In this document: in pieces, positions 1 through 64,000 of the stretch
Position numbering within the stretch: position 1 is the first letter of the stretch
Layout: every line of letters begins with the position of its first letter
NCBI GenBank assembly: GCA_017622575.1
Contig: JAGAQU010000103.1
Span: 1 to 64,000 of the forward strand
From: Lachnospiraceae bacterium
GTDB lineage: Bacteria > Bacillota > Clostridia > Lachnospirales > Lachnospiraceae
DNA: 64,000 nucleotides
Reading direction: 5' to 3'
Position numbers and translations under genes: made by a program
The notes under the pieces: generated by a model
Seen by the model: the letters and a program-made list of their open reading frames with translations, nothing else
Told to the model about the DNA's origin: nothing
The model's database searches: none

Positions 1-17
1 CAAACGAGAAAGGAAAG

Positions 18-215
18 ATGGTTCCAATATGGGAGAAATATATGCTAACAGTTGATGAGGCTGTTCAATATTTTGGAATTGGAGAAAAGAAGATAAGGCT
101 GCTAATTTCTGAGAACGTTGATTCCGATTATTGCTTTACTGTTCAGGTGGGGAATAAATCATTGATAAACCGACATAAATTTGAGGAATTCCTTAATCAG
201 ACAACTTCTTTGTAG
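18..215 (+). CDS. xis: Excisionase of a Tn916-like integrative element
   Basis: Small basic DNA-binding protein (65 aa from ATG 18) expected to bend the element ends and direct Int towards excision. The segments PIWEKYMLTVDEAVQYF and IGEKKIRLL correspond to the winged-helix region of Tn916 Xis as I remember it, and a Tn916-type int follows 110 bp downstream, the same order as in Tn916. The reading frame stays open to the left edge of the window and the AAAGGA before ATG 18 is very close, so the true start may lie a few codons upstream, outside the window. The family call rests on residue similarity plus context. Confidence 0.85.
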   Translation: MVPIWEKYMLTVDEAVQYFGIGEKKIRLLISENVDSDYCFTVQVGNKSLINRHKFEEFLNQTTSL

Positions 216-237
216 TAATAAAAGAAATATAGAACTT

Positions 238-255
238 TATCACTTTAAAGTGGTA
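238..255. promoter_or_regulatory. 18-bp inverted repeat between xis and int
   Basis: TATCACTTTAAAGTGGTA contains a perfect 12-bp palindrome (CACTTTAAAGTG, 241-252). It sits in the 109-bp gap between xis and the TTG start of int. It could be an operator or a small hairpin that tunes int expression; the sequence shows only the symmetry. Confidence 0.4.
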
Positions 256-324
256 AATGTCGCCCTGGTATGATATAATATGACTGTCGTGCTAGGGCTT
301 CTTCGTAGAAAGGAGCGAAGGCGT

Positions 325-1539
325 TTGAGTGAAAGAAATCGCAATCAGAAAAGACGTGATAAGAAAGGTCGTATTTTACGAAACGGAGAAAGCCAGCGAA
401 CGGATGGAAGATATGCATTTGTTTATACAGATTGCTTTGGGAAGCAGAAATTCCTTTACAGTTGGAAGTTAGAATCGACAGATCCACTTCCGGCAGGAAG
501 AAGACCCTGTCAGTCACTTAGAGAGAAGGAAAAAGCCGTTTTAAAAGATATAAATGATGGTATTACTCCATATGGTGACAATTTGACAGTTCTTGAGTTA
601 GTAAAGAAGTATATAGGTCAAAAGACAGGTGTTCGTCATAATACAGAAGCGAATTATAACTTTGTTATCAACATAATTAAGAAAGAGGAATTTGGTGCCA
701 AAAGGATTGATAAGGTAAAACTATCAGATGCAAAAGCATGGTTGATTAAGCTTCAGGCAGATGGTAGGGGATATAGCACCATTCATTCAGTCCGAGGAGT
801 GGTAAGACCAGCTTTTCAAATGGCTGTAGACGATGATTTGATTCGTAAAAATCCGTTCGAGTTTCAACTATGTACAGTAGTTGTAAACGATAGTGTAACA
901 AGAGAAGCCATAACCAGAAAACAAGAAAGAAAGTTCTTGGAATTTATTAAGAATGATGAGCATTATAAACGATACTATGATGGTATGTTTATCCTCTTTA
1001 AAACCGGGCTTCGTATTTCAGAGTTCTGCGGATTGACACTTTCCGATATTGATTTTGAAGAAAAGCAAATCAGTGTAAATCATCAGCTTCAAAGGACCAG
1101 AGGAATGAAGTATATTATTGAGGATACGAAAACATCAAGTGGAACCAGAATCATTCCTATGACCGAAGAAGTGTATGAATGTTTTAAGCGTATTGTTGAA
1201 AATCGGAAAAAACCCAAGAAGGAACCTGTGATTGATGGATATAAGGGATTTTTGTTTTTGGATAAGAAGGATATGCCGGAAGTTGCCTTGCATTGGGAAA
1301 AACATTTTGAGTGGGCATTGGCAAAACATAATCGAATCTATAAGGAACAATTACCTAAGATCACACCTCATGTTTGCAGACATACTTATTGCAGTAACAT
1401 GGCAAAAAGCGGAATGAATCCCAAGACACTTCAATATCTAATGGGGCATTCTGATATAGGAGTTACCCTGAATACATATACGCATCTGGGAGCAGAGGAT
1501 GCCAAGGAAGAACTTGGCAAATATGCTAAAATGGCTTAA
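325..1539 (+). CDS. int: Tyrosine recombinase (Tn916-family integrase)
   Basis: Site-specific tyrosine recombinase that inserts and excises the conjugative element. I chose the TTG at 325 (404 aa) instead of ATG 280. AGGAG lies at 311-315, and LSERNRNQKRRDKKGR then aligns with the start of Tn916 Int (MSEKRRDNRGR). The N-terminal arm-binding domain (about 1-75) has GESQRTDGRYAF and YSWKL. A core-binding SAM-like domain follows (about 80-165). The catalytic domain shows the first Arg in TGLRISEF, the HVCRHTYCSN box, GH in LMGHSDIGVT and the probable nucleophile Tyr in LNTYTHLG. Length matches the family (about 405). It points towards the element's right end, as in Tn916. Confidence 0.93.
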   Translation: MSERNRNQKRRDKKGRILRNGESQRTDGRYAFVYTDCFGKQKFLYSWKLESTDPLPAGRRPCQSLREKEKAVLKDINDGITPYGDNLTVLELVKKYIGQKTGVRHNTEANYNFVINIIKKEEFGAKRIDKVKLSDAKAWLIKLQADGRGYSTIHSVRGVVRPAFQMAVDDDLIRKNPFEFQLCTVVVNDSVTREAITRKQERKFLEFIKNDEHYKRYYDGMFILFKTGLRISEFCGLTLSDIDFEEKQISVNHQLQRTRGMKYIIEDTKTSSGTRIIPMTEEVYECFKRIVENRKKPKKEPVIDGYKGFLFLDKKDMPEVALHWEKHFEWALAKHNRIYKEQLPKITPHVCRHTYCSNMAKSGMNPKTLQYLMGHSDIGVTLNTYTHLGAEDAKEELGKYAKMA

Positions 1540-1750
1540 AATTTAAAAATATTGATACAACTAAAAGATAACCTAAGTGGAAAAAGTCTTTAGTAAAATG
1601 AGAAAATCGAGCTGTTTTACTAAGATTTTTACTAAATTTGGATGACAAAATATACGAATTTATGCCACGATATGCGACGAAAACGAAGAAAACAATCTAT
1701 CACAGAAAATCGTATAAAGTGGCGTGAAATCAAGGAAAATCAGCATTTTC
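1540..1750. other. Right end of the integrative element, with repeated 9-mers
   Basis: AT-rich non-coding stretch between int and the phosphatase gene. The 9-mer TTAGTAAAA occurs three times within 46 bp: direct at 1590-1598 and inverted at 1615-1623 and 1627-1635. Tn916 Int binds short repeats near the element ends through its arm domain, so these are candidate arm sites; the first two copies could also form a stem-loop. The exact junction with the chromosome (attR) cannot be placed because the other end is outside the window. It must lie before or close to the ribosome site at 1751-1756. Confidence 0.55.
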
Positions 1751-1766
1751 AAGGAGTTTTTAAGGC

Positions 1767-2219
1767 ATGATTAAAATATTATTTGTGTGCCACGGCAATA
1801 TCTGCCGTAGCACCATGGCCGAAAGCGTCCTAACCCACATGGTTAAGCAACGCCACATAGATCACCTGTTTGAAATTAACTCGGCGGCTACCAGCCGCGA
1901 GGAGATCGGTAACCCGCCCCATCATGGCACAGTGAACAAGCTCCGTCAGGTAGGAATCCCGCTGATTCCCCACCGGGCTGTACAGATGACCAAAGCGGAT
2001 TATGAGAAATATGATTACCTGATCGGTATGGATGACTGGAATATCCGAAATATGTTAAGAATTGCCGGAGGAGATCCGGATCATAAGATTAGAAAGCTTC
2101 TTTCCTTTGCTGACAGTGCTAGAGACATAGCCGATCCCTGGTACACCGGAAATTTCGATGAGACCTATGATGACATCATCGAAGGCTGCGAAGCCTTCCT
2201 TCACTCATTAGGCTATTGA
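1767..2219 (+). CDS. Low-molecular-weight protein-tyrosine phosphatase
   Basis: Cytoplasmic phosphatase of the LMW-PTP/arsenate-reductase fold, 150 aa, close to the usual 150-160. The P-loop CHGNICRS (residues 8-15) carries the nucleophilic Cys and phosphate-binding Arg. The general-acid Asp is in ADPWY near residue 120, a hallmark of eukaryote-like LMW-PTPs. AAGGAG at 1751-1756 gives the start. It is the first chromosomal gene after the integrative element, so its original promoter region may have been displaced. The substrate (protein phosphotyrosine or small phosphate esters) cannot be told from sequence. Confidence 0.92.
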   Translation: MIKILFVCHGNICRSTMAESVLTHMVKQRHIDHLFEINSAATSREEIGNPPHHGTVNKLRQVGIPLIPHRAVQMTKADYEKYDYLIGMDDWNIRNMLRIAGGDPDHKIRKLLSFADSARDIADPWYTGNFDETYDDIIEGCEAFLHSLGY

Positions 2220-2254
2220 TAGGTTCATAAAAAATCTTTCGATAACCCAAGCTA

Positions 2255-2317
2255 TGCAAAAGAAACATATTCATAAGCAAGTGCGAACGTGCCTTGCGAT
2301 GAATCGTTTCTTTTGCA
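2255..2317. repeat. 63-bp hairpin-forming inverted repeat between convergent genes
   Basis: Perfect 12-nt arms TGCAAAAGAAAC (2255-2266) and GTTTCTTTTGCA (2306-2317) enclose further nested complementarity: ATTCAT 2269-2274 with ATGAAT 2299-2304, and GCAAG 2277-2281 with CTTGC 2293-2297. It lies between the convergent phosphatase and epimerase genes. It has no clean U-tract, so it may be a REP-like element, or a structure that blocks readthrough from both sides. Confidence 0.6.
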
Positions 2318-2346
2318 CAGCCGCAGATATCTAAGATATCTTCCAA

Positions 2347-3363
2347 TCACCTGCGAATCTTCCTCTTCGCCTCCTCCAGTGCCTCAATCACCCTGTCACA
2401 CCAAGTATCAAACGCAGGATCCTCTACCTGGCATTCCGGGTGGGAGAGTACATATTCGATGGTGCTGCGTATCCCCTGGTCAGCCCGTACCGTTGCGGTA
2501 AAGCCGGGAACCAGTCGCTTTAACTTGCTGTTGTCAAAGACCACGGTGTTTGCCTTGTCGCCCAGCAGGCTTCCGGCAAAATCATAATCGCTGCACGCAT
2601 CCAGAAATTCAGAGGCAACATGGACGGCGTTCAGCTTTACATGAAGTGCATCCGCAATGATCTGATAGATCTGATTCCAGGTCACCGATTCGTCGGAAGT
2701 GATCTGAACCGTTTCTCCGATGGCATGGATATTTCCCATCAGTCCCACAAAGCCCTTTGCAAAATCAGAGTTGTGCGTGATGGTCCAAAGGGAGGTGCCG
2801 TCTCCGTGGATGATGACCGGTTTCCCTTCCAGCATACGCTTGATTACGGAATAGCTTCCTTTTTCACCGTGGGCACCGAGAGGAATAGACCGCTCATCGT
2901 AGGTGTGGCTTGGACGGACAATGGTGACGGGAAAGACTTCCTCGCGGTACAGCTTCATCAGATATTCTTCTCCGGCAATCTTGTTGCGGGAATATTCCCA
3001 ATAAGGATTGGCAAGAGGCGTTCCCTCGTTAATTCTGTAATCCGACAGTGGTTTCTGGTAGGCAGAAGCGGAGCTGATATAGATAAACTGCTTCGTTTTT
3101 TCACGGAACAGACGATAATCGCGCTCAAGCTGCTCGGGAACAAAAGCGATAAAATCCGCAACCACGTCAAACTTAAGATCAGAGATCAGAGCGGCAACGG
3201 CAGCTTCATCATTGATGTCTGCTTTCAATTCGATCAGATCACCGGATAGTCCTGTATTGCGGCTCCCTCTGTTGAGCAGATAAAGTGTGTGTCCCTGTGA
3301 CAGTAAAAGCCGGGAGATTGCCATGCTGATGGTCCCGGTCCCTCCGATAAATAATACCTTCAT
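2347..3363 (-). CDS. NAD-dependent epimerase/dehydratase (extended SDR)
   Basis: Rossmann-fold nucleotide-sugar epimerase or reductase family, 338 aa. The dinucleotide-binding motif GGTGTIS is at residues 7-13, the catalytic Ser-Ser at YISSASAY and the Tyr-x3-Lys pair at YSRNK (about residues 123-127). ATG at 3363 is preceded on the minus strand by GGAGG with good spacing. It is convergent with the phosphatase and alone on its strand. The substrate is not recognisable. Related clostridial proteins are often annotated as NAD-dependent epimerases or mRNA-binding-protein-like SDRs. Confidence 0.82.
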   Translation of the reverse strand: MKVLFIGGTGTISMAISRLLLSQGHTLYLLNRGSRNTGLSGDLIELKADINDEAAVAALISDLKFDVVADFIAFVPEQLERDYRLFREKTKQFIYISSASAYQKPLSDYRINEGTPLANPYWEYSRNKIAGEEYLMKLYREEVFPVTIVRPSHTYDERSIPLGAHGEKGSYSVIKRMLEGKPVIIHGDGTSLWTITHNSDFAKGFVGLMGNIHAIGETVQITSDESVTWNQIYQIIADALHVKLNAVHVASEFLDACSDYDFAGSLLGDKANTVVFDNSKLKRLVPGFTATVRADQGIRSTIEYVLSHPECQVEDPAFDTWCDRVIEALEEAKRKIRR

Positions 3364-3469
3364 AAGATACCTCCGATCATGTTTTCTTTTCCTCTATTTT
3401 ATCCTTTTTCATCTCAAAAGAATAGAAAAATGTGATGTAAAAATAGCAGATATATATTAACAGAAAGAA

Positions 3470-3498
3470 TTGCACAATCCAATAAATAAGACTATAAT
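3470..3498 (+). promoter_or_regulatory. Sigma-70 type promoter of the MCP gene
   Basis: TTGCAC (3470-3475), 17-bp spacer, TATAAT (3493-3498). It lies 43 bp before the MCP start codon. Confidence 0.75.
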
Positions 3499-3541
3499 AG
3501 TAATAGATTTTTATTTTGCACTTATGCAGGAGGGATACATA

Positions 3542-4795
3542 ATGAACAAGAATGATAGCTATGCCAAGAAACTAAAGAATATACTTACTGTAATTTTGAT
3601 TCAGCTTTTGATCCTGACGATCGGCGGAATACTGGGTTCCCTCGGTGTGGGAAATAAATATGTGAATGTCTGTGTCGGTGTATTTTTGTTTGTATGTGCA
3701 GTCATCGTCATCATGAAACTGTATCGGGTGGTGAAGAACGAGATGCTGCTTCCCCTGCAGGAAATCGAACACGCGGTGAATGAACTGTCAGAGGGAAATC
3801 TTAACGTGGAGGTTGCCTATGAAGGCGATAATGAGATAGGAAGTCTGGCAGAAAGTCTTCGAAAAGAGGTATCTCATCTGAAATTGATCGTGGAAGATCT
3901 GGCATATGGACTCAGTGAATTCGGCAAAGGAAACTTTAGTGTGAGAAGCGAACATGCAGATGCTTATGTGGGCGATTTTCAGGTCCTTTTGGTCGGTCTG
4001 GTGTCTCTGATTCAGGATTTCAGCAAGACCATGAAAAATATCGATGATGCGGCAGAGCAGGTAGCTGTGGGTTCAGGTGATCTTGCGGAAAGCTCCCAGG
4101 ATTTGGCACAGGGTGCAACAGATCAGGCTGCTGTTGTGGAGGAACTGCTTGCAACCGTGACAGAGGTTACCAATCAGGTGGTGGAAAATACCAAGACCAC
4201 CGATCAGGCACATGATAATGCCAAGGTAATCGGCGAGCAGGCACAGATCAGCAAGCAGAAAATGGACGAACTCACTGCAGCGATGGAGAGTATCAGGGAA
4301 ACCTCAGGAGAGATCGAGAAAATTATCGTTGATATCGAAGAGATCGCATCTCAGACCAATTTGTTGTCCTTAAATGCGGCAATCGAAGCGGCAAGAGCCG
4401 GAGAGGCAGGAAAAGGCTTTGCGGTAGTTGCAGACCAGATCAGAAAGCTGGCTGAGGACAGTGCAGCCAGTGCAGTCAGCACAAAAGCGCTGATCGATAA
4501 GGCCATTCACGAAGTGCAGAAGGGCAATGAGATAACAGAAGATACGGCATCTGCCTTAAATCGTGTGATTGATGAGATGGATAAGCTTGTGCTGGCGGTA
4601 GCCAATATCCGTTCGGCTTCCGATAAGCAGGCAGGCTCTGTCAAGGAGATCGAAGCAAGTGTGGAACAGATCAGCAGTGTGATCCAGAATAATTCCGCTG
4701 CGGCACAGGAAACCTCTGCAACCAGCGAAGAATTGTCCGCACAGGCAATTTCCCTTAAGGAGTTAGTAAACAAGTTTCAGTTAAGTGAGGAGTAA
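3542..4795 (+). CDS. Methyl-accepting chemotaxis protein with minimal periplasmic part
   Basis: Chemoreceptor-type signal transducer, 417 aa from ATG 3542 (AGGAGGG at 3528-3534); the frame is open 24 codons further up, but that stretch covers the promoter. Two membrane spans close together near the N-terminus (about 15-37 and 45-62) leave almost no extracytoplasmic sensor. A HAMP domain follows (about 62-115), then a second HAMP-like stretch (GNFSVRSEH region). The long coiled-coil signalling domain contains the conserved hairpin tip [21 protein letters not shown]. No C-terminal NWETF-like CheR tether is present. No che or flagellar genes are in the window, so it may sense intracellular or membrane state. 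Confidence 0.92.
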
Positions 4796-4798
4796 GCT

Positions 4799-5425
4799 TT
4801 GCATCAGGGAATATGTTACATAGCGGGAGCCGGCAATTGCAGCCGGCTCTTCTTAAACCTAAAAGAAGAAGATTTTGTCATTGCGGTGGACGGTGGCTTT
4901 GAGTATTTAAAGGGAAACAGGATCGATCTTGTGGTGGGAGATTTTGACTCTCTTTCCTATGTGCCCGAACACCCTAATGTGATCACCTTAATACCGGAGA
5001 AGGACGATACCGATATGATGGTTGCCCTGAAGGAAGGTCTGAAAAGAGGCTATGAGACCTTTTATATTTACGGAGGCTGCGGTGGCAGGTTTGATCATAC
5101 CTATGCCAACATCCAGAGTCTTGCTTATTTGGCGGATCGCCACGCAAGAGGATATCTCTTCCATGAAGATCAGGTGATCACCATGATCCGGGATGACAGC
5201 ATTACCTTTCACAGTGACAGGAAAGGCTATGTGTCTGTCTTTGCCTACGGGGAAAAAGCCGAGGGCGTTACCATACAGGGGTTGAAATACCCACTTGAAA
5301 ATGCCGTGCTTAGCGACACCTTTCCCCTAGGCGTCAGCAATGAATTTACAGGGAAGACGGCAGAAATCTCCGTGAAAAAGGGGCGCCTTCTTGTCATATA
5401 TGAAAGCGGAAAGCCTGATATGTAA
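4799..5425 (+). CDS. thiN: Thiamine pyrophosphokinase
   Basis: Transfers pyrophosphate from ATP to thiamine to make thiamine diphosphate. 208 aa, the usual length. The TTG start at 4799 is set by GAGGAG at 4787-4792. Family features visible are VDGGFEYL, VVGDFDSL, the DDTDMMVAL stretch and GGCGGRFDHTYANI, which carry the acidic and glycine-rich substrate-binding residues of the TPK domain; the C-terminal beta domain ends with GVSNEFTGK. Three bases separate it from the MCP stop codon, so it is probably co-transcribed. In many Firmicutes thiN follows rsgA-rpe; here it has moved away from them. Confidence 0.92.
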   Translation: MHQGICYIAGAGNCSRLFLNLKEEDFVIAVDGGFEYLKGNRIDLVVGDFDSLSYVPEHPNVITLIPEKDDTDMMVALKEGLKRGYETFYIYGGCGGRFDHTYANIQSLAYLADRHARGYLFHEDQVITMIRDDSITFHSDRKGYVSVFAYGEKAEGVTIQGLKYPLENAVLSDTFPLGVSNEFTGKTAEISVKKGRLLVIYESGKPDM

Positions 5426-5474
5426 GAGCGGAAAAGCCTGACAGTGACAGGAAAAGCCCGTCATTAAATAACAG

Positions 5475-6815
5475 CTAAAAATACTTCCGAACCGCAAACA
5501 TGCAAAGCAGCGTCTGCACCAGCTGGCTTGTAAGGAGTCCCCAGAGATAACCGTTTATCCCTAAGACGGGGATCAGGAAAAACACGAAGCCAAGACGCAC
5601 AAGCAGACTGATCATACTGTAGAGAAAGGTAAGTCCCGTCTTGCCGAGACCGTTCAGGATGCTGCTTAAGGTGCTCGCAATATACATCAGCGGACAGAGG
5701 AATCCCAGGATCATGATAAAGTTACCTGCGGTATCATTCTGATACAGGAGATTCCCAAGGAAACGGCCGAACAGAAAGAAGACAGTGGTAAACAGGATAC
5801 CCAGCAGGAATCCGTATTTGATGGATTTATGTACGGCTTTTACCACGGCCCGTCTGTTGCCGGTGGCATCGGCCTCGGAGACAGCCGGAAGGAGCAGTAC
5901 ACAGATGGACCCGGTGATGGCGCTTGGAAAGAGAATCAGGGGCAGGGACATACCGGTGAGAATCCCGTAGACACTTAGTGCCGCGGCATGGTCATGGCCG
6001 AAAAGCATGAGTCTGTTTGGAATAAAGATGGATTCCACACTCATGAGGAAGTTGATGATGACTCTGTTTAGGGAAAGAGGCAGGGCAAGCTTCACAACAT
6101 GGGAGGAAGCAGTCCGAAGCTCCTTCCCTTTTACCTGTAACAGAGAAGGGTAATTCGGTGGAAGAATATGGTGATAATGAGCTTTGAGTGCGATCAGAGA
6201 TACGATCATGGAAGCACTTTCTCCGATGACAAGCCCCACAACGGCAAAACTGATGGTGGGCGTAAATCCCCTCTGTAGGCAGATATAATAAATGAGATAC
6301 ACGCTTCCCACACGCACGATCTGCTCGGAAAGCTGACAGATGGAGGGCACAACTGCTTTTTTGATGCCGTAAAAATAGCCGTTGATGCAGGAGTGAACCG
6401 TGGCCATGGGAATGGACAGGGCGATGATGCGAAGCAGAGGAGCAGTCTGCTCTTCCAACAGGAAAGAAACGGCAATCTCATCGGCAAAGCAATAGATGAA
6501 AAGTGTGCACAAAACGGAAACTGCCATGGAGAGCAGAAAACCGGCGAATAAATGTAGAAAAGAATACCGATAATTTTTAGTGCTGACCTCACCTGCAACA
6601 TATTTGGAGATGGCAGCTTGCATTCCGGCTGCGGTGAGGGCGAAGGTGAGGGCAAGAACGGGAGAGGTGAGCTGGTAGATACCCATTCCCTCAGCCCCAA
6701 AGGTGCGTGACAGAAAAATACGATAAAAAAATCCGATAAACCGGCTTAAAAAGCCGGTGAGTGTGAGGATAATGGTTCCTGTGATAAGAGGATTTTTAAG
6801 GTGGATTCGATGCAT
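5475..6815 (-). CDS. SpoVB/MATE-like polysaccharide flippase
   Basis: Polytopic membrane protein (446 aa, about 12-14 hydrophobic spans) of the MOP exporter superfamily, the group that includes SpoVB, MurJ and Wzx. It begins with ITGTIILTLTGFLSRFIGFFYRIFLS, cut here to the characteristic RFIGFFYR motif, followed by GAEGMGIYQL, typical of SpoVB-like proteins. B. subtilis SpoVB is about 518 aa, so this one is somewhat shorter. It presumably moves a lipid-linked cell-envelope precursor across the membrane. It is convergent with thiN and divergent from nifS. No clear ribosome site precedes ATG 6815, so the start is tentative. Confidence 0.82.
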   Translation of the reverse strand: MHRIHLKNPLITGTIILTLTGFLSRFIGFFYRIFLSRTFGAEGMGIYQLTSPVLALTFALTAAGMQAAISKYVAGEVSTKNYRYSFLHLFAGFLLSMAVSVLCTLFIYCFADEIAVSFLLEEQTAPLLRIIALSIPMATVHSCINGYFYGIKKAVVPSICQLSEQIVRVGSVYLIYYICLQRGFTPTISFAVVGLVIGESASMIVSLIALKAHYHHILPPNYPSLLQVKGKELRTASSHVVKLALPLSLNRVIINFLMSVESIFIPNRLMLFGHDHAAALSVYGILTGMSLPLILFPSAITGSICVLLLPAVSEADATGNRRAVVKAVHKSIKYGFLLGILFTTVFFLFGRFLGNLLYQNDTAGNFIMILGFLCPLMYIASTLSSILNGLGKTGLTFLYSMISLLVRLGFVFFLIPVLGINGYLWGLLTSQLVQTLLCMFAVRKYF

Positions 6816-6868
6816 AAATTTTCACGCCGGATGAGAATGTTATTGATAAATATATGCAGGAGACGAGA

Positions 6869-6897
6869 TTGACAGAACACAGGGAAAATGATATATT
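6869..6897 (+). promoter_or_regulatory. Promoter of the nifS-nifU-mnmA operon
   Basis: TTGACA (6869-6874), 17-bp spacer, TATATT (6892-6897). Expected start of transcription is near 6904, just before the palindrome at 6911. Confidence 0.75.
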
Positions 6898-6910
6898 GAG
6901 GCATAGAAAA

Positions 6911-6927
6911 CCTAGTTATTAACTAGG
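6911..6927. promoter_or_regulatory. Perfect 17-bp palindrome, candidate Rrf2/IscR-type operator
   Basis: CCTAGTTATTAACTAGG is symmetric around a single central base and starts about 7 bp after the predicted transcription start, a repressor position. Fe-S biogenesis operons in many bacteria are controlled by IscR-like Rrf2 regulators that bind AT-rich palindromes. No such regulator gene is visible in the window, so the binding protein is inferred. Confidence 0.6.
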
Positions 6928-6953
6928 AATATGAAAAGAAAGGACCAACAGAA

Positions 6954-8144
6954 ATGATGGATAAAATAATATATCTTGACAATGCAGCCACGACCAAGAC
7001 CGCAAAAGAGGCGGTGGACGCCATGCTTCCCTTTTTTACGGAGCATTACGGGAACGCCAGCAGCATCTATTCTCTGGGTGCCGAGAGCAAAAAAGCCATG
7101 ACACAGGCCAGGGAGATCATAGCGGAGAGCATCGGTGCCACGCCTGCGGAAATTTACTTTACAGCGGGAGGATCAGAGTCTGACAACTGGGCTCTGGTGG
7201 CAACGGCAGAAGCCTATGCCTCCAAGGGGAAACACATTATCACATCCAGGATCGAACATCACGCCATTCTTCACACCTGCGATTATCTGAAGACGAGAGG
7301 CTATGAGATTACTTATGTTGATGTGGATGAAAACGGAGTGATCAAACTGGATGAGTTAAAGAAGGCGATTCGTCCGGACACGATTCTGATTTCCGTTATG
7401 TTTGCCAACAATGAGATCGGTACCATTCAGCCCATAAAGGAAATTGGCGAGATTGCCAAGGAGCACGGTATCCTTTTCCATACGGATGCGGTTCAGGCCT
7501 ACGGTCATGTGCCTATCAATGTGGATGAGGATCATATTGATATGCTCTCCACCAGCGGGCACAAGATTAACGGGCCCAAAGGAATCGGTTTCCTCTATAT
7601 CAGAAAAGGAGTGAAGATCCGTTCCTTCATCCATGGCGGACAGCAGGAGAGAAGCCGCCGCGCGGGAACAGAGAACATTCCCGGCATTGTGGGCTACGGG
7701 GCAGCGGTAAAGAAAGCTTTTGAAAGCCTTACAGAACGCATGAATAAGGAGACCCGGCTCCGGGATTATCTGATCGGCAGAATTGAAAAGGAAATTCCCT
7801 ACTGCCGGTTAAACGGTGACAGAGTAAAGAGACTGCCCAACAATGTCAATTTCAGTTTTCAGTTTATTGAGGGCGAATCCCTGCTGATCATGCTCGACAT
7901 GAAGGGAATTTGTGCTTCCAGCGGTTCGGCATGTACCTCGGGATCTCTGGACCCTTCCCATGTACTGCTTGCCATCGGGCTTCCCCATGAAATTGCACAC
8001 GGATCCTTACGTCTGACCTTGAGCGAGGAGAACACAAAGGAAGAAATTGACTATGTGGTTGACAGCATTAAGGAGATTGTGAACAAATTGAGATCCATGT
8101 CCCCTTTGTATGAGGATTTTGTAAAAAAGAATAAACTGGACTGA
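6954..8144 (+). CDS. nifS: Cysteine desulfurase (NifS/IscS family)
   Basis: PLP enzyme that takes sulfur from cysteine and passes it as persulfide to the scaffold NifU and to MnmA, both encoded directly downstream. 396 aa. The start MMDKIIYLDNAATTK has the family N-terminus (YLDNAATT). The PLP-binding lysine is in the conserved SGHKINGPKG, and the persulfide cysteine in SSGSACTSG near residue 325. The spacing of the SACTSG loop fits the NifS/IscS class I type. AAAGGA lies about 10 bp before ATG 6954. The next gene starts 27 bp after the stop. Confidence 0.95.
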   Translation: MMDKIIYLDNAATTKTAKEAVDAMLPFFTEHYGNASSIYSLGAESKKAMTQAREIIAESIGATPAEIYFTAGGSESDNWALVATAEAYASKGKHIITSRIEHHAILHTCDYLKTRGYEITYVDVDENGVIKLDELKKAIRPDTILISVMFANNEIGTIQPIKEIGEIAKEHGILFHTDAVQAYGHVPINVDEDHIDMLSTSGHKINGPKGIGFLYIRKGVKIRSFIHGGQQERSRRAGTENIPGIVGYGAAVKKAFESLTERMNKETRLRDYLIGRIEKEIPYCRLNGDRVKRLPNNVNFSFQFIEGESLLIMLDMKGICASSGSACTSGSLDPSHVLLAIGLPHEIAHGSLRLTLSEENTKEEIDYVVDSIKEIVNKLRSMSPLYEDFVKKNKLD

Positions 8145-8171
8145 CAGACAGAATCAAAAGGAGAAACAAAA

Positions 8172-8615
8172 ATGTACAGTGAAAAAGTAATGGACCATTT
8201 TAATAACCCGCGAAATGTGGGAGAGATAGAGAATGCCAGCGGTGTGGGCACTGTGGGCAACGCAAAATGCGGCGATATCATGCGAATTTATCTTGATATC
8301 GATGAAAATCAGGTGATCAGAGACTGCAAGTTTAAGACCTTCGGTTGCGGCGCCGCGGTTGCAACCAGCAGTATGGCCACCGAGCTTGTAAAGGGAAAGA
8401 CCATTCAGGAGGCAATGGAGGTTACCAACAAAGCGGTGATGGAAGCGCTTGACGGACTGCCCCCTGTAAAGGTACACTGTTCTTTACTGGCTGAGGAAGC
8501 AATCCATGCGGCACTCTGGGATTATGCCCAGAAAAACAATATCACCATTGAAGGCTTGGAAAAGCCCAAGTCCGATATCCATGAAGGTGAGGAAGCAGAA
8601 CAGGAAGAGTACTAA
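8172..8615 (+). CDS. nifU: Iron-sulfur cluster scaffold protein NifU/IscU
   Basis: Scaffold on which Fe-S clusters are assembled with sulfur from NifS. 147 aa: the IscU-type domain only, without the central ferredoxin or C-terminal Nfu domain of classical NifU. The three cluster cysteines are visible in NAKCGD, FGCGAA and VHCSLLA. The N-terminus MYSEKVMDHFNNPRNVGE is typical. Residues after 125 form a charged tail (EGEEAEQEEY). AAAAGGAG precedes ATG 8172. It sits between nifS and mnmA in one operon. Confidence 0.95.
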   Translation: MYSEKVMDHFNNPRNVGEIENASGVGTVGNAKCGDIMRIYLDIDENQVIRDCKFKTFGCGAAVATSSMATELVKGKTIQEAMEVTNKAVMEALDGLPPVKVHCSLLAEEAIHAALWDYAQKNNITIEGLEKPKSDIHEGEEAEQEEY

Positions 8616-8632
8616 AAGGACAGCAACAATAT

Positions 8633-9709
8633 ATGAAGAAAAAAGTAGTAGTGGGAATGTCAGGCGGTGTGGATTCATCCGTAGCCGCCTTTCTTCTTAA
8701 GGAACAGGGATATGATGTGATCGGTGTCACCATGCAGATCTGGCAGGATGAGGAGGAAGCGGCAAGGGAAGAGAGCGGCGGATGCTGCGGGCTTTCCGCG
8801 GTGGACGATGCCAGAAGAGTGGCTCAGGTGCTGGAGATTCCTTATTATGTGATGAACTTCAAACAGGAATTTAAAAGCAATGTGATGGATTACTTTGTGA
8901 AGGAATATCTGGCAGGCAGGACGCCCAATCCCTGCATTGCCTGCAACCGCTATGTGAAGTGGGAATCTCTCTTAAAGAGAAGCATGGAGATCGGCGCGGA
9001 TTACATCGCCACCGGCCACTATGCCAGAATTGAACAGCTTCCAAACGGCAGATTTGCCATACGCAATTCCGTGACGGCAAAAAAGGATCAGACCTATGCA
9101 CTCTATAATCTGACCCAGTATCAGCTTTCTCATACGCTGATGCCTGTAGGCGCTTATCATAAAGAAGAAATACGGGAACTGGCAATCCGGAATGATCTGC
9201 CTGTGGCACATAAGCCGGACAGTCAGGATATCTGCTTTGTGCCGGACGGAGATTATGCCGGTTTTATCGAGAGAGAGGTGCCGGGAAAGGTGCCGGGACC
9301 CGGCAACTTTGTGACAAAGGACGGAACCGTTCTCGGGCAGCATAAGGGAATTACCCATTATACCGTGGGTCAGAGAAAAGGTCTTGGACTTGCCATGGGA
9401 CATCAGGTGTTTGTCTCGGAAATCAGACCCGAAACAGATGAGGTGGTGATCGGGGAAGCGGAGGATGTGTTCCGTTCAGAGCTTACCTGCAGTCACATCA
9501 ATTATATGAGTGTGGAATCTTTGCCTGAGCCTAAGAGAGTGTGGGCAAAAGTGCGATATGCCCATCAGGGTGAGTGGTGTACCATGGAGCAGACAGGCGA
9601 AGATAAGATACACTGTCGTTTTGAAAAACCGGTACGTGCCATTACACCGGGACAGGCAGTTGTATTTTATGACGGTGAATATATTTTAGGAGGCGGTGTC
9701 ATTGACTGA
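8633..9709 (+). CDS. mnmA: tRNA-specific 2-thiouridylase
   Basis: Makes 2-thiouridine at the wobble position (U34) of Lys, Glu and Gln tRNAs, using ATP and persulfide sulfur. 358 aa, normal length. The PP-loop SGGVDSS is at residues 9-15. The two catalytic cysteines are in NPCIACNRYVKW and QDICFVPDGDY. The GHYARI and KDQTYALY motifs match the family, and a C-terminal beta-barrel ends with PGQAVVFYDGEYILGGG. Its position behind nifS and nifU gives it a local sulfur donor. Seventeen bp separate it from nifU. Confidence 0.96.
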   Translation: MKKKVVVGMSGGVDSSVAAFLLKEQGYDVIGVTMQIWQDEEEAAREESGGCCGLSAVDDARRVAQVLEIPYYVMNFKQEFKSNVMDYFVKEYLAGRTPNPCIACNRYVKWESLLKRSMEIGADYIATGHYARIEQLPNGRFAIRNSVTAKKDQTYALYNLTQYQLSHTLMPVGAYHKEEIRELAIRNDLPVAHKPDSQDICFVPDGDYAGFIEREVPGKVPGPGNFVTKDGTVLGQHKGITHYTVGQRKGLGLAMGHQVFVSEIRPETDEVVIGEAEDVFRSELTCSHINYMSVESLPEPKRVWAKVRYAHQGEWCTMEQTGEDKIHCRFEKPVRAITPGQAVVFYDGEYILGGGVID

Positions 9710-9720
9710 CACCGCCTTCT
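9692..9720. terminator. GC-rich hairpin overlapping the mnmA stop codon
   Basis: Arms GGCGGTGTCA (9692-9701) and TGACACCGCC (9707-9716) with a 5-nt loop; the mnmA stop TGA is part of the right arm. The tail TTCTCTAT is a weak U-tract. It lies between convergent mnmA and the histidinol phosphatase gene and may stop transcription from both directions. Confidence 0.6.
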
Positions 9721-10539
9721 CTATATCCTATGAAACTCCGGCATACGGTTTTCAAAAGTGGTGTAGTACTTGAAACCGCAGGCAGAAAGCACCTCGGCGG
9801 CTCTGTCAAAACCTCTTGCAATGTTTTCGGGAGTATGGGCATCGGAGCCGATGGTGATGATCTCGCCTCCAAGCTCTTTGTAGCGTTTAATGATATCCGT
9901 GCAGGGATTTAAATCCTTTAAGTGATAGCCGATGGCGCCGGTGTTGATCTCAATTCCTTTTTCTTTTTCCAGAAGGGTGGTGAGGATCCGGTCGAGAACA
10001 TCCCGGTACGTTTCGTAGTGATATTCCGAATCTTTTGTTTTCCCGTAGCGCACCACATAATCGAGATGCCCGTACACATCAAAATTGCTGAAGGCTTTCA
10101 GATTATCCGGGATGGATAAAAAGTATTCCCGGTAAGCCTCTTCATCGCTCCTGCCTTCATAAAATGAGGGATAATAGGGATCTTTCCTGTTACATAAATG
10201 AGAGGAAGCGATGATGAAATCAAAGGGAAAGCTCTTCGCATACAGGGCAAGCTCCCTTCGAAGATGAGGCTGGACGCCAAGCTCCACACCAAACAGAAGC
10301 TTGATCTGTCCCTCATATTTGCTTTTTAAGGTGGCAAGCTCGTAGAGATAGGAATCCGTATTCAGCTCAAACATGCCCTGTTCTTCCGGTTTCACATAGA
10401 CATAGTCCATATCCATATGCTCCGTAAAGCACATGGTTTCAAGCCCGAGAGAAATTCCTTTTTGGATCATTTCCTCCATGGGCGTTTTACTGTCACCTGA
10501 AAAATAAGAATGTAAATGATAATCTGCTGTAATGGCCAT
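9721..10539 (-). CDS. hisK: PHP-family histidinol-phosphatase
   Basis: Hydrolyses histidinol phosphate in histidine synthesis, or a similar phosphoester. 272 aa, PHP domain. Metal ligands are visible in order: DYHLHSYFSGD, FTEHMD, GVELGVQ, SSHL, GHLDYV and GSDAHTPE. Length and motif order fit HisK/HisJ of Firmicutes. AAGGAGG precedes ATG 10539 on the minus strand. No other his gene is nearby, so the exact substrate stays inferred from the family. Confidence 0.85.
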   Translation of the reverse strand: MAITADYHLHSYFSGDSKTPMEEMIQKGISLGLETMCFTEHMDMDYVYVKPEEQGMFELNTDSYLYELATLKSKYEGQIKLLFGVELGVQPHLRRELALYAKSFPFDFIIASSHLCNRKDPYYPSFYEGRSDEEAYREYFLSIPDNLKAFSNFDVYGHLDYVVRYGKTKDSEYHYETYRDVLDRILTTLLEKEKGIEINTGAIGYHLKDLNPCTDIIKRYKELGGEIITIGSDAHTPENIARGFDRAAEVLSACGFKYYTTFENRMPEFHRI

Positions 10540-10699
10540 TGTGCCCTCCTTGATAAAATATAATGAAATAGTATCATGTTTTACATGAGTAAAGTCTAGT
10601 TCATTTGCAAAAAAAACGCAACATACAGGTCGAAAAATGCGGAATTATAAAAATTACATTAAATTTACCTTGAAAATGCAAATATTTTCAATTTACATC

Positions 10700-10728
10700 T
10701 TGCACTTTTTGGACAAATTAGGTAAAAT
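10700..10728 (+). promoter_or_regulatory. Promoter of gap
   Basis: TTGCAC (10700-10705), 17-bp spacer, TAAAAT (10723-10728). The 289-bp gap between the divergent phosphatase and gap genes holds this and a second TTGACA at 10747-10752 without a good matching -10. A leader of about 95 nt would precede gap. I see no CggR-type regulator or clear operator here. Confidence 0.65.
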
Positions 10729-10828
10729 AATCGTGCTGATAAAATTTTGACAATCTTTTGAATCATAAGATTCTGCCGGATTGCAAAATAATATATTTTA
10801 TAATTATCATTTTTAGGAGGAAACTAAA

Positions 10829-11842
10829 ATGGCAGTAAGAGTAGCAATTAATGGTTTCGGCCGTATTGGTCGTCTTGCATTCAGACAGATGTTTGATGCA
10901 GAAGGTTATGAAGTAGTAGCAATCAACGACTTAACAAGTCCTGATATGCTGGCACACTTGTTAAAGTATGACACCGCACAGGGCAAATACAAATATGCTG
11001 ACAGCGTTTCTGCTGGTGAAAATTCCATCACAGTTAACGGAAAGACCATCACAATCTACAAAGAAGCAGACGCTAAGAACCTTCCTTGGGGAGACTTAAA
11101 GGTAGACGTTGTTCTTGAATGTACAGGTTTCTATACATCCAAGGAAAAGGCAAGCGCTCACATCGCAGCAGGCGCTCGTAAGGTTGTTATCTCCGCACCT
11201 GCAGGAAATGACCTTCCTACCATCGTTTACAATGTAAACCACAAGACATTAAAGCCTGAAGATACAGTTATTTCTGCAGCTTCCTGTACAACAAACTGCT
11301 TAGCACCTATGGCTAAGGCTCTGAATGATCTTGCTCCTATCATGAGCGGTATCATGACAACAGTTCACGCTTACACAGGTGATCAGATGATCCTTGACGG
11401 ACCTCAGAGAAAGGGTGATAAGAGAAGAAGCCGTGCAGGCGCTCAGAACATCGTTCCCAACTCAACAGGTGCTGCTAAGGCAATCGGTCTTGTAATCCCT
11501 GAATTAAACGGCAAGCTTATCGGTTCTGCTCAGCGTGTTCCTACCCCTACAGGATCTACAACAATCCTTGTTGCAGTTGTTAAGGGACAGGTTACCAAGG
11601 ATCAGATCAACGAGGCTATGAAGGCTGCTTCTACAGAATCCTTCGGATACAACACAGACGAGATCGTATCTTCTGATATCATCGGAAGCACATATGGCTC
11701 TATCTTCGATGCTACACAGACAATGGTAGCTCCTATGGAAGATGGCAATACACAGGTACAGGTTGTATCATGGTATGATAACGAGAATTCTTACACAAGC
11801 CAGATGGTAAGAACAATCAAATACTTCTCAGAGTTAGCTTAA
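10829..11842 (+). CDS. gap: Glyceraldehyde-3-phosphate dehydrogenase
   Basis: Glycolytic NAD-dependent enzyme converting glyceraldehyde 3-phosphate to 1,3-bisphosphoglycerate. 337 aa. The N-terminal Rossmann motif is INGFGRIGR, the catalytic cysteine is in [12 protein letters not shown], and the C-terminus has [20 protein letters not shown] at 10815-10820 sets the start. Codon use is strongly biased (GCT, GAA, AAG, few rare codons), as for pgk and tpiA, a sign of high expression. A strong terminator follows, then pgk and tpiA in the same direction. Confidence 0.97.
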
Positions 11843-11856
11843 TTTGAAGACCTTTA

Positions 11857-11888
11857 GGGTCCGGTCTTATGGACCGGACCCTTTTTTT
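11857..11888 (+). terminator. Intrinsic terminator after gap
   Basis: GGGTCCGGTC (11857-11866), 5-nt loop, GACCGGACCC (11872-11881), followed by seven T. Confidence 0.92.
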
Positions 11889-11911
11889 AGAGTTTACCTG
11901 TAAACTCTTTT
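11889..11911 (+). terminator. Second hairpin in tandem before pgk
   Basis: AGAGTTTA (11889-11896), loop CCTG, TAAACTCT (11901-11908), then TTTTC. It follows directly on the gap terminator. It could back up termination or protect the 5' end of a pgk message that starts or is processed here. Confidence 0.6.
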
Positions 11912-11954
11912 CATGAATCAAATATGAATCAATTATTAAATGGAGGAAATGATC

Positions 11955-13187
11955 ATGGGATTAAACAAGAAATCAGTTGATGATATCAACGTAGCAGGAA
12001 AGCGCGTACTTGTTAGATGTGATTTCAACGTACCTCTCAAGAATGGTGAGATTACCGATGAGACACGTATCAATGCAGCACTTCCTACAATCAAGAAATT
12101 ACTGGCAGACGGAGGCAAGGTAATTCTTTGCTCCCACCTTGGAAAAGTTAAGAACGGCCCTAACGAAGGCGAATCTCTGGCACCTGTTGCAAAGAGACTT
12201 TCCGAGAAACTTGGTAAGGAAGTAGTTTTCGTTTCCGATTATAACGTTACAGGACAGGCTGCTACAGATGCAGTTGCAGCAATGAAGGATGGAGATGTTG
12301 TTCTCCTTCAGAATACACGTTTCCGTGGCGAAGAAGAGACAAAGCCTAACAAGGCCGGTGAAGCATTCGCTAAGGAACTTGCTGATCTTGCTGATGATTA
12401 TGTATGTGACGCTTTCGGTTCTGCTCACAGAGCACACGCTTCTGTTGCAGTAGTTACCAAATATATCTCCGCAAAGGGCGGTGTGAATGCAGTTGGTTAT
12501 CTGATGCAGAAGGAAATCGAATTCCTCGGCAATGCAGTAGAGAACCCTGTAAGACCTTTCGTAGCAATCCTCGGCGGTGCTAAGGTTGCTGACAAGCTTA
12601 ACGTTATCGACAACCTTCTTGAGAAGGCTGACACACTGATCATCGGTGGCGGTATGGCATTTACCTTCTTAAAGGCTAAGGGCTATGAGATCGGTAAATC
12701 ATTAGTAGATGACGAGAAGATTGATTATTGTAAGGAAATGATGGAAAAGGCTGAAAAGCTTGGCAAGAAGTTACTTCTTCCTATCGATACCACAATCGCA
12801 GCTTCTTTCCCTGATCCTATCGACGGACCTATCGATGTAACTGTAGTTGATGCTGACAAGATCCCTGCAGATATGGAAGGTCTTGATATCGGAACCAAGA
12901 CAGCTGAGCTTTATGCAGACGCTGTTAAGTCCGCTAAGACAGTTGTTTGGAACGGACCTATGGGCGTATTCGAGAATCCCACTCTTGCAAAGGGAACAAT
13001 CGCTGTAGCAAAGGCTCTGGCTGAAACAGATGCAACAACCATTATCGGTGGCGGTGACTCCGCAGCAGCTGTTAACCAGCTCGGCTTTGCAGATAAGATG
13101 AGCCACATTTCAACAGGTGGCGGCGCTTCCCTTGAGTTCCTTGAAGGCAAGGTACTTCCCGGTGTAGCAGCAGCAGATGACAAATAA
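11955..13187 (+). CDS. pgk: Phosphoglycerate kinase
   Basis: Transfers phosphate from 1,3-bisphosphoglycerate to ADP. 410 aa from ATG 11955. The earlier in-frame ATGs (11940, 11949) overlap or touch the GGAGG at 11942-11946, so the third is the natural start ([16 protein letters not shown]). Recognisable motifs: [45 protein letters not shown], the nucleotide-binding [21 protein letters not shown] and GGGDSAAAV. tpiA follows after 13 bp. Confidence 0.97.
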
Positions 13188-13200
13188 GGAGATAAAAGAA

Positions 13201-13947
13201 ATGGCAAGAAGAAGAATTATTGCCGGTAACTGGAAGATGAACATGACTCCCAGCCAGGCAGTTGAACTTTGTGCAACACTGAAAGATTTAGTAAAAAATG
13301 ATGCAGTAGACGTAGTGTACTGCGTACCTGCAATCGATATCGTACCTGTAGCAGAGGCAATTAAGGGTACAAACGTTAAGTTAGGTGCTGAAAACTTCTA
13401 TATCGAAGATAAGGGCGCTTTCACAGGCGAGATTTCAGCTCCCATGCTTAAGGAAGCCGGTGTTGAGTATATCATCATCGGACATTCAGAGAGAAGAGAT
13501 ATCTTCGGTGAGAACGATATCCTGATCAACGCTAAGGTTAAGAAGGCATTCGCTGCCGGCCTTAAGCCCATCCTTTGCTGTGGTGAGTCTCTTGCTCTTC
13601 GTAAGGCAGGCACATACAAAGAGTGGATCGCAAGACAGATTAAGTGGGATCTTACAGATGTAACAGCTGATCAGGTTAAGGAGCTTGTTATCGCTTACGA
13701 GCCTATCTGGGCTATCGGAACAGGTGAGACAGCTACAGCTGACCAGGCACAGGAAGTATGTAAGATGATCCGTGAGGTGATCGCTGAAATGTACGATGCT
13801 CCTACAGCAGAAGCAGTTCGTATTCAGTATGGCGGTTCCATGAACGCAGGCAACGCAGCTGAACTTCTTTCAAAGGAAGACATCGATGGTGGTCTTATCG
13901 GTGGTGCAGCGCTTAAGCCTGATTTCGGTCAGATCGTTAACGCATAA
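13201..13947 (+). CDS. tpiA: Triosephosphate isomerase
   Basis: Interconverts dihydroxyacetone phosphate and glyceraldehyde 3-phosphate. 248 aa from ATG 13201; AAGGAG at 13186-13191, overlapping the pgk stop, sets this start instead of the in-frame ATG at 13177. Active-site residues: Asn/Lys in AGNWKMNM, His in IIGHSERR, Glu in [13 protein letters not shown], and the phosphate-binding GGSMN and GGLIGGAAL. It is translationally close to pgk in one operon. Confidence 0.97.
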
Positions 13948-13978
13948 TAGTATGTTTGTTTACAAAAGATGAAAAACG

Positions 13979-14010
13979 GCTCAAATCGTGAAAACGGTTT
14001 GAGCTGTTTT
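13979..14010 (+). terminator. Intrinsic terminator after tpiA
   Basis: GCTCAAATCG (13979-13988), 6-nt loop, CGGTTTGAGC (13995-14004), followed by TGTTTTG. Stem has one mismatch. Confidence 0.8.
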
Positions 14011-14065
14011 GTATTATGTGGTATACTTATTTTCAGTGATTAAGGTAAGGAGGCTTTGTGCCCGG

Positions 14066-15043
14066 ATGAACAACAAGCTTTATATGGTGATTCCTTGTTA
14101 TAATGAAGAGGAGGTATTACCGGAAACATCCAAGCGTCTCAGGGAAAAAATAAACTCTTTGATCGAAAAGGGAAAGATTGACAAAGAGAGCCGCATTGTG
14201 TTTGTAAATGACGGTTCAAAGGATAAAACCTGGGAAATCATCAAAACCCTTCATGAGGAGGATCCCGTATTTTCAGGTATCAATCTTACCAGAAACAGAG
14301 GACACCAGAATGCACTGCTGGCAGGCCTTATGACAGTGATGGATTATGCGGATATGGCCATTTCCATGGATGCAGACCTGCAGGATGATGTGGATGCCAT
14401 AGATGAAATGATAGACAAGTATCTGGACGGGATTGATATTGTATACGGTGTGCGGAGCAGCCGCGCCAAGGATACCTTTTTTAAGAAAGCAACGGCGGAA
14501 GGCTTTTACAAGATCATGAATTCCATGGGAGCAAACACGGTATTCAATCATGCGGATTACAGGCTGATGAGCAAGCGGGCTCTGGAGGGACTTTCCCAGT
14601 TTCAGGAGGTCAATCTGTTCCTTCGGGGTATCGTTCCCATGATCGGGTATCCCACGGATGTGGTTTACTATGAGAGAGGAGAACGTTTTGCCGGTGAGAG
14701 CAAATACCCTCTTGGGAAAATGCTTTCCTTTGCCATTGAGGGAATCACCTCTTTAAGTACCAAACCGATCAGAATGATCACATTCCTGGGCTTTTTCATC
14801 TTTCTTGTGAGCATCGGAATTTTGATCTATTCTCTGGTGCGCCATTTCATGGGAGCTACCATTGTTGGATGGACAACACTTATGGTTTCTGTCTGGGGAA
14901 TCGGCGGACTGATCCTTCTTTCCCTTGGCGTTGTGGGAGAATACATTGGCAAGATCTATCTGGAGACCAAGGCAAGACCCAGATTCATTGTGGAGCAGTT
15001 TCTGGATGAAGCAGCTCAAAGAGAGAAAAATGAGAATGATTAG
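14066..15043 (+). CDS. Family 2 glycosyltransferase, GtrB/dolichol-phosphate-mannose-synthase-like
   Basis: Membrane-bound GT-A glycosyltransferase, probably making a polyprenyl-phosphate-linked sugar for use outside the membrane. 325 aa from ATG 14066 (AAGGAGG at 14047-14053, 12-nt spacing); the longer frame from 14009 overlaps the tpiA terminator. The catalytic domain shows VIPCYNEEEVLP, FVNDGSKDKTW, the DXD-like MDADLQDD (about residue 103) and a conserved GVRSSRAKD. Two membrane spans follow near 235-255 and 268-290, the GtrB layout. Such donors feed GT-C enzymes; two GT-C-like genes lie at 23.4-27.6 kb. Confidence 0.9.
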   Translation: MNNKLYMVIPCYNEEEVLPETSKRLREKINSLIEKGKIDKESRIVFVNDGSKDKTWEIIKTLHEEDPVFSGINLTRNRGHQNALLAGLMTVMDYADMAISMDADLQDDVDAIDEMIDKYLDGIDIVYGVRSSRAKDTFFKKATAEGFYKIMNSMGANTVFNHADYRLMSKRALEGLSQFQEVNLFLRGIVPMIGYPTDVVYYERGERFAGESKYPLGKMLSFAIEGITSLSTKPIRMITFLGFFIFLVSIGILIYSLVRHFMGATIVGWTTLMVSVWGIGGLILLSLGVVGEYIGKIYLETKARPRFIVEQFLDEAAQREKNEND

Positions 15044-15089
15044 TCCTTGACATACATAAGAATAACAGATATACTTTAGAAGTTGTGAT

Positions 15090-15122
15090 AAAGACAGCAC
15101 TTATGATGAGTGGTGTCTTTTC
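15090..15122 (+). terminator. Hairpin terminator after the glycosyltransferase gene
   Basis: AAAGACAGCACT and AGTGGTGTCTTT pair with one internal mismatch (15090-15120), followed by TCTTT. Confidence 0.65.
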
Positions 15123-15190
15123 TTTATGACAATAAATTATGATAATAAATTGATTTGCATTTGTCAGCTGTGAACGGAAAGAGAGAGTAG

Positions 15191-16744
15191 ATGAAAGAAG
15201 AGTTAAGAAGAGAGAATCTCGAGGAAATATTGACAGAAGAAGAGAGTAAGGAAGCCGGAATGCGTTATCAGGATGCCGACATTGACAGTGATATTCTTCG
15301 CGCGGTAAAGGAGATGGGATTTGAGACCATGTCACCGATTCAGGAAAGAGCGATTCCTGTGCTCTTGGAGGGAAGGGATATCATCGGACAGGCCCAGACG
15401 GGAACAGGTAAAACAGCAGCCTTTGGTATTCCCATGATTCAGCGGGTGGAGCCGTCTTTGCGCAGGCTCCAGGCAATTGTGCTTTGCCCCACAAGAGAGC
15501 TGGCGATTCAGGCAGCGGAGGAGATCAGAAAGCTCGCCAAATATAAGCAGGGGATCAAGGTGCTTCCCGTATATGGCGGTCAGGATATCACAAGACAGAT
15601 CCGTTCCCTTGCCCAAGGGGTACAGATTGTAGTAGGGACACCGGGAAGAGTGATGGATCATATGCGCCGTCACACCATAAAGACAGGCGAAATCAAAATG
15701 ATTGTGCTGGACGAAGCGGATGAGATGCTGAACATGGGCTTTCGGGAGGATATTGAGACGATCCTTGCGGATATGCCGGTGGAACGCCAGATGGCGCTTT
15801 TTTCCGCAACCATGCCGGAACCGATTCTAAGAATTACCCATGAGTATCAGACAGATGCGGAATACATCAGAGTGACACCGAAGGAGATTACTGTAGCGGC
15901 CATCAAACAGGCCTATTATCGAATTGGCAAGAAGGATAAAATGGAGGCGCTCTGCAGACTGCTTGATTATTATCAGCCGGTGCGCAGCCTTATTTTCTGT
16001 AATACCAAGCGCATGGTAGATGAGATGGCGGAGATCCTGAAAGACAGAGGCTATCAGGCGGAGGGGCTTCACGGGGATCTGTCACAGCATCAGAGAGATA
16101 TGGTGATGAACGCCTTCCGGACAGGGCGCTGCGGGATTCTGATCGCTACGGATGTGGCTGCAAGAGGCATTGATGTAAACGGTGTGGACGCCGTGTTTAA
16201 TTATGACGTGCCCGAGGATATTGAATATTATGTCCATCGTATCGGACGTACGGGACGTGCTGGAAAAGCAGGCCGATCCTTTACCCTGGTATGCGGCAGG
16301 GAAATCTTCAAGATCCATGAGATAGAACGCATCTGTCATACAAAGATCAGGGAAAGAAAGCTGCCCTCGCCCAAGGATATTACCAGGGTGAAATGCGGAA
16401 AGATCTTTTCTGAGGCCGTGGAGATCATGGAACAGAAGGATCTTCAAAATCTGAAAGAAGCCATATTGAAGGCGGTGGAAGAGAATGAGTTTACATTGCT
16501 TGATCTGGCGGCAGCCTTCATGATGATGAAGGTGGGAGAGGAGCCGGAAGAGATCAGGGAAGAGCAGTTTAGCTTCGGAAAGAGGAGAAGTCCAAAGCAC
16601 CGTGAGGAAAAGGGAGGCAGAAGTATAAAGAGCCGCAGAGGCGATGAAACTCACTACGGTGACGGAAGAAGACACAGTGACAGAAGAAAGAGTGAGAGGA
16701 AAAATGCTGAGAGAAGAAACAGCGCAAGAAAGAAAAGTTTTTAG
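15191..16744 (+). CDS. DEAD-box ATP-dependent RNA helicase
   Basis: Unwinds RNA, with likely roles in ribosome assembly or cold adaptation. 517 aa. Motifs in order: Q-motif FETMSPIQERAIP, I AQTGTGKTAA, Ia PTRELAIQ, TPGRVMDH, II VLDEADEM, III FSATMP, IV SLIFCNTKR, V ATDVAARGIDV, VI YVHRIGRTGRAG. After the core comes an alpha-helical segment (about 365-440) and a strongly basic tail from about residue 455 (RSPKHREEKGGRS and RRKSERKNAERRNSARKK), a likely unstructured RNA-binding tail. It belongs to the DeaD/CsdA group; the exact orthologue is not clear. Confidence 0.93.
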   Translation: MKEELRRENLEEILTEEESKEAGMRYQDADIDSDILRAVKEMGFETMSPIQERAIPVLLEGRDIIGQAQTGTGKTAAFGIPMIQRVEPSLRRLQAIVLCPTRELAIQAAEEIRKLAKYKQGIKVLPVYGGQDITRQIRSLAQGVQIVVGTPGRVMDHMRRHTIKTGEIKMIVLDEADEMLNMGFREDIETILADMPVERQMALFSATMPEPILRITHEYQTDAEYIRVTPKEITVAAIKQAYYRIGKKDKMEALCRLLDYYQPVRSLIFCNTKRMVDEMAEILKDRGYQAEGLHGDLSQHQRDMVMNAFRTGRCGILIATDVAARGIDVNGVDAVFNYDVPEDIEYYVHRIGRTGRAGKAGRSFTLVCGREIFKIHEIERICHTKIRERKLPSPKDITRVKCGKIFSEAVEIMEQKDLQNLKEAILKAVEENEFTLLDLAAAFMMMKVGEEPEEIREEQFSFGKRRSPKHREEKGGRSIKSRRGDETHYGDGRRHSDRRKSERKNAERRNSARKKSF

Positions 16745-16775
16745 CCTGTTTTAATCTGTTTTACACAAAAAGCAT

Positions 16776-16804
16776 TTGTCAACAGTCGTTTTCTATGCTA
16801 CGAT
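16776..16804 (+). promoter_or_regulatory. Promoter of the TPR protein gene
   Basis: TTGTCA (16776-16781), 17-bp spacer, TACGAT (16799-16804). A perfect 14-bp palindrome, TCTTCCCGGGAAGA, follows at 16821-16834, about 10 bp after the expected start. It is a candidate operator or a 5'-end hairpin. Confidence 0.6.
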
Positions 16805-16915
16805 ATTGATTAGCGCAGTATCTTCCCGGGAAGAAAAGCTGTTTTTGACCCGATAAGATGATTCGCAATGCGTGTCAGTGTTTGGTATTAAGCAATATCA
16901 GAGGGGTCTGTGGAG

Positions 16916-18253
16916 ATGGATAATAAAGAATTAAGAAGAATGAATCAGAGAGATGAAGCGAGAGAGAGAAGACGCAAAAAGAGAAGAAGAGTTGTTTTAA
17001 TAGAAAAAATTTCAGTTGCGGTAATCTGTCTTGGAATAGTAGCCGGTGCAGGTGTGTTGATTTACAATCTGCTTCCGGGGATCCAGGTTGCCAGACAGTT
17101 AGAGGAGGCAAATGCCTATATTGAAACGGAAGATTATGACGATGCCATCGCATCCTGCCAGGAGGCCCTTAAGATAGATTCCTCCTCCATCCAGGCATAC
17201 CGCGCAATGGCGGGGGCATACTTAACCAAGGAGGATGCCACTTCCGCAGAGCAGATTTTGTATCAGGGATGGGAGACAACCCAGGATGAGAGCCTGCTTC
17301 AATATTATTGTACCGTCCTTTTAAATGAGGCGGTTGCCGATATAAACGGCAACAACTGTACACTCGAAACTCTGGACAAATGTGTATCTGCACTGGAGAA
17401 GGATCCCGATAATGCGGATGCGTTCACTTTGCTGGATGCCTGCTATGACAGATTGTTTGCGGCAGATTCTTCCGAACAGGGATTTCTCTGCAATATAGAG
17501 TCAGAAGGATCCTGTGAATTTGAATCCTATCAGAATGTAATGCTTCGTCTGCTCCTTGTGTATGAGAGCAATCCCACGGAGGAGTTAAAAGCTGAGGTTT
17601 TCAAGTTTGCCGTACCGGGAAATGATGTGATCTGGCTGGATATAGAACATTTACAGGATTATCAGAATCTGTTGTCCAGAATTCTGGAGGCTGGAGAGAA
17701 TGATGCTGTGAAAGAACTGGCTGCCTGTACAGATAAGGCTATTGCCATGCAGGATTTCTTTGGAGAAGCATTTACGATTTTTGAGTCGGGTGATTTCGCT
17801 CCTATCAAGGAATTCATGAACAAAGAAGAATATATTTCCATCAGAGACGAATTCATGAACGGAACCATGGAATACTGGAGTGGGGAAACCTACATTCCCG
17901 TAAGCCGTGGAAAGATGAAGTTTGTGAATGAGGATGGAAGCTGGAAATTTGCTTTTGCGGATTATGAGGAGTGTGAGAACACCTCCGATGTCATCAACAT
18001 CTGGAGTGCAAAGCAGGAGGATGCGGGAGTGCAGAGAGTGTGCATCTCCTATGAGCCTGCTGCCGAAAACGGCGAGTATTTTCCTCATACTACTTATGAA
18101 TTTATTTATCTTTACAGCAATGTGGAAATTGATGGGGAATATGTACCTCAGATGAATTACCGGTTTGAGACGAGAGTGGAAACTCATGACGGAACCACCA
18201 CACAGCTGATCGGTGACTGGGGTGGCCCTCACGAGTGGACAACTGAATTTTAA
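16916..18253 (+). CDS. Membrane-anchored TPR protein with extracytoplasmic domain
   Basis: 445 aa from ATG 16916 (GTG 16910 is a possible start, but it sits too close to AGAGGGG at about 16900-16905). A short, very basic cytoplasmic N-terminus (RRMNQRDEARERRRKKRRR) precedes one membrane span (about 28-48). Outside the membrane lie TPR-like helices (about 58-170; NAYIETEDYDDAIASCQEALK is one unit, written here in part as EDYDDAIASCQEAL). The C-terminal part (about 290-445) is rich in Trp, Tyr and acidic residues, and I do not recognise it as a known domain. Function unknown. It runs convergently towards the ABC exporter with only 11 bp between the stops. Confidence 0.75.
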   Translation: MDNKELRRMNQRDEARERRRKKRRRVVLIEKISVAVICLGIVAGAGVLIYNLLPGIQVARQLEEANAYIETEDYDDAIASCQEALKIDSSSIQAYRAMAGAYLTKEDATSAEQILYQGWETTQDESLLQYYCTVLLNEAVADINGNNCTLETLDKCVSALEKDPDNADAFTLLDACYDRLFAADSSEQGFLCNIESEGSCEFESYQNVMLRLLLVYESNPTEELKAEVFKFAVPGNDVIWLDIEHLQDYQNLLSRILEAGENDAVKELAACTDKAIAMQDFFGEAFTIFESGDFAPIKEFMNKEEYISIRDEFMNGTMEYWSGETYIPVSRGKMKFVNEDGSWKFAFADYEECENTSDVINIWSAKQEDAGVQRVCISYEPAAENGEYFPHTTYEFIYLYSNVEIDGEYVPQMNYRFETRVETHDGTTTQLIGDWGGPHEWTTEF

Positions 18254-18264
18254 AGTTAAGAATT

Positions 18265-20043
18265 TTATAGCGGCAGAGTCATCTGCGCCATATGGAGCCT
18301 GTAATAGGCTCCTTTTTTTGCGATCAATTCACGGGCATTGCCTTCCTCCACGATGCCGCCGTTATCAATGACAAAAATCCGATCAGCCTTCTGGATCGTG
18401 GAAAGTCTGTGGGCAATGACAAAGGAGGTGCGTCCCTTTAAGAGGGCTTCGATTCCTTCCTGTACCAAAAGCTCAGTGCCTGTATCAATACTGGAGGTGG
18501 CTTCATCCAGGATCAGAATACGGGGATCGGAAACCATGGTTCTTGCGAAAGCAAGAAGCTGTTTCTGACCGATGGAGAGACCGCCTCCCCGCTCGGAAAG
18601 CACCGTGTCATATCCTTTTTCCAGCTTACAGATAAATTCGTGGGCATGTACGGCCTTGGCAGCGCTGATGATCTCCTCATCGGTTGCATCCAGCTTGCCG
18701 TAGCGGATATTATCTTTAATAGTTCCGGTAAAGAGGAAATTGTCCTGTGTCATGATTCCCATCTGTTTTCTCAGACTCTCAATGGTCACATCTCTGACAT
18801 CACAGCCGTCAATGGAGACAATCCCTTCCTGAACATCATAAAAGCGGCTGATCAGATTTACGATGGTAGTTTTGCCGGCACCGGTAGGTCCTACAAGAGC
18901 GATGGTTTCTCCCGGAGTGATGGTGAAGGAAACATTGTTCAGTACTTTTACCTCGTTATCATAGGAAAAGCTTACATTGCAAAAGTCTACCCGTCCTTTT
19001 ATGGTTGGCATTTCTCTTACCGTTCCCTGATCTGTGATCTCAGCCCTGGTATCCATGATCTCAAAAATCCGTTCCGCAGCAGCCAGGTTGGTGATAATCT
19101 GATTATAGAAGTTGCTGAGATTCATAATAGGATTCCAGAACATACCGATGTAGGTGCCGAAGGCGATAAAGGTACCGACACTTACCCTCTTGGTTCCCAG
19201 GATCATGATTCCCACAAAGTAGAGTGCGGCAATGCCGAATCCCCAGCAGAAATCAATGACAGATCCCAGGGCGTCATTGATCCTGCAGGCATTCACGAAG
19301 GACTGCCTGTGCTGCGTGGTGAGGTCATGAAAGGTTTCACTTGTTTCCTTTTCTGCCGTAAAGCTTTGAATGATCCTCATTCCTGACATATTTTCGTGAA
19401 CAAAGGCGTTCAGGTTGGAGGATTTTTTTCGTACAATCTGCCATCTCTTATGGGAAAAAGTCTGTATCAGCCATAAGCCCGCAGCCATGATCGGTAGACT
19501 GCAAAGGGCAGCTGCGGCAAGGATCGGATCCTTCATAAACATGATGACAGCGACAGCCACAACGGTGATAAAGTCCGGAATCAGGGTGGTGACAAAATTG
19601 TTCAGAACATCCTTGAGTGAGTTGATGTCACCGATGATACGTGCCAGTATTTTTCCGGTAGGGCGGCTGTCAAAAAAGTGAAAGTCCAGCGTTTGAATAT
19701 GGGTGTACAGTTCCTGTCTGATCGTGACAAGAATACTGTTGCACACCTTTGCCATCAAAAACATCCGAAGTTTAATGCCGCCGATCATCAAAAGATTCAG
19801 TGCGACAGCAAGAAGGGTCAAAAGGCAAAGGCCCTTGAGATTTTTTGAAACAATATAGTTGTCAATGGCGGATTCGATGAACAGCGGATTCAGCAGGGAA
19901 ACCACTACACAGAAAGCCATAATGACAAGCACTGCGGCAATCGTTGATTTGTAGGAGAGCAGATAAGCAAACAGGCGCTTTAGCGTTTGCAGCTTACCAA
20001 TCTGTATGGATTGCTCATCCTCTTTGTAAGAATTAACACTCAT
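18265..20043 (-). CDS. ABC exporter half-transporter, subunit 2 (consensus ATPase site)
   Basis: Type IV ABC exporter: six membrane spans (about 35-320) followed by an ATPase domain. 592 aa from ATG 20043, which has GGGAGGG seven bases upstream; the frame opens about 350 bp earlier, but that part is the neighbour gene read out of frame. Walker A GPTGAGKTT, Walker B ILILDEATSS with the catalytic Glu, and a degenerate signature LSIGQKQ (Ile for the second Gly). Paired with the upstream gene, whose Walker B lacks Glu, this is the heterodimeric exporter pattern of BmrCD, LmrCD and TM287/288. The two genes overlap by 11 bp. The substrate is likely a drug, lipid or peptide. Confidence 0.93.
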   Translation of the reverse strand: MSVNSYKEDEQSIQIGKLQTLKRLFAYLLSYKSTIAAVLVIMAFCVVVSLLNPLFIESAIDNYIVSKNLKGLCLLTLLAVALNLLMIGGIKLRMFLMAKVCNSILVTIRQELYTHIQTLDFHFFDSRPTGKILARIIGDINSLKDVLNNFVTTLIPDFITVVAVAVIMFMKDPILAAAALCSLPIMAAGLWLIQTFSHKRWQIVRKKSSNLNAFVHENMSGMRIIQSFTAEKETSETFHDLTTQHRQSFVNACRINDALGSVIDFCWGFGIAALYFVGIMILGTKRVSVGTFIAFGTYIGMFWNPIMNLSNFYNQIITNLAAAERIFEIMDTRAEITDQGTVREMPTIKGRVDFCNVSFSYDNEVKVLNNVSFTITPGETIALVGPTGAGKTTIVNLISRFYDVQEGIVSIDGCDVRDVTIESLRKQMGIMTQDNFLFTGTIKDNIRYGKLDATDEEIISAAKAVHAHEFICKLEKGYDTVLSERGGGLSIGQKQLLAFARTMVSDPRILILDEATSSIDTGTELLVQEGIEALLKGRTSFVIAHRLSTIQKADRIFVIDNGGIVEEGNARELIAKKGAYYRLHMAQMTLPL

Positions 20044-21784
20044 GGAATTCCCTCCCTTCCTGATTTTGAATGAATTCTCCATATTGAGCGATATAAGTCT
20101 GATAGTATAGTCCTTTTTTCTCAAGCAGGCTTTGATGTGTGCCCCGCTCTGCAATAGAACCGTTTTCCAGGATAATGATCTCATCGGCATGACAGACTGC
20201 ACTGATCCTGTGACCGATAATGATCTTGGTTGTATCCGGAAGATGGCGGAGTGTCTCGTGAATGCTCTGCTCCGTTTCCATATCAAGAGCAGAAGTGGAG
20301 TCATCCAGCACCAGAACAGGGTCCTTCTTTGCCAGAGCTCTGGCGATGGTGATACGCTGCTTCTGACCGCCGGAAAGACCGACTCCGCGTTCACCGATCA
20401 CGGTGTCATACTGGTTTGCCATGCGCTCTATAAAATCCTTTGCCATGGCATCTCCGGCGGCATCCTTTACCGCCTGAAGAGAAATGCTGTCCTTTTTTCC
20501 GAGCTTCACATTTTCCGTGATCGTGTCAGAGAACAGAAAAACATCCTGCATCACGAGAGAGATGGAGCTTCGAAGCTGTTTCAGGGATAACTGCCTGATA
20601 TCCACATCATCCAGATAAATGGCACCATCCGTGACATCGTAAAGACGCTGCAACAGATGGATAATGGAGCTTTTTCCGGCACCGGTGGCTCCCATAATGC
20701 CGATTGTCTTACCGGGCTGAATCGTAAAGGAAATGTCATGAAGGATTTCATGACCGTCCTCCTTGTGGAAAGAAACGTGAGAAAACTCGATTTTCCCGTT
20801 TAAATGGTCAAGAACTACGGGTTCTTCCGGCTCTGTAATGGTTGGCTTTTCCGCATAAATACGTTTCAGCTTTCGGTTGGAAGCAATGGCGCTTGAGAGT
20901 GAGTTGGTAAGCCAGCCCAGCATTTCCATGGGCCAGACGATATTCATGGAATACTCGATAAATGCCGTAAGTGTGCCCAGTGTGATCTCCCCGTTCATCA
21001 CCAGAAGTCCTCCCGATAAAAGAGTGGCAAGGGGAAGCAGCTTGGTGATCAGGTTGATATAGGGATAATATTTGACAAACACACGAGACTGCTCCATGTT
21101 CAGCTCATAATATCTCTTGTTGTGGGAAAGAAATTTGGAAATTTCATATTTCTCCCGTGCAAATGCTTTTACAGTGCGCACACCGGCAAGATTTTCCTCC
21201 GCAACCGTGTTGAGTACAGCGTTCTCCTCACTGATGGCATCATAGACAGAGCCCAGCTTATGTTCCATAAAAATGGCAATGAAAGCGGACAGCATCATGC
21301 AAAAGGTGGGAAGAATGGATAGCTTCCAGCTCAGGCTGTACATGCAGAAAAGCACAATAGTGGTGTGCAGGACAACCTCTATTATGAGCATGCCCACATA
21401 GGAAAGTGCATCCCAGATTCTGTCGATATCGTCCTTGATACGGCTCATCAGTTCACCGGTTCCTGTGCGGTCAAAAAAATCGGCACTTAAGGACTGAATA
21501 TGGTTAAAGAGATTTTCCCGTATTTCACTCATGATACCGGATCCCACCACATCAAACGTAAATTCCTTGGTGTATTGGAAGATACAGCGTCCGATTCCCA
21601 CACAAAGGATGCCAAGGAGCAGAAATATAAGCTTTTCTCTGTGACCGCCAATGATCACATCATCCACGATGCTTTTGGTAAGCCGTGGAGAGAGCATGTC
21701 TAAAGACACGCTGATCACCATGGAAGCGATTGCAAAAAGATAGGCAAATTTATGCTTCCAGATGTAAAATGATAGTTTTTTCAA
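20033..21784 (-). CDS. ABC exporter half-transporter, subunit 1 (degenerate Walker B)
   Basis: Partner of the gene downstream, 583 aa. I place the start at TTG 21784 (LKKLSFYIWKHK) because GGAGG stands 5-6 bases before it; the TTG at 21799 would overlap that site. Six membrane spans, then Walker A GATGAGKSS, canonical signature LSGGQKQR, and Walker B VLVLDDSTSALD with Asp instead of the catalytic Glu. This mutation plus the partner's altered signature (LSIGQ) would form the one inactive nucleotide site of a heterodimeric exporter. Its mRNA leader carries a 30-codon ORF and a terminator, which points to attenuation control. Confidence 0.93.
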   Translation of the reverse strand: MKKLSFYIWKHKFAYLFAIASMVISVSLDMLSPRLTKSIVDDVIIGGHREKLIFLLLGILCVGIGRCIFQYTKEFTFDVVGSGIMSEIRENLFNHIQSLSADFFDRTGTGELMSRIKDDIDRIWDALSYVGMLIIEVVLHTTIVLFCMYSLSWKLSILPTFCMMLSAFIAIFMEHKLGSVYDAISEENAVLNTVAEENLAGVRTVKAFAREKYEISKFLSHNKRYYELNMEQSRVFVKYYPYINLITKLLPLATLLSGGLLVMNGEITLGTLTAFIEYSMNIVWPMEMLGWLTNSLSSAIASNRKLKRIYAEKPTITEPEEPVVLDHLNGKIEFSHVSFHKEDGHEILHDISFTIQPGKTIGIMGATGAGKSSIIHLLQRLYDVTDGAIYLDDVDIRQLSLKQLRSSISLVMQDVFLFSDTITENVKLGKKDSISLQAVKDAAGDAMAKDFIERMANQYDTVIGERGVGLSGGQKQRITIARALAKKDPVLVLDDSTSALDMETEQSIHETLRHLPDTTKIIIGHRISAVCHADEIIILENGSIAERGTHQSLLEKKGLYYQTYIAQYGEFIQNQEGREFHEC

Positions 21785-21851
21785 AATAACCTCCTCCAAT
21801 CATAAGATATTATGTAAAGGCTGACCCGCTTTGCAAGTCGCTTTATGGGAC

Positions 21852-21885
21852 AAAAAAAGCTGCCATGGAATTACCATGACAGCTT
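21852..21885 (-). terminator. Intrinsic terminator in the ABC exporter leader (attenuator)
   Basis: On the minus-strand transcript AAGCTGTCATGG, loop, CCATGGCAGCTT (one mismatch) runs into seven U. In plus coordinates the arms are 21857-21868 and 21874-21885. It stands between the leader ORF and the exporter start, so it must be bypassed for exporter expression. The segment TGACACTGCT (21921-21930, minus) can pair with the 5' arm (AGC/TGTCA, 2-nt bulge) as an antiterminator. Confidence 0.85.
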
Positions 21886-21943
21886 AGTACTTTTCGTATC
21901 TGAAGCGGAACTTTCGAAAAAGCAGTGTCAGAAAAGACCGGCT

Positions 21944-22036
21944 TCATGTAAATAAGCAGGGAGGTAATTTCATCATTGAATCAGCTATTGTATTGTCAAA
22001 AGTGCCATAAATAGTAAATAAATGTAATCTCGTCAT
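21944..22036 (-). CDS. 30-residue leader peptide of the ABC exporter operon
   Basis: Short ORF from ATG 22036 to TGA 21944, with a near-perfect ribosome site (GGAAAGGAGG) on the minus strand. The peptide starts MTRLHLFTIYGTFDN and ends KLPPCLFT. No protein family is recognisable and no signal peptide is obvious. Its stop codon is the first part of TGAAGCCGG, which can pair with CCGCTTCA (21901-21908) just before the terminator. Translation through the ORF would therefore change which hairpin forms. This is the layout of bmrB upstream of bmrCD in B. subtilis, where ribosome-targeting antibiotics cause readthrough. The peptide probably acts in cis, with its translation as the signal. Confidence 0.75.
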   Translation of the reverse strand: MTRLHLFTIYGTFDNTIADSMMKLPPCLFT

Positions 22037-22080
22037 GATTCGTTACCTCCTTTCCTGAATACTTGTCATTAGTTGCAAAA

Positions 22081-22136
22081 GTCATGTGGCTGACGCCGCA
22101 TGACATAACCATACGACAGACGGAAATATTTGTCAA
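22081..22136 (-). promoter_or_regulatory. Promoter of the ABC exporter leader, with inverted repeat at the start
   Basis: Minus strand TTGACA (22131-22136), 17-bp spacer, TATGGT (22108-22113). An inverted repeat with 10-nt arms (9 of 10 matching, 22081-22104, arms GTCATGTGGC and GCCGCATGAC) covers the expected start. It is either an operator or a 5' hairpin in the leader RNA. Confidence 0.7.
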
Positions 22137-22209
22137 CAAAAAAATTGTAATTTGACATATAATGCATTAGAATATAAAGAAATACGAAAATAAGAGGAGA
22201 TGAAATGAT

Positions 22210-23382
22210 ATGGTAACATTTCTTTCAAGATTTTTGATAAAAGACTATAAAAATACAACAGACACGAAGGTACGCCAGGCATACGGCATGCTCTGCGGAG
22301 CGGTGGGAATCGTGCTGAACATCTTTCTGTTTATCGGGAAGGCACTTGCCGGCTATATCAGCGGCTCCATCGCCATCACAGCCGATGCCTTTAACAACCT
22401 TTCCGATGCCGGTTCTTCCGTAATCACACTTGTTGGGTTTAAGATGGCAGGTCAGAAGCCTGACAGCGATCATCCCTTCGGACATGGAAGAATTGAATAT
22501 ATTTCGGGTTTTCTTGTTTCTGTTGTGATTTTGATCATGGCCTTTGAGCTTTTGAAATCCTCCGTGGAAAAAATACTGCATCCTTCTGCCATTGAATCAG
22601 GACCTGTGATTATCGGAATTCTGGTGGCATCTATTCTGGTGAAGGTATACATGTTTCTCTATAACAGAGGAATCAGCAAAAAGATTGACAGTGCGGCCAT
22701 GGATGCAACGGCGAAGGACAGCTTAAGTGATACTGTTGCAACTTTTGCTGTACTTGGCACCACACTTCTTGCCCAGTTTACCGGTTTGCAGATCGACGGC
22801 TACTGCGGTGTGGTTGTGGCAGTTTTTGTTTTCCTGGCAGGATTCGGTGCCGCAAAGGAAACCATAGGGCCCCTGCTCGGTCAGCCACCGGAACCGGAAT
22901 TTGTGGAGCAGATCGATAAGATCATTATGGGATATAAGAATCAGGGAGTGCTTGGAATTCATGACCTTGTAGTACATAATTACGGACCTGGACGCGTTAT
23001 GCTCTCGGTGCATGTGGAAGTGCCTTCCGACGGAGATATTATGGCACTTCATGATATAATCGATACGATTGAGCACAGGCTTGGAAAAGAGCTGAATTGC
23101 AGTGCTGTGATCCATATGGATCCTGTGTGTCTTGATGATGAACTGACAAATGAATTAAAACAGAAGGTGGCAGATATCATATCCGGTATGGAAGGAAAGG
23201 TAACCTTCCATGATTTCAGAACGGTTCCCGGACCTACCCATACCAATCTGATCTTTGATGTGGTGGTTCCCTTTGATTATCCCATGTCCGACCATGAGGT
23301 GGTGGAGTACATACAGAATAAAATTTCTGAAGTGAATGAAAATTATTTCGCAGTGATCGATGTGGATAAGGCGTATGCGTAA
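22210..23382 (+). CDS. Cation diffusion facilitator (CDF) metal exporter
   Basis: Six-span metal/proton antiporter, 390 aa. Metal-site residues are in TADAFNNLSDAGSS (span 2) and ATAKDSLSDTVATF (span 5), giving NxxxD and DxxxD patterns. These resemble manganese-type CDFs more than the HxxxD zinc type, so Mn(II) is the better guess. The HPFGHGRIEY loop is conserved in the family. A cytoplasmic C-terminal domain follows from about residue 215 and continues beyond the usual length as what looks like a second copy (about 310-390). GAGGAG lies at 22194-22199. The following gene overlaps its 3' end. Confidence 0.9.
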   Translation: MVTFLSRFLIKDYKNTTDTKVRQAYGMLCGAVGIVLNIFLFIGKALAGYISGSIAITADAFNNLSDAGSSVITLVGFKMAGQKPDSDHPFGHGRIEYISGFLVSVVILIMAFELLKSSVEKILHPSAIESGPVIIGILVASILVKVYMFLYNRGISKKIDSAAMDATAKDSLSDTVATFAVLGTTLLAQFTGLQIDGYCGVVVAVFVFLAGFGAAKETIGPLLGQPPEPEFVEQIDKIIMGYKNQGVLGIHDLVVHNYGPGRVMLSVHVEVPSDGDIMALHDIIDTIEHRLGKELNCSAVIHMDPVCLDDELTNELKQKVADIISGMEGKVTFHDFRTVPGPTHTNLIFDVVVPFDYPMSDHEVVEYIQNKISEVNENYFAVIDVDKAYA

Positions 23383-24952
23383 ATGGAAAATATCATGGCA
23401 AAAACCGGGAATAATATTTGGTATTGTATTTGGCTTTTTTTATGCTTTAGGAAAAAGCGTGCAACAGGAGAGTGTTGGAAGGCTGTTTTTTGATATAGAA
23501 GTGTTTAGAAACTTTATTTTCACGTTTTGCCTCAGTGGAGTGGTTGCCGGAATTTTTGCTGTCTTTTTCTATCAAATTTTAGAAAATGCGTCATCCACAG
23601 ATAGGGAGAGCGCTAAAAAACAAAAAGGGAGTTTTTCTAAAACATATTTTTGCACAATACTATGCTATTTGTTGTGTTTTATAGCGTATTACCCGGGGAT
23701 AATGAGTTATGATTCCTGGTACATTACATTACAGGCTCTAGGGAAGATAGGATTCGATAATCATCATCCTTTTTTACATACTTTGATCTGGAGTATGTTT
23801 GCACGTCTGGACGATTTCTTTGGAATAAAAGAAATTGGAATTGTTTTCTACACTTTAGTGCAGTTCATGATAATGACGGCAATATATGCATGGGTCTATC
23901 TTTGGATATGCGGAAGAAATAAAGGAAAAGCTGGTAAAGTACTCAGCTTTTTGTATCTGGCTTTCAATCCTGTGTTTCATATTTTCACTCTGATTTTAAC
24001 GAAAGACGTTTATTTTTCCGGCTGCTTTTTGCTGCTGACGGTCAGACTGATAGATTTGTGTGAAAGCATTTTAGAGCGAGATAGGGCTACCCGGAAACAG
24101 GGAAGCATTATCATAATTTCTCTTTTATGCTGTCTGTTCAGAAACAATATGATTTATGTGATCATTCTTTTGACTGTTGTAATATTTTTTATGACCGAAA
24201 AACGCATAGCTTCTTGTAAAGGCCTGTTGATTTCCATCTTTCTTTATGGCTTAATTGTTCAAGTCATATATCCGAGTATTGGGGTGTCTGAAGGAAGTAT
24301 TAGAGAAATGATGTCTGTGCCCTTAAGTCAGATTTCAGCGGTATACCAGAATGAAAAAGAGGAGTTGAATGCAGAAGAGAAAGAATTGATTCTCAAATAT
24401 ATTCCTGATGTAGAGCAGTATGATAGATTTTTTGCAGATAATGTGAAATCAAATTTTAATACACAGGCTTTCCACGAAAATAAAGAGGAATTTATTTTCC
24501 TGTGGTATAAATTGTTCAGAAAATATCCGGGCGAATATGCGCAGGCATTTTTAACACTGAATTTGCCATATTGGTATCCGGAGATGAATTCGGTGAGAGA
24601 ATATATTGAAACTGATAATTACAGTCAGGATTATCCTGTTATAAGGGAAAATTTATTGCCTTCCGTATATCATTGGTATGAAGAAATTTCGGAAAATAGG
24701 GCGAAATGGATGACTCTTCCGGTTTTTCGACAATTATATTCCATCGGAATGCCCATATGGATTTTGTTGTTTTTTCTGATTCGGTTTATCGTTTTGAAGA
24801 AGAGGGCATTTGTTTGCGGGATAATGCCGGCCATATTTCTTTGGCTGACATATCTGATGGGCCCGGTTAGCAGTTTTCGATATATTGAACCTTTGTTATT
24901 GACCTATCCTGTTTGGGTTGCGCTAAGTCTGGAAAGGAAAAGCCTGGAATGA
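23375..24952 (+). CDS. Polytopic membrane protein, DUF6020-like (possible GT-C glycosyltransferase)
   Basis: About 525 aa with 11-12 hydrophobic spans. The start is uncertain: ATG 23375 overlaps the CDF stop by 8 bp, and ATG 23360 is also in frame. A conserved-looking extracytoplasmic loop after span 3 has YYPGIMSYDSWYI and DNHHPFLHT, followed by a long soluble loop (about 305-430). The arrangement of acidic residues in the first large loop suggests GT-C enzymes that use polyprenyl-linked sugars. I recall clostridial proteins of this type filed as DUF6020, but could not check. It overlaps the next GT-C-like gene by ATGA. The stretch is visibly more AT-rich than flanking genes. Confidence 0.6.
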   Translation: MRKWKISWQKPGIIFGIVFGFFYALGKSVQQESVGRLFFDIEVFRNFIFTFCLSGVVAGIFAVFFYQILENASSTDRESAKKQKGSFSKTYFCTILCYLLCFIAYYPGIMSYDSWYITLQALGKIGFDNHHPFLHTLIWSMFARLDDFFGIKEIGIVFYTLVQFMIMTAIYAWVYLWICGRNKGKAGKVLSFLYLAFNPVFHIFTLILTKDVYFSGCFLLLTVRLIDLCESILERDRATRKQGSIIIISLLCCLFRNNMIYVIILLTVVIFFMTEKRIASCKGLLISIFLYGLIVQVIYPSIGVSEGSIREMMSVPLSQISAVYQNEKEELNAEEKELILKYIPDVEQYDRFFADNVKSNFNTQAFHENKEEFIFLWYKLFRKYPGEYAQAFLTLNLPYWYPEMNSVREYIETDNYSQDYPVIRENLLPSVYHWYEEISENRAKWMTLPVFRQLYSIGMPIWILLFFLIRFIVLKKRAFVCGIMPAIFLWLTYLMGPVSSFRYIEPLLLTYPVWVALSLERKSLE

Positions 24953-27573
24953 AAAATGTGTCAGCAGCTTTATACAAGAGCCTCTGCTTTATAGTGGCTT
25001 TTTTACTGCTTTGCGTTGTGATGAACGTGGTATTTCGAAAAGAAATGTTTACGGTTTCTGTGTTGGCATTTTCGGCTGGCATAGGTTACTTTTTTTTACT
25101 ATATATAGCTTCCGATAAGACAGAATTTTTTGATGAGATATACGGATACTGTCTTACGGCTTTTTTGATTTGTATTGGAATTTTTCAGATTTCGAATATC
25201 AATAACCTCAGATATGCACCAAGCTTTGATATGGATGCTATTTTTGGCGGAGCCATTCAATGGCTGGAAGAAGGTTCTTTTCCTGATTATTATGACTACT
25301 ATGACTGGTTTCCAAACAACCTGGGTGGAATGTGTGTCCTGTATGTTTTTTTTCATGTGGGAAGGATTTTTACGGATGATTATTTTTTGATTGCAGCATT
25401 TGGCAATGAAATCCTCATATTATTGACTTTTGCACTGATCAGTTTATCTGCAAAAAAAATGTGGGGTAGTCCATGTGGAATTCTCTCACTTGCTATTTGT
25501 GGGTGTATACCGCCGTTTTTATTCATGACGGATGTGTTTTATACAGATTCACTTTCCATGCTGTTTCCGGTTTTATTGGTTTTTATGTCTCTAAAAATGG
25601 AAGAGAGTAAAGGAAAGAACATATGGAAATGGTGCCTGTATTTTGGAATAGCGGCAAGCATTGGAATGCTTATAAAATTCACTGTTTTCATTATGGTATT
25701 GGCAATAGGAATATCATTTCTGGTAAAAAGGAGATGGAATATTCTTTTCAAGTATATACTGAGTATCACTGCTGTTCTGGCTCTTGCGTTTTTTATGTTT
25801 CATGCCTGTATGTACGGAAAGCATCTGAGTCTGGAAAAGGCAGAAGTGAAAAACACGCCATATTATCATTGGATTATGATGGGACTGGAAGGAGAGGGTG
25901 GCTACAACCCGGGAGATTATGAATTTACCAGATCTTTTTCTGATCCCGCCATAAGAGACGAAGCCCTGAAAGAGGAAATAAAGGATCGGATTTCAGAAAA
26001 AGGCCTCGCCGGAATGATTAAGATGTACAGAATAAAATTGGTGAGATGCTTTGGTGATGGAACTTTGGGACTATCTGATTTTCTGGATGACAATCCTGCG
26101 AAAGATGGATTTTTGCAGAAGGTCCTTTTATATGGAGGAAGTAAATATTCAATATATCAGGGAATTTGCAATATTATTTTTTATTCTTTGCTGATCCTTG
26201 CTTTTCTCGGTGCGATAACATCTTTCCGGCAGAATAATATGCTTTCTCTTGTGATGTCAATAGGCGGGATGATAGTATTTTTAATGAATTGGGAGACGAG
26301 TCCCAGATATATTACAAATTATGTGCCGATTATCATTCTTCTGTCAGTAGGTGGTATTAGATATATGTCAGATTGGATCCGGGAATCAAAAATGGATAAA
26401 ATAATATTATCTTTTTATAATAAATATGCAAAAGAGATAAAGATCTTTGGAGCGGCAATCGGATTTAGAATAGTGGTCTATTTATTCTCTGTATGTGTGA
26501 TGGCCATTTTTGGCGAGTATGCTGATGGTATTACTTTTTCTGATTTTCTGGAGACATGGAAAAGATGGGATTCTGCGCATTATATTAATATAGCGCAGAA
26601 CGGTTATAGCGGAGCAATCGAGAACGGGGAACACATTTTTCTTGTATTTTATCCGCTATACCCATGGATTTTAAGGGTGTTATCAATGCTGATCTCTGAC
26701 ATCAGATATTGTGGCATCCTGGCTTCTACGATAAGCTTTGCTGCTGGATGTATTTTCTTTTACAAAATAACAGAAAATGAGTTTGGCGACGAGGCTGCCG
26801 AAAACGCGTTACTTCTGATCAGTGTTTTTCCTTTTGCATTTTTCTTTGGCTCAATAGCAACAGAATCATTATTTTTTGCATTGTCTTCAGGTTTTTTCTA
26901 TTACCTGAGAAAGCATAAATGGGATAAAGTTGCTGTTTTGGGAATGCTGGCCTGCATGACTAAGCCCCAGGGACTTTTGTTGACAATCCCGGTTATCGTA
27001 GAATTGTTCTATTTTAAAAGAGGTTTCCGGATCATCAAGCGAGGAAATTGGAAAGAGTTTTTTAAAAGAATTGTTTATCCCGGACTTGTTGCATCAACAA
27101 TGCTTTTTGGCTTTCTGATCTATCTGCTCATTAATTATACAGTGGAAGGGAATCCTTTCAGATTTATGTATTATCAAAAAAACCATTGGGGAAATAGTCT
27201 TTGCCCTATTTGGAAAACTATAAAATATGTGAAGGAATACGCTGTTACGGGATGGTACACTTCTACGGGAATGAGTATGTGGGTGCCGGAGCTGATTTTA
27301 TTCTTTATTTATATCATGGCAATCGTCTATGGAATATGCAAAAAAATGCGACCAATGAATATGGTATATTTGATTACATTCTTTGTTCTGACTTATTCCT
27401 CCACATGGCTTCTCAGCGCGGGCCGATATACGGTAAATGCACTTCCGCTTTTTATGCTTTTTGGAAAATTTACGGCAGAACACAAAAAAAGCAGGATGCC
27501 GATAGCAGTTCTTTCGGGCATGATGATGATGATATATATGATTGGTTTTTACCAATGGAAACAGATTATGTAA
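24949..27573 (+). CDS. Fusion of two GT-C-like membrane modules (PMT/GT39-like and PIG-V-like)
   Basis: 874 aa from ATG 24949 (ATGA overlap with the previous stop). The N-terminal half (about 1-480) has many spans and a first loop with YAPSFDMDAIFGGAIQW, resembling GT39/PMT-type transferases. The C-terminal half (about 490-874) starts a new set of spans and has WKRWDSAHYINIAQNGY, FYPLYPWILR, FGSIATESLFF and MTKPQG, which match the mannosyltransferase PIG-V family pattern known from eukaryotic GPI synthesis and some bacteria. Substrate unknown; a cell-envelope glycan or glycolipid is likely. Together with the DUF6020-like gene it forms a pair downstream of the CDF gene. Confidence 0.7.
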   Translation: MKNVSAALYKSLCFIVAFLLLCVVMNVVFRKEMFTVSVLAFSAGIGYFFLLYIASDKTEFFDEIYGYCLTAFLICIGIFQISNINNLRYAPSFDMDAIFGGAIQWLEEGSFPDYYDYYDWFPNNLGGMCVLYVFFHVGRIFTDDYFLIAAFGNEILILLTFALISLSAKKMWGSPCGILSLAICGCIPPFLFMTDVFYTDSLSMLFPVLLVFMSLKMEESKGKNIWKWCLYFGIAASIGMLIKFTVFIMVLAIGISFLVKRRWNILFKYILSITAVLALAFFMFHACMYGKHLSLEKAEVKNTPYYHWIMMGLEGEGGYNPGDYEFTRSFSDPAIRDEALKEEIKDRISEKGLAGMIKMYRIKLVRCFGDGTLGLSDFLDDNPAKDGFLQKVLLYGGSKYSIYQGICNIIFYSLLILAFLGAITSFRQNNMLSLVMSIGGMIVFLMNWETSPRYITNYVPIIILLSVGGIRYMSDWIRESKMDKIILSFYNKYAKEIKIFGAAIGFRIVVYLFSVCVMAIFGEYADGITFSDFLETWKRWDSAHYINIAQNGYSGAIENGEHIFLVFYPLYPWILRVLSMLISDIRYCGILASTISFAAGCIFFYKITENEFGDEAAENALLLISVFPFAFFFGSIATESLFFALSSGFFYYLRKHKWDKVAVLGMLACMTKPQGLLLTIPVIVELFYFKRGFRIIKRGNWKEFFKRIVYPGLVASTMLFGFLIYLLINYTVEGNPFRFMYYQKNHWGNSLCPIWKTIKYVKEYAVTGWYTSTGMSMWVPELILFFIYIMAIVYGICKKMRPMNMVYLITFFVLTYSSTWLLSAGRYTVNALPLFMLFGKFTAEHKKSRMPIAVLSGMMMMIYMIGFYQWKQIM

Positions 27574-27602
27574 AACCCATTGAAAATGCTTTGTTTTTAT
27601 AG

Positions 27603-27631
27603 TTGCAAGAAACAGGAAATCCGTGTATAAT
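27603..27631 (+). promoter_or_regulatory. Promoter of gpmI
   Basis: TTGCAA (27603-27608), 17-bp spacer, TATAAT (27626-27631), 76 bp before the start codon. Confidence 0.8.
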
Positions 27632-27707
27632 TCCTAATGGCAAGATTGTTATTAAAATAACAAAATGAGAATAGATTTTGTATCATAAACAAGAAGGAGA
27701 ACACAGT

Positions 27708-29249
27708 ATGAAGAAACCTACAGTATTAATGATTTTAGACGGATACGGTTTAAATGAAAAGGAAGAACACAATGCCGTGGCAGAGGCAAAGACACCGGTT
27801 ATGGACAAGCTGATGGCTGAATGTCCTTTCGTGAAAGGATATGCAAGCGGCATGGCAGTTGGTCTTCCTGACGGACAGATGGGAAATTCAGAGGTTGGGC
27901 ACTTAAACATGGGTGCAGGTCGTATCGTATATCAGGAGCTCACCAGAATTACCAAGGAGATTCAGGATGGTACTTTCTTTGAAAATCCTGCTTTATTAAA
28001 GGCAGTGGAGAACTGCAAGAAGAATGATTCTGCACTTCATATGTTCGGTCTGTTGTCGGACGGTGGTGTGCACAGCCATATCACACATCTTTACGGACTT
28101 CTTGAGCTGGCTAAGAGAAACGGCCTTTCCAAGGTATATGTACATTGCTTCTTAGATGGACGTGATACGCCTCCGGCAAGCGGAAAAGAATATGCCGAGC
28201 AGCTGGAAGCTGAAATGAAGAAGATCGGTGTAGGTGAAATTGCTTCTGTGACAGGACGTTATTACGCAATGGACAGAGACAATAACTATGACAGAGTAAA
28301 GCTTGCTTACGATGCACTGACAAAGGGAGAAGGACTTACCGCAGAAAGCGGTCCTGCAGGTATCCAGGCTTCCTATGACAGAGATGAGACAGATGAATTT
28401 GTAAAGCCCACCGTAGTTATTAAGGACGGTAAGCCGGTTGCAACCATCAAGGATAAAGATTCCGTAATCTTCTTTAACTTCAGACCTGACAGAGCAAGAG
28501 AGATTACCAGATCCTTCTGCGATGACGATTTCAAGGGCTTTGACAGAGGAGCAAGACTTGATCTTGTCTATGTATGTTTCTCTGACTATGATCCTACGAT
28601 CCCGAACAAGGAAGTGGCATTCCATAAGATTTCTATTACCAATACCTTTGGAGAATGGCTTGCAGCAAATAATATGAAGCAGGCAAGGATCGCCGAGACA
28701 GAGAAATATGCGCATGTCACTTTCTTCTTCAACGGTGGTGTGGAAACACCGAATGAGGGAGAGGACAGAATTCTGGTAAATTCCCCTAAGGATGTTGCAA
28801 CTTATGACTTAAAGCCTCAGATGAGCGCTTATGAGGTCTGCGACAGACTTGTTGAGGCAATCAAATCCCAGAAATATGATGTGATCATTATTAACTTTGC
28901 AAATCCTGATATGGTAGGCCATACCGGCGTGGAAGAGGCTGCCATCAAGGCTGTTGAGGCAGTGGACGAGTGTGTTGGCAAAGCAGTCGATGCAATTAAG
29001 GAAGTAAACGGACAGTTGTTTATCTGTGCAGATCACGGAAATGCCGAGCAGCTTGTTGATTATGAGACAGGTGCACCTTTTACCGCTCATACAACCAATC
29101 CGGTTCCTTTCATTCTTGTGAATGCAGATCCTGCATACACCTTAAGAGAAGGCGGATGCCTGGCTGATATTGTACCTACTCTGATTGAACTGATGGGAAT
29201 GAAGCAGCCGGAAGAGATGACAGGAAAATCTCTGTTGATCAAAAAATAA
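27708..29249 (+). CDS. gpmI: 2,3-bisphosphoglycerate-independent phosphoglycerate mutase
   Basis: Glycolytic interconversion of 3- and 2-phosphoglycerate by a metal-dependent enzyme of the alkaline phosphatase superfamily. 513 aa from ATG 27708 (GGAG at 27696-27699). Metal and phosphoserine sites: ILDGYG at the start, GQMGNSEVGHLNMGAGR with the catalytic Ser, HCFLDGRDTPP, FNFRPDRARE, NFANPDMVGHTG and CADHGNAEQ. Codon bias is similar to gap and pgk. Monocistronic between its own promoter and a strong terminator. Confidence 0.97.
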   Translation: MKKPTVLMILDGYGLNEKEEHNAVAEAKTPVMDKLMAECPFVKGYASGMAVGLPDGQMGNSEVGHLNMGAGRIVYQELTRITKEIQDGTFFENPALLKAVENCKKNDSALHMFGLLSDGGVHSHITHLYGLLELAKRNGLSKVYVHCFLDGRDTPPASGKEYAEQLEAEMKKIGVGEIASVTGRYYAMDRDNNYDRVKLAYDALTKGEGLTAESGPAGIQASYDRDETDEFVKPTVVIKDGKPVATIKDKDSVIFFNFRPDRAREITRSFCDDDFKGFDRGARLDLVYVCFSDYDPTIPNKEVAFHKISITNTFGEWLAANNMKQARIAETEKYAHVTFFFNGGVETPNEGEDRILVNSPKDVATYDLKPQMSAYEVCDRLVEAIKSQKYDVIIINFANPDMVGHTGVEEAAIKAVEAVDECVGKAVDAIKEVNGQLFICADHGNAEQLVDYETGAPFTAHTTNPVPFILVNADPAYTLREGGCLADIVPTLIELMGMKQPEEMTGKSLLIKK

Positions 29250-29275
29250 ATGCACTGAAAATGAATTTTAATTCT

Positions 29276-29310
29276 GGACGCCCATGCGTGTGTATGGGCG
29301 TCCTTTTTTT
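29276..29310 (+). terminator. Intrinsic terminator after gpmI
   Basis: GGACGCCCAT (29276-29285), 8-nt loop, ATGGGCGTCC (29294-29303), followed by seven T. Confidence 0.93.
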
Positions 29311-29391
29311 GTTTGCGCGTCTTAAATGTGTTTCCACAGAAGATAAATCTTAAGAGAACCTAAAGATAGTCTTAACATTGCACACCGTGAA

Positions 29392-29420
29392 TTGACAGCG
29401 ATTTACCTGTTTGCTAGTAT
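29392..29420 (+). promoter_or_regulatory. Promoter of the YtrA-ABC operon
   Basis: TTGACA (29392-29397), 17-bp spacer, TAGTAT (29415-29420). Confidence 0.78.
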
Positions 29421-29433
29421 GAAAATAACAAGG

Positions 29434-29456
29434 GTGTATTATTAATGCTAGTACAC
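29434..29456. promoter_or_regulatory. Candidate YtrA-type operator
   Basis: GTGTATTA and TAGTACAC (7 of 8 symmetric) separated by 7 bp, about 7 bp downstream of the expected transcription start. The next gene encodes a GntR-family regulator, so autorepression is the simplest reading. Confidence 0.6.
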
Positions 29457-29488
29457 AGAAGGCAGAGTTTCTGAGAAAGGGGTAAGGT

Positions 29489-29851
29489 ATGATATTCATA
29501 GACTTAAAGGACAGCCGTCCGATCTATGAACAGGTGGTGGAGCGATTTAAGCTGCTGATCCTGAAGGGTGTGATTGAGCGGGATGAGAAGCTTCCGTCTG
29601 TGAGAAATCTGGCGGTGGAACTATCTTTAAATCCCAATACCATACAGCGGGCTTACGGGGAGCTGGAGCGTCAGGGATATATTTATACCGTAAAAGGCAA
29701 AGGCAACTTTGCTTCCGGCAGTGAGAAGCTGATCGACCGGTATAAAGAGGAAATTCAAAAACAACTGAGAGAGATCTGTAAAACAGCCATTTCCATCGGG
29801 ATGACAGAAGAGGAACTGATGAATGGTATCAGGGAGTGGAGGAAGATATGA
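29489..29851 (+). CDS. GntR-family transcription regulator, YtrA subfamily
   Basis: 120 aa. N-terminal winged helix (about 8-75) with RPIYEQVVERFK, LPSVRNLAVELSLNPNTIQRAYGEL (the recognition helix region, cut here to the core LNPNTIQRAY) and GYIYTVKGKGNF. The C-terminal part is only about 40 residues, the short dimerisation tail of the YtrA subfamily, which usually represses a neighbouring ABC transporter. It overlaps the ABC ATPase gene by ATGA. In B. subtilis the ytr operon responds to cell-wall-active antibiotics; the inducer here is unknown. Confidence 0.9.
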   Translation: MIFIDLKDSRPIYEQVVERFKLLILKGVIERDEKLPSVRNLAVELSLNPNTIQRAYGELERQGYIYTVKGKGNFASGSEKLIDRYKEEIQKQLREICKTAISIGMTEEELMNGIREWRKI

Positions 29852-30753
29852 TTGAAATAAGAAATGTAACAAAAGCCTTTGACAGCATCAAAGCCGTAGA
29901 CAAAGTCAGCGTTTCCATCAAAGAGAATACGGTGTTTGGTCTAATCGGGACAAACGGCGCCGGTAAAAGTACAGTGCTTCGTATGGTGGCGGGGGTTCTG
30001 GAGCCGGACGAGGGAGAGATCGCCATCGACGGGATTCCTGTTTACGACAATATGGAAGCGAAGAGCAAGATATATTTTATTGCAGATGAACCTTATTTCT
30101 TTGCAAACAGCAATGCCATGGATATGCAGAAATATTTGTCCACTGTTTATCCGGAATTTGCCACAGAGGATTTCTACAATTACCTGGTGAATTTCGGCCT
30201 GGATAAAAAACGCAAGATCAACACGTTTTCAAAAGGAATGAAAAAACAGCTGGCACTGCTTTGCGGTGTGTGCAGCAATGCCAAATACCTGCTCTGCGAT
30301 GAGACCTTTGATGGACTTGATCCGGTGATGCGCCAGGGAATCAAAAGCATTTTTGCAAGTGAAATGGAAAAGCGGGGAATGACACCGGTGATCGCTTCCC
30401 ATAACTTAAGAGAGCTGGAGGACATCTGTGATCATGTGGGACTTCTTCACAAGGGCGGTGTGCTTCTGTCAAAGGATCTGGAGGATATGAAATGCAATAT
30501 CCAGAAGATCCAGTGCGTATTCAGTTCACCGGAAGATGAGGCAAAGGTGATTTCCTCTCTGGATATCATGAAAAATGAAAAGAGAGGTTCTTTAAATACC
30601 CTTACCGTGAGGGGAAACAAGGCAGAGATACTGGCAATCTTTGCAACGGTCAACACCGTTTTCTTTGAAGCGTTGCCTTTGTCTTTGGAGGAAATCTTTA
30701 TCAGCGAAACGGAGGTTGTGGGTTATGACATCAAAAAACTCATTCTGGGCTAG
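29848..30753 (+). CDS. ABC transporter ATP-binding protein
   Basis: 301 aa. Walker A GTNGAGKST, Q-loop region, signature FSKGMKKQ, Walker B YLLCDETFDGLDP and switch His in ASHNLREL. ATG 29848 overlaps the regulator's stop; GGAGGA is just before it. A C-terminal extension (about 215-301) is typical for ABC-2 type ATPases of the YtrB/BcrA kind. It works with the permease that follows, whose start lies inside this gene. Confidence 0.93.
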   Translation: MIEIRNVTKAFDSIKAVDKVSVSIKENTVFGLIGTNGAGKSTVLRMVAGVLEPDEGEIAIDGIPVYDNMEAKSKIYFIADEPYFFANSNAMDMQKYLSTVYPEFATEDFYNYLVNFGLDKKRKINTFSKGMKKQLALLCGVCSNAKYLLCDETFDGLDPVMRQGIKSIFASEMEKRGMTPVIASHNLRELEDICDHVGLLHKGGVLLSKDLEDMKCNIQKIQCVFSSPEDEAKVISSLDIMKNEKRGSLNTLTVRGNKAEILAIFATVNTVFFEALPLSLEEIFISETEVVGYDIKKLILG

Positions 30754-32965
30754 TTTAAAAGAAAATAACAAGAGACGAATCTGGCTGTGGCTGGTATCAT
30801 CACTCGTCTTTGTGATTGCCTTTCCCACGGCAGTTGCCATGGATATCAGCAGAGGCAAGACGAGCGAGGCCTATCTGATTGAGTCTCTTGGCGAGACACT
30901 GGGCAGGGATGCTCTCCATCAGGACCTGATAAACAGGATGAAAGTGTGCTTCGGAGTGGAAAATTATCTTTTGCTTGCAGCAATCGCCGTCATTGCCATC
31001 ATCAGTGCGATTCAGGGCTTCAGCTATCTGTACAGCAAGAGAAAAATTGATTTTTATCTGGGGATGCCGGTGAAAAAGAGCAGGCGATTTGCCACAATCT
31101 GGATCAATGGCGTGATGGTCTATTTACTTCCTGTTTTGATTGGCACCCTGTTTGGCTGGCTGATTGCCGCCGGAAACGGACTATTGACGTCAGAAATAGT
31201 CAGAGAGAGCGTACAGGCTTTCAGTCTTATGTTTTGTGTGTATCTTGGTGTGTATCATCTTGCAATCCTTGCAGTGATGATGACAGGAAATGTGATCATT
31301 ACTTGCTTTGGCGTAGCAGTATTTTGCCTCTATGAGCTGGCGGTGAGAACACTGATTTCGGGCTATAAAGATATGTTTTATAAAACCTTTGTCTATCAGG
31401 ACGACATGATCATTCCCCTGCTTTCTCCCTTTGCGATTTATGCCAAGTATGTGATGAAGTATAAGGAGAGGCTTGGCAACGGTCTGGTCACAGCCATCTT
31501 CCTTTTGGGATTTGCACTTTTAATCGGACTTGTGGCTTATCTTTGCTACCTGAAGCGTCCTTCGGAAGCAGCGGGAAAAGCGCTTGCTTTCAGGGCACCG
31601 CAGTCTGTGATCAAGATCGTGATTGCAATCCCTGTGATATTGCTGGCGGGATATGTTGTAGCTGACATTGTGGGATATGACCCGATCTGGGGAGGCGGCG
31701 GCATCGGATTTGTTCTTTTCTCCATGGTCATTGTGCTGCTGGTGATTTGCTGTCTGATTCAGGTGATCTATGAATTTGACATCAAAGGGATCTTTCACAA
31801 AAAATGGCACATTCTGATATCGGCGGCGGCAGTGGCTGTTGTATTTCTGATCTTCCGGTATGATGTGTTCGGATATGACAGGTATCTCCCCAAGACGGAG
31901 GAAGTAACCAGTGCGGCGCTTATTACCCCATATGATTACAGCTATTACGGAGACAACTATTTCAATGAAGATCTGGAATATGTAGCAAAAGAAAATTTTA
32001 TTATGGACCATATGTATCTGACAGATATCGGTGCTGTGAACAAGCTGTTAAAGAACTCCAATGATGCAATCGCAGAGTGTGAAGATATGCATCAGTTTTA
32101 TGATGACGAGACAGGTGGAGAATGGTATACCATGGAAGTGGTCTACAGGATTGGCGGCAGAAGAACGGTAAGCAGGAGAATTTATGTAAATATGGATGAT
32201 CCGGAAACCAGGGAGCTTCTTGACAGGATTGTAGGTTCGGAAGAATATATTGACGGTGCTTATATCAGTGTGGCGGAAAATCTTGATAATATTCTGGCAA
32301 ATCAAGCGAATAAGGTGACTGCTTATTATGGTTCCAATATCTATTATGACAAATTTACAAGAGAAGAGGCATCACAGCTTCTTGCCCTTTATAAGGAGGA
32401 TATCAGGGAGTTACGCTTCTCGGAAATGCGAGACTGCATCCCCACAGGAAGCCTCAGACTGGGTGTGGAAAAGAGATATACAAATTACACTTCCTACAGA
32501 GAATCGGAGATTAAAATTTATCCCTTCTACACAAGATGCGTGGAATATCTGAAGGAGAAAGGCGTTTATATGGAAGATTTCCTGAATCCGGAGGATGTGG
32601 AAAAGATTCAGGTCACCAATTACAACTATGAAATCCAGGAACAGTCGGATTACATTGCGTATGACTCTTATAATGTGGATACAAAGCTTGCAATGGGAAG
32701 AGAACAGGAATACTTTGCAGATACCTCGGATTATATCCGCAATGCGGTTTATGACGGGGAAGAGGATATCCGTCAGCTCTGTGGGAAATTGTATCCTGCA
32801 GACTGGATTTATTCGGGATGGAGCATGGATGCGCCGTCAGAGGAAAGCTATTCCGTTACGGTGTACTTTAAACCGGAGAAGAGCGTAGATGGCATGACAA
32901 TTGCCAGCTTTGTATTCCTGAAAGGCGAAATGCCGGAATTTGTCAGAAGGGATACGGCTTATTAA
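30725..32965 (+). CDS. ABC transporter permease with large extracytoplasmic domain
   Basis: 746 aa from ATG 30725 (GGAGG at 30711-30715), overlapping the ATPase gene by 29 bp. About eight to nine membrane spans occupy residues 18-385. Then comes a roughly 350-residue soluble part beginning near TEEVTSAALITPYDY and running to the C-terminus without another span, predicted outside the cell. It is Tyr- and Asp-rich and not recognised by eye. The membrane part resembles ABC-2 permeases of YtrA-controlled operons (YKRKIDFYLGMPVKKSRRF-like loop, seen as YSKRKIDFYLGMPV). Likely an exporter or a sensor/detoxifier for wall-active compounds. Confidence 0.75.
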   Translation: MTSKNSFWASLKENNKRRIWLWLVSSLVFVIAFPTAVAMDISRGKTSEAYLIESLGETLGRDALHQDLINRMKVCFGVENYLLLAAIAVIAIISAIQGFSYLYSKRKIDFYLGMPVKKSRRFATIWINGVMVYLLPVLIGTLFGWLIAAGNGLLTSEIVRESVQAFSLMFCVYLGVYHLAILAVMMTGNVIITCFGVAVFCLYELAVRTLISGYKDMFYKTFVYQDDMIIPLLSPFAIYAKYVMKYKERLGNGLVTAIFLLGFALLIGLVAYLCYLKRPSEAAGKALAFRAPQSVIKIVIAIPVILLAGYVVADIVGYDPIWGGGGIGFVLFSMVIVLLVICCLIQVIYEFDIKGIFHKKWHILISAAAVAVVFLIFRYDVFGYDRYLPKTEEVTSAALITPYDYSYYGDNYFNEDLEYVAKENFIMDHMYLTDIGAVNKLLKNSNDAIAECEDMHQFYDDETGGEWYTMEVVYRIGGRRTVSRRIYVNMDDPETRELLDRIVGSEEYIDGAYISVAENLDNILANQANKVTAYYGSNIYYDKFTREEASQLLALYKEDIRELRFSEMRDCIPTGSLRLGVEKRYTNYTSYRESEIKIYPFYTRCVEYLKEKGVYMEDFLNPEDVEKIQVTNYNYEIQEQSDYIAYDSYNVDTKLAMGREQEYFADTSDYIRNAVYDGEEDIRQLCGKLYPADWIYSGWSMDAPSEESYSVTVYFKPEKSVDGMTIASFVFLKGEMPEFVRRDTAY

Positions 32966-33118
32966 TGATAAAAACGCTCCCGGAAGAACGAAACGGACTT
33001 TATATTCTATGAATCACACGAATCTGTAAGCAAAATTTTAGTAAAATTGCACAAAAAAGATTTTTTGATTTGAATAATGAATCCAATAAAACTAAATAAT
33101 AATATATGAAAATATCAA

Positions 33119-33174
33119 TATAATGCTAATAACCAAGATATAAAAGACTAAAAAGCAGAGTTATTAGCATTATA
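33119..33174. repeat. 15-bp perfect inverted repeat in the 580-bp gap before the adhesin
   Basis: TATAATGCTAATAAC (33119-33133) and GTTATTAGCATTATA (33160-33174), 26-nt loop, followed by TTTTTATA. It may be an AT-rich terminator of the YtrA-ABC operon, although it lies about 150 bp after the stop. The rest of the 32966-33417 stretch is very AT-rich, and I see no gene in it. Confidence 0.55.
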
Positions 33175-33417
33175 TTTTTATATAAAGACGGAAAAACGAA
33201 ATGACGATATATATATTCAAAATAACGTCCGGAATAAGGCGAATAGAGTGATCAATATAATTTTAATTATTTGCTAAAATTTAGAAAAATGTGATACAAT
33301 AAAATGCTTTAAAATAAGAAAAACACTGAAAAACAGTTCATGCAAATTTTTGAGCAGAATATTTTTAAAATTGAATTGTTCAAAAGTTACAAATCATCAA
33401 AAATAGGTTAAAAGTAC

Positions 33418-33446
33418 TTGAAACCGCCCAAATCTTGTTATAGGAT
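33418..33446 (+). promoter_or_regulatory. Candidate promoter of the giant adhesin operon
   Basis: TTGAAA (33418-33423), 17-bp spacer, TAGGAT (33441-33446). Transcription would begin near 33453, directly at the following stem-loop. Confidence 0.55.
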
Positions 33447-33453
33447 ATAAGTA

Positions 33454-33488
33454 ACAAAATAGCTCTTACTATAGCTATGCTATTTTGT
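33454..33488 (+). promoter_or_regulatory. Stem-loop at the predicted 5' end of the adhesin mRNA
   Basis: Perfect 10-nt arms ACAAAATAGC (33454-33463) and GCTATTTTGT (33479-33488) around a 15-nt loop that contains AGCTAT. Such a 5'-terminal hairpin would shield a 14-kb message from 5'-end decay; it could also be a protein-binding site. Confidence 0.5.
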
Positions 33489-33545
33489 GCGCAATTGAAA
33501 TTACCAAAAAGTAAAGGGAATTCATTAAAAAAGGAGACAAAGGGT

Positions 33546-36500
33546 ATGGGTAAGTTTACAAAGAAAGTTAAAAAAGTGCTTGCTTACATGCTGACGGGAG
33601 TGTACGTTCTTTCAAAGAGAATGAAGAGAATGATCGCAATCTTGCTGGTGGAAGTGATCGTTGCAACCAATGTATTCATTTCCTATGCAGATGAGAATGA
33701 TGATAATGTCATTGTTCAGATGTCTGTGGAGGAAGTTGAAGAAATGGCAGCACAGCAGGAGGAATCGTCAGAGTCTGTTGACGAAGGCGGCTCTTATGAA
33801 GAATCATACGGATCCGGCGAAGAGGAAATTATAACAGATTATGAGGAGCCTCTTGCAGAGAATAGTGAGGATGATCAGACTGCGGGAGAAGAAGAAACAG
33901 CGACTCCCGAAGCATCGGAGACACCGGCAGATGAGACTTTGATCGGTGACGATGAGAACATCGTAGCTGTTCTTCCACAGCCTGAGGAGAATCCGGAGAA
34001 TACAGAATGTATCTGTACAGACAAGTGTACTGCAGATGCATTTAATTCCGATTGTCCGGTATGCTCACATGCAGAAACTGCAGAGGATGCAGAAGCTTTC
34101 CTTACAGAGAACTGCAAGGGTGCAGAAGCTGCAGAAGAAGAGGTAGAAACTGTAGAACAGAAGGAAGCAGAAGTTGTAGAAGTAGATAACAGCGTGCAGG
34201 TTACAGCAGTATGTGAGGCAGGCGGAGAAACAATCGAAGGCTCTGAAAGTTTTACCATCGACGTAAGCGGCACTGTTGATGTGCTTGCCAAGGCACCTGT
34301 GATTGAAGGCTATACCTTTGCAGACAAGGCAGCTCTTGAAAGCGGAGAAGCTGTTACTTCTATTAAGAAGGAAACCACAGAGGAAAAAGAAGAGAGCGAT
34401 GTGGATGGTGAGATGGTTGTTACCAAGATCACTAAAACTACTTCCATGAGCTATTCTGACGGCGCAGAGTGGAAGGAACTTACAGATGACATCACCATCG
34501 TATTTGAATATACCAAGGACGAGACCGATGAAGAGGAAACAGCAGCGGTTAAGTTCACTGCGTCCTTCGTAGACCGGGACGGCAATGCAATTGAAGGCTA
34601 CGAATCAAAACCCCTTACCTTTGAAAATACATTAGATTTAACAAAAGCACCTGAAACAATTGAAGGTTATGAATATGTAGAAGCAACAATTGATGGAACA
34701 GTAGTTTCTTCTATTAATAAGAAAACAGAGACAGACGAGGAAGGCGAAGAAGTTACTTCTTATTTCTATACTGCTGGCGGCTCAGATGTAGAGGTAACTG
34801 AGGATACAGAGGTTACTCTCGTTTATGAAGCAGAGGTAAAAGAAGTTGAAATTACACTGAACATCGTTGACGAGGAAGGTCTTGCAATTGAAGGCTATGC
34901 AGATACAGTCCTTCCTGAGTTCGAGGATGAACTGGTACTTGATGATCCCGAAAAAGCACCTGTCGCAGTGGAAGGCTATGCATTTAAGGAAGCATCCATT
35001 GACGGTGCTGTTATCACAGCTCTTACCAAGGAAGCAACTGATGAGACAGACTCATCTGAGGAAGCTGTTTATTCCTATTCCTTTGTGACAAAAGCTGGTG
35101 AAAGTGTAGCTATCGAGGAAGATACAGAAATCACTCTTGTTTATGAAGAGGAGGATGTTGTTGTAGCGGTTGACGCCTCCATCGTGGATGAATTTGGTGA
35201 TGAGATTGCAGAGAAGTATACCGGCATGGATATCTCCAAGATCTTTGATGACGCTGATGAACTCGTTCTTGATGATCCCGAGACCCCTCCGGTAGCAAAA
35301 GTACAGGTTCGCCAGAGTCTGTTCAAGGTAATCAAGTATACCTATGTCAAGGCAACCATTGACAAGGAGATCATTACCGGATTAAAGAGAGAAGTAACCA
35401 AGGATACAGCAGAATTAGAGGATAAAGAGAAGGAATGTATCTATTCCTATACCACAGACGGCGAGACCTGGACCAAGATCAAGGAAGATACCACCGTTAT
35501 CTTTGAGTACAGTGACGGCAAGAAGTCTGTCTACACCTATGAGGACAGCAAGGTTCTGGTAACCGCCACCTTGCAGCATGCAAATGCAATCCCTGATGAC
35601 GCAGAGTTCATAGTAACACCTGTAACCCCTTCATCCAGTGATTACAATTATGATGCTTATATGGAAGCATTGAATGAGAATGCTGATCTGATCGGAGATT
35701 CTAAGGAATCTTCTGATAGTGATGCAAAGAAATATACAGAAGAGAATACCTTACTTTATGATATCGCTTTCCTTGCAGCACCGGTTGACGAAAACGGTGA
35801 GACTGTAGAGGGTGAGTTGGTAGAGTACCAGCCTGCAGAAGGTATGGTAAATATTTCCTTCGTATTTAAGCAGAGCCAGTTGTCAGAAGACCTTGGTGCT
35901 GCCGAAGCCAAGGATGTTAGTGTTGTGCATCTGCCTTTGGAGGATTCTGTCAAGGAAGCTGTAGCAACTACAGCTGATGCAACCGATATCTCCGCAAGTG
36001 ATATAAAGGTGGAAGTGGTAGCTGACTCTATCTCACTGAGTGGAAGTACAGATCAGGCTGATTTCTGCCTGAGTGATTTCTCACTGGTAGCTATGACAGT
36101 AGAAAATAATACCCCTTCCTTTGAAAAAGACTGGATAAAAACAGAGAAGGGATATTATGAATTTGAGAATGTTTTGACTGAAGCTGATTTGGCAGAAATT
36201 GGTGGAAGAGATAAAATCAAATTAGAGTATCATTATGTTGACAGTGCTGCTGAAACTTTTGAACAATCTATTTATTATGATCAGAGTTGCGCACTTGGTG
36301 TTGCCGGAAATTTCCATATTGTAGCTTTTGGCACAGCAACTCTTGGCTCACATACCAATGGTAATGTCCTTTGCAATGATTTATATGCTGGTTCGAACTT
36401 TGGTACCAATAATTACAAAGATGAGGTATCTTACATTGCCGGTAATTATGCACAAATTAATGCTACAAGTGCATCTGATTCCCAAAATCCTCTTGTAGTC

Positions 36501-39500
36501 GGCAATAGCAATGTCTTTGGAACAGCTGATAATGGCAATGCAATTTCAATTAATGGAACGAAGATGGATAAACCGAAAGTTTTCTATCGTGATTCTGCAA
36601 CAAGTGAATATATTGATTTGGATGCAGTTGAAGAGGAAATTTCTGGAATTTCTTCAGATTTGGCTGCAAAGAGCAGTGCTAATATTTCTCAGTCTGGGAA
36701 TAATTATGAATTGATCAATCCTGATGGTGTTGGGGTGATTAATTGGAAAGCTTCAGAGGTTCCATCTGGCGATATTAATTTTACCGGTTTTTCTGCGGGA
36801 CATACGGGAAGTATTATCATTAATGTTGATTGTGGTGGAGGCAATGTTACCCTTCCTGAAAGAGCTTATGTTTATATCGATGGCAAGCAACAGAGTACAA
36901 ATGAAGTAACTACGTTTGAGGCTGGTAAGGTGATTTGGAACTTTACAAATTGTACTGAATCTACAATTACGGCTAAAAATATGACAGGATGCATTATAGC
37001 ATTAGGAGCTACTGTCAATGCAACTCAGAACCTGAATGGTACTATTATTGCAGAAAATGTGCACAATACAGCAGAAACACACCGTACGGACTTTACGGGA
37101 AAGACCTCAGGTGACAGTACTGAGTTCAGCGTAAGTAAGAGCTTTACAGATAATAATTGGCCGGACGGTACCGGTTATACATTTGAATTTGATGGTCTTA
37201 ATGGTGCACCTACTCCTGAAAATCATAGAGTCACTTTGACTGCGAATTCCAGAGGATCTTCCTTTGGAACAATCAGATTCCCTTATGATTCAAGTAAGGT
37301 GGGAAGTACAGTTTCTTATGAATATGAAGTAAAAGAAATTGTTCCTGATACACCGGTTGAGGGTGTGACTTATGATGATACCATTTATTATGTAAAAGTA
37401 GATGTTCAGTATAGCCATGACGAAGCAACTGCTGTAAGCACAGCCAGGATTATTTCTACATCTTATAAAACTTCTGTAGATGGTGAATATCAAGATTTTG
37501 ACAGAAATAGTTTTGTATTTACGTTTAAAAACAGTTATTTGGATCAAGGCTCTATCGCTGTTACTAAGGCAATCAGTGGTACAACTGATACAAGAACATT
37601 CTATTTCACCTTAAAAGACAGTAATGGAAATTTTGTTTCCAGAGATGACTCTACGGTATTTAAAATTACTGCCGGAACAACTGTTAAAATTGAGAATCTT
37701 CCTTTCGACACTTATACGCTGGAAGAAACAGATGCAAACGGAAATGCTGTTGCTTACGATGGACTGACTTTCCCTTATACAGTAACTTATACCAGCCAGA
37801 ATATTTCGATTAATCAGAACAATCAGAATGGTGCAGCAACCATTACCAATACGTATAAGCCTGAGAAGATACAGATCAGTGGCTCAAAGACATGGGATGA
37901 CGGCAATAATCAGGATGGAACAAGACCTGAGAGTATTACAATCAATCTGTTGGCAAACGGCACAAAGGTTGACAGCAAGACTGTGACCGAAAGTGACGGT
38001 TGGGCATGGACATTTACAAATCTTGATAAGTATAAAGATGGTGTGGAAATCAGATATACTGTAACGGAAGATGAAGTGAAGTCATATACAACAATTGTAA
38101 ATGGTTATGATGTAACAAACAGCTATATTCCCAAGACAGTAGATATTAGTGGTCAGAAGACCTGGAGTGACAGTGATAACCAGGATGGCATCCGTCCTTC
38201 AAGTATTACGGTTAATCTGCTCAAAAATGGGGTAAAGACTGACAGCAAGATTGTGACATCTGAGAATAACTGGGCTTACGAATGGAAAGATCTGCCCAAG
38301 TATGAGAATGGCGTAGAAATTACCTATACGGTAACAGAAGATGCAGTGGCAGGTTATTCGCCCGTTTACAGCGATTATGATATCAGAAATGAGCACACAC
38401 CCGGTAAGACCAATATTTCTGTAAGAAAAGATTGGTCTGATAGCAATAATCAGGATGGTGTGAGGCCTTCCAGCATTGAAGTGCAGTTAAAAGCTGACGG
38501 TGTGGCAGAGGGAGCCCCTGTTACATTGAATGAGGAGAATAATTGGTCTTACACATGGACTGATCTGGCTGAAAAGAAAGCCGGAAAGGTGATTGAATAT
38601 ACGGTAGAAGAGGTCAGAGTACCCGGCGGATATAAAGTTGTGGTGAGCGGTGATGCTGAGACCGGTTATATTTTGACAAACAGCCATACACCGGAAACCA
38701 CAAGCATCAGTGGTACAAAGACATGGAATGACAACAATAATCAGGATGGTGTGAGACCTTCTAGCATTACGATTAATCTGTTGGCAAACGGCACAAAGGT
38801 TGACAGCAAGACTGTGACCGCAAATGACAACTGGGAATGGACTTTTGGCAATCTTGATAAATATGCAAATGGTGAACTTATCAATTATACGATTGAAGAA
38901 TTAGTGGTTCCTGGGTATACAAGCAATATCACAGGTTCTGCATCAGCAGGTTTTACGGTTATCAATGAGCATACACCGGAAACTACGAGCATCAGCGGTA
39001 CCAAGACATGGGATGATGACGACGATCGCGACAGGGTAAGACCGACTCAGATTATCGTGAATCTACTTGCGGATGGTCAGAAAGTGCATGAAAAGATTGT
39101 AACAGTCGGAGAGGACGGCAACTGGTCATGGAGCTTTGACAATCTGCCCAAGTATAAGAATGTAAATGATAAGGGTGTGCTCATTCAGTATACTGTGACA
39201 GAAAATCCTGTAAAAGATTATTCAACTGAAATTAAAGGCAGTGCAACTGGCGGATTTGAAATTATTAACACGCATACACCTGGAAAGACATCCATCAGCG
39301 TTGAAAAAGTTTGGGTTGATAGCGATAATCAGGATGGAAAGAGACCTGCATCTATTCAGGTACAGTTATATGCTGACGGCGAGCCGAGTGGCGCAACTGT
39401 AACATTGGATGAGACAAATGAATGGAAGCATACCTGGTCAGGCCTTTTGGAGAAGAATGCCGGAACAAAGATTAGCTATACAGTTAAGGAAGTGTCTGTA

Positions 39501-42500
39501 CCCGGTGGTTATACGGTTTCCTATGAACCTGAAGGTACTAAAATTATAATCACCAATAAGCACGATACTGAAAAGACCAGCATCAGCGGAAGCAAGATTT
39601 GGACTGACAATGATGATCAGGATGGCTTAAGACCTGACAGCATTACGGTTCATCTGTTCGCCGATGGCGTTGACACTACAAAGACGGCAACAGCCACCAA
39701 GAATGACAACTGGGCATGGAAATTTGAGAATCTTGATAAGTATGCAAATGGTCAGTTGATCAATTATACGGTAACAGAGGATGCGGTTGAAGGCTATACA
39801 ACTGTAATTACAGGAACAGCAGCAGAAGGTTATGTCATTACCAATACGCATATACCGGAAAAGATTTCTATAAACGGTATAAAAGCTTGGGATGACAATG
39901 ATAATCAGGATGGTGTAAGACCTGAAACTGTTGTTATCACTCTGTATGCAAACGGAGAAAATACCGGCAGGACAGCAACAGCTTCTGAAGCAACCGAATG
40001 GAAATGGAGCTTTGCGGATCTTGATAAATATGCAAATGGTACTGAGATAGTATATTCTGTTGTTGAGGAATCGATAGATGGATATGTTTCAACGGTAACA
40101 GGATCTGTGAAGAGCGGCTTTACTGTTACAAATAAGCACAAACCCGGTGAGACGAATTACACTGTATCGAAATACTGGGAAGATGGCAACAATCAGGATG
40201 GAATCAGACCTACGGAAATTTCTGTTCAGCTTCTGGCAGACGGTGTCGAATATGGCGATCCTGTTGTTTTAAATGCGGCAAATGGCTGGACGTATACCTG
40301 GGATCCATTAGATGAAAAGGCAAACGGCAGGAAGATTGTATATTCCGTAAAAGAAATCAGTATTAGAGAAGGATATACGCCTTCCTATGTACCTGTCGAG
40401 AACGGTATGAATATCACCAATAACCATACACCGGAAACTACCACCATAAGTGGTGCTAAGACATGGGATGACGCAGATAATCAGGATGGTTTAAGACCTC
40501 AGAAGATCGAGATCACACTTTATGCAGATGGCAATGTAAAAGAAACGAAAGATGTAACAGCAGCTGATAACTGGTCATGGAGTTTCACAAATCTGCCTGT
40601 ATATAAAGATGGTCAGAAGATTGTTTATACCATTTCCGAAAAAGAAATCCTCGGTTATGACACAGAGGTTACTGGTTTTGATGTAAAGAATACTCACACA
40701 CCAGAAAAGACCAGTGTGAGTGGTATTAAGGTTTGGGATGACAAGAACAATCAGGATGGAATGAGACCTGAAACCATTACCGTGAACCTTCTTGCAGATG
40801 GCACTAAGGTTGACAGTATGACAATCAGTGCAGCAGAAGACGGCAGTTGGTCTTATGCATTTACAGATCTTGATAAGTTTAAAGATGGTAGGGAAATTGT
40901 TTATACAGTAACAGAAGAGGTAACGGAACTGAAAGAACTCGGTTATTCTACCTCTATTGATGGTACGACAATTACCAACAGCTATACACCCGGCAAGACG
41001 AACCATAGCGTTGTCAAGGTATGGGAAGATGGAAATGATCAGGATAGAGTGAGACCGGTATCCATCAGAGTACAGCTTTTGGCTGACGGTGTAGCTGTGG
41101 ACGGTTCTGAGGTTACACTTGATGCATCCAATAACTGGTGTCATGAGTGGACGGATCTTGATCTGAAGAAGGCAGGTCAGCTGATCACTTATACCGCAGA
41201 AGAAATTGGTACTGTAACAGGTTATGAGACCTCTGAGCCTGCAACTGCAAATGGAACTACAACAATTACCAATACACATATCCCTGAGACCATAGAGATC
41301 AGCGGCTTAAAGACATGGGATGATAATAATGATCAGGATGGTATAAGACCTTCTGAGGTTACAATTGTACTTTTTGCAAATGGTGAAGAATACAGAACTG
41401 CAAAGGCGACAAAGGACAACGGATGGGCATACAGCTTTACCGATCTTCCCAAGTACCAGGCAGGCGATGAAATCAGCTACACGATTAGTGAAATAGCTGT
41501 AGATGGATATAAGCCGTTTGTGACTGTATATGATGTAAAGAATACGCATACCCCTGAGACCACCAGTGTCAGAGGTAGCAAGGTTTGGGATGATGCCAAC
41601 AATCAGGATGGCATAAGACCTACGAGCATTACGGTAAATCTGCTCGCTGACAATGAAGTAGTAAAGAGTATGGTAGTGAAGCCGGATTCAGATGGCAACT
41701 GGACTTATGAGTTTACGAATCTGCCCAAGTACAGAGATGGCGGACAGCCGATCGTCTATACCGTGACAGAAAACGCAGTTAATGATTACTCAACAAAGAT
41801 TGAGGGAACAGTAATTAAGAACAGCTATACTCCTGAGAAGACATCTCATTCCGTAGTGAAGGTATGGAATGATAATAACAATCAGGACGGCATAAGACCT
41901 GATGCGATTGAAGTTGAATTATATGCAGACGGAAATCTGGTTACTGATTCCAAAGTTACTCTGAATGCAGCAAATGACTGGAGCCATACATGGGAAGGAC
42001 TTGACTTAAAGAGTAACGGTCAGACAATTACTTATACCGCCAAGGAAGTTGGAGAAATTACAAGATACACTGTTTCATCAACAACCGATGCCAAAACGCA
42101 TACCACAACGATTACGAATAGCTACACACCTGAGAAGACCAGTGTGAGCGGTAAGAAGACTTGGAGCGACGCGGATAATCAGGATGGAAAGAGACCTTCC
42201 AGCATTACCATCAGACTCCTTGCTGACGGCACGGAAACCAATTATTACAAGGTTGTGACGAAAGCAGATGACTGGAAATGGAGCTTCACAGAGCTGCCTA
42301 AGTACAGAGATGGCGGACATTTGATCATTTACACAATTTCCGAAGATGCTGTGGCAGAATATAAGACATCTATAAATGGTTACGATGTGGAAAATACACA
42401 TATACCGGAAGAAACCAGTGTAAGTGGTGAGAAGACCTGGAGTGATGCAAACAATCAGGACGGTGTGAGACCCGATAGCATTATCATTCACCTTCAGGCA

Positions 42501-45500
42501 AATGGAGAGACTGTACAGAGTAAGACAGTAACGGAAGCTGATGGATGGAAATGGAGCTTTACAAATCTTCCCAAATACGCAAATGGCAGTCTGATCATTT
42601 ACACAATAACGGAAGAGATTACAAGCAGCTACTCGGCAGATGTTAAAGGCTTTGATGTAGAGAACAGCTATACACCCGGCAAGACCAGTCTGAGTGTACA
42701 GAAGGTTTGGAGCGATGCAAATAATCAGGACGGCATCAGGCCTGCTACCGTTTATGTGCAGCTTTATGCAGATGGTCAACCTGTGGAAGGTAAGACTGCT
42801 GAACTGAATGCGGCAAATGGCTGGACTTATACGTGGATGAATCTGGATGAGAAGAAAGCCGGAAAGACCATCAGATATGAGGCAAAGGAAACAGAAGTAT
42901 CCGGATATACTGTTTCTTATAATAATGAGACGGCAGGTACTACTGTTATTACTAACACACACATTCCTGAGGAAACGGAAGTCGAAGGTTCCAAGAGCTG
43001 GGATGACAATAACAATCAGGATGGAAAGAGACCTACAAGCATTACAATCAATTTGCTTGCAGACGGTGAAAAAATAAATAGTCAGACAGTGACACCTGAT
43101 GCGGAAGGCAATTGGAACTTCAAGTTTACCAAGCTTCCTAAGAAAGCAAACGGAAAAGATATTGTTTATACAATCACAGAAGAAGCTGTAGAAGGCTATG
43201 AAGTTTCTGTGGACGGCTACAATGTAATCAATTCTCATAAACCTGAAAAGGTTAAGGTTGAAGGAAAAAAGACCTGGGTTGACAATAATGATGCAGAGCA
43301 AGCAAGACCTGAAAGCATTACTATCAGACTTTATGCTGACAGTAAAGAAGTTGACAGCCTGATAGTGACACCTGATGAAAATGGTGACTGGAAGTGGAGC
43401 TTTACAGACCTGGATAAGTATGCTGATGGTAAGGAAATCGCCTATACTATTACTGAGGATTATGTATTTGATTATACTACCGAGGTAAATGGTTATGATG
43501 TGACCAACACCTATACACCCGGCGTAACCTCCATTACGGTAACCAAGGATTGGAAGGATAATGATGACCAGGATGGCAGACGTCCGGAGTCAATTACCGT
43601 ACAGCTGTATGAAAGCTTTGGTATTTTCAGCCTGACAAGAGGAGAAGCAGTTACTTTAAATACTGACAATAACTGGACTTATACTTGGGGCAATCTTCCT
43701 GTTAAGAAACAGAATACGACAGTTAAGTACTGGGTAAAGGAAATCAGCAGAATCAGCGGTTATGAAACCGACATTATCAATGGAACAGATATCACAATCA
43801 CCAATACTTATGAGACGGAAGAAACAGAAGTAAAGGGTGAAAAGATCTGGGATGATAACAATAATCAGGATGGAGCAAGGCCCGAAAGTATTACCATCAG
43901 ACTGATTGCGGATCAGGGCACGTCATATGAGAAGGAAGCCGGAGTTCAGACCGTAACAGCCGGTAAGGACGGCAAGTGGTCATGGAGCTTTACGGGACTT
44001 CCTAAGTACAGAGACGGTGGTGTGGAAATCGCCTATACAGTAGTTGAGGATCCTGTGGCAGACTATGAGACACCTGTAATTACAGGCGATGCAAAGAACG
44101 GCTTTGTAGTAACCAATACTCATATAACAGAAGATACAGAATATTCTGTGAAGAAGATATGGGTTGACAACAGCAATCAGGATGGTTTAAGACCTGAGAC
44201 GATTACCGTACAGCTCTATGCCGATAATGTTGCTCTGGATGGAAAGACAGCAGAATTGAACCTTGAAAATGCATGGACCTATAAGTGGACTGAACTTGAC
44301 AAGTATCATGACGGAAAACTGATTGTCTATACAGCACAGGAGACAGAAGTTCCTGAAGGTTATACCATGTCAGCTGAGCATATTGATGAGGATGCCGAAA
44401 CTGTAATTACAAATACTCATATGCCTGAAACCATAAGCGTAAGTGGTTCCAAGACTTGGGATGATGCAGATAATCAGGATGGTCTTAGAGCGACAAGCGT
44501 TACCATTAATCTGCTGGCAGATGGAACAGAAGTGGATGAAAAGACAGTGACAGCAGCCGATGGCTGGTCATGGAGCTTTACAAATCTTCCTAAGTATCGT
44601 GAAGGCGGTGTTGAAATTTTCTACACGATAACCGAAGATAAGGTGGAAGGCTATACAACCGAAGTAAAGGGATATGATGTAAAGAATACACATAAGCCTG
44701 CAACTGTGGATGTAGAAGGAAGCAAGACTTGGAATGATGCAGATAATCAGGATGCAAAGAGACCTGAGAGCATAGTCATTACCTTGCTTGCAGACGGAAC
44801 ACCTGTAGATGAAATGACAGTGACGGAGGCAGACGACTGGTCATGGAGCTTTACAAATCTTCCTAAGTTTAAGAATGTGGAAGGAAGAGCAACTGAAATC
44901 CTATACACTGTAAGAGAAACCGTGGTAGACGAATATACAACTACCTACGATGAGTATGATGTAATCAACAGCTATACACCCGGTGAGACCAGCATCACAG
45001 TGACCAAGATTTGGGATGATGCAGAAAACCAGGATGGTATTCGTCCTAATGAGATCAAGGTACAGTTGATGGCTGATAATACAGCAAGGGGTGAAGAGGT
45101 AACTCTGAATAAAGCAAATAACTGGACCTACACATGGACGAAGCTTCCTAAGATGAAACAGGGAGTGGATATTAAATATAGTGTAAAGGAAGTTAAAGTT
45201 CCTGACGGATATACTGTAGTAATTACCGGAGATTCGTCAATAGGATATACCATTACCAATAGTCATATTCCCGAAACTGTTGAGGTAGAAGGATCAAAGA
45301 CCTGGAGCGATGCAGATAATCAGGATGGAAAGAGACCTGAAAGTATCAAGATCTGGCTTCTGGCAGACGGTACAGAGATTGACAGTCGTGTAGTGACTGA
45401 GGAAAGTGGATGGAAGTGGAGCTTCACAGATCTTCCTAAGTACAAAGACGGCGGAAAGCTGATCAGTTACACTATAGAAGAAGATCCTGTGAAAGAATAT

Positions 45501-47339
45501 GAAACGATCATTAATGGCTATGATGTAGAAAATGAACACATTCCTGAAAAGATCGACATTGAAGGAACCAAGACCTGGGATGATGAGGACAATAAGTACG
45601 AAGCAAGACCTTCAAAGATTGTGATTCATCTGTATGCAGATGGCAAAGAGATCGATGAGAGTACAATTGAGCCTGATGAAAACGGAAATTGGCCTTCATG
45701 GAAATTTGAGAACCTTGACAAATATAAAGACGGTAAGGAAATCAAGTACACCATATCTGAAGATAGGGTGACAGATTACACGGCGAAAGTGGAAGGCTAT
45801 GATGTGATCAACTCCTACACACCTGACTGGACAGAAGTTACAGTTACAAAGGAGTGGGATGATGCGGATAATCAGGATGGTCTCAGACCTACAGCTATTC
45901 TTGTTCAACTTTATGAAGATAAGCTCTTTGACAAAAAAGTAGGTGATCCTGTACAGCTGGATGCAACAAATAATTGGACCTGGACATGGAAGAACCTTCC
46001 TAAGAGCAGATTCCTCGGAACGATTGATTACACTGTTAAGGAATTAGGTGCAGTTGATGCAGATGGCAATGTTACTGAATTGACAGATTATACAAGTATA
46101 ATTACGGAAACAACAGCAAATAATGTTGTCATAACCAATACGCATGTTCCTGAAACCGTAGAGCTGTCAGGTAATAAGGTATGGAATGACGCAGATAACC
46201 AGGATGGCATAAGACCTGAAAGCATTACCATTCGTCTCTATGCAGACGGTGAGGCTTTATCGGATAAGGTTATTGTTGTAACACCCGATGAAAAGGGTAA
46301 CTGGTCATGGAGTTTCACAGATCTTCCGAAGTACAAAACAGTAAACGGTATAACATCTGAAATTGTTTATACTATTACGGAAGATGTGGTAACCGGTTAT
46401 GAGACTGAAATCAAAGAGGAAGCAGCCGAAAATGGTAAGTCGCTTATCATAACCAATACTCATAAGCCTGAAGTGATCAGTATCAATGGAACTAAGACTT
46501 GGGATGATGCAGATAACCAGGATAACTTAAGACCTGAAAAGATTACCATTCGTCTCTTGGCAAATGGAACAGAAAAAGAGGTCAGAGAAGTAACGGAGGC
46601 AGATGGTTGGAGTTGGAGCTTTGAAGATCTTCCTAAGTTCGAGAAAGGCGTAGAAATTGTTTATAAAATTACTGAGGATGTGGTAGAAGGATATTCGACT
46701 ACTATTGATGGATATGATGTTACCAACAGATATACGCCTGGAAAGACCAGTCGTACAGTTACTAAGATCTGGAATGACAATGGCAATAGAGATAACCTTC
46801 GCCCAGTTTCCATTACCGTTCAGCTGTATGCAGATGGAGTTGCTTATGGTGATCCGGTTGTGCTGAGTGCAGCCAGTGGATGGAGTTATCAATGGACAGA
46901 TCTTGATGAGAAGAAGGCAGGAAAGATAATCGTATATACTGTTGCAGAAACTGTTTCAGTTGATGGTTATGTAGTAAGCTATAGTGATGATACCTTCGTA
47001 ATCACCAATACACATGTACCTAATTCTACCCCTACACCCACACCGGGAGATACACCCACACCGGGAGATACACCTACACCTGGTGATAGCACAACACCTA
47101 CACCGAACACACCTACCCCTACACCTGGAGAAGTATTAGGTGCTAAGAGAGTACCGGAAGGTGGAGCAGTTCTCGGAGCAAGACGCGGTCCTCAGTATGC
47201 AGTACTTGGTAAGCGTAGAAGACCTCAGACAGGCGACAGCATGGCACTCATCATCTGGATGCTTGCACTTGGAGCATCTGTAAGCGGTGCGGCAGTTTCA
47301 CTTGCAAAGGTTAGACAGAATAAGAAACGTGAGGACTAA
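33546..47339 (+). CDS. Giant wall-anchored Cna-B repeat adhesin (4597 aa)
   Basis: Start ATG 33546 (AAGGAG at 33531-33536). A basic N-terminus and hydrophobic core (MIAILLVEVIVATNVF) end in ISYA, a likely signal-peptidase site. Next is an acidic stretch with a CICTDKC/CPVC cysteine motif (about 160-180). Four MucBP-like repeats (about 217-658) precede a head with LCNDLYAGSNFG and NLNGTIIAENVHN, resembling choice-of-anchor-A adhesive domains (about 920-1185). A pilin isopeptide-type domain (about 1192-1332) and an SpaA-like domain (1334-1437) follow, then 32 Cna-B domains (about 1441-4489), which self-crosslink by Lys-Asn isopeptide bonds. A TPTPGD-rich wall segment leads to a C-terminal RPQTGDS, hydrophobic span and basic tail. 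Expected role: long covalent stalk presenting a binding head to host or partner cells. No sortase gene is in the window. Confidence 0.93.
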   Translation: MGKFTKKVKKVLAYMLTGVYVLSKRMKRMIAILLVEVIVATNVFISYADENDDNVIVQMSVEEVEEMAAQQEESSESVDEGGSYEESYGSGEEEIITDYEEPLAENSEDDQTAGEEETATPEASETPADETLIGDDENIVAVLPQPEENPENTECICTDKCTADAFNSDCPVCSHAETAEDAEAFLTENCKGAEAAEEEVETVEQKEAEVVEVDNSVQVTAVCEAGGETIEGSESFTIDVSGTVDVLAKAPVIEGYTFADKAALESGEAVTSIKKETTEEKEESDVDGEMVVTKITKTTSMSYSDGAEWKELTDDITIVFEYTKDETDEEETAAVKFTASFVDRDGNAIEGYESKPLTFENTLDLTKAPETIEGYEYVEATIDGTVVSSINKKTETDEEGEEVTSYFYTAGGSDVEVTEDTEVTLVYEAEVKEVEITLNIVDEEGLAIEGYADTVLPEFEDELVLDDPEKAPVAVEGYAFKEASIDGAVITALTKEATDETDSSEEAVYSYSFVTKAGESVAIEEDTEITLVYEEEDVVVAVDASIVDEFGDEIAEKYTGMDISKIFDDADELVLDDPETPPVAKVQVRQSLFKVIKYTYVKATIDKEIITGLKREVTKDTAELEDKEKECIYSYTTDGETWTKIKEDTTVIFEYSDGKKSVYTYEDSKVLVTATLQHANAIPDDAEFIVTPVTPSSSDYNYDAYMEALNENADLIGDSKESSDSDAKKYTEENTLLYDIAFLAAPVDENGETVEGELVEYQPAEGMVNISFVFKQSQLSEDLGAAEAKDVSVVHLPLEDSVKEAVATTADATDISASDIKVEVVADSISLSGSTDQADFCLSDFSLVAMTVENNTPSFEKDWIKTEKGYYEFENVLTEADLAEIGGRDKIKLEYHYVDSAAETFEQSIYYDQSCALGVAGNFHIVAFGTATLGSHTNGNVLCNDLYAGSNFGTNNYKDEVSYIAGNYAQINATSASDSQNPLVVGNSNVFGTADNGNAISINGTKMDKPKVFYRDSATSEYIDLDAVEEEISGISSDLAAKSSANISQSGNNYELINPDGVGVINWKASEVPSGDINFTGFSAGHTGSIIINVDCGGGNVTLPERAYVYIDGKQQSTNEVTTFEAGKVIWNFTNCTESTITAKNMTGCIIALGATVNATQNLNGTIIAENVHNTAETHRTDFTGKTSGDSTEFSVSKSFTDNNWPDGTGYTFEFDGLNGAPTPENHRVTLTANSRGSSFGTIRFPYDSSKVGSTVSYEYEVKEIVPDTPVEGVTYDDTIYYVKVDVQYSHDEATAVSTARIISTSYKTSVDGEYQDFDRNSFVFTFKNSYLDQGSIAVTKAISGTTDTRTFYFTLKDSNGNFVSRDDSTVFKITAGTTVKIENLPFDTYTLEETDANGNAVAYDGLTFPYTVTYTSQNISINQNNQNGAATITNTYKPEKIQISGSKTWDDGNNQDGTRPESITINLLANGTKVDSKTVTESDGWAWTFTNLDKYKDGVEIRYTVTEDEVKSYTTIVNGYDVTNSYIPKTVDISGQKTWSDSDNQDGIRPSSITVNLLKNGVKTDSKIVTSENNWAYEWKDLPKYENGVEITYTVTEDAVAGYSPVYSDYDIRNEHTPGKTNISVRKDWSDSNNQDGVRPSSIEVQLKADGVAEGAPVTLNEENNWSYTWTDLAEKKAGKVIEYTVEEVRVPGGYKVVVSGDAETGYILTNSHTPETTSISGTKTWNDNNNQDGVRPSSITINLLANGTKVDSKTVTANDNWEWTFGNLDKYANGELINYTIEELVVPGYTSNITGSASAGFTVINEHTPETTSISGTKTWDDDDDRDRVRPTQIIVNLLADGQKVHEKIVTVGEDGNWSWSFDNLPKYKNVNDKGVLIQYTVTENPVKDYSTEIKGSATGGFEIINTHTPGKTSISVEKVWVDSDNQDGKRPASIQVQLYADGEPSGATVTLDETNEWKHTWSGLLEKNAGTKISYTVKEVSVPGGYTVSYEPEGTKIIITNKHDTEKTSISGSKIWTDNDDQDGLRPDSITVHLFADGVDTTKTATATKNDNWAWKFENLDKYANGQLINYTVTEDAVEGYTTVITGTAAEGYVITNTHIPEKISINGIKAWDDNDNQDGVRPETVVITLYANGENTGRTATASEATEWKWSFADLDKYANGTEIVYSVVEESIDGYVSTVTGSVKSGFTVTNKHKPGETNYTVSKYWEDGNNQDGIRPTEISVQLLADGVEYGDPVVLNAANGWTYTWDPLDEKANGRKIVYSVKEISIREGYTPSYVPVENGMNITNNHTPETTTISGAKTWDDADNQDGLRPQKIEITLYADGNVKETKDVTAADNWSWSFTNLPVYKDGQKIVYTISEKEILGYDTEVTGFDVKNTHTPEKTSVSGIKVWDDKNNQDGMRPETITVNLLADGTKVDSMTISAAEDGSWSYAFTDLDKFKDGREIVYTVTEEVTELKELGYSTSIDGTTITNSYTPGKTNHSVVKVWEDGNDQDRVRPVSIRVQLLADGVAVDGSEVTLDASNNWCHEWTDLDLKKAGQLITYTAEEIGTVTGYETSEPATANGTTTITNTHIPETIEISGLKTWDDNNDQDGIRPSEVTIVLFANGEEYRTAKATKDNGWAYSFTDLPKYQAGDEISYTISEIAVDGYKPFVTVYDVKNTHTPETTSVRGSKVWDDANNQDGIRPTSITVNLLADNEVVKSMVVKPDSDGNWTYEFTNLPKYRDGGQPIVYTVTENAVNDYSTKIEGTVIKNSYTPEKTSHSVVKVWNDNNNQDGIRPDAIEVELYADGNLVTDSKVTLNAANDWSHTWEGLDLKSNGQTITYTAKEVGEITRYTVSSTTDAKTHTTTITNSYTPEKTSVSGKKTWSDADNQDGKRPSSITIRLLADGTETNYYKVVTKADDWKWSFTELPKYRDGGHLIIYTISEDAVAEYKTSINGYDVENTHIPEETSVSGEKTWSDANNQDGVRPDSIIIHLQANGETVQSKTVTEADGWKWSFTNLPKYANGSLIIYTITEEITSSYSADVKGFDVENSYTPGKTSLSVQKVWSDANNQDGIRPATVYVQLYADGQPVEGKTAELNAANGWTYTWMNLDEKKAGKTIRYEAKETEVSGYTVSYNNETAGTTVITNTHIPEETEVEGSKSWDDNNNQDGKRPTSITINLLADGEKINSQTVTPDAEGNWNFKFTKLPKKANGKDIVYTITEEAVEGYEVSVDGYNVINSHKPEKVKVEGKKTWVDNNDAEQARPESITIRLYADSKEVDSLIVTPDENGDWKWSFTDLDKYADGKEIAYTITEDYVFDYTTEVNGYDVTNTYTPGVTSITVTKDWKDNDDQDGRRPESITVQLYESFGIFSLTRGEAVTLNTDNNWTYTWGNLPVKKQNTTVKYWVKEISRISGYETDIINGTDITITNTYETEETEVKGEKIWDDNNNQDGARPESITIRLIADQGTSYEKEAGVQTVTAGKDGKWSWSFTGLPKYRDGGVEIAYTVVEDPVADYETPVITGDAKNGFVVTNTHITEDTEYSVKKIWVDNSNQDGLRPETITVQLYADNVALDGKTAELNLENAWTYKWTELDKYHDGKLIVYTAQETEVPEGYTMSAEHIDEDAETVITNTHMPETISVSGSKTWDDADNQDGLRATSVTINLLADGTEVDEKTVTAADGWSWSFTNLPKYREGGVEIFYTITEDKVEGYTTEVKGYDVKNTHKPATVDVEGSKTWNDADNQDAKRPESIVITLLADGTPVDEMTVTEADDWSWSFTNLPKFKNVEGRATEILYTVRETVVDEYTTTYDEYDVINSYTPGETSITVTKIWDDAENQDGIRPNEIKVQLMADNTARGEEVTLNKANNWTYTWTKLPKMKQGVDIKYSVKEVKVPDGYTVVITGDSSIGYTITNSHIPETVEVEGSKTWSDADNQDGKRPESIKIWLLADGTEIDSRVVTEESGWKWSFTDLPKYKDGGKLISYTIEEDPVKEYETIINGYDVENEHIPEKIDIEGTKTWDDEDNKYEARPSKIVIHLYADGKEIDESTIEPDENGNWPSWKFENLDKYKDGKEIKYTISEDRVTDYTAKVEGYDVINSYTPDWTEVTVTKEWDDADNQDGLRPTAILVQLYEDKLFDKKVGDPVQLDATNNWTWTWKNLPKSRFLGTIDYTVKELGAVDADGNVTELTDYTSIITETTANNVVITNTHVPETVELSGNKVWNDADNQDGIRPESITIRLYADGEALSDKVIVVTPDEKGNWSWSFTDLPKYKTVNGITSEIVYTITEDVVTGYETEIKEEAAENGKSLIITNTHKPEVISINGTKTWDDADNQDNLRPEKITIRLLANGTEKEVREVTEADGWSWSFEDLPKFEKGVEIVYKITEDVVEGYSTTIDGYDVTNRYTPGKTSRTVTKIWNDNGNRDNLRPVSITVQLYADGVAYGDPVVLSAASGWSYQWTDLDEKKAGKIIVYTVAETVSVDGYVVSYSDDTFVITNTHVPNSTPTPTPGDTPTPGDTPTPGDSTTPTPNTPTPTPGEVLGAKRVPEGGAVLGARRGPQYAVLGKRRRPQTGDSMALIIWMLALGASVSGAAVSLAKVRQNKKRED
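37850..47010 (+). repeat. Array of 32 Cna-B domain repeats in A-A-B super-repeats
   Basis: Each unit is about 270-327 bp and carries a K-x-W near its start, NQDGxRP, YTVTE-like and [VI]TNxHxPE motifs. Two types are visible. Type A has GxKxW with INLLADG. Type B follows a TPGxT-like linker and has V-x-K-x-W with VQLYADG and VTLN. Type B falls at units 3, 6, 9, 12, 15, 18, 21, 23, 26, 29 and 32. The Trp codons of successive B units are 879, 864, 846, 843, 843, 843, 609, 852, 843 and 915 bp apart. Units 20 and 28 lack the NQDG motif. Confidence 0.9.
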
Positions 47340-47350
47340 GGAGTTACAAA

Positions 47351-47983
47351 ATGTATAAAAAGTTGATATTGTTGCTTGTTACTTTAGTTTTGACAGCACA
47401 ACTGACAGGATGTGGTAACAAGAAGGATCAAGAGTCAACTGATGTTGAATCAGCAGTGGATAATTCCACTGCTGATTCTGATAATGATCAGATTGATGTG
47501 AATGAATTGCCGGCTCTACCCGGAACAGAGGATGATGAACCTACAGTGTATGAACCTGCCGATTTGTCCTGTGCATTGCCCAAAGGGTTTAAAGCACTTA
47601 GCGGTGAAGAGGGAATTTATGTTTACAAGACATATCCAAAGGATATTTCCACCATCAGTTATGTAATCTCTGAAAGTGATGAAGACATCACGCAGATGAC
47701 AAAAGATGAATATAAGAAGATGATGGAAGAGGATTTTCTTGATGCCTATGGTGATGAAGTCGATGTAAAGATTCATTCTTATGATAAGGTCAGAGTCGAT
47801 AAGAGAAATGGCATCAGAATAAAGCTGGAATATGATTTCAAAGGTGTGACATATGAGCAGCTCAATTACATGATTTTTAATGGGGACGAAAGCCATATTA
47901 TGTCATTTACCCAGGAAGCGGATGCTGGTTGGATGGATGATTTTGAAAAAAGCGGCGAGTCTCTCCACTTTGTGGCAAGATAA
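47351..47983 (+). CDS. Lipoprotein co-transcribed with the giant adhesin
   Basis: 210 aa. Signal peptide KKLILLLVTLVLTAQ followed by the lipobox LTGC (lipidated Cys about residue 21), then an Asp/Glu/Ser-rich linker (about 25-60). The globular part (about 65-210) contains YEPADLSCALPKGF and a beta-rich pattern that I do not recognise. Its start is 11 bp after the adhesin stop and a terminator follows, so both share one message. It may help adhesin secretion, folding or display at the membrane; that is inference from the operon only. Confidence 0.8.
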   Translation: MYKKLILLLVTLVLTAQLTGCGNKKDQESTDVESAVDNSTADSDNDQIDVNELPALPGTEDDEPTVYEPADLSCALPKGFKALSGEEGIYVYKTYPKDISTISYVISESDEDITQMTKDEYKKMMEEDFLDAYGDEVDVKIHSYDKVRVDKRNGIRIKLEYDFKGVTYEQLNYMIFNGDESHIMSFTQEADAGWMDDFEKSGESLHFVAR

Positions 47984-47988
47984 AACAG

Positions 47989-48018
47989 ACCTCCGGTACT
48001 TGTGCCGGAGGTTATTTT
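47989..48018 (+). terminator. Terminator of the adhesin-lipoprotein operon
   Basis: ACCTCCGGTAC and GTGCCGGAGGT (one G-U pair, 47989-48012) followed by TATTTTAA. Confidence 0.85.
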
Positions 48019-48100
48019 AAAATTAAGTATGAGTAAAAAAGTAAACCTATGGAGCGTTAACTAAAAATAGGAGAGCACTGTAAAGACCTTCAGGAGATAC

Positions 48101-48129
48101 TTGAAATTATAGACTGATTGATATAAAAT
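48101..48129 (+). promoter_or_regulatory. Promoter of the miniature LPXTG protein gene
   Basis: TTGAAA (48101-48106), 17-bp spacer, TAAAAT (48124-48129), 77 bp before ATG 48207. Confidence 0.6.
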
Positions 48130-48206
48130 TATTTAGCAATTGCATGAGAATTTTGTGTGATTAAGAGGAAAATCATCTTTCTGAATAATTTGTAAAGGGT
48201 ATGTTT

Positions 48207-48434
48207 ATGAAGAGAATTTTTAAGAGATTAAGACAGACGATGGGACTTGTTTTTGCCTTATTGATAGAATCGATAAATGTAATCACTTCCTATGCTTATA
48301 GTGCCGGTGTTGAACGTTCATTGCCGGATACCGGTGACAGCATGGCAATATTTATATGGATTCTGGTACTCTTTGTTGCGCTTGGCGGCATCATTACAGC
48401 AATCATAATGCTGTTCCATAATAAGAAAAAATAA
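48207..48434 (+). CDS. Miniature LPXTG protein: signal peptide joined to a sorting signal
   Basis: 75 aa from ATG 48207 (AAAGGG 7 bp upstream). Basic start (KRIFKRLRQ), hydrophobic core LVFALLIESINVITSYA, then only YSAGVERS before LPDTGDS, a hydrophobic span (IFIWILVLFVALGGIITAI) and the tail HNKKK. After signal-peptidase and sortase cleavage about a dozen residues would remain on the wall. Core (LLxE...N..xSYA) and anchor (TGDSMAxxIWxL) resemble those of the giant adhesin. It looks like an adhesin reduced to its two ends, but it keeps a promoter and ribosome site and has no frameshift. It may be a degenerate relic, a sortase competitor or a pilus/stalk base. Confidence 0.8.
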   Translation: MKRIFKRLRQTMGLVFALLIESINVITSYAYSAGVERSLPDTGDSMAIFIWILVLFVALGGIITAIIMLFHNKKK

Positions 48435-48466
48435 TATACAATCAAAATAGAAAAAAGTGTTGCTTT

Positions 48467-48537
48467 CATTCACAGCAATCAATTCATGGCGATTTGGTGC
48501 ACGGTGCACATGAGCCACTGATTGATTGCTGTGAATG
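48467..48537. repeat. 71-bp long hairpin between convergent genes
   Basis: Perfect 17-nt arms CATTCACAGCAATCAAT (48467-48483) and ATTGATTGCTGTGAATG (48521-48537). Inside, TCATG (48484-48488) pairs with CATGA (48509-48513), and GGTGCAC occurs twice in tandem (48497-48503, 48504-48510 region). There is no U-tract directly behind either arm. It resembles a REP-like extragenic palindrome or a bidirectional roadblock. Confidence 0.7.
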
Positions 48538-48547
48538 GATAACAAGA

Positions 48548-49702
48548 TTAGTTATTTGATTCCATATCCTCACCCTTCATTGCAGTTCTCACATTGATCC
48601 CATTGACCTCAACCTGATCATTAATCTCAATCACCAGACATCTTTTTCCGTCCACGATCATAGTATTGACCAGATCTGCCCTTTCCGGATTAACCTTAAC
48701 CACCACATCAGGTGTTTTTACCTCAAAGGAGCGTGTGCTTGCCACATTGCTTACAAAGAGAGCAGTATTTTCACCGGCGGAAGCATCGTAAAGCTTGTCA
48801 AAGTCGGCCATCTTTTCTTCGGGAGCACCGCTTTTTTCAAGGAGATTTTTGACCTCCTTCTTATCGAGAGTTAAAGGCTCAGGAATTTCCTTGTGTTCTT
48901 CGATCATTTCCGTCAGATTCTCGTGAATATTTTTAATGACCTCATATTCGCAGTCATCGCCCAGAGTCTCCTCAATGATGGCCTGGAAAGTCTCTTTTTG
49001 ACCGCCTGATGAAAGAGGAAGAGAGCAACCAAGGATTCCCTCTACGAACTCTGCATGAGGTTCTTCCGGATTCTTGTTAAAAAACAGCGTGCTGTGGATA
49101 TCCGTACATCTGTCGTTGAAGGCCGGAAACAGAAAACCTGTTTCCGGCATGTTTACCACCCAGTCTCTGACGCGATTATGGAACTTGTTTGTTTCATTAT
49201 CGTAGCTTAATCCGGGCTTTGACAGGGCAACGGGACAGATACAGCACATAATGTACTCAAATACCGTATCGGAAGCGTCATCCATGGTAAGTCCGTCTGT
49301 GGTTTTCCCCGGAACATCATAGGCATCATGGATCAGCAGAATCAGATAATTGCCCACAAACTCATAGGATTCTATAATGCGATCGTAAAATTCCTCCAAA
49401 AGGGCATCATCCTTTAATTTGCTGTCGCGAAGGCGGAGCAGCAATTCCTGTGTGCCGCCTTCCTGCTCGGAGGCCAAAGGAAACTCCAGATTTAAAAGAT
49501 TTTTTCCGATACTTCCCGAAAGATTTTTTCGAAGAAGTTCAAAATACTTGAAGATTTCCTCTTCCGGAAGAGAAAGGAAGGCTTCCTTAAATTCTGTTTT
49601 CTTATTTTTCTCGCCGTCCACATAGCAGCCGCAGATCCTGGTGATAGAGCAGTTGCTTGGAGTAAAAAGGCGTTTGATTTCATTGATTTCCTGTTTGATC
49701 AT
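48548..49702 (-). CDS. DUF4317 family protein
   Basis: 384 aa, soluble, no signal peptide or membrane span. The N-terminus (INEIKRLFTPSNCSITRICGCYVDGEKN, seen here as SITRICGCYVDGEK) is the hallmark of DUF4317, widespread in Clostridia and of unknown function. Acidic and helix-rich through the middle; the C-terminal part (about 310-375) looks beta-rich. GAGAGGGG precedes ATG 49702. It lies 35 bp behind the activase gene on the same strand and is probably co-transcribed with it. Confidence 0.85.
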   Translation of the reverse strand: MIKQEINEIKRLFTPSNCSITRICGCYVDGEKNKKTEFKEAFLSLPEEEIFKYFELLRKNLSGSIGKNLLNLEFPLASEQEGGTQELLLRLRDSKLKDDALLEEFYDRIIESYEFVGNYLILLIHDAYDVPGKTTDGLTMDDASDTVFEYIMCCICPVALSKPGLSYDNETNKFHNRVRDWVVNMPETGFLFPAFNDRCTDIHSTLFFNKNPEEPHAEFVEGILGCSLPLSSGGQKETFQAIIEETLGDDCEYEVIKNIHENLTEMIEEHKEIPEPLTLDKKEVKNLLEKSGAPEEKMADFDKLYDASAGENTALFVSNVASTRSFEVKTPDVVVKVNPERADLVNTMIVDGKRCLVIEINDQVEVNGINVRTAMKGEDMESNN

Positions 49703-49737
49703 TTTGTTTCCCCTCTCTTGGTGGCTTTAATCAAAAT

Positions 49738-52700
49738 TTATGCAGTTGCTTCCTTTTCCTGCTGGGCTTTCAGATTTTTCTGTGCAGTGGAGAGCATCAG
49801 CTTGATGCGGTTCAGCTGGTTAACCTCGCTGGCACCCGGATCATAATCGATGGCAACGATATTGCTTAACGGGTATTGCCTGCGAAGCTCTTTGATAACA
49901 CCCTTGCCCACCACATGGTTGGGAAGACAGCCAAAAGGCTGGGTACATACGATGTTATTCACACCGCTGTGGATCAGCTCCACCATTTCACCGGTCAGAA
50001 ACCATCCTTCACCGGTCTGGTTGCCGATGGAGACAATCGTTTTGGCGTATTCCACAGTCTGATAGATCCGTACGGGTGGCGTAAAGTTTTTGCTCTTTTC
50101 AAATGCTTTTCTGGCACTGCCGCGCAAGAATTCAAGGGCATCGATGCCGAGCTTTGAGATGAGAGCAGCCTTTTTGCTCATACCAAGATGGTCAGCCTTG
50201 TAAATCTGGTTGTAGAAGCAGTAGAGCATGAAATCAAGTAAGTCGGGAACCACAGCTTCAGCACCTTCCGATTCCAGCAATTCTACCAGATGGTTGTTTG
50301 CGGCAGGTGCGAACTTGACAAGAATCTCGCCGACGATACCAACTCTTGGCTTTACTTCACCGGTAACCGGAATCGCATCAAAATCGGCAATCATCTGACG
50401 GCACATTTTGCGGAATTTGAAAAAGCTCATATGCTTCGCCGAAACAAATTCCTGACAGCGTTTCAGCCATTTCTGATGAACAGCCTCCACACTTCCTTTT
50501 TCCTTTTCATAAGGGCGCATACGGTAGACACAACGCATGAAGATATCGCCGAATACGGCGCCGTAGGCAGCTCTCATTAAAAGCTCTGCGTTCAGGTGAA
50601 AGCCGGGATTGCTTTCGATCCCTGCCATATTTAAGGAAATAACGGGAACCTGTGGCATGCCTGCTTTTTCCAAAGCTCTGCGGATAAATCCAACATAGTT
50701 GGTAGCACGGCAGCCGCCACCTGTCTGCGTCATGATAACAGCAACCTTATTCAGATCATATTTGCCGGATAAAAGGGCATCCATGATCTGGCCGACTACC
50801 ATGAGAGAAGGGTAGCAGGCATCATTGTTGACGTATTTAAGCCCCACATCCACCGCATGCTTGTTGTCATTTGGCAAAACCTCAAAGTTGTAGCCACAGG
50901 CATTGAAAGCAGGTTCTAAGACATCAAAATGGATCGGAGACATCTGGGGGCACAAAATGGTGTAGTTCTTACGCATTTCTTCTGTAAAGACAACCTTGTG
51001 GATGGCAGAGGAACGAATGGTGCGTTCCTTATGCTTCTGTTCCCTGACACGTATTGCGGACAGGAGGGAGCGGATACGAATCCTGGCAGCGCCGAGGTTA
51101 TTGACCTCATCGATTTTCAGACAGGTATAAATCTTGTCTGAGCCGGAGAGAATATCGTTTACCTGATCTGTTGTAACAGCATCCAGACCGCAGCCGAAGG
51201 AGTTCAGCTGAATCAGATCCAGGTTATCCACTGTCTTGACATAGCTTGCAGCGGCATAGAGTCTGGAGTGATACATCCACTGGTCGGATACGATAAGAGG
51301 ACGTTCCGGTTTCGCAAGGTGGGAAACGGAATCCTCAGTAAGGACAGCGATACCGTAGGAATTGATCAGCTCCGGAATACCGTGGTTGATCTCGGGATCA
51401 ATATGGTAAGGACGTCCGGCAAGAACAATGCCCCGTCCGCCGGTTTCTTTCAGATATGTAAGAACCTCTTCCCCTTTCTTTTGCATATCCTTTCTGGCGT
51501 TTGCCAGTTCTTTCCAGGCCTCATGAACGGCAGCGATGATTTCCTCTGTATTGATTTCTTTAAATTCCGCTGTCAGTGCGTCACAGATTGTCTTTTCATC
51601 CCGGAAGGACATAAAGGGATTGCGCAGGCGCATCTGACCGCTGGTGATCTCTTCTACGTTGTTTTTGATGTTTTCCGAGTAGGAAGTTACAATAGGACAG
51701 TTGTAATGGTTGTTGGCTTCCGGGGACTCGTTGCGCTCATAAAAGAGGGCGGGATAAAAAATAAAGTCAACCTTCTGGTCGATCAGCCATTTCACATGGC
51801 CGTGAGCCAGCTTGGCGGGATAACATTCCGATTCACTGGGAATGGATTCGATGCCAAGCTCATAAATCTTACGGTTGGAAACAGGAGATAATACAACCTG
51901 ATAGCCAAGCTTTGTAAAAAAGGTAAACCAGAAGGGATAGTTTTCATACATGTTGAGAACACGGGGAATACCGACACGTCCTCTTTTCGCCTCGTCTGCA
52001 GGAAGGGGCTCATAGTCGAAGATCCGCTTCAGCTTATAATCAAAAAGATTGGGAACTCCGTTTTCATTTTTCTGTTTTCCTAAGCCCCGCTCACAACGGT
52101 TCCCGGATATATACTGGCGTCCTCCGGTGAATTTGTTGATGGTGAGACGACAGTTATTGGTACAGCCTTTACATTTGGCCATGCTTGTCTCAAATTGCAG
52201 GGTATTGATCTTTTCAATGGGCAGCATGGTTGTCTCATAGCCTTCGCTGTATCGCTCTCTTGCAATCAGAGCGGCACCGAATGCACCCATGATACCCGCA
52301 ATATCCGGCCGGATCGCTTTGCAGTCCGCAATTTTTTCAAAGCTTCTAAGAACAGCATCATTATAGAAAGTACCGCCCTGTACAACAATATTTTTGCCGA
52401 GCTCAGAGGCACTGGAAACCTTGATTACCTTAAAGAGCGCATTTTTGATAACGGAATAGGCAAGTCCCGCAGAGATGTCGGACACGGAAGCACCTTCCTT
52501 CTGCGCCTGCTTTACCTTGGAGTTCATAAATACGGTACAGCGTGTTCCCAGGTCGATGGGATGTTCAGCAAAAAGCGCAGTATGGGCAAAATCCTCCACA
52601 CTGTAGTTCAAGGATTTTGCAAAGGTTTCGATAAAGGAGCCACAGCCTGATGAACATGCCTCGTTGAGCTGTACACTGTCGACAGTCTGATTTTTGATCT

Positions 52701-53991
52701 TGATACACTTCATATCCTGTCCGCCGATATCCAGAATGCAGTCCACATCCGGATTAAAGAAGGCGGCAGCATAGTAGTGAGCAACTGTTTCCACCTCGCC
52801 GTCGTCAAGCAGAAAAGCAGCCTTTAACAGTGCTTCCCCGTAACCGGTGGAACAGGAGCGGACGATTTTGGCACCTTCCGGGAGCAGACTGTAGATTTCC
52901 TTGATGGAACGGATCGCTGTTTTTAAAGGACTTCCGTCATTGCTGCTGTAGAAAGAGTAGAGAAGAGAGCCGTCCTCGGAAACCAGGGCAATCTTGGTGG
53001 TGGTGCTTCCTGCATCGATGCCAAGATAACAATTGCCCTTATAGGTAGCAAGATCTGCGGTGGCAATGTGATGTCTGGAATGTCTCACCTTGAATTCTTC
53101 GTATTCTGTTTCGGAAGCAAAAAGAGGTTCCATACGTTCCACTTCAAATTCCATCTTGATATCGGAAGAGAGCTTGCCTACCATTTCTTCCATGGTATAA
53201 AAAACTTCTTCCTTGGCGTTCAGCGCGGAACCGATGGCTGCAAACAGGTGGGAGTTGTCAAGTTCAATGGTATGCTCCTCATCCAGCTTGAGTGTTCTGA
53301 TAAAGGCAGCCTTAAGCTCTGACAAAAAGTGTAAGGGACCGCCTAAGAAGGCAACATGTCCGCGGATCGGTTTTCCGCAGGCAAGGCCACTGATGGTCTG
53401 ATTCACAACTGCCTGAAAAATGGAGGCAGAAAGATCTTCCTTGGTGGCACCCTCATTGATCAGAGGCTGAATATCGGATTTTGCGAAAACACCGCATCTG
53501 GCAGCAATCGTATAGAGAGAATGGTAATCCTTTGCGTATTCGTTTAAGCCTGCCGCATCTGTCTGGAGAAGAGAGGCCATCTGATCGATAAAGGAGCCTG
53601 TACCGCCGGCGCAGATACCGTTCATACGCTGCTCTACATTACCGCCCTCAAAATAGATGATCTTTGCGTCCTCACCCCCAAGCTCGATGGCGACATCAGT
53701 CTTGGGAGCCAGCTCCTTTAAGGAGGTGGCAACCGCAATAACCTCCTGCACAAAGGGAACGCCCAAATGGTTGGCAAGAGTGAGCCCGCCGCTTCCTGTG
53801 ATCATAGGGTGCAGTGTGATATTTCCAAGCTTCTTGTAGGCATCCTCAAGCAAAGAGGAAAGAGTTTCCCTGATATTGGCATAGTGGCGTTTGTAGTCGG
53901 AAAAGAGAATATGATGTGCATCATCCAGGATGGCAATTTTTACCGTAGTGGAACCGATGTCAATTCCCAGTGTATAATGCTTGTTATCCAT
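49738..53991 (-). CDS. Double-activase protein of the BcrA/BadF/HgdC family (DUF2229-type)
   Basis: 1417 aa. Two ASKHA ATPase modules: one from residue 1 ([28 protein letters not shown]) and one from about 320 ([29 protein letters not shown]). A cysteine cluster follows ([11 protein letters not shown] and GNRCERG, about 600-640). Then come a DUF2229-like region ([13 protein letters not shown]) and a part resembling HgdB-type dehydratase subunits ([25 protein letters not shown]). Members of this family use ATP to drive electrons into low-potential Fe-S partners, as in 2-hydroxyacyl-CoA dehydratases. No dehydratase subunit genes are adjacent, so the reaction is open. DUF4317 follows in the same operon. 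Confidence 0.88.
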
Positions 53992-54048
53992 GAAATAACC
54001 GCCTTTCTTTTAATTGCGCTGTAAAGAGTTCTTTCTTATTAATAATGA

Positions 54049-54104
54049 TGTCGTGTTAAACCGACACATTTAGTTATTATACGACACTCATATGCAAATT
54101 GCAA
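54049..54104 (-). promoter_or_regulatory. Promoter of the activase operon with CGACAC repeats
   Basis: Minus strand TTGCAA (54099-54104), 17-bp spacer, TATAAT (54076-54081). CGACAC (plus strand) occurs at 54062-54067 and 54082-54087, exactly 20 bp apart, flanking the -10 box. TGTCG at 54049-54053 adds an inverted half. This suggests a bound regulator; it does not match a Rex site. Confidence 0.65.
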
Positions 54105-54166
54105 CGCACGAAAATAAACAATCTGTTAAGAAAAAATAGTGTGTTTCTTAAATTTTTTTTGGCAAG

Positions 54167-54195
54167 TTTACAATTTATTACAGGAATGGTAGAAT
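54167..54195 (+). promoter_or_regulatory. Promoter of the rhomboid-like gene cluster
   Basis: TTTACA (54167-54172), 17-bp spacer, TAGAAT (54190-54195). Confidence 0.65.
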
Positions 54196-54223
54196 CATAA
54201 TATTGAAATGGAGGAAGCTTTCT

Positions 54224-55123
54224 ATGAAACCTATGAGCAATTTTGAAAAAAAATTCGGTAAATACGCCATAAAAAATATATCATTGGTGCTGATCCTGTT
54301 TTACGCATGCGGATATCTGATCAATTGGATCAATCCCATCATGTTTAATTACCTGACCTTAAATCCCTATGCAATCCTTTTTAAGGGGCAGATTTGGAGA
54401 CTGATTACATGGCTGATCATTCCACCGGAAAATTTCAGCTTTTTTACCCTGATCATGCTTTATTTTTATTATTCCATCGGAACCACACTGGAACGGACCT
54501 GGGGAACCTACAGGTATAACCTTTATCTTTTCCTTGGTATTATTTTTACGGCTGTGGGTGCGTTTGCCATGATGGGCTTTGTCTATCTTTTCCAGAGAGA
54601 CATTCTGTTTGCCATGGGAGCGGAAAACTATTTTGCGGTTTTGTCAACCATGTTCAGTACTTATTATGTGAACATGTCCATATTCCTGGCTTTTGCAGCG
54701 ACGTTCCCGGATATGCAGGTGCTTTTATTCTTCTTTATTCCTATCAAGGTAAAAATTCTGGGAATCATTTATGGAGTTCTGCTAGTTTATGAATTTATTG
54801 CAGGTGTCGGCAACAAATATTTAAATGCAGCCAACCGTTTTGTGATCGGCGCTTCGCTGCTGAACTTTATCGTATTTTTCCTGACCAGCAGAAATATGAT
54901 CCATATGTCGCCTAAGCAGGTAAAGAGAAGACAGGAATTCAAGAGAGAAGTGAAGCAGTCTGCAAAGATCACAAGACATAAATGTGCCATCTGTGGCAGA
55001 ACGGAGGAAACCAATCCGGAACTGGAATTCCGTTTCTGTTCCAAGTGTGACGGAAATTACGAGTATTGTCAGGATCATCTGTTTACTCATGTACATGTAA
55101 AATATCAGGGAGATCATAAATAA
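54224..55123 (+). CDS. Rhomboid/derlin-like membrane protein with C-terminal zinc ribbon
   Basis: 299 aa from ATG 54224 (GGAGGA at 54210-54215). About five to six membrane spans. The loop FKGQIWRLITWLIIP and GTTLERTWGTYRYN resemble the WR and L1 features of rhomboid and derlin folds, but the GxSG catalytic serine motif is not present, so it is probably a pseudoprotease. The cytoplasmic tail (about 232-299) has CAICGR, FCSKCDGNYEYCQDH, a likely zinc-binding ribbon. It runs directly into the sigma-like gene (start one base after the stop). Function unknown; membrane-protein quality control is one possibility. Confidence 0.7.
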   Translation: MKPMSNFEKKFGKYAIKNISLVLILFYACGYLINWINPIMFNYLTLNPYAILFKGQIWRLITWLIIPPENFSFFTLIMLYFYYSIGTTLERTWGTYRYNLYLFLGIIFTAVGAFAMMGFVYLFQRDILFAMGAENYFAVLSTMFSTYYVNMSIFLAFAATFPDMQVLLFFFIPIKVKILGIIYGVLLVYEFIAGVGNKYLNAANRFVIGASLLNFIVFFLTSRNMIHMSPKQVKRRQEFKREVKQSAKITRHKCAICGRTEETNPELEFRFCSKCDGNYEYCQDHLFTHVHVKYQGDHK

Positions 55124-55870
55124 ATGGAAGCAAGTCAGGAAGTATTATTTGCAAAAACCTTAGAACAGATAAGAAAGCAGGCAAAGGAGCAGGGAAACTG
55201 CATTGAGAGAGAGCAGGTGGAGCAGGCGTTTGTCTCGCTTTCCCTTTCAAAGGAGCAGCTTGATCTTGTCTTTGATTATCTGGAAAAGCATAAGATCGGC
55301 ATTGGTGAGCCGGTAGATCCGGATGAATACCTTTCGGAAGAAGAAATAAACTATCTCGAAGAGTATCAAAAGGAGCTTGCCCTTCTTGAAAAGGTAAGTG
55401 AAGGGGAGAAGGAAGCCATTACGTTATCTGCCATGGCGGGCGAAGCGCAGGCGCAGAAGAAACTCATTAATATCTATCTTCCCCAGGTAGTGGAAATCGC
55501 AAAGCTTTATTCCGGGCAGGGTGTTTTTCTGGAGGATCTGATCGGGGAAGGCAATGTGGCTCTTACCATAGGTGTGACCATGCTTGGCTGCCTGGAGCAC
55601 GCAAAGGAAGCGGAGGGCATGCTGGGCAAGATGATCATGGATGCCATGGAAGATTATATCAATGAAAACATGGCAGAGGAAGACAAGGACAAGAAGGTTT
55701 TAAGTAAAGTAAAAAAGGTCTCAAGGAAGGCAAAAGAACTTTCCGAGGAACTTAGAAGAAAAGTGACGGTGGAAGAGCTCTCTGCAGAGACGGGCATGTC
55801 AGAAAACGCCATCAGAGAGGCGATGCAGCTCAGCGGTTATACGATTGAAGAAATAGAAAATCCCTCCTGA
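55124..55870 (+). CDS. Sigma-70-like protein lacking promoter-melting and -35 binding regions
   Basis: 248 aa. Residues about 1-60 resemble sigma region 1.1. KKLINIYLPQVVEIAKLYSG and FLEDLIGEGNVAL match regions 2.1-2.2, the core-polymerase-binding helix of RpoD. The aromatic-rich 2.3-2.4 segment (YATWWIRQAI in RpoD) is replaced by LGCLEHAKEAEGMLGKM without tryptophans. Region 3 is recognisable (LSEELRRKVTVEELSAETGMSE, seen as RKVTVEELSAETGM), and region 4 is absent. It may bind core polymerase without recognising promoters, acting as a regulator or decoy. It starts directly after the rhomboid-like gene. Confidence 0.65.
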   Translation: MEASQEVLFAKTLEQIRKQAKEQGNCIEREQVEQAFVSLSLSKEQLDLVFDYLEKHKIGIGEPVDPDEYLSEEEINYLEEYQKELALLEKVSEGEKEAITLSAMAGEAQAQKKLINIYLPQVVEIAKLYSGQGVFLEDLIGEGNVALTIGVTMLGCLEHAKEAEGMLGKMIMDAMEDYINENMAEEDKDKKVLSKVKKVSRKAKELSEELRRKVTVEELSAETGMSENAIREAMQLSGYTIEEIENPS

Positions 55871-55898
55871 TATTTCAGGATGTATTTGGAGAGAAAAG

Positions 55899-56339
55899 AT
55901 GTCAGAAGAAAAGACAGCACAATTGCAGGATAACGATTTTAAATATGTGATGATGGATACGGGAAATATCTATCTGGGAGCCCGCTTTACCTTTGGTGAG
56001 CTTTTGGAACAGGAGATGGTTCCGTTTAAATTAAAAACCATCATCAGACGGTATTTTCTTCCGGAAACAACAGAGGATACCTCTCTGGAGAGCCAGTTCT
56101 ATTATCTGGAGAAGGGAACGATTCTCTACGATACCTTTAAGCAGCTTCGTATTAAGGTAAAAGTAAATGTACAGGCGGAAAAGAAGTCTTTTTTTGGTAA
56201 AACGACTTGTAAATATGAGGAGAAGATTATGAGCCTGGATGAGCTGACAGACTGTAATCTTGCCAGGAAAAAGGCGTCAGGGATGATTATTCGTGAAATT
56301 ATCATCTCCAAACTTGGCCTCATGACCTTTAGTGTATGA
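55899..56339 (+). CDS. Unrecognised 146-residue protein
   Basis: Start ATG 55899 after GGAGAG. No signal peptide or membrane span. Contains DFKYVMMDTGNIYLGARFTFGE, seen as YLGARFTFGELLEQE, and a basic-rich strand region with KSFFGKTTCKYEEK. The pattern is alternating beta-strands in the middle with a helical C-terminus. It is the third gene of the cluster with the rhomboid-like and sigma-like proteins (28 bp after the sigma-like stop), so it may share their role. I do not recognise a family. Confidence 0.7.
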   Translation: MSEEKTAQLQDNDFKYVMMDTGNIYLGARFTFGELLEQEMVPFKLKTIIRRYFLPETTEDTSLESQFYYLEKGTILYDTFKQLRIKVKVNVQAEKKSFFGKTTCKYEEKIMSLDELTDCNLARKKASGMIIREIIISKLGLMTFSV

Positions 56340-56374
56340 TTTTTGAATTTTTTGAAATAATTTGAAAAATTTAC

Positions 56375-56403
56375 TTGCATAAATAGATTTTATTTGCTAT
56401 ACT
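56375..56403 (+). promoter_or_regulatory. Promoter of the leader RNA and M16C operon
   Basis: TTGCAT (56375-56380), 17-bp spacer, TATACT (56398-56403). Confidence 0.8.
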
Positions 56404-56409
56404 CTATTC

Positions 56410-56524
56410 AACATCAAGCGGACGGGTTAAGGAAAGATAATTGAATGTCCGATTTGATTATTACTCTCGGTAAAATTCCCCTTTTACACTGAGCGGGCAG
56501 AACTTCGTTTTTGCTCGCTCTTTT
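56410..56524 (+). ncRNA. Structured leader or small RNA ending in an intrinsic terminator
   Basis: About 115 nt from the predicted start to the U-tract. First stem: ATCAA/TTGAT (56413-56417, 56454-56458) continued by CGGAC/GTCCG (56419-56423, 56447-56451), enclosing a purine-rich loop (GGGTTAAGGAAAGATAA). Second stem: GTAAAA/TTTTAC with loop TTCCCC (about 56471-56486). Terminator: GAGCGGGC (56491-56498), GCTCGCTC (56513-56520), then TTTT. It stands between its own promoter and the M16C start at 56590. I do not recognise a riboswitch class; no T-box motif is present. It could be an attenuator or a separate small RNA. Confidence 0.65.
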
Positions 56525-56589
56525 ATATTATAACGCATCAGCAGGAAAACAAGCGACGCGAAGCGGCATTTGTTTGGAAAGGAACAAAT

Positions 56590-59517
56590 ATGAGCAATCA
56601 AATTCAAAACTTATCGGCATACGAAATCATAGAGAAGAGAACCATTTCCGATTTAAATTCGGAAGGCTACATTCTGAAGCACAAAAAGACAGGAGCCCAC
56701 GTAACGCTTCTGTTAAATGATGATGAAAACAAGGTCTTCTATATCGGCTTCCGTACACCCCCTGCGGACAGTACCGGAGTAGCCCATATTCTGGAGCATT
56801 CCGTCCTCTGCGGTTCTAAGAATTTCCCGGTGAAGGATCCTTTCATTGAACTGGCAAAGGGTTCTCTGAATACCTTCTTAAATGCCATGACTTACCCAGA
56901 CAAGACCGTATATCCGGTGGCAAGCTGCAATGACAAGGATTTTAAGAATCTGGTCCATGTCTATCTCGATGCGGTATTTTATCCTAATATTTATAAAGAG
57001 GACAAGATTTTCAGACAGGAAGGCTGGCACTATGAGCTGGAGGATGAAAAGGACGATCTGACCATCAACGGAGTCGTCTATAATGAGATGAAAGGAGCCT
57101 TTTCCTCTCCCGATGATGTGGTGGAGAGAGAAATCATGAATTCTCTTTACCCGGACATCACTTACGGTCTGGAATCAGGCGGTGATCCGGATGTGCTCCC
57201 AGAGCTTACCTACGAAGAATTCCTTTCCTTCCACGGAAAATATTATCACCCTTCCAACAGTTACATTTATCTCTACGGTAATCTGGATGCGGAAGAGTAT
57301 CTGACTTTCCTGGATGAGAATTATCTGAATGATTATGAAGCTCTTGCTGTCGATTCGGAGATCGGAAAGCAGACAGCTTTTACAGCTCCCAGAGAGCTTA
57401 CAAAGGAATACTCCATTATGGAGGATGAGTCTGTCAGAGAGAATACTTATCTGACCTATAATGTTTCCATGGGGTCCAGCCTTGATAAAAAGCTGTATAT
57501 CGCTATGGATATTCTGGATTATGTGCTTTGTTCGGCACCCGGTGCGCCGGTAAAGCAGGCACTGATCGATGCGGGAATCGGCAAGGATGTGTACAGCACC
57601 CTTGAAAACGGTATTTACCAGCCCTATTTCAGCATTGTGGCAAAGAATGCCGATATGGAGCAGAAAGAACAGTTTGTCGCTATCATTGAGGATGAACTTA
57701 AGAAGCTATCTGAGAATGGTCTTGATAAAAAGGCTTTAAAGGCTGCTGTCAATTATTTTGAATTTAAATATCGGGAAGGAGACTTTGGTTCCTATCCAAA
57801 AGGATTGATGCTGGGGCTTCAGGCACTGGACAGCTGGCTTTATGATGAGAGTGCGCCTTTTATGCATATCGAAGCGAATGATACCTATAGACAGCTTCGT
57901 GATGATATAGAGACCGGTTATTATGAAGATCTGATTTCTTCCATGATTCTTGTAAACCCTCACAAGACGATCATGACCGTGAAACCGGTACAGGGACTGA
58001 CCACGAAGAAAGACATGCTGCTTCATGATAAGCTGCAGGCCCACAAAGCTTCCTTAAGCGAAGCCGAAATCAGGAAAATTGTGGAGGAGACCAAAGCACT
58101 TCGAGCTTATCAGGAAGAGCCCAGCTCCAAGGAGGCGCTGGCGACCATACCTCTTCTGACAAGAGAGGATATGAAGAAAGAGGCCACACCCTATGTCAAC
58201 GAGGAGAAAAAGGTTTCGGATACCACCTTGCTCGTTCATGATATATTCACCAACGGAATCGGATATCTCAATCTTGTATTCGATCTTGGCAAAGTGCCGG
58301 CAAAGCTGTTCCCTTATGTGGGAATCCTTAAGTCTGTACTGATGATGGTGAATACATCATCGCACAGCTACGGAGAACTGTTTAACGAGGTCAATATTTA
58401 TACCGGAGGAATCCGATTTGTGGTAAACACTTATACAAATGCGGATTGCCTTTCCGAATGTAAAGCAACCCTGGAGGTGAAAGCCAAGGTGCTTTACGAG
58501 AACAGAGATAAAGCGCTGCAGCTGATGAAAGAGATTATTCTCACTTCTGATTTTGAGGACGAAAAGCGTCTTCATGAGATGATTGCCGAGGTAAAATCAA
58601 GAATGCAGGCAACCATGACGAGTGCGGGCCATTCCCTTGCCGCCATCCGGGCTATGGCTTATTTTTCAAATTCGGCGGCTATTTCGGAGCAGATAAGCGG
58701 CATTCCCCAGTACCGGCTTCTGGAAGATCTGGATGAGAATTTTGAAGCGAAAAAGGAAGAGCTGAAACAGAATCTGCAGGAGCTTGTAAAGTGCATTTTC
58801 AGGCCGGAAAATCTTTTGTTTGATTATACGGGAACCAAGGAAGGCCTTGCAGGCATAGAAGAGCAGATAGAAGCTTTGAAGAGATCGCTTTTCACAGAGA
58901 AAGTGGAAGGTACACCTTTCGTGCCGGAGCTTACCGTGAAGAATGAGGGCTTTATGACAGCCGGACAGATCCAGTATGTGTGCCGTGCAGGAAACTTTAT
59001 TCAGAAGGGACTTCCCTATACGGGTGCTTTGAAGGTTCTTAAGGTTATGATGGGATACGAATACCTCTGGAATCAGGTTCGTGTCAAGGGTGGCGCTTAC
59101 GGTTGCATGAGCAATTTTGGCAAAAACGGAGATGCTTATTTTGTATCCTACCGTGATCCCAATCTGGAGAAAACCGTGGAGGTATACAGACAGGCAGCGA
59201 ATTACGTAAAGAATTATGATGCCGATGAGCGTACGGTAACCCAGTTTATCATCGGCGCTGTCAGTGAACTTGATGTACCTATGACACCGCAGACAAAAGG
59301 CAGCTATTCACTTGGAGGCTATCTGACAAAGCTTCCCATGGAAAGACTGCAGAAGGAAAGAGATGAACTCCTTTCCACCACTGCCGAAACGCTGAAAGGG
59401 CTGTACCGCTATATTGAAGCGTTTATGAGTGAGGAGTGCCTTTGTGTTGTGGGCAACGGAGATAAAATTAGGGAAAACAGCAAAATGTTTAAGACTGTGG
59501 AGCAGCTGTTTCACTAG
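56590..59517 (+). CDS. M16C zinc metallopeptidase (presequence-protease-like)
   Basis: 975 aa, the length of the PreP/M16C family. The inverted zinc motif HxxEH is HILEHSVLCGS (about residues 66-70), with the distal glutamate in EMKGAFSSPDD, and FLNAMTYPDKTVYPVAS is a strong family motif. Four homologous M16 domains form a clam shell; the R/Y pair of the C-terminal half is in VRVKGGAYGCMSNFG. No signal peptide, so cytoplasmic; it degrades short or unfolded peptides. GGAAAGGAAC precedes ATG 56590. First gene of the operon leading to era. Confidence 0.93.
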   Translation: MSNQIQNLSAYEIIEKRTISDLNSEGYILKHKKTGAHVTLLLNDDENKVFYIGFRTPPADSTGVAHILEHSVLCGSKNFPVKDPFIELAKGSLNTFLNAMTYPDKTVYPVASCNDKDFKNLVHVYLDAVFYPNIYKEDKIFRQEGWHYELEDEKDDLTINGVVYNEMKGAFSSPDDVVEREIMNSLYPDITYGLESGGDPDVLPELTYEEFLSFHGKYYHPSNSYIYLYGNLDAEEYLTFLDENYLNDYEALAVDSEIGKQTAFTAPRELTKEYSIMEDESVRENTYLTYNVSMGSSLDKKLYIAMDILDYVLCSAPGAPVKQALIDAGIGKDVYSTLENGIYQPYFSIVAKNADMEQKEQFVAIIEDELKKLSENGLDKKALKAAVNYFEFKYREGDFGSYPKGLMLGLQALDSWLYDESAPFMHIEANDTYRQLRDDIETGYYEDLISSMILVNPHKTIMTVKPVQGLTTKKDMLLHDKLQAHKASLSEAEIRKIVEETKALRAYQEEPSSKEALATIPLLTREDMKKEATPYVNEEKKVSDTTLLVHDIFTNGIGYLNLVFDLGKVPAKLFPYVGILKSVLMMVNTSSHSYGELFNEVNIYTGGIRFVVNTYTNADCLSECKATLEVKAKVLYENRDKALQLMKEIILTSDFEDEKRLHEMIAEVKSRMQATMTSAGHSLAAIRAMAYFSNSAAISEQISGIPQYRLLEDLDENFEAKKEELKQNLQELVKCIFRPENLLFDYTGTKEGLAGIEEQIEALKRSLFTEKVEGTPFVPELTVKNEGFMTAGQIQYVCRAGNFIQKGLPYTGALKVLKVMMGYEYLWNQVRVKGGAYGCMSNFGKNGDAYFVSYRDPNLEKTVEVYRQAANYVKNYDADERTVTQFIIGAVSELDVPMTPQTKGSYSLGGYLTKLPMERLQKERDELLSTTAETLKGLYRYIEAFMSEECLCVVGNGDKIRENSKMFKTVEQLFH

Positions 59518-59540
59518 GGGATCGCAGGGAGGAAAAGAAA

Positions 59541-60512
59541 ATGAAGAAGAATAACAATATGGTTACCGGATTCAGCTTATTGATGGTATGTGCACTGCTT
59601 TCCGGGTGCGGAGCCGGAAGTAAAAGTGATGGTTATGCTCTGGCGACCACGGAAATGGCGGAAGAAGCGGCCTATGATTATGCCACAGACGATATCTATC
59701 TGAATGAGACAGCTTCCTATGCAGAGGAGCCGATGACCGGGACTGCAGAAGGCGGATCGGAAAGCAGTGAAGTTGAGGTAAAGGACACTGCAAGAAAGCT
59801 GATCAAAAATGTGGATCTGGAAGTAGAAACAGAAGAGTTTGATGTGCTGATGCAGACCATTACCGAAAAGACGGAGAGCTTTGGCGGATATGTGGAATCC
59901 AGCTACACCTATAACGGTAGCAATTACTATGGGAACAGCAACAGAAACTCCAGTTTGACTTTACGGATTCCGGCGGAAAAACTGGATGCCTTTTTATCAG
60001 CCGTAGCGGAATGCTCCAATGTGATCAGCAAAAACGAAAGTGTCACGGATGTGACATTACAATATGTGGATATGAAGAGCCACAAGGAAGCACTGGAAAC
60101 AGAGCAGGCAAGACTTTTGGAGCTTCTTGAGCAGGCGGAGAGCGTGGAGGATATCATCACCATCGAGAGCCGTCTCTCTGAGGTGAGATATCAGATTGAG
60201 AGCATGGAATCTCAGCTTCGCACCATGGATAATCAGGTGTCCTACAGCACCGTTTATCTTAACGTGAATGAGGTAAAAAAACTGACCCCTGTGAAGGAGC
60301 AGACCACATGGGAAAAGATCAGTACCGGTTTTGTGGACAGCCTTGAGAGTGTAGGCAGAGGCATTAAGAATTTCTTCATCGGACTGATTATCAATCTGCC
60401 TTATCTGGTAGTGTGGGCCGTTGTCATTATTCTGATTGTACTGATCATTAAGCTGATCAGAAAAGCGAGGAAAAAGAGGAAAGCCGCAAAGGAGAAAGTT
60501 AACCATGAATGA
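59541..60512 (+). CDS. DUF4349 lipoprotein with C-terminal membrane anchor
   Basis: 323 aa. Lipobox LSGC (Cys about residue 23) after a short hydrophobic signal, then an acidic linker. The DUF4349 domain covers about 80-300: RKLIKNVDLEVETEEFD, GGYVESSYTYNG, LTLRIPAEKLDAFL and VTLQYVDMKSHKEAL, followed by a long coiled coil (about 180-235). A membrane span sits near 285-308 (LPYLVVWAVVIILIVLIIK), with a basic tail. It may act in envelope maintenance; the role is not known. Era starts 8 bp before its end. Confidence 0.88.
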   Translation: MKKNNNMVTGFSLLMVCALLSGCGAGSKSDGYALATTEMAEEAAYDYATDDIYLNETASYAEEPMTGTAEGGSESSEVEVKDTARKLIKNVDLEVETEEFDVLMQTITEKTESFGGYVESSYTYNGSNYYGNSNRNSSLTLRIPAEKLDAFLSAVAECSNVISKNESVTDVTLQYVDMKSHKEALETEQARLLELLEQAESVEDIITIESRLSEVRYQIESMESQLRTMDNQVSYSTVYLNVNEVKKLTPVKEQTTWEKISTGFVDSLESVGRGIKNFFIGLIINLPYLVVWAVVIILIVLIIKLIRKARKKRKAAKEKVNHE

Positions 60513-61407
60513 CCAGTATAAATCCGGGTTTGTGACACTGATCGGAAGACCCAACGTGGGAAAATCCACATTGATGAACAGCCTCATCGGACAGAAGATT
60601 GCCATCACTTCAAACAAACCTCAGACGACCAGAAACAGAATTCAGACTGTCTATACCTCGGAGGAAGGGCAGATCGTCTTTGTAGATACGCCCGGAATCC
60701 ACAAGGCAAAAAACAAACTGGGGGATTATATGGTAAATGTGGCAGAGCGTACTTTGAAGGAAGTGGATGTGGTGCTTTGGCTGGTAGAACCAAGTAACTT
60801 TATCGGTGCAGGCGAACAACATATCATTGAGCAGCTTTCCAAAGTGAGCACCCCGGTGATACTGGTGATCAACAAGATCGATACGGTGAAAAAGGAAGAG
60901 CTTTTGGGATTTATCGATACTTACAGGAAAGAAATGGATTTTGATGAGATCGTTCCCGTTTCTGCATTAAAAAAAGAAAATACGGATGAACTGATCAAAT
61001 GTATTATGAAGTATCTTCCGTACGGACCGGCTTTTTATGATGAAGATACCGTTACAGACCAGCCGCAGCGGCAGATCGTGGCGGAAATGATCCGTGAAAA
61101 GGCGTTGCGGTGTCTGGATGAAGAGATTCCGCACGGCATTGCGGTAACCATCGAAAAGATGAAGTGGCGCGGGAATATCGTAGACATTGAAGCTACCATT
61201 ATCTGCGAGAGGGAATCCCATAAGGGAATTATTATCGGCAAGCAGGGAAGTATGCTGAAAAAGATTGGTATGAACGCCAGAAAAGATATTGAAAATATGC
61301 TGGAAAGTAAAGTAAATCTTCAGCTTTGGGTGAAGGTAAAAAAGGACTGGCGTGACAGCGAATTTTTGCTAAAAAATTTTGGCTACAATCAGAAGGAGTA
61401 CGAATAG
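60505..61407 (+). CDS. era: GTPase Era
   Basis: Ribosome-associated GTPase that binds the 3' end of 16S rRNA during 30S assembly. 300 aa, normal. G1 GRPNVGKST, G2 region with QTTRNRI, G3 DTPGIH, G4 NKID, and a C-terminal KH domain (about 205-295) with GIIIGKQGSMLKKIG. The start overlaps the DUF4349 stop by 8 bp. A YqzL-like gene and recO follow, the order known in Bacillus. Confidence 0.97.
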   Translation: MNDQYKSGFVTLIGRPNVGKSTLMNSLIGQKIAITSNKPQTTRNRIQTVYTSEEGQIVFVDTPGIHKAKNKLGDYMVNVAERTLKEVDVVLWLVEPSNFIGAGEQHIIEQLSKVSTPVILVINKIDTVKKEELLGFIDTYRKEMDFDEIVPVSALKKENTDELIKCIMKYLPYGPAFYDEDTVTDQPQRQIVAEMIREKALRCLDEEIPHGIAVTIEKMKWRGNIVDIEATIICERESHKGIIIGKQGSMLKKIGMNARKDIENMLESKVNLQLWVKVKKDWRDSEFLLKNFGYNQKEYE

Positions 61408-61459
61408 AAAAAAGAAAAAAGTAAACCCTAATATCATACTTTTGATTAGGGGGCGCAAG

Positions 61460-61636
61460 ATGAAAGAAACAAATTACTGGCAACAATTTTTAAGAACGGG
61501 AAGAGTGGAGGATTATCTGTCTTACCTGAAGCAGAAGCCTAACAATGAACCTGTTCATAAAGGAGAAGATTCAGGTGCAGGATCTATGCAATGTTACAGG
61601 ACTGATATTAAAAGCGGAACCTTTCGGGGAATATGA
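61460..61636 (+). CDS. YqzL-like small protein between era and recO
   Basis: 58 aa from ATG 61460 (AGGGGG at 61448-61453). WQQFLRTGRVEDYLSYLK matches the short conserved stretch of YqzL (FxxTGxxxxYL), the small protein that sits between era and recO in B. subtilis. Its function is unknown. The last 62 bp overlap recO in another frame. The frame is open from 61379, but that start overlaps era and has no ribosome site. Confidence 0.7.
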   Translation: MKETNYWQQFLRTGRVEDYLSYLKQKPNNEPVHKGEDSGAGSMQCYRTDIKSGTFRGI

Positions 61637-62228
61637 CAGGAGAATAGTCATTCTGACAAGGGAGAGGGGAAAGATAGCAGCCTTTGCCAAAGGAGCAAGA
61701 AAGCAGGGAAGCAGGTTGCTGGCATCCACCAATCCCTTTTGTTTTGGCGAATTTAAACTGTATGAGGGAAGAAGTTCCTACTCTGTGTCGGAAGCGGCAA
61801 TCAGCAATTATTTTGCTCCCCTTAGGGAGGACTTCGAAGGCGCCTGCTATGGCATGTATTTTCTGGAGATAATGGATTACTATACCAGAGAAAACAACGA
61901 TGAGAAAGAAATGCTAAAGCTTCTTTACCAGTCGCTGAGGGCCCTGTGTCACAAGGGACTTGATAACAGGCTGGTGAGATACATAATTGAGATCAAAGCG
62001 CTCTCTTTAAACGGAGAGTATCCGGGACTGCCGGAGGATCATAAGTATCAGGAATCCACGGTGTATGCATTGTCCTTTATCGTAAATACTTCTGTGGAAA
62101 AACTGTTTACGTTTATGGTTACGGACAGTGTACTTGAAGAGATAAAAGAAATAGCCGATAACTTCAGAAAGCGCTTTATCGACAGAAAATTTAAAAGCCT
62201 CGAGATACTGAATGAAATTCCATGTTGA
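61575..62228 (+). CDS. recO: DNA repair protein RecO (no zinc-finger cysteines)
   Basis: Loads RecA on SSB-covered DNA with RecR. 217 aa from GTG 61575; AAAGGAG at 61559-61565 gives 9-nt spacing and the OB-fold starts right there (VTGLILKAEPFGEYDRRIVILTRERG, seen as LKAEPFGEYDRRIVILT). FAKGARKQGSRLL follows. The C-terminal helical domain is present, but the usual CxxC pairs of the RecO zinc finger are absent, which also explains the shorter length (typical 240-250). Overlaps the YqzL-like gene. ATG 61545 is a weaker alternative start. Confidence 0.9.
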   Translation: MQDLCNVTGLILKAEPFGEYDRRIVILTRERGKIAAFAKGARKQGSRLLASTNPFCFGEFKLYEGRSSYSVSEAAISNYFAPLREDFEGACYGMYFLEIMDYYTRENNDEKEMLKLLYQSLRALCHKGLDNRLVRYIIEIKALSLNGEYPGLPEDHKYQESTVYALSFIVNTSVEKLFTFMVTDSVLEEIKEIADNFRKRFIDRKFKSLEILNEIPC

Positions 62229-62301
62229 AAAACGAAAATAAGTCATATATAATAAATTGGGTATAGCTGGGAAATGAAGGATATAAAGAGCAGGAGTCAT
62301 A

Positions 62302-62922
62302 ATGATTTTAAGCAGTTATTTTTTACAAAAGCACAAGCTTGCAAAAGTAGCAGTCTTAATTCTCTTTTTGGGGACGCTGGCACTCACGGCCTGTAATGCG
62401 GGAGAGGGAGAAAGCAGCGTTTCTCTTTTAAAGGATGGAGCTGTCAAAGCTACGATCGTGGAGGATTTTGACAAATCTTATTACGATAAGGATGAATTGC
62501 AGCAGATGATACTGGAGGAAGTGGTATCCTATAACCGGCAGCTCAGAGAAGACGCTGTTTCCGTGGATAAGGTTTCGGTGGAAAACGGCATCGCAAGAGT
62601 GGAGATGACTTATGCGGACAGCGAATCTTATGCGGCCTTTAACGACGGTGTTTTCTTTTTGGGTCCCGTTTCAGAGGCACAAAAGGCCGGATATGATCTC
62701 AACAAGGTATTTATTTCCTCTTCAGATCAGCTTGTCACGGCCGGAATGTCGGATATTCTCGAGATGAGCGATGCGAAGATATTGATCACAGATATGAAAG
62801 AGCCTGTGGTTCTTGACGGCAAAGCTGTCTATGTGAGCAGCAATGTAGAGACAGATAAGAAATGTAAGACAGTCTCCTTTGACGAAACATCAGATGAGAT
62901 GGCTTACATTATATATAAATAA
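62302..62922 (+). CDS. Predicted lipoprotein of unknown function
   Basis: 206 aa. Hydrophobic signal ([17 protein letters not shown]) with lipobox LTAC, Cys about residue 31. The mature part is acidic and mixed alpha/beta, with [21 protein letters not shown], seen as [15 protein letters not shown], and [17 protein letters not shown] do not recognise the family. It lies 73 bp after recO and 37 bp before glyS, in line with the operon. Confidence 0.75.
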
Positions 62923-62959
62923 TAATGAAAAAATTATAGAAACGAAAGGTATGTGTATC

Positions 62960-64000
62960 ATGGAAAAAACAATGGACAAAATCGTTGCCCTGGCAAAAGC
63001 AAGAGGATTTGTGTATCCCGGTTCGGAGATTTACGGAGGCCTTGCCAATACCTGGGATTACGGTAATCTCGGCGTGGAGCTGAAAAATAATGTAAAGAAA
63101 GCATGGTGGCAGAAATTTATCATGGAAAACCAGTACAACGTTGGTGTTGACTGTGCGATCCTGATGAATCCCCAGACATGGGTTGCATCCGGACATCTTG
63201 GCGGTTTTTCCGATCCCCTGATGGATTGCAAGGAATGTCATGAGCGTTTCAGGGCAGATAAGATCATTGAAGATTATGCGGCAGAGCATGGCATGGAGCT
63301 TGACGGTTCCATCGACGGATGGTCACAGGAAAAGATGAAAGCATTTATTGAGGACAACAATGTTCCCTGTCCTTCCTGCGGCAAGCATAATTTTACCGAT
63401 ATCCGCCAGTTCAACCTGATGTTCAAAACATTCCAGGGTGTAACGGAGGATGCAAAGAATACCGTATATTTGAGACCCGAAACAGCACAGGGTATTTTTG
63501 TTAACTTTAAGAATGTTCAGAGAACTTCCCGTAAGAAAATTCCTTTCGGTATCGGTCAGATCGGTAAATCCTTCCGTAATGAGATCACACCCGGAAACTT
63601 TACCTTCCGTACCAGAGAATTTGAGCAGATGGAGTTGGAATTCTTCTGTGAGCCGGATACTGATCTTGAGTGGTTTGCATACTGGAAACAGTTCTGTATT
63701 GACTGGCTGAAGAGCCTTGGCATGAAGGACGAGGAAATGCGTGTGCGTGACCATGACAAGGAAGAACTGTCCTTCTATTCTAAGGCAACCACCGATATCG
63801 AGTTCCTGTTCCCCTTCGGATGGGGAGAGCTTTGGGGGATTGCCGACAGAACCGATTATGACCTGACACAGCACCAAAATACATCAGGTCAGGATCTGAC
63901 CTACTTTGATGATCAGAAGAACTGGAAATATATCCCTTATGTAATAGAGCCTTCACTGGGTGCAGACCGTGTGGTACTTGCGTTCCTGTGTGCTGCTTAT
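62960..64000 (+). CDS. glyS: Glycyl-tRNA synthetase, alpha2 type (partial, cut by window end)
   Basis: Charges tRNA-Gly. ATG 62960 fits the GAAAGG at 62944-62949 better than ATG 62951. The first 347 codons are in the window and the frame runs off the right edge. The N-terminus [20 protein letters not shown] is typical (shown here as [17 protein letters not shown]), followed by class II motifs: motif 1 region near [13 protein letters not shown], motif 2 [16 protein letters not shown] and ARG region [12 protein letters not shown]. Zinc-type cysteines at CKEC and CPSC. It belongs to the single-chain GlyRS of Gram-positives. No T-box leader fits in the 37 bp upstream. Confidence 0.95.

Follow-up and report, generated by a model that had tools for sequence, protein, structure and literature searches.

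A probable ribosome-gated attenuator upstream of a BmrCD-like ABC exporter in Lachnospiraceae, with the leader Shine-Dalgarno sequence as the proposed anti-antiterminator

We describe a leader that lies upstream of the genes for a BmrCD-like ABC exporter in Lachnospiraceae and that is well supported, judging from its sequence, as a ribosome-controlled transcription attenuator. It is probably a ribosome-gated switch in which the Shine-Dalgarno sequence (SD) of the leader open reading frame (ORF) itself serves as the anti-antiterminator. The leader was analyzed in a window of 64,000 nucleotides, the whole stretch of DNA examined (Lachnospiraceae bacterium, assembly GCA_017622575.1, contig JAGAQU010000103.1, positions 1 to 64,000), and compared with leaders of orthologous exporters. 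A short, translated-looking ORF with an SD lies upstream of an intrinsic terminator and before the regulated gene, and terminator and antiterminator pairings that involve the ORF region and exclude one another are conserved across 86 to 88 leaders. An earlier note on this DNA had proposed a translated-leader attenuator acting on a BmrCD-like exporter; the comparison of leaders supports that kind of control.

Anatomy of the leader and the exporter genes

The promoter, the 30-codon ORF with a strong SD and the intrinsic terminator that the earlier note had recognized on the minus strand are all present (Table 1). The terminator begins approximately 58 nt past the leader stop codon, and approximately 72 nt separate it from the probable exporter start, so that its earlier placement directly before the exporter was correct in order and approximate in distance. 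The pairing partner of the SD is found approximately 75 nt downstream of it, at the end of the 30-codon ORF. The promoter-like match alone occurs at chance frequency (21 found versus 19.4 expected in 9 kb scanned). In 80 of 88 leaders, TTGACA was present no more than 130 nt ahead of the leader ORF. The whole leader is, by sequence comparison, far beyond chance, since the set of promoter, SD, short ORF and terminator is seen repeatedly upstream of the orthologous exporter across Lachnospiraceae. No family of Rfam 15 scored above its gathering score anywhere in the window; the best weak match was RcsR1 (E 0.061, 21 bits versus a gathering score of 60).

Both exporter genes encode type I (TMD-NBD) half transporters. 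In gene 1, the catalytic Glu of Walker B is replaced by Asp (LVLDD). This motif and the LSIGQ signature of gene 2 are the usual marks of heterodimeric exporters, so the proteins are read from these motifs as a BmrCD-like heterodimer with one degenerate site; the earlier note had also called the exporter heterodimeric. The BmrC chain (YheI; 8t1p_C) matched with an E value of 1.3e-91 and was among the closest single-subunit bacterial structures found.

A divergent gene for a cation diffusion facilitator (CDF) transporter adjoins the leader (window positions 22210-23382, plus strand), and reverse-strand translations in L004 and L007 suggest that this neighbor is kept in the genus.

Table 1. Features of the leader and the exporter genes in the window
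Feature	Position	Strand	Remarks
Promoter, sigma-70-type, TTGACA-17-TATGGT	22108..22136	minus	10/12 consensus
Leader SD, AAAGGAGGTAA	22043..22053	minus	Proposed anti-antiterminator strand; GGAGGTAA at 22050-22043
Leader ORF, MTRLHLFTIYGTFDNTIADSMMKLPPCLFT	21944..22036	minus	ATG 22036; 30 codons plus stop (21946-21944)
ORF-end switch element, AAATTACCTCCC (21970-21959) plus GCTT (21957-21954)	21954..21970	minus	Proposed partners: SD, or terminator 5' arm and loop
Intrinsic terminator, AAGCTGTCATGG-TAATT-CCATGGCAGCTT	21857..21885	minus	12 pairs; T run approximately 21856-21850
Proposed antiterminator targets in the terminator: GGTAATT (5' arm and loop), AAGC	21875-21869, 21885-21882	minus	
ABC exporter subunit 1, TMD-NBD, BmrC/YheI-like	20033..21784	minus	Degenerate Walker B LVLDD; TTG start 21784 preceded by GGAGGAGG
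ABC exporter subunit 2, TMD-NBD	18265..20043	minus	Canonical Walker B, noncanonical signature LSIGQ; ATG approximately 20043, overlaps gene 1; start chosen by inspection

Leaders of orthologous exporters

A blastn search of the leader against genomes of the genus showed conservation in just two short stretches, one at the 3' end of the ORF and one at the terminator. Exporter orthologs, 67-100% identical across their first 333 residues, are carried by 25 of the 37 genomes of the genus, by many named Lachnospiraceae and by genomes elsewhere in the order. The named relatives include Parablautia intestinalis (L058), Eisenbergiella tayi (L071), Kineothrix alysoides (L074) and Roseburia hominis (L080); the leader region of P. 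intestinalis is identical to that of genus genome G028. After removal of near-duplicates, 95 non-redundant leaders remained, of which the 88 with a terminator recognized by the script were usable. For L021, L025, L068, L084 and L117, the terminator or element selected automatically was not the right one. L021 and L025 were recomputed separately, and L068, L084, L117 and L121 were excluded. In L068 and L084, the leader ORF extends into the terminator and its TAA stop codon lies in the terminator loop (GGTAATCCC); a terminating ribosome would therefore sit on the terminator itself.

Aligning the leaders of homologous exporters, which the earlier note had suggested as a check, revealed that the ORF and its pairings are conserved, through pairings other than those it had put forward. 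The relatives carry a leader ORF with a strong SD and a length of 24-44 aa (5th to 95th percentile). Its peptide is not conserved, and the view that the window peptide is uncharacterized was supported.

The leader SD pairs with the end of the ORF

The conserved stretch at the 3' end of the ORF is the reverse complement of the SD (GGAGGTAA versus TTACCTCC). This element occurs in all three reading frames (28, 43 and 10 leaders) and is read as KLPP, EITS/KIIS, NYLP or IASG depending on the species, which indicates that nucleotides rather than a peptide are conserved. On the aligned sequences, the RNA pairing is conserved and the peptide is not.

SD and ORF end covary. Their variants change together, as in GGAGGTAA/TTACCTCC, GGAGGCAG/TTGCCTCC, GCGAGGTAA/TTACCTCG, GTGAGGTAA/TTACCTCA and GAGAGGTAA/TTACCTCT, and L018 carries a register-shifted pair, GTAAGGAAGG/CCTTCCTTAC. 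The duplex of SD and element has a mean energy of -14.0 kcal/mol in 88 leaders, compared with -11.8 kcal/mol when SDs were swapped in from other leaders and -8.8 kcal/mol with shuffled ORF tails; the own SD was better than the swap mean in 73 of the 88. For the covariation test, 62 leaders were anchored on the invariant GAGG/CCTC core. Pairing at SD positions -1 and +4 was more common than in any of 1000 shuffles, and the mutual information at positions +6 and +7 was matched by at most 1 of 1000. Pairing in register reached 92.7%, versus 35-58% when the strands were slid by 1-4 nt.

The tree-based evidence for compensatory change is the weakest part of the covariation case. On the exporter tree, independent double changes were few (8 kept the pairing and 3 did not), and their number was within the range of leaf shuffles (mean 5.2, maximum 10). 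A strict tree-based proof was dropped because there were too few independent double events.

The end of the ORF also pairs with the terminator

The 5' arm and loop of the terminator carry an SD-like copy, GGTAATTTC, which is complementary to the same element, so that the two pairings exclude each other. A second helix often follows, in which nucleotides past the element pair with the base of the terminator arm, as in L028 (AATTACCAGGCTGCT with GCAGCCATGGTAATC) and L139 (TTTACCTCGGG with CCCCTAGGTAAA). The duplex of element and terminator averages -12.1 kcal/mol versus -5.9 kcal/mol with shuffled arms, and it was at or below the 5% level in 63 of 88 leaders. When the RNA from the element to the terminator 5' arm was folded with the SD omitted, the element formed a mean of 10.2 expected pairs with the arm, compared with 4.9 for shuffled arms and 0.7 for the spacer between element and arm; at least 5 such pairs were expected in 80 of 86 leaders. 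The corresponding values for the window itself were 11.2 pairs for the element and 0.1 for the spacer, which contains the antiterminator strand proposed in the earlier note.

Masking the start site was evaluated at the moment when the terminator arm and loop are made. It lowered the pairs between element and SD from 7.6 to 0 and raised those between element and terminator arm from 4.2 to 9.3, with a gain of at least 3 element-terminator pairs in 56 of 86 leaders. Once the terminator was complete, it won at equilibrium in nearly all leaders, and the element-terminator pairs fell to 1.1. Good element-terminator pairing was not found in some leaders, e.g., L027, L074, L085 and L115, under the automatic choices of element and terminator.

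In the window, the pairing of element and terminator is modest (7 + 4 bp), and the loop GGTAATTCC is one T shorter than the family GGTAATTTCC. When the whole 5' UTR of the window was folded, this pairing reached at most 0.17 pairs even with the start masked. The window copy is thus predicted to pair more weakly than most relatives, which is a real uncertainty for this particular leader. Another pairing, of 5' UTR TGACAAGTA (22060-22069) with TACTAAGCTGTCA (21877-21889) on the 5' side of the terminator, was prominent in the window fold of the minus strand; it was rejected, as p ≤ 0.05 was reached in 6 of 88 leaders, which is at chance level.

Proposed mechanism

We propose a competition among three RNA segments, namely the leader SD (S), the 3' end of the ORF (E) and the terminator 5' arm and loop (T). 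Pairing of S with E would leave the terminator free and the operon off, and pairing of E with T would block the terminator and turn the operon on. With no ribosome on the leader, S and E would pair, the SD would be closed as well, and transcription would stop before the exporter. During normal translation, the ribosome would depart from the SD and pass over E, and termination would again prevail. A ribosome held at initiation or within approximately the first five codons would cover S and leave E single-stranded; E could then capture T during its transcription, allowing RNA polymerase to enter the exporter genes. We hold this reading with fair, though far from full, confidence.

The switching would have to be kinetic, because the complete terminator wins thermodynamically; attenuators normally act kinetically. 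Only ribosomes that are held on the start region should be sensed, since in the window fold with a ribosome at codon 6 the SD is free and the helix of SD and element returns. The ribosome position that the earlier note had taken as the trigger, the stop region, is accordingly revised to the SD and start region; if the ribosome stood at the stop codon, part of the antiterminator strand would be covered and termination would be favored. Lincosamides, pleuromutilins or similar inhibitors are candidate holding agents. Such an antibiotic would be the signal and presumably also the compound exported, which would place the inducers among the substrates of the pump.

Alternative explanations

That the switch responds to starvation, ribosome-assembly defects, low initiation capacity or some further non-antibiotic signal is unlikely and is the alternative that survives best. 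Similar leaders precede rsgA, which encodes a 30S-maturation GTPase, and a PF09818 ATPase, and ribosome-assembly defects also induce vmlR (PMC9226507). However, fewer initiations alone would close S on E and lower expression, so a ribosome held on the SD would still be needed, and the main target gene encodes a multidrug-type exporter.

It is improbable that the leader does not switch at all, i.e., that the hairpin of SD and ORF end merely limits leader translation and that the terminator is a constitutive partial terminator or an insulator. The pairing of SD and element is the stable predicted ground state in the window fold, as this reading would have it, and the complete terminator dominates at equilibrium. 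Nevertheless, the reading leaves unexplained why the same ORF-end strand is complementary to the terminator 5' arm and loop (63/88 and 80/86 leaders, above) and why pairs of element and terminator are rewired together in distant taxa.

An arrest peptide is less probable again: KLPPCLF at the end of the ORF would stall the ribosome with the drug, and the stall would expose the antiterminator. Within the genus of the window, K-L-P-x-[C/L]-L is indeed common at the ORF end in a fixed frame. Outside the genus, the same nucleotides stand in other frames (EITS, KIIS, IASG, LPRD) and no peptide is shared; the PDCL variants are explained by an extended TGACTG:CAGTCA pairing with the terminator arm, and element E would lie under any ribosome stalled on KLPP. 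A conserved KLPP arrest peptide was therefore rejected, as the element shifts among frames (28/43/10) instead of keeping to one.

The wiring of the earlier note, in which a stop-codon hairpin of TGAAGCCGG (21946-21938) and CCGCTTCA (21908-21901) sequesters TGACACTGCT (21930-21921) until a ribosome at the stop frees TGACACTGCT for the terminator 5' arm, is hardly tenable: the segments exist and can pair, and part of the stop hairpin appears in predicted window folds, but hairpin and strand are absent from all relatives inspected except a 98%-identical sister, 5 of 74 leaders had stop-region stems with p ≤ 0.05, roughly as many as chance would give, and TGACACTGCT formed 0.00-0.01 expected pairs with the arm in every state tested in window folds.

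Distribution and meaning of the leader

The scheme of SD, element and terminator is also kept, with rewired letters, by some exporter homologs outside the class. In L158, the SD GGAGGTGGGGAT is matched by the ORF end ATCCCCACCTCC, and one rewired pair of SD and element outside the class comprises 12 bp. In L157 and L162, the ORF end matches the SD GGTAGGG by CCCTGCC and the terminator sequence GGGCTAT (L157) or GGGCTGT by ATAGCCC.

Genome-wide counts were obtained by exact-pattern searches, which find GGAGGTAA-type leaders only. Such leaders were found before the exporter and, in four other genomes, before genes for an RsgA-like GTPase or an ABC-class ATPase; all four have a promoter, a short ORF ending in ATTACCTCG and a terminator. 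These searches also returned unrelated matches without the leader layout, and the reversed control pattern scored in some genomes, so single pattern matches mean little without the leader anatomy.

Two of the four, from two genera (L194, G923:C90:6807-6873; L198, G1098:C59:22715-22784), precede a gene for an RsgA-like ribosome-dependent GTPase (TIGR00157) and show a TTGACA promoter, the SD GGAGGTAATT, the ORF end ATTACCTCG and a terminator with a GGTAT loop. A similar leader precedes an ABC-class ATPase (PF09818 in L193) in two genera (L193, G879:C39:60818-60879; L220, G420:C46:19759-19820), with nearly identical terminators, CCGTGGCAGTTTGTCACGG.

Two further arrangements were observed. Upstream of RsgA-like genes in L204, L205, L207, L208 and L209, a uORF of 8-12 codons has the SD CGAAAGG or TGAAAGG, its complement CCTTTCG or CCTTTCA lies past the stop codon, and a GTGTTTTTTTT-type terminator comes next in most; this resembles sequestration of the SD by a partner located beyond the ORF. 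In another family of exporter homologs (L167-L169, L171), the codons GTGTTCTTAAA of a conserved 7-codon uORF, MIKGVLK, are complementary to TTTAAGAACAC farther downstream, and a hairpin follows; the homologous exporter thus appears to have a different attenuator.

The recurrence of the leader suggests that reading SD occupancy is a reusable device. It is conceivable, though we would stop short of calling it likely, that this is a general clostridial attenuator class, in which the SD is the anti-antiterminator, its partner lies at or just after the ORF end in any frame and the terminator arm mimics the SD. Such a class would sense any ribosome held at initiation or early elongation regardless of the peptide and would have been reused for exporters, rsgA-like GTPases and the ABC-class ATPase.

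The proposed wiring would show concretely how exporters are intrinsically controlled throughout the Lachnospiraceae (E. tayi, K. alysoides, Parablautia, R. hominis), a family that is dominant in the gut. The leader is easily missed, since neither the peptide nor the RNA sequence is conserved and the three-way complementarity alone marks it. If correct, the reading predicts that the antibiotics inducing the pump are those holding ribosomes at the start, and it provides a search rule for further switches: a copy of the SD in the terminator arm together with its complement at the ORF end.

Comparison with known attenuators

The best-known leader switches that respond to antibiotics are those of Bacillus, Listeria and Streptococcus. 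In a genome-wide survey of attenuators, ABC transporters are the family with the most candidates (PMC2965389). The nearest known systems are bmrB, vmlR, rli53/rli59 and patA; bmrB and vmlR, the closest precedents, respond experimentally to ribosome inhibitors (PMC4191407, PMC9226507).

The bmrB-bmrCD attenuator of Bacillus subtilis shares with the window leader a translated leader ORF, a terminator, a predicted antiterminator and anti-antiterminator, and a heterodimeric ABC exporter (PMC4191407). The same paper describes bmrB as 53 aa long, with a coding sequence that contains the terminator, the antiterminator and the anti-antiterminator (nt 60-162), and calls the role of the anti-antiterminator unclear. 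In the window leader, by contrast, the terminator follows the ORF, and the SD, which lies upstream of the ORF and pairs with its end, is the proposed anti-antiterminator.

For patA of Streptococcus pneumoniae, a terminator, an antiterminator and an anti-antiterminator are likewise predicted before a heterodimeric ABC exporter, whereas the accessible text describes no leader ORF or SD switch (PMC4319486). Listeria rli53/lmo0919 and rli59/lmo1652, compared here by their description in a review, are similar as antibiotic-responsive riboregulators before ABC genes (PMC8079631). The review places rli59 before an ABC transporter gene and has it respond to several inhibitors; rli53 differs in its 3-aa ORF, which overlaps the anti-antiterminator.

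A parallel in logic is vmlR of B. subtilis, which has the same scheme of anti-antiterminator, antiterminator and terminator and is induced by lincomycin- or retapamulin-stalled initiating ribosomes (PMC9226507). Start-region sensing, as proposed here, would fit these two stallers. Unlike the window leader, with its 30-codon ORF and an SD that is itself a pairing strand, vmlR is described there as having a 3-codon uORF inside hairpin SL-1 and a single-stranded SD, and it controls an ABC-F protein. Within the open-licence literature available on bmrB, vmlR, rli53/rli59 and patA, a leader SD acting as the anti-antiterminator strand is not described. The ribosome-binding site of the E. coli trp leader can also be masked by downstream leader RNA, and SD masking in a leader is therefore not without precedent.
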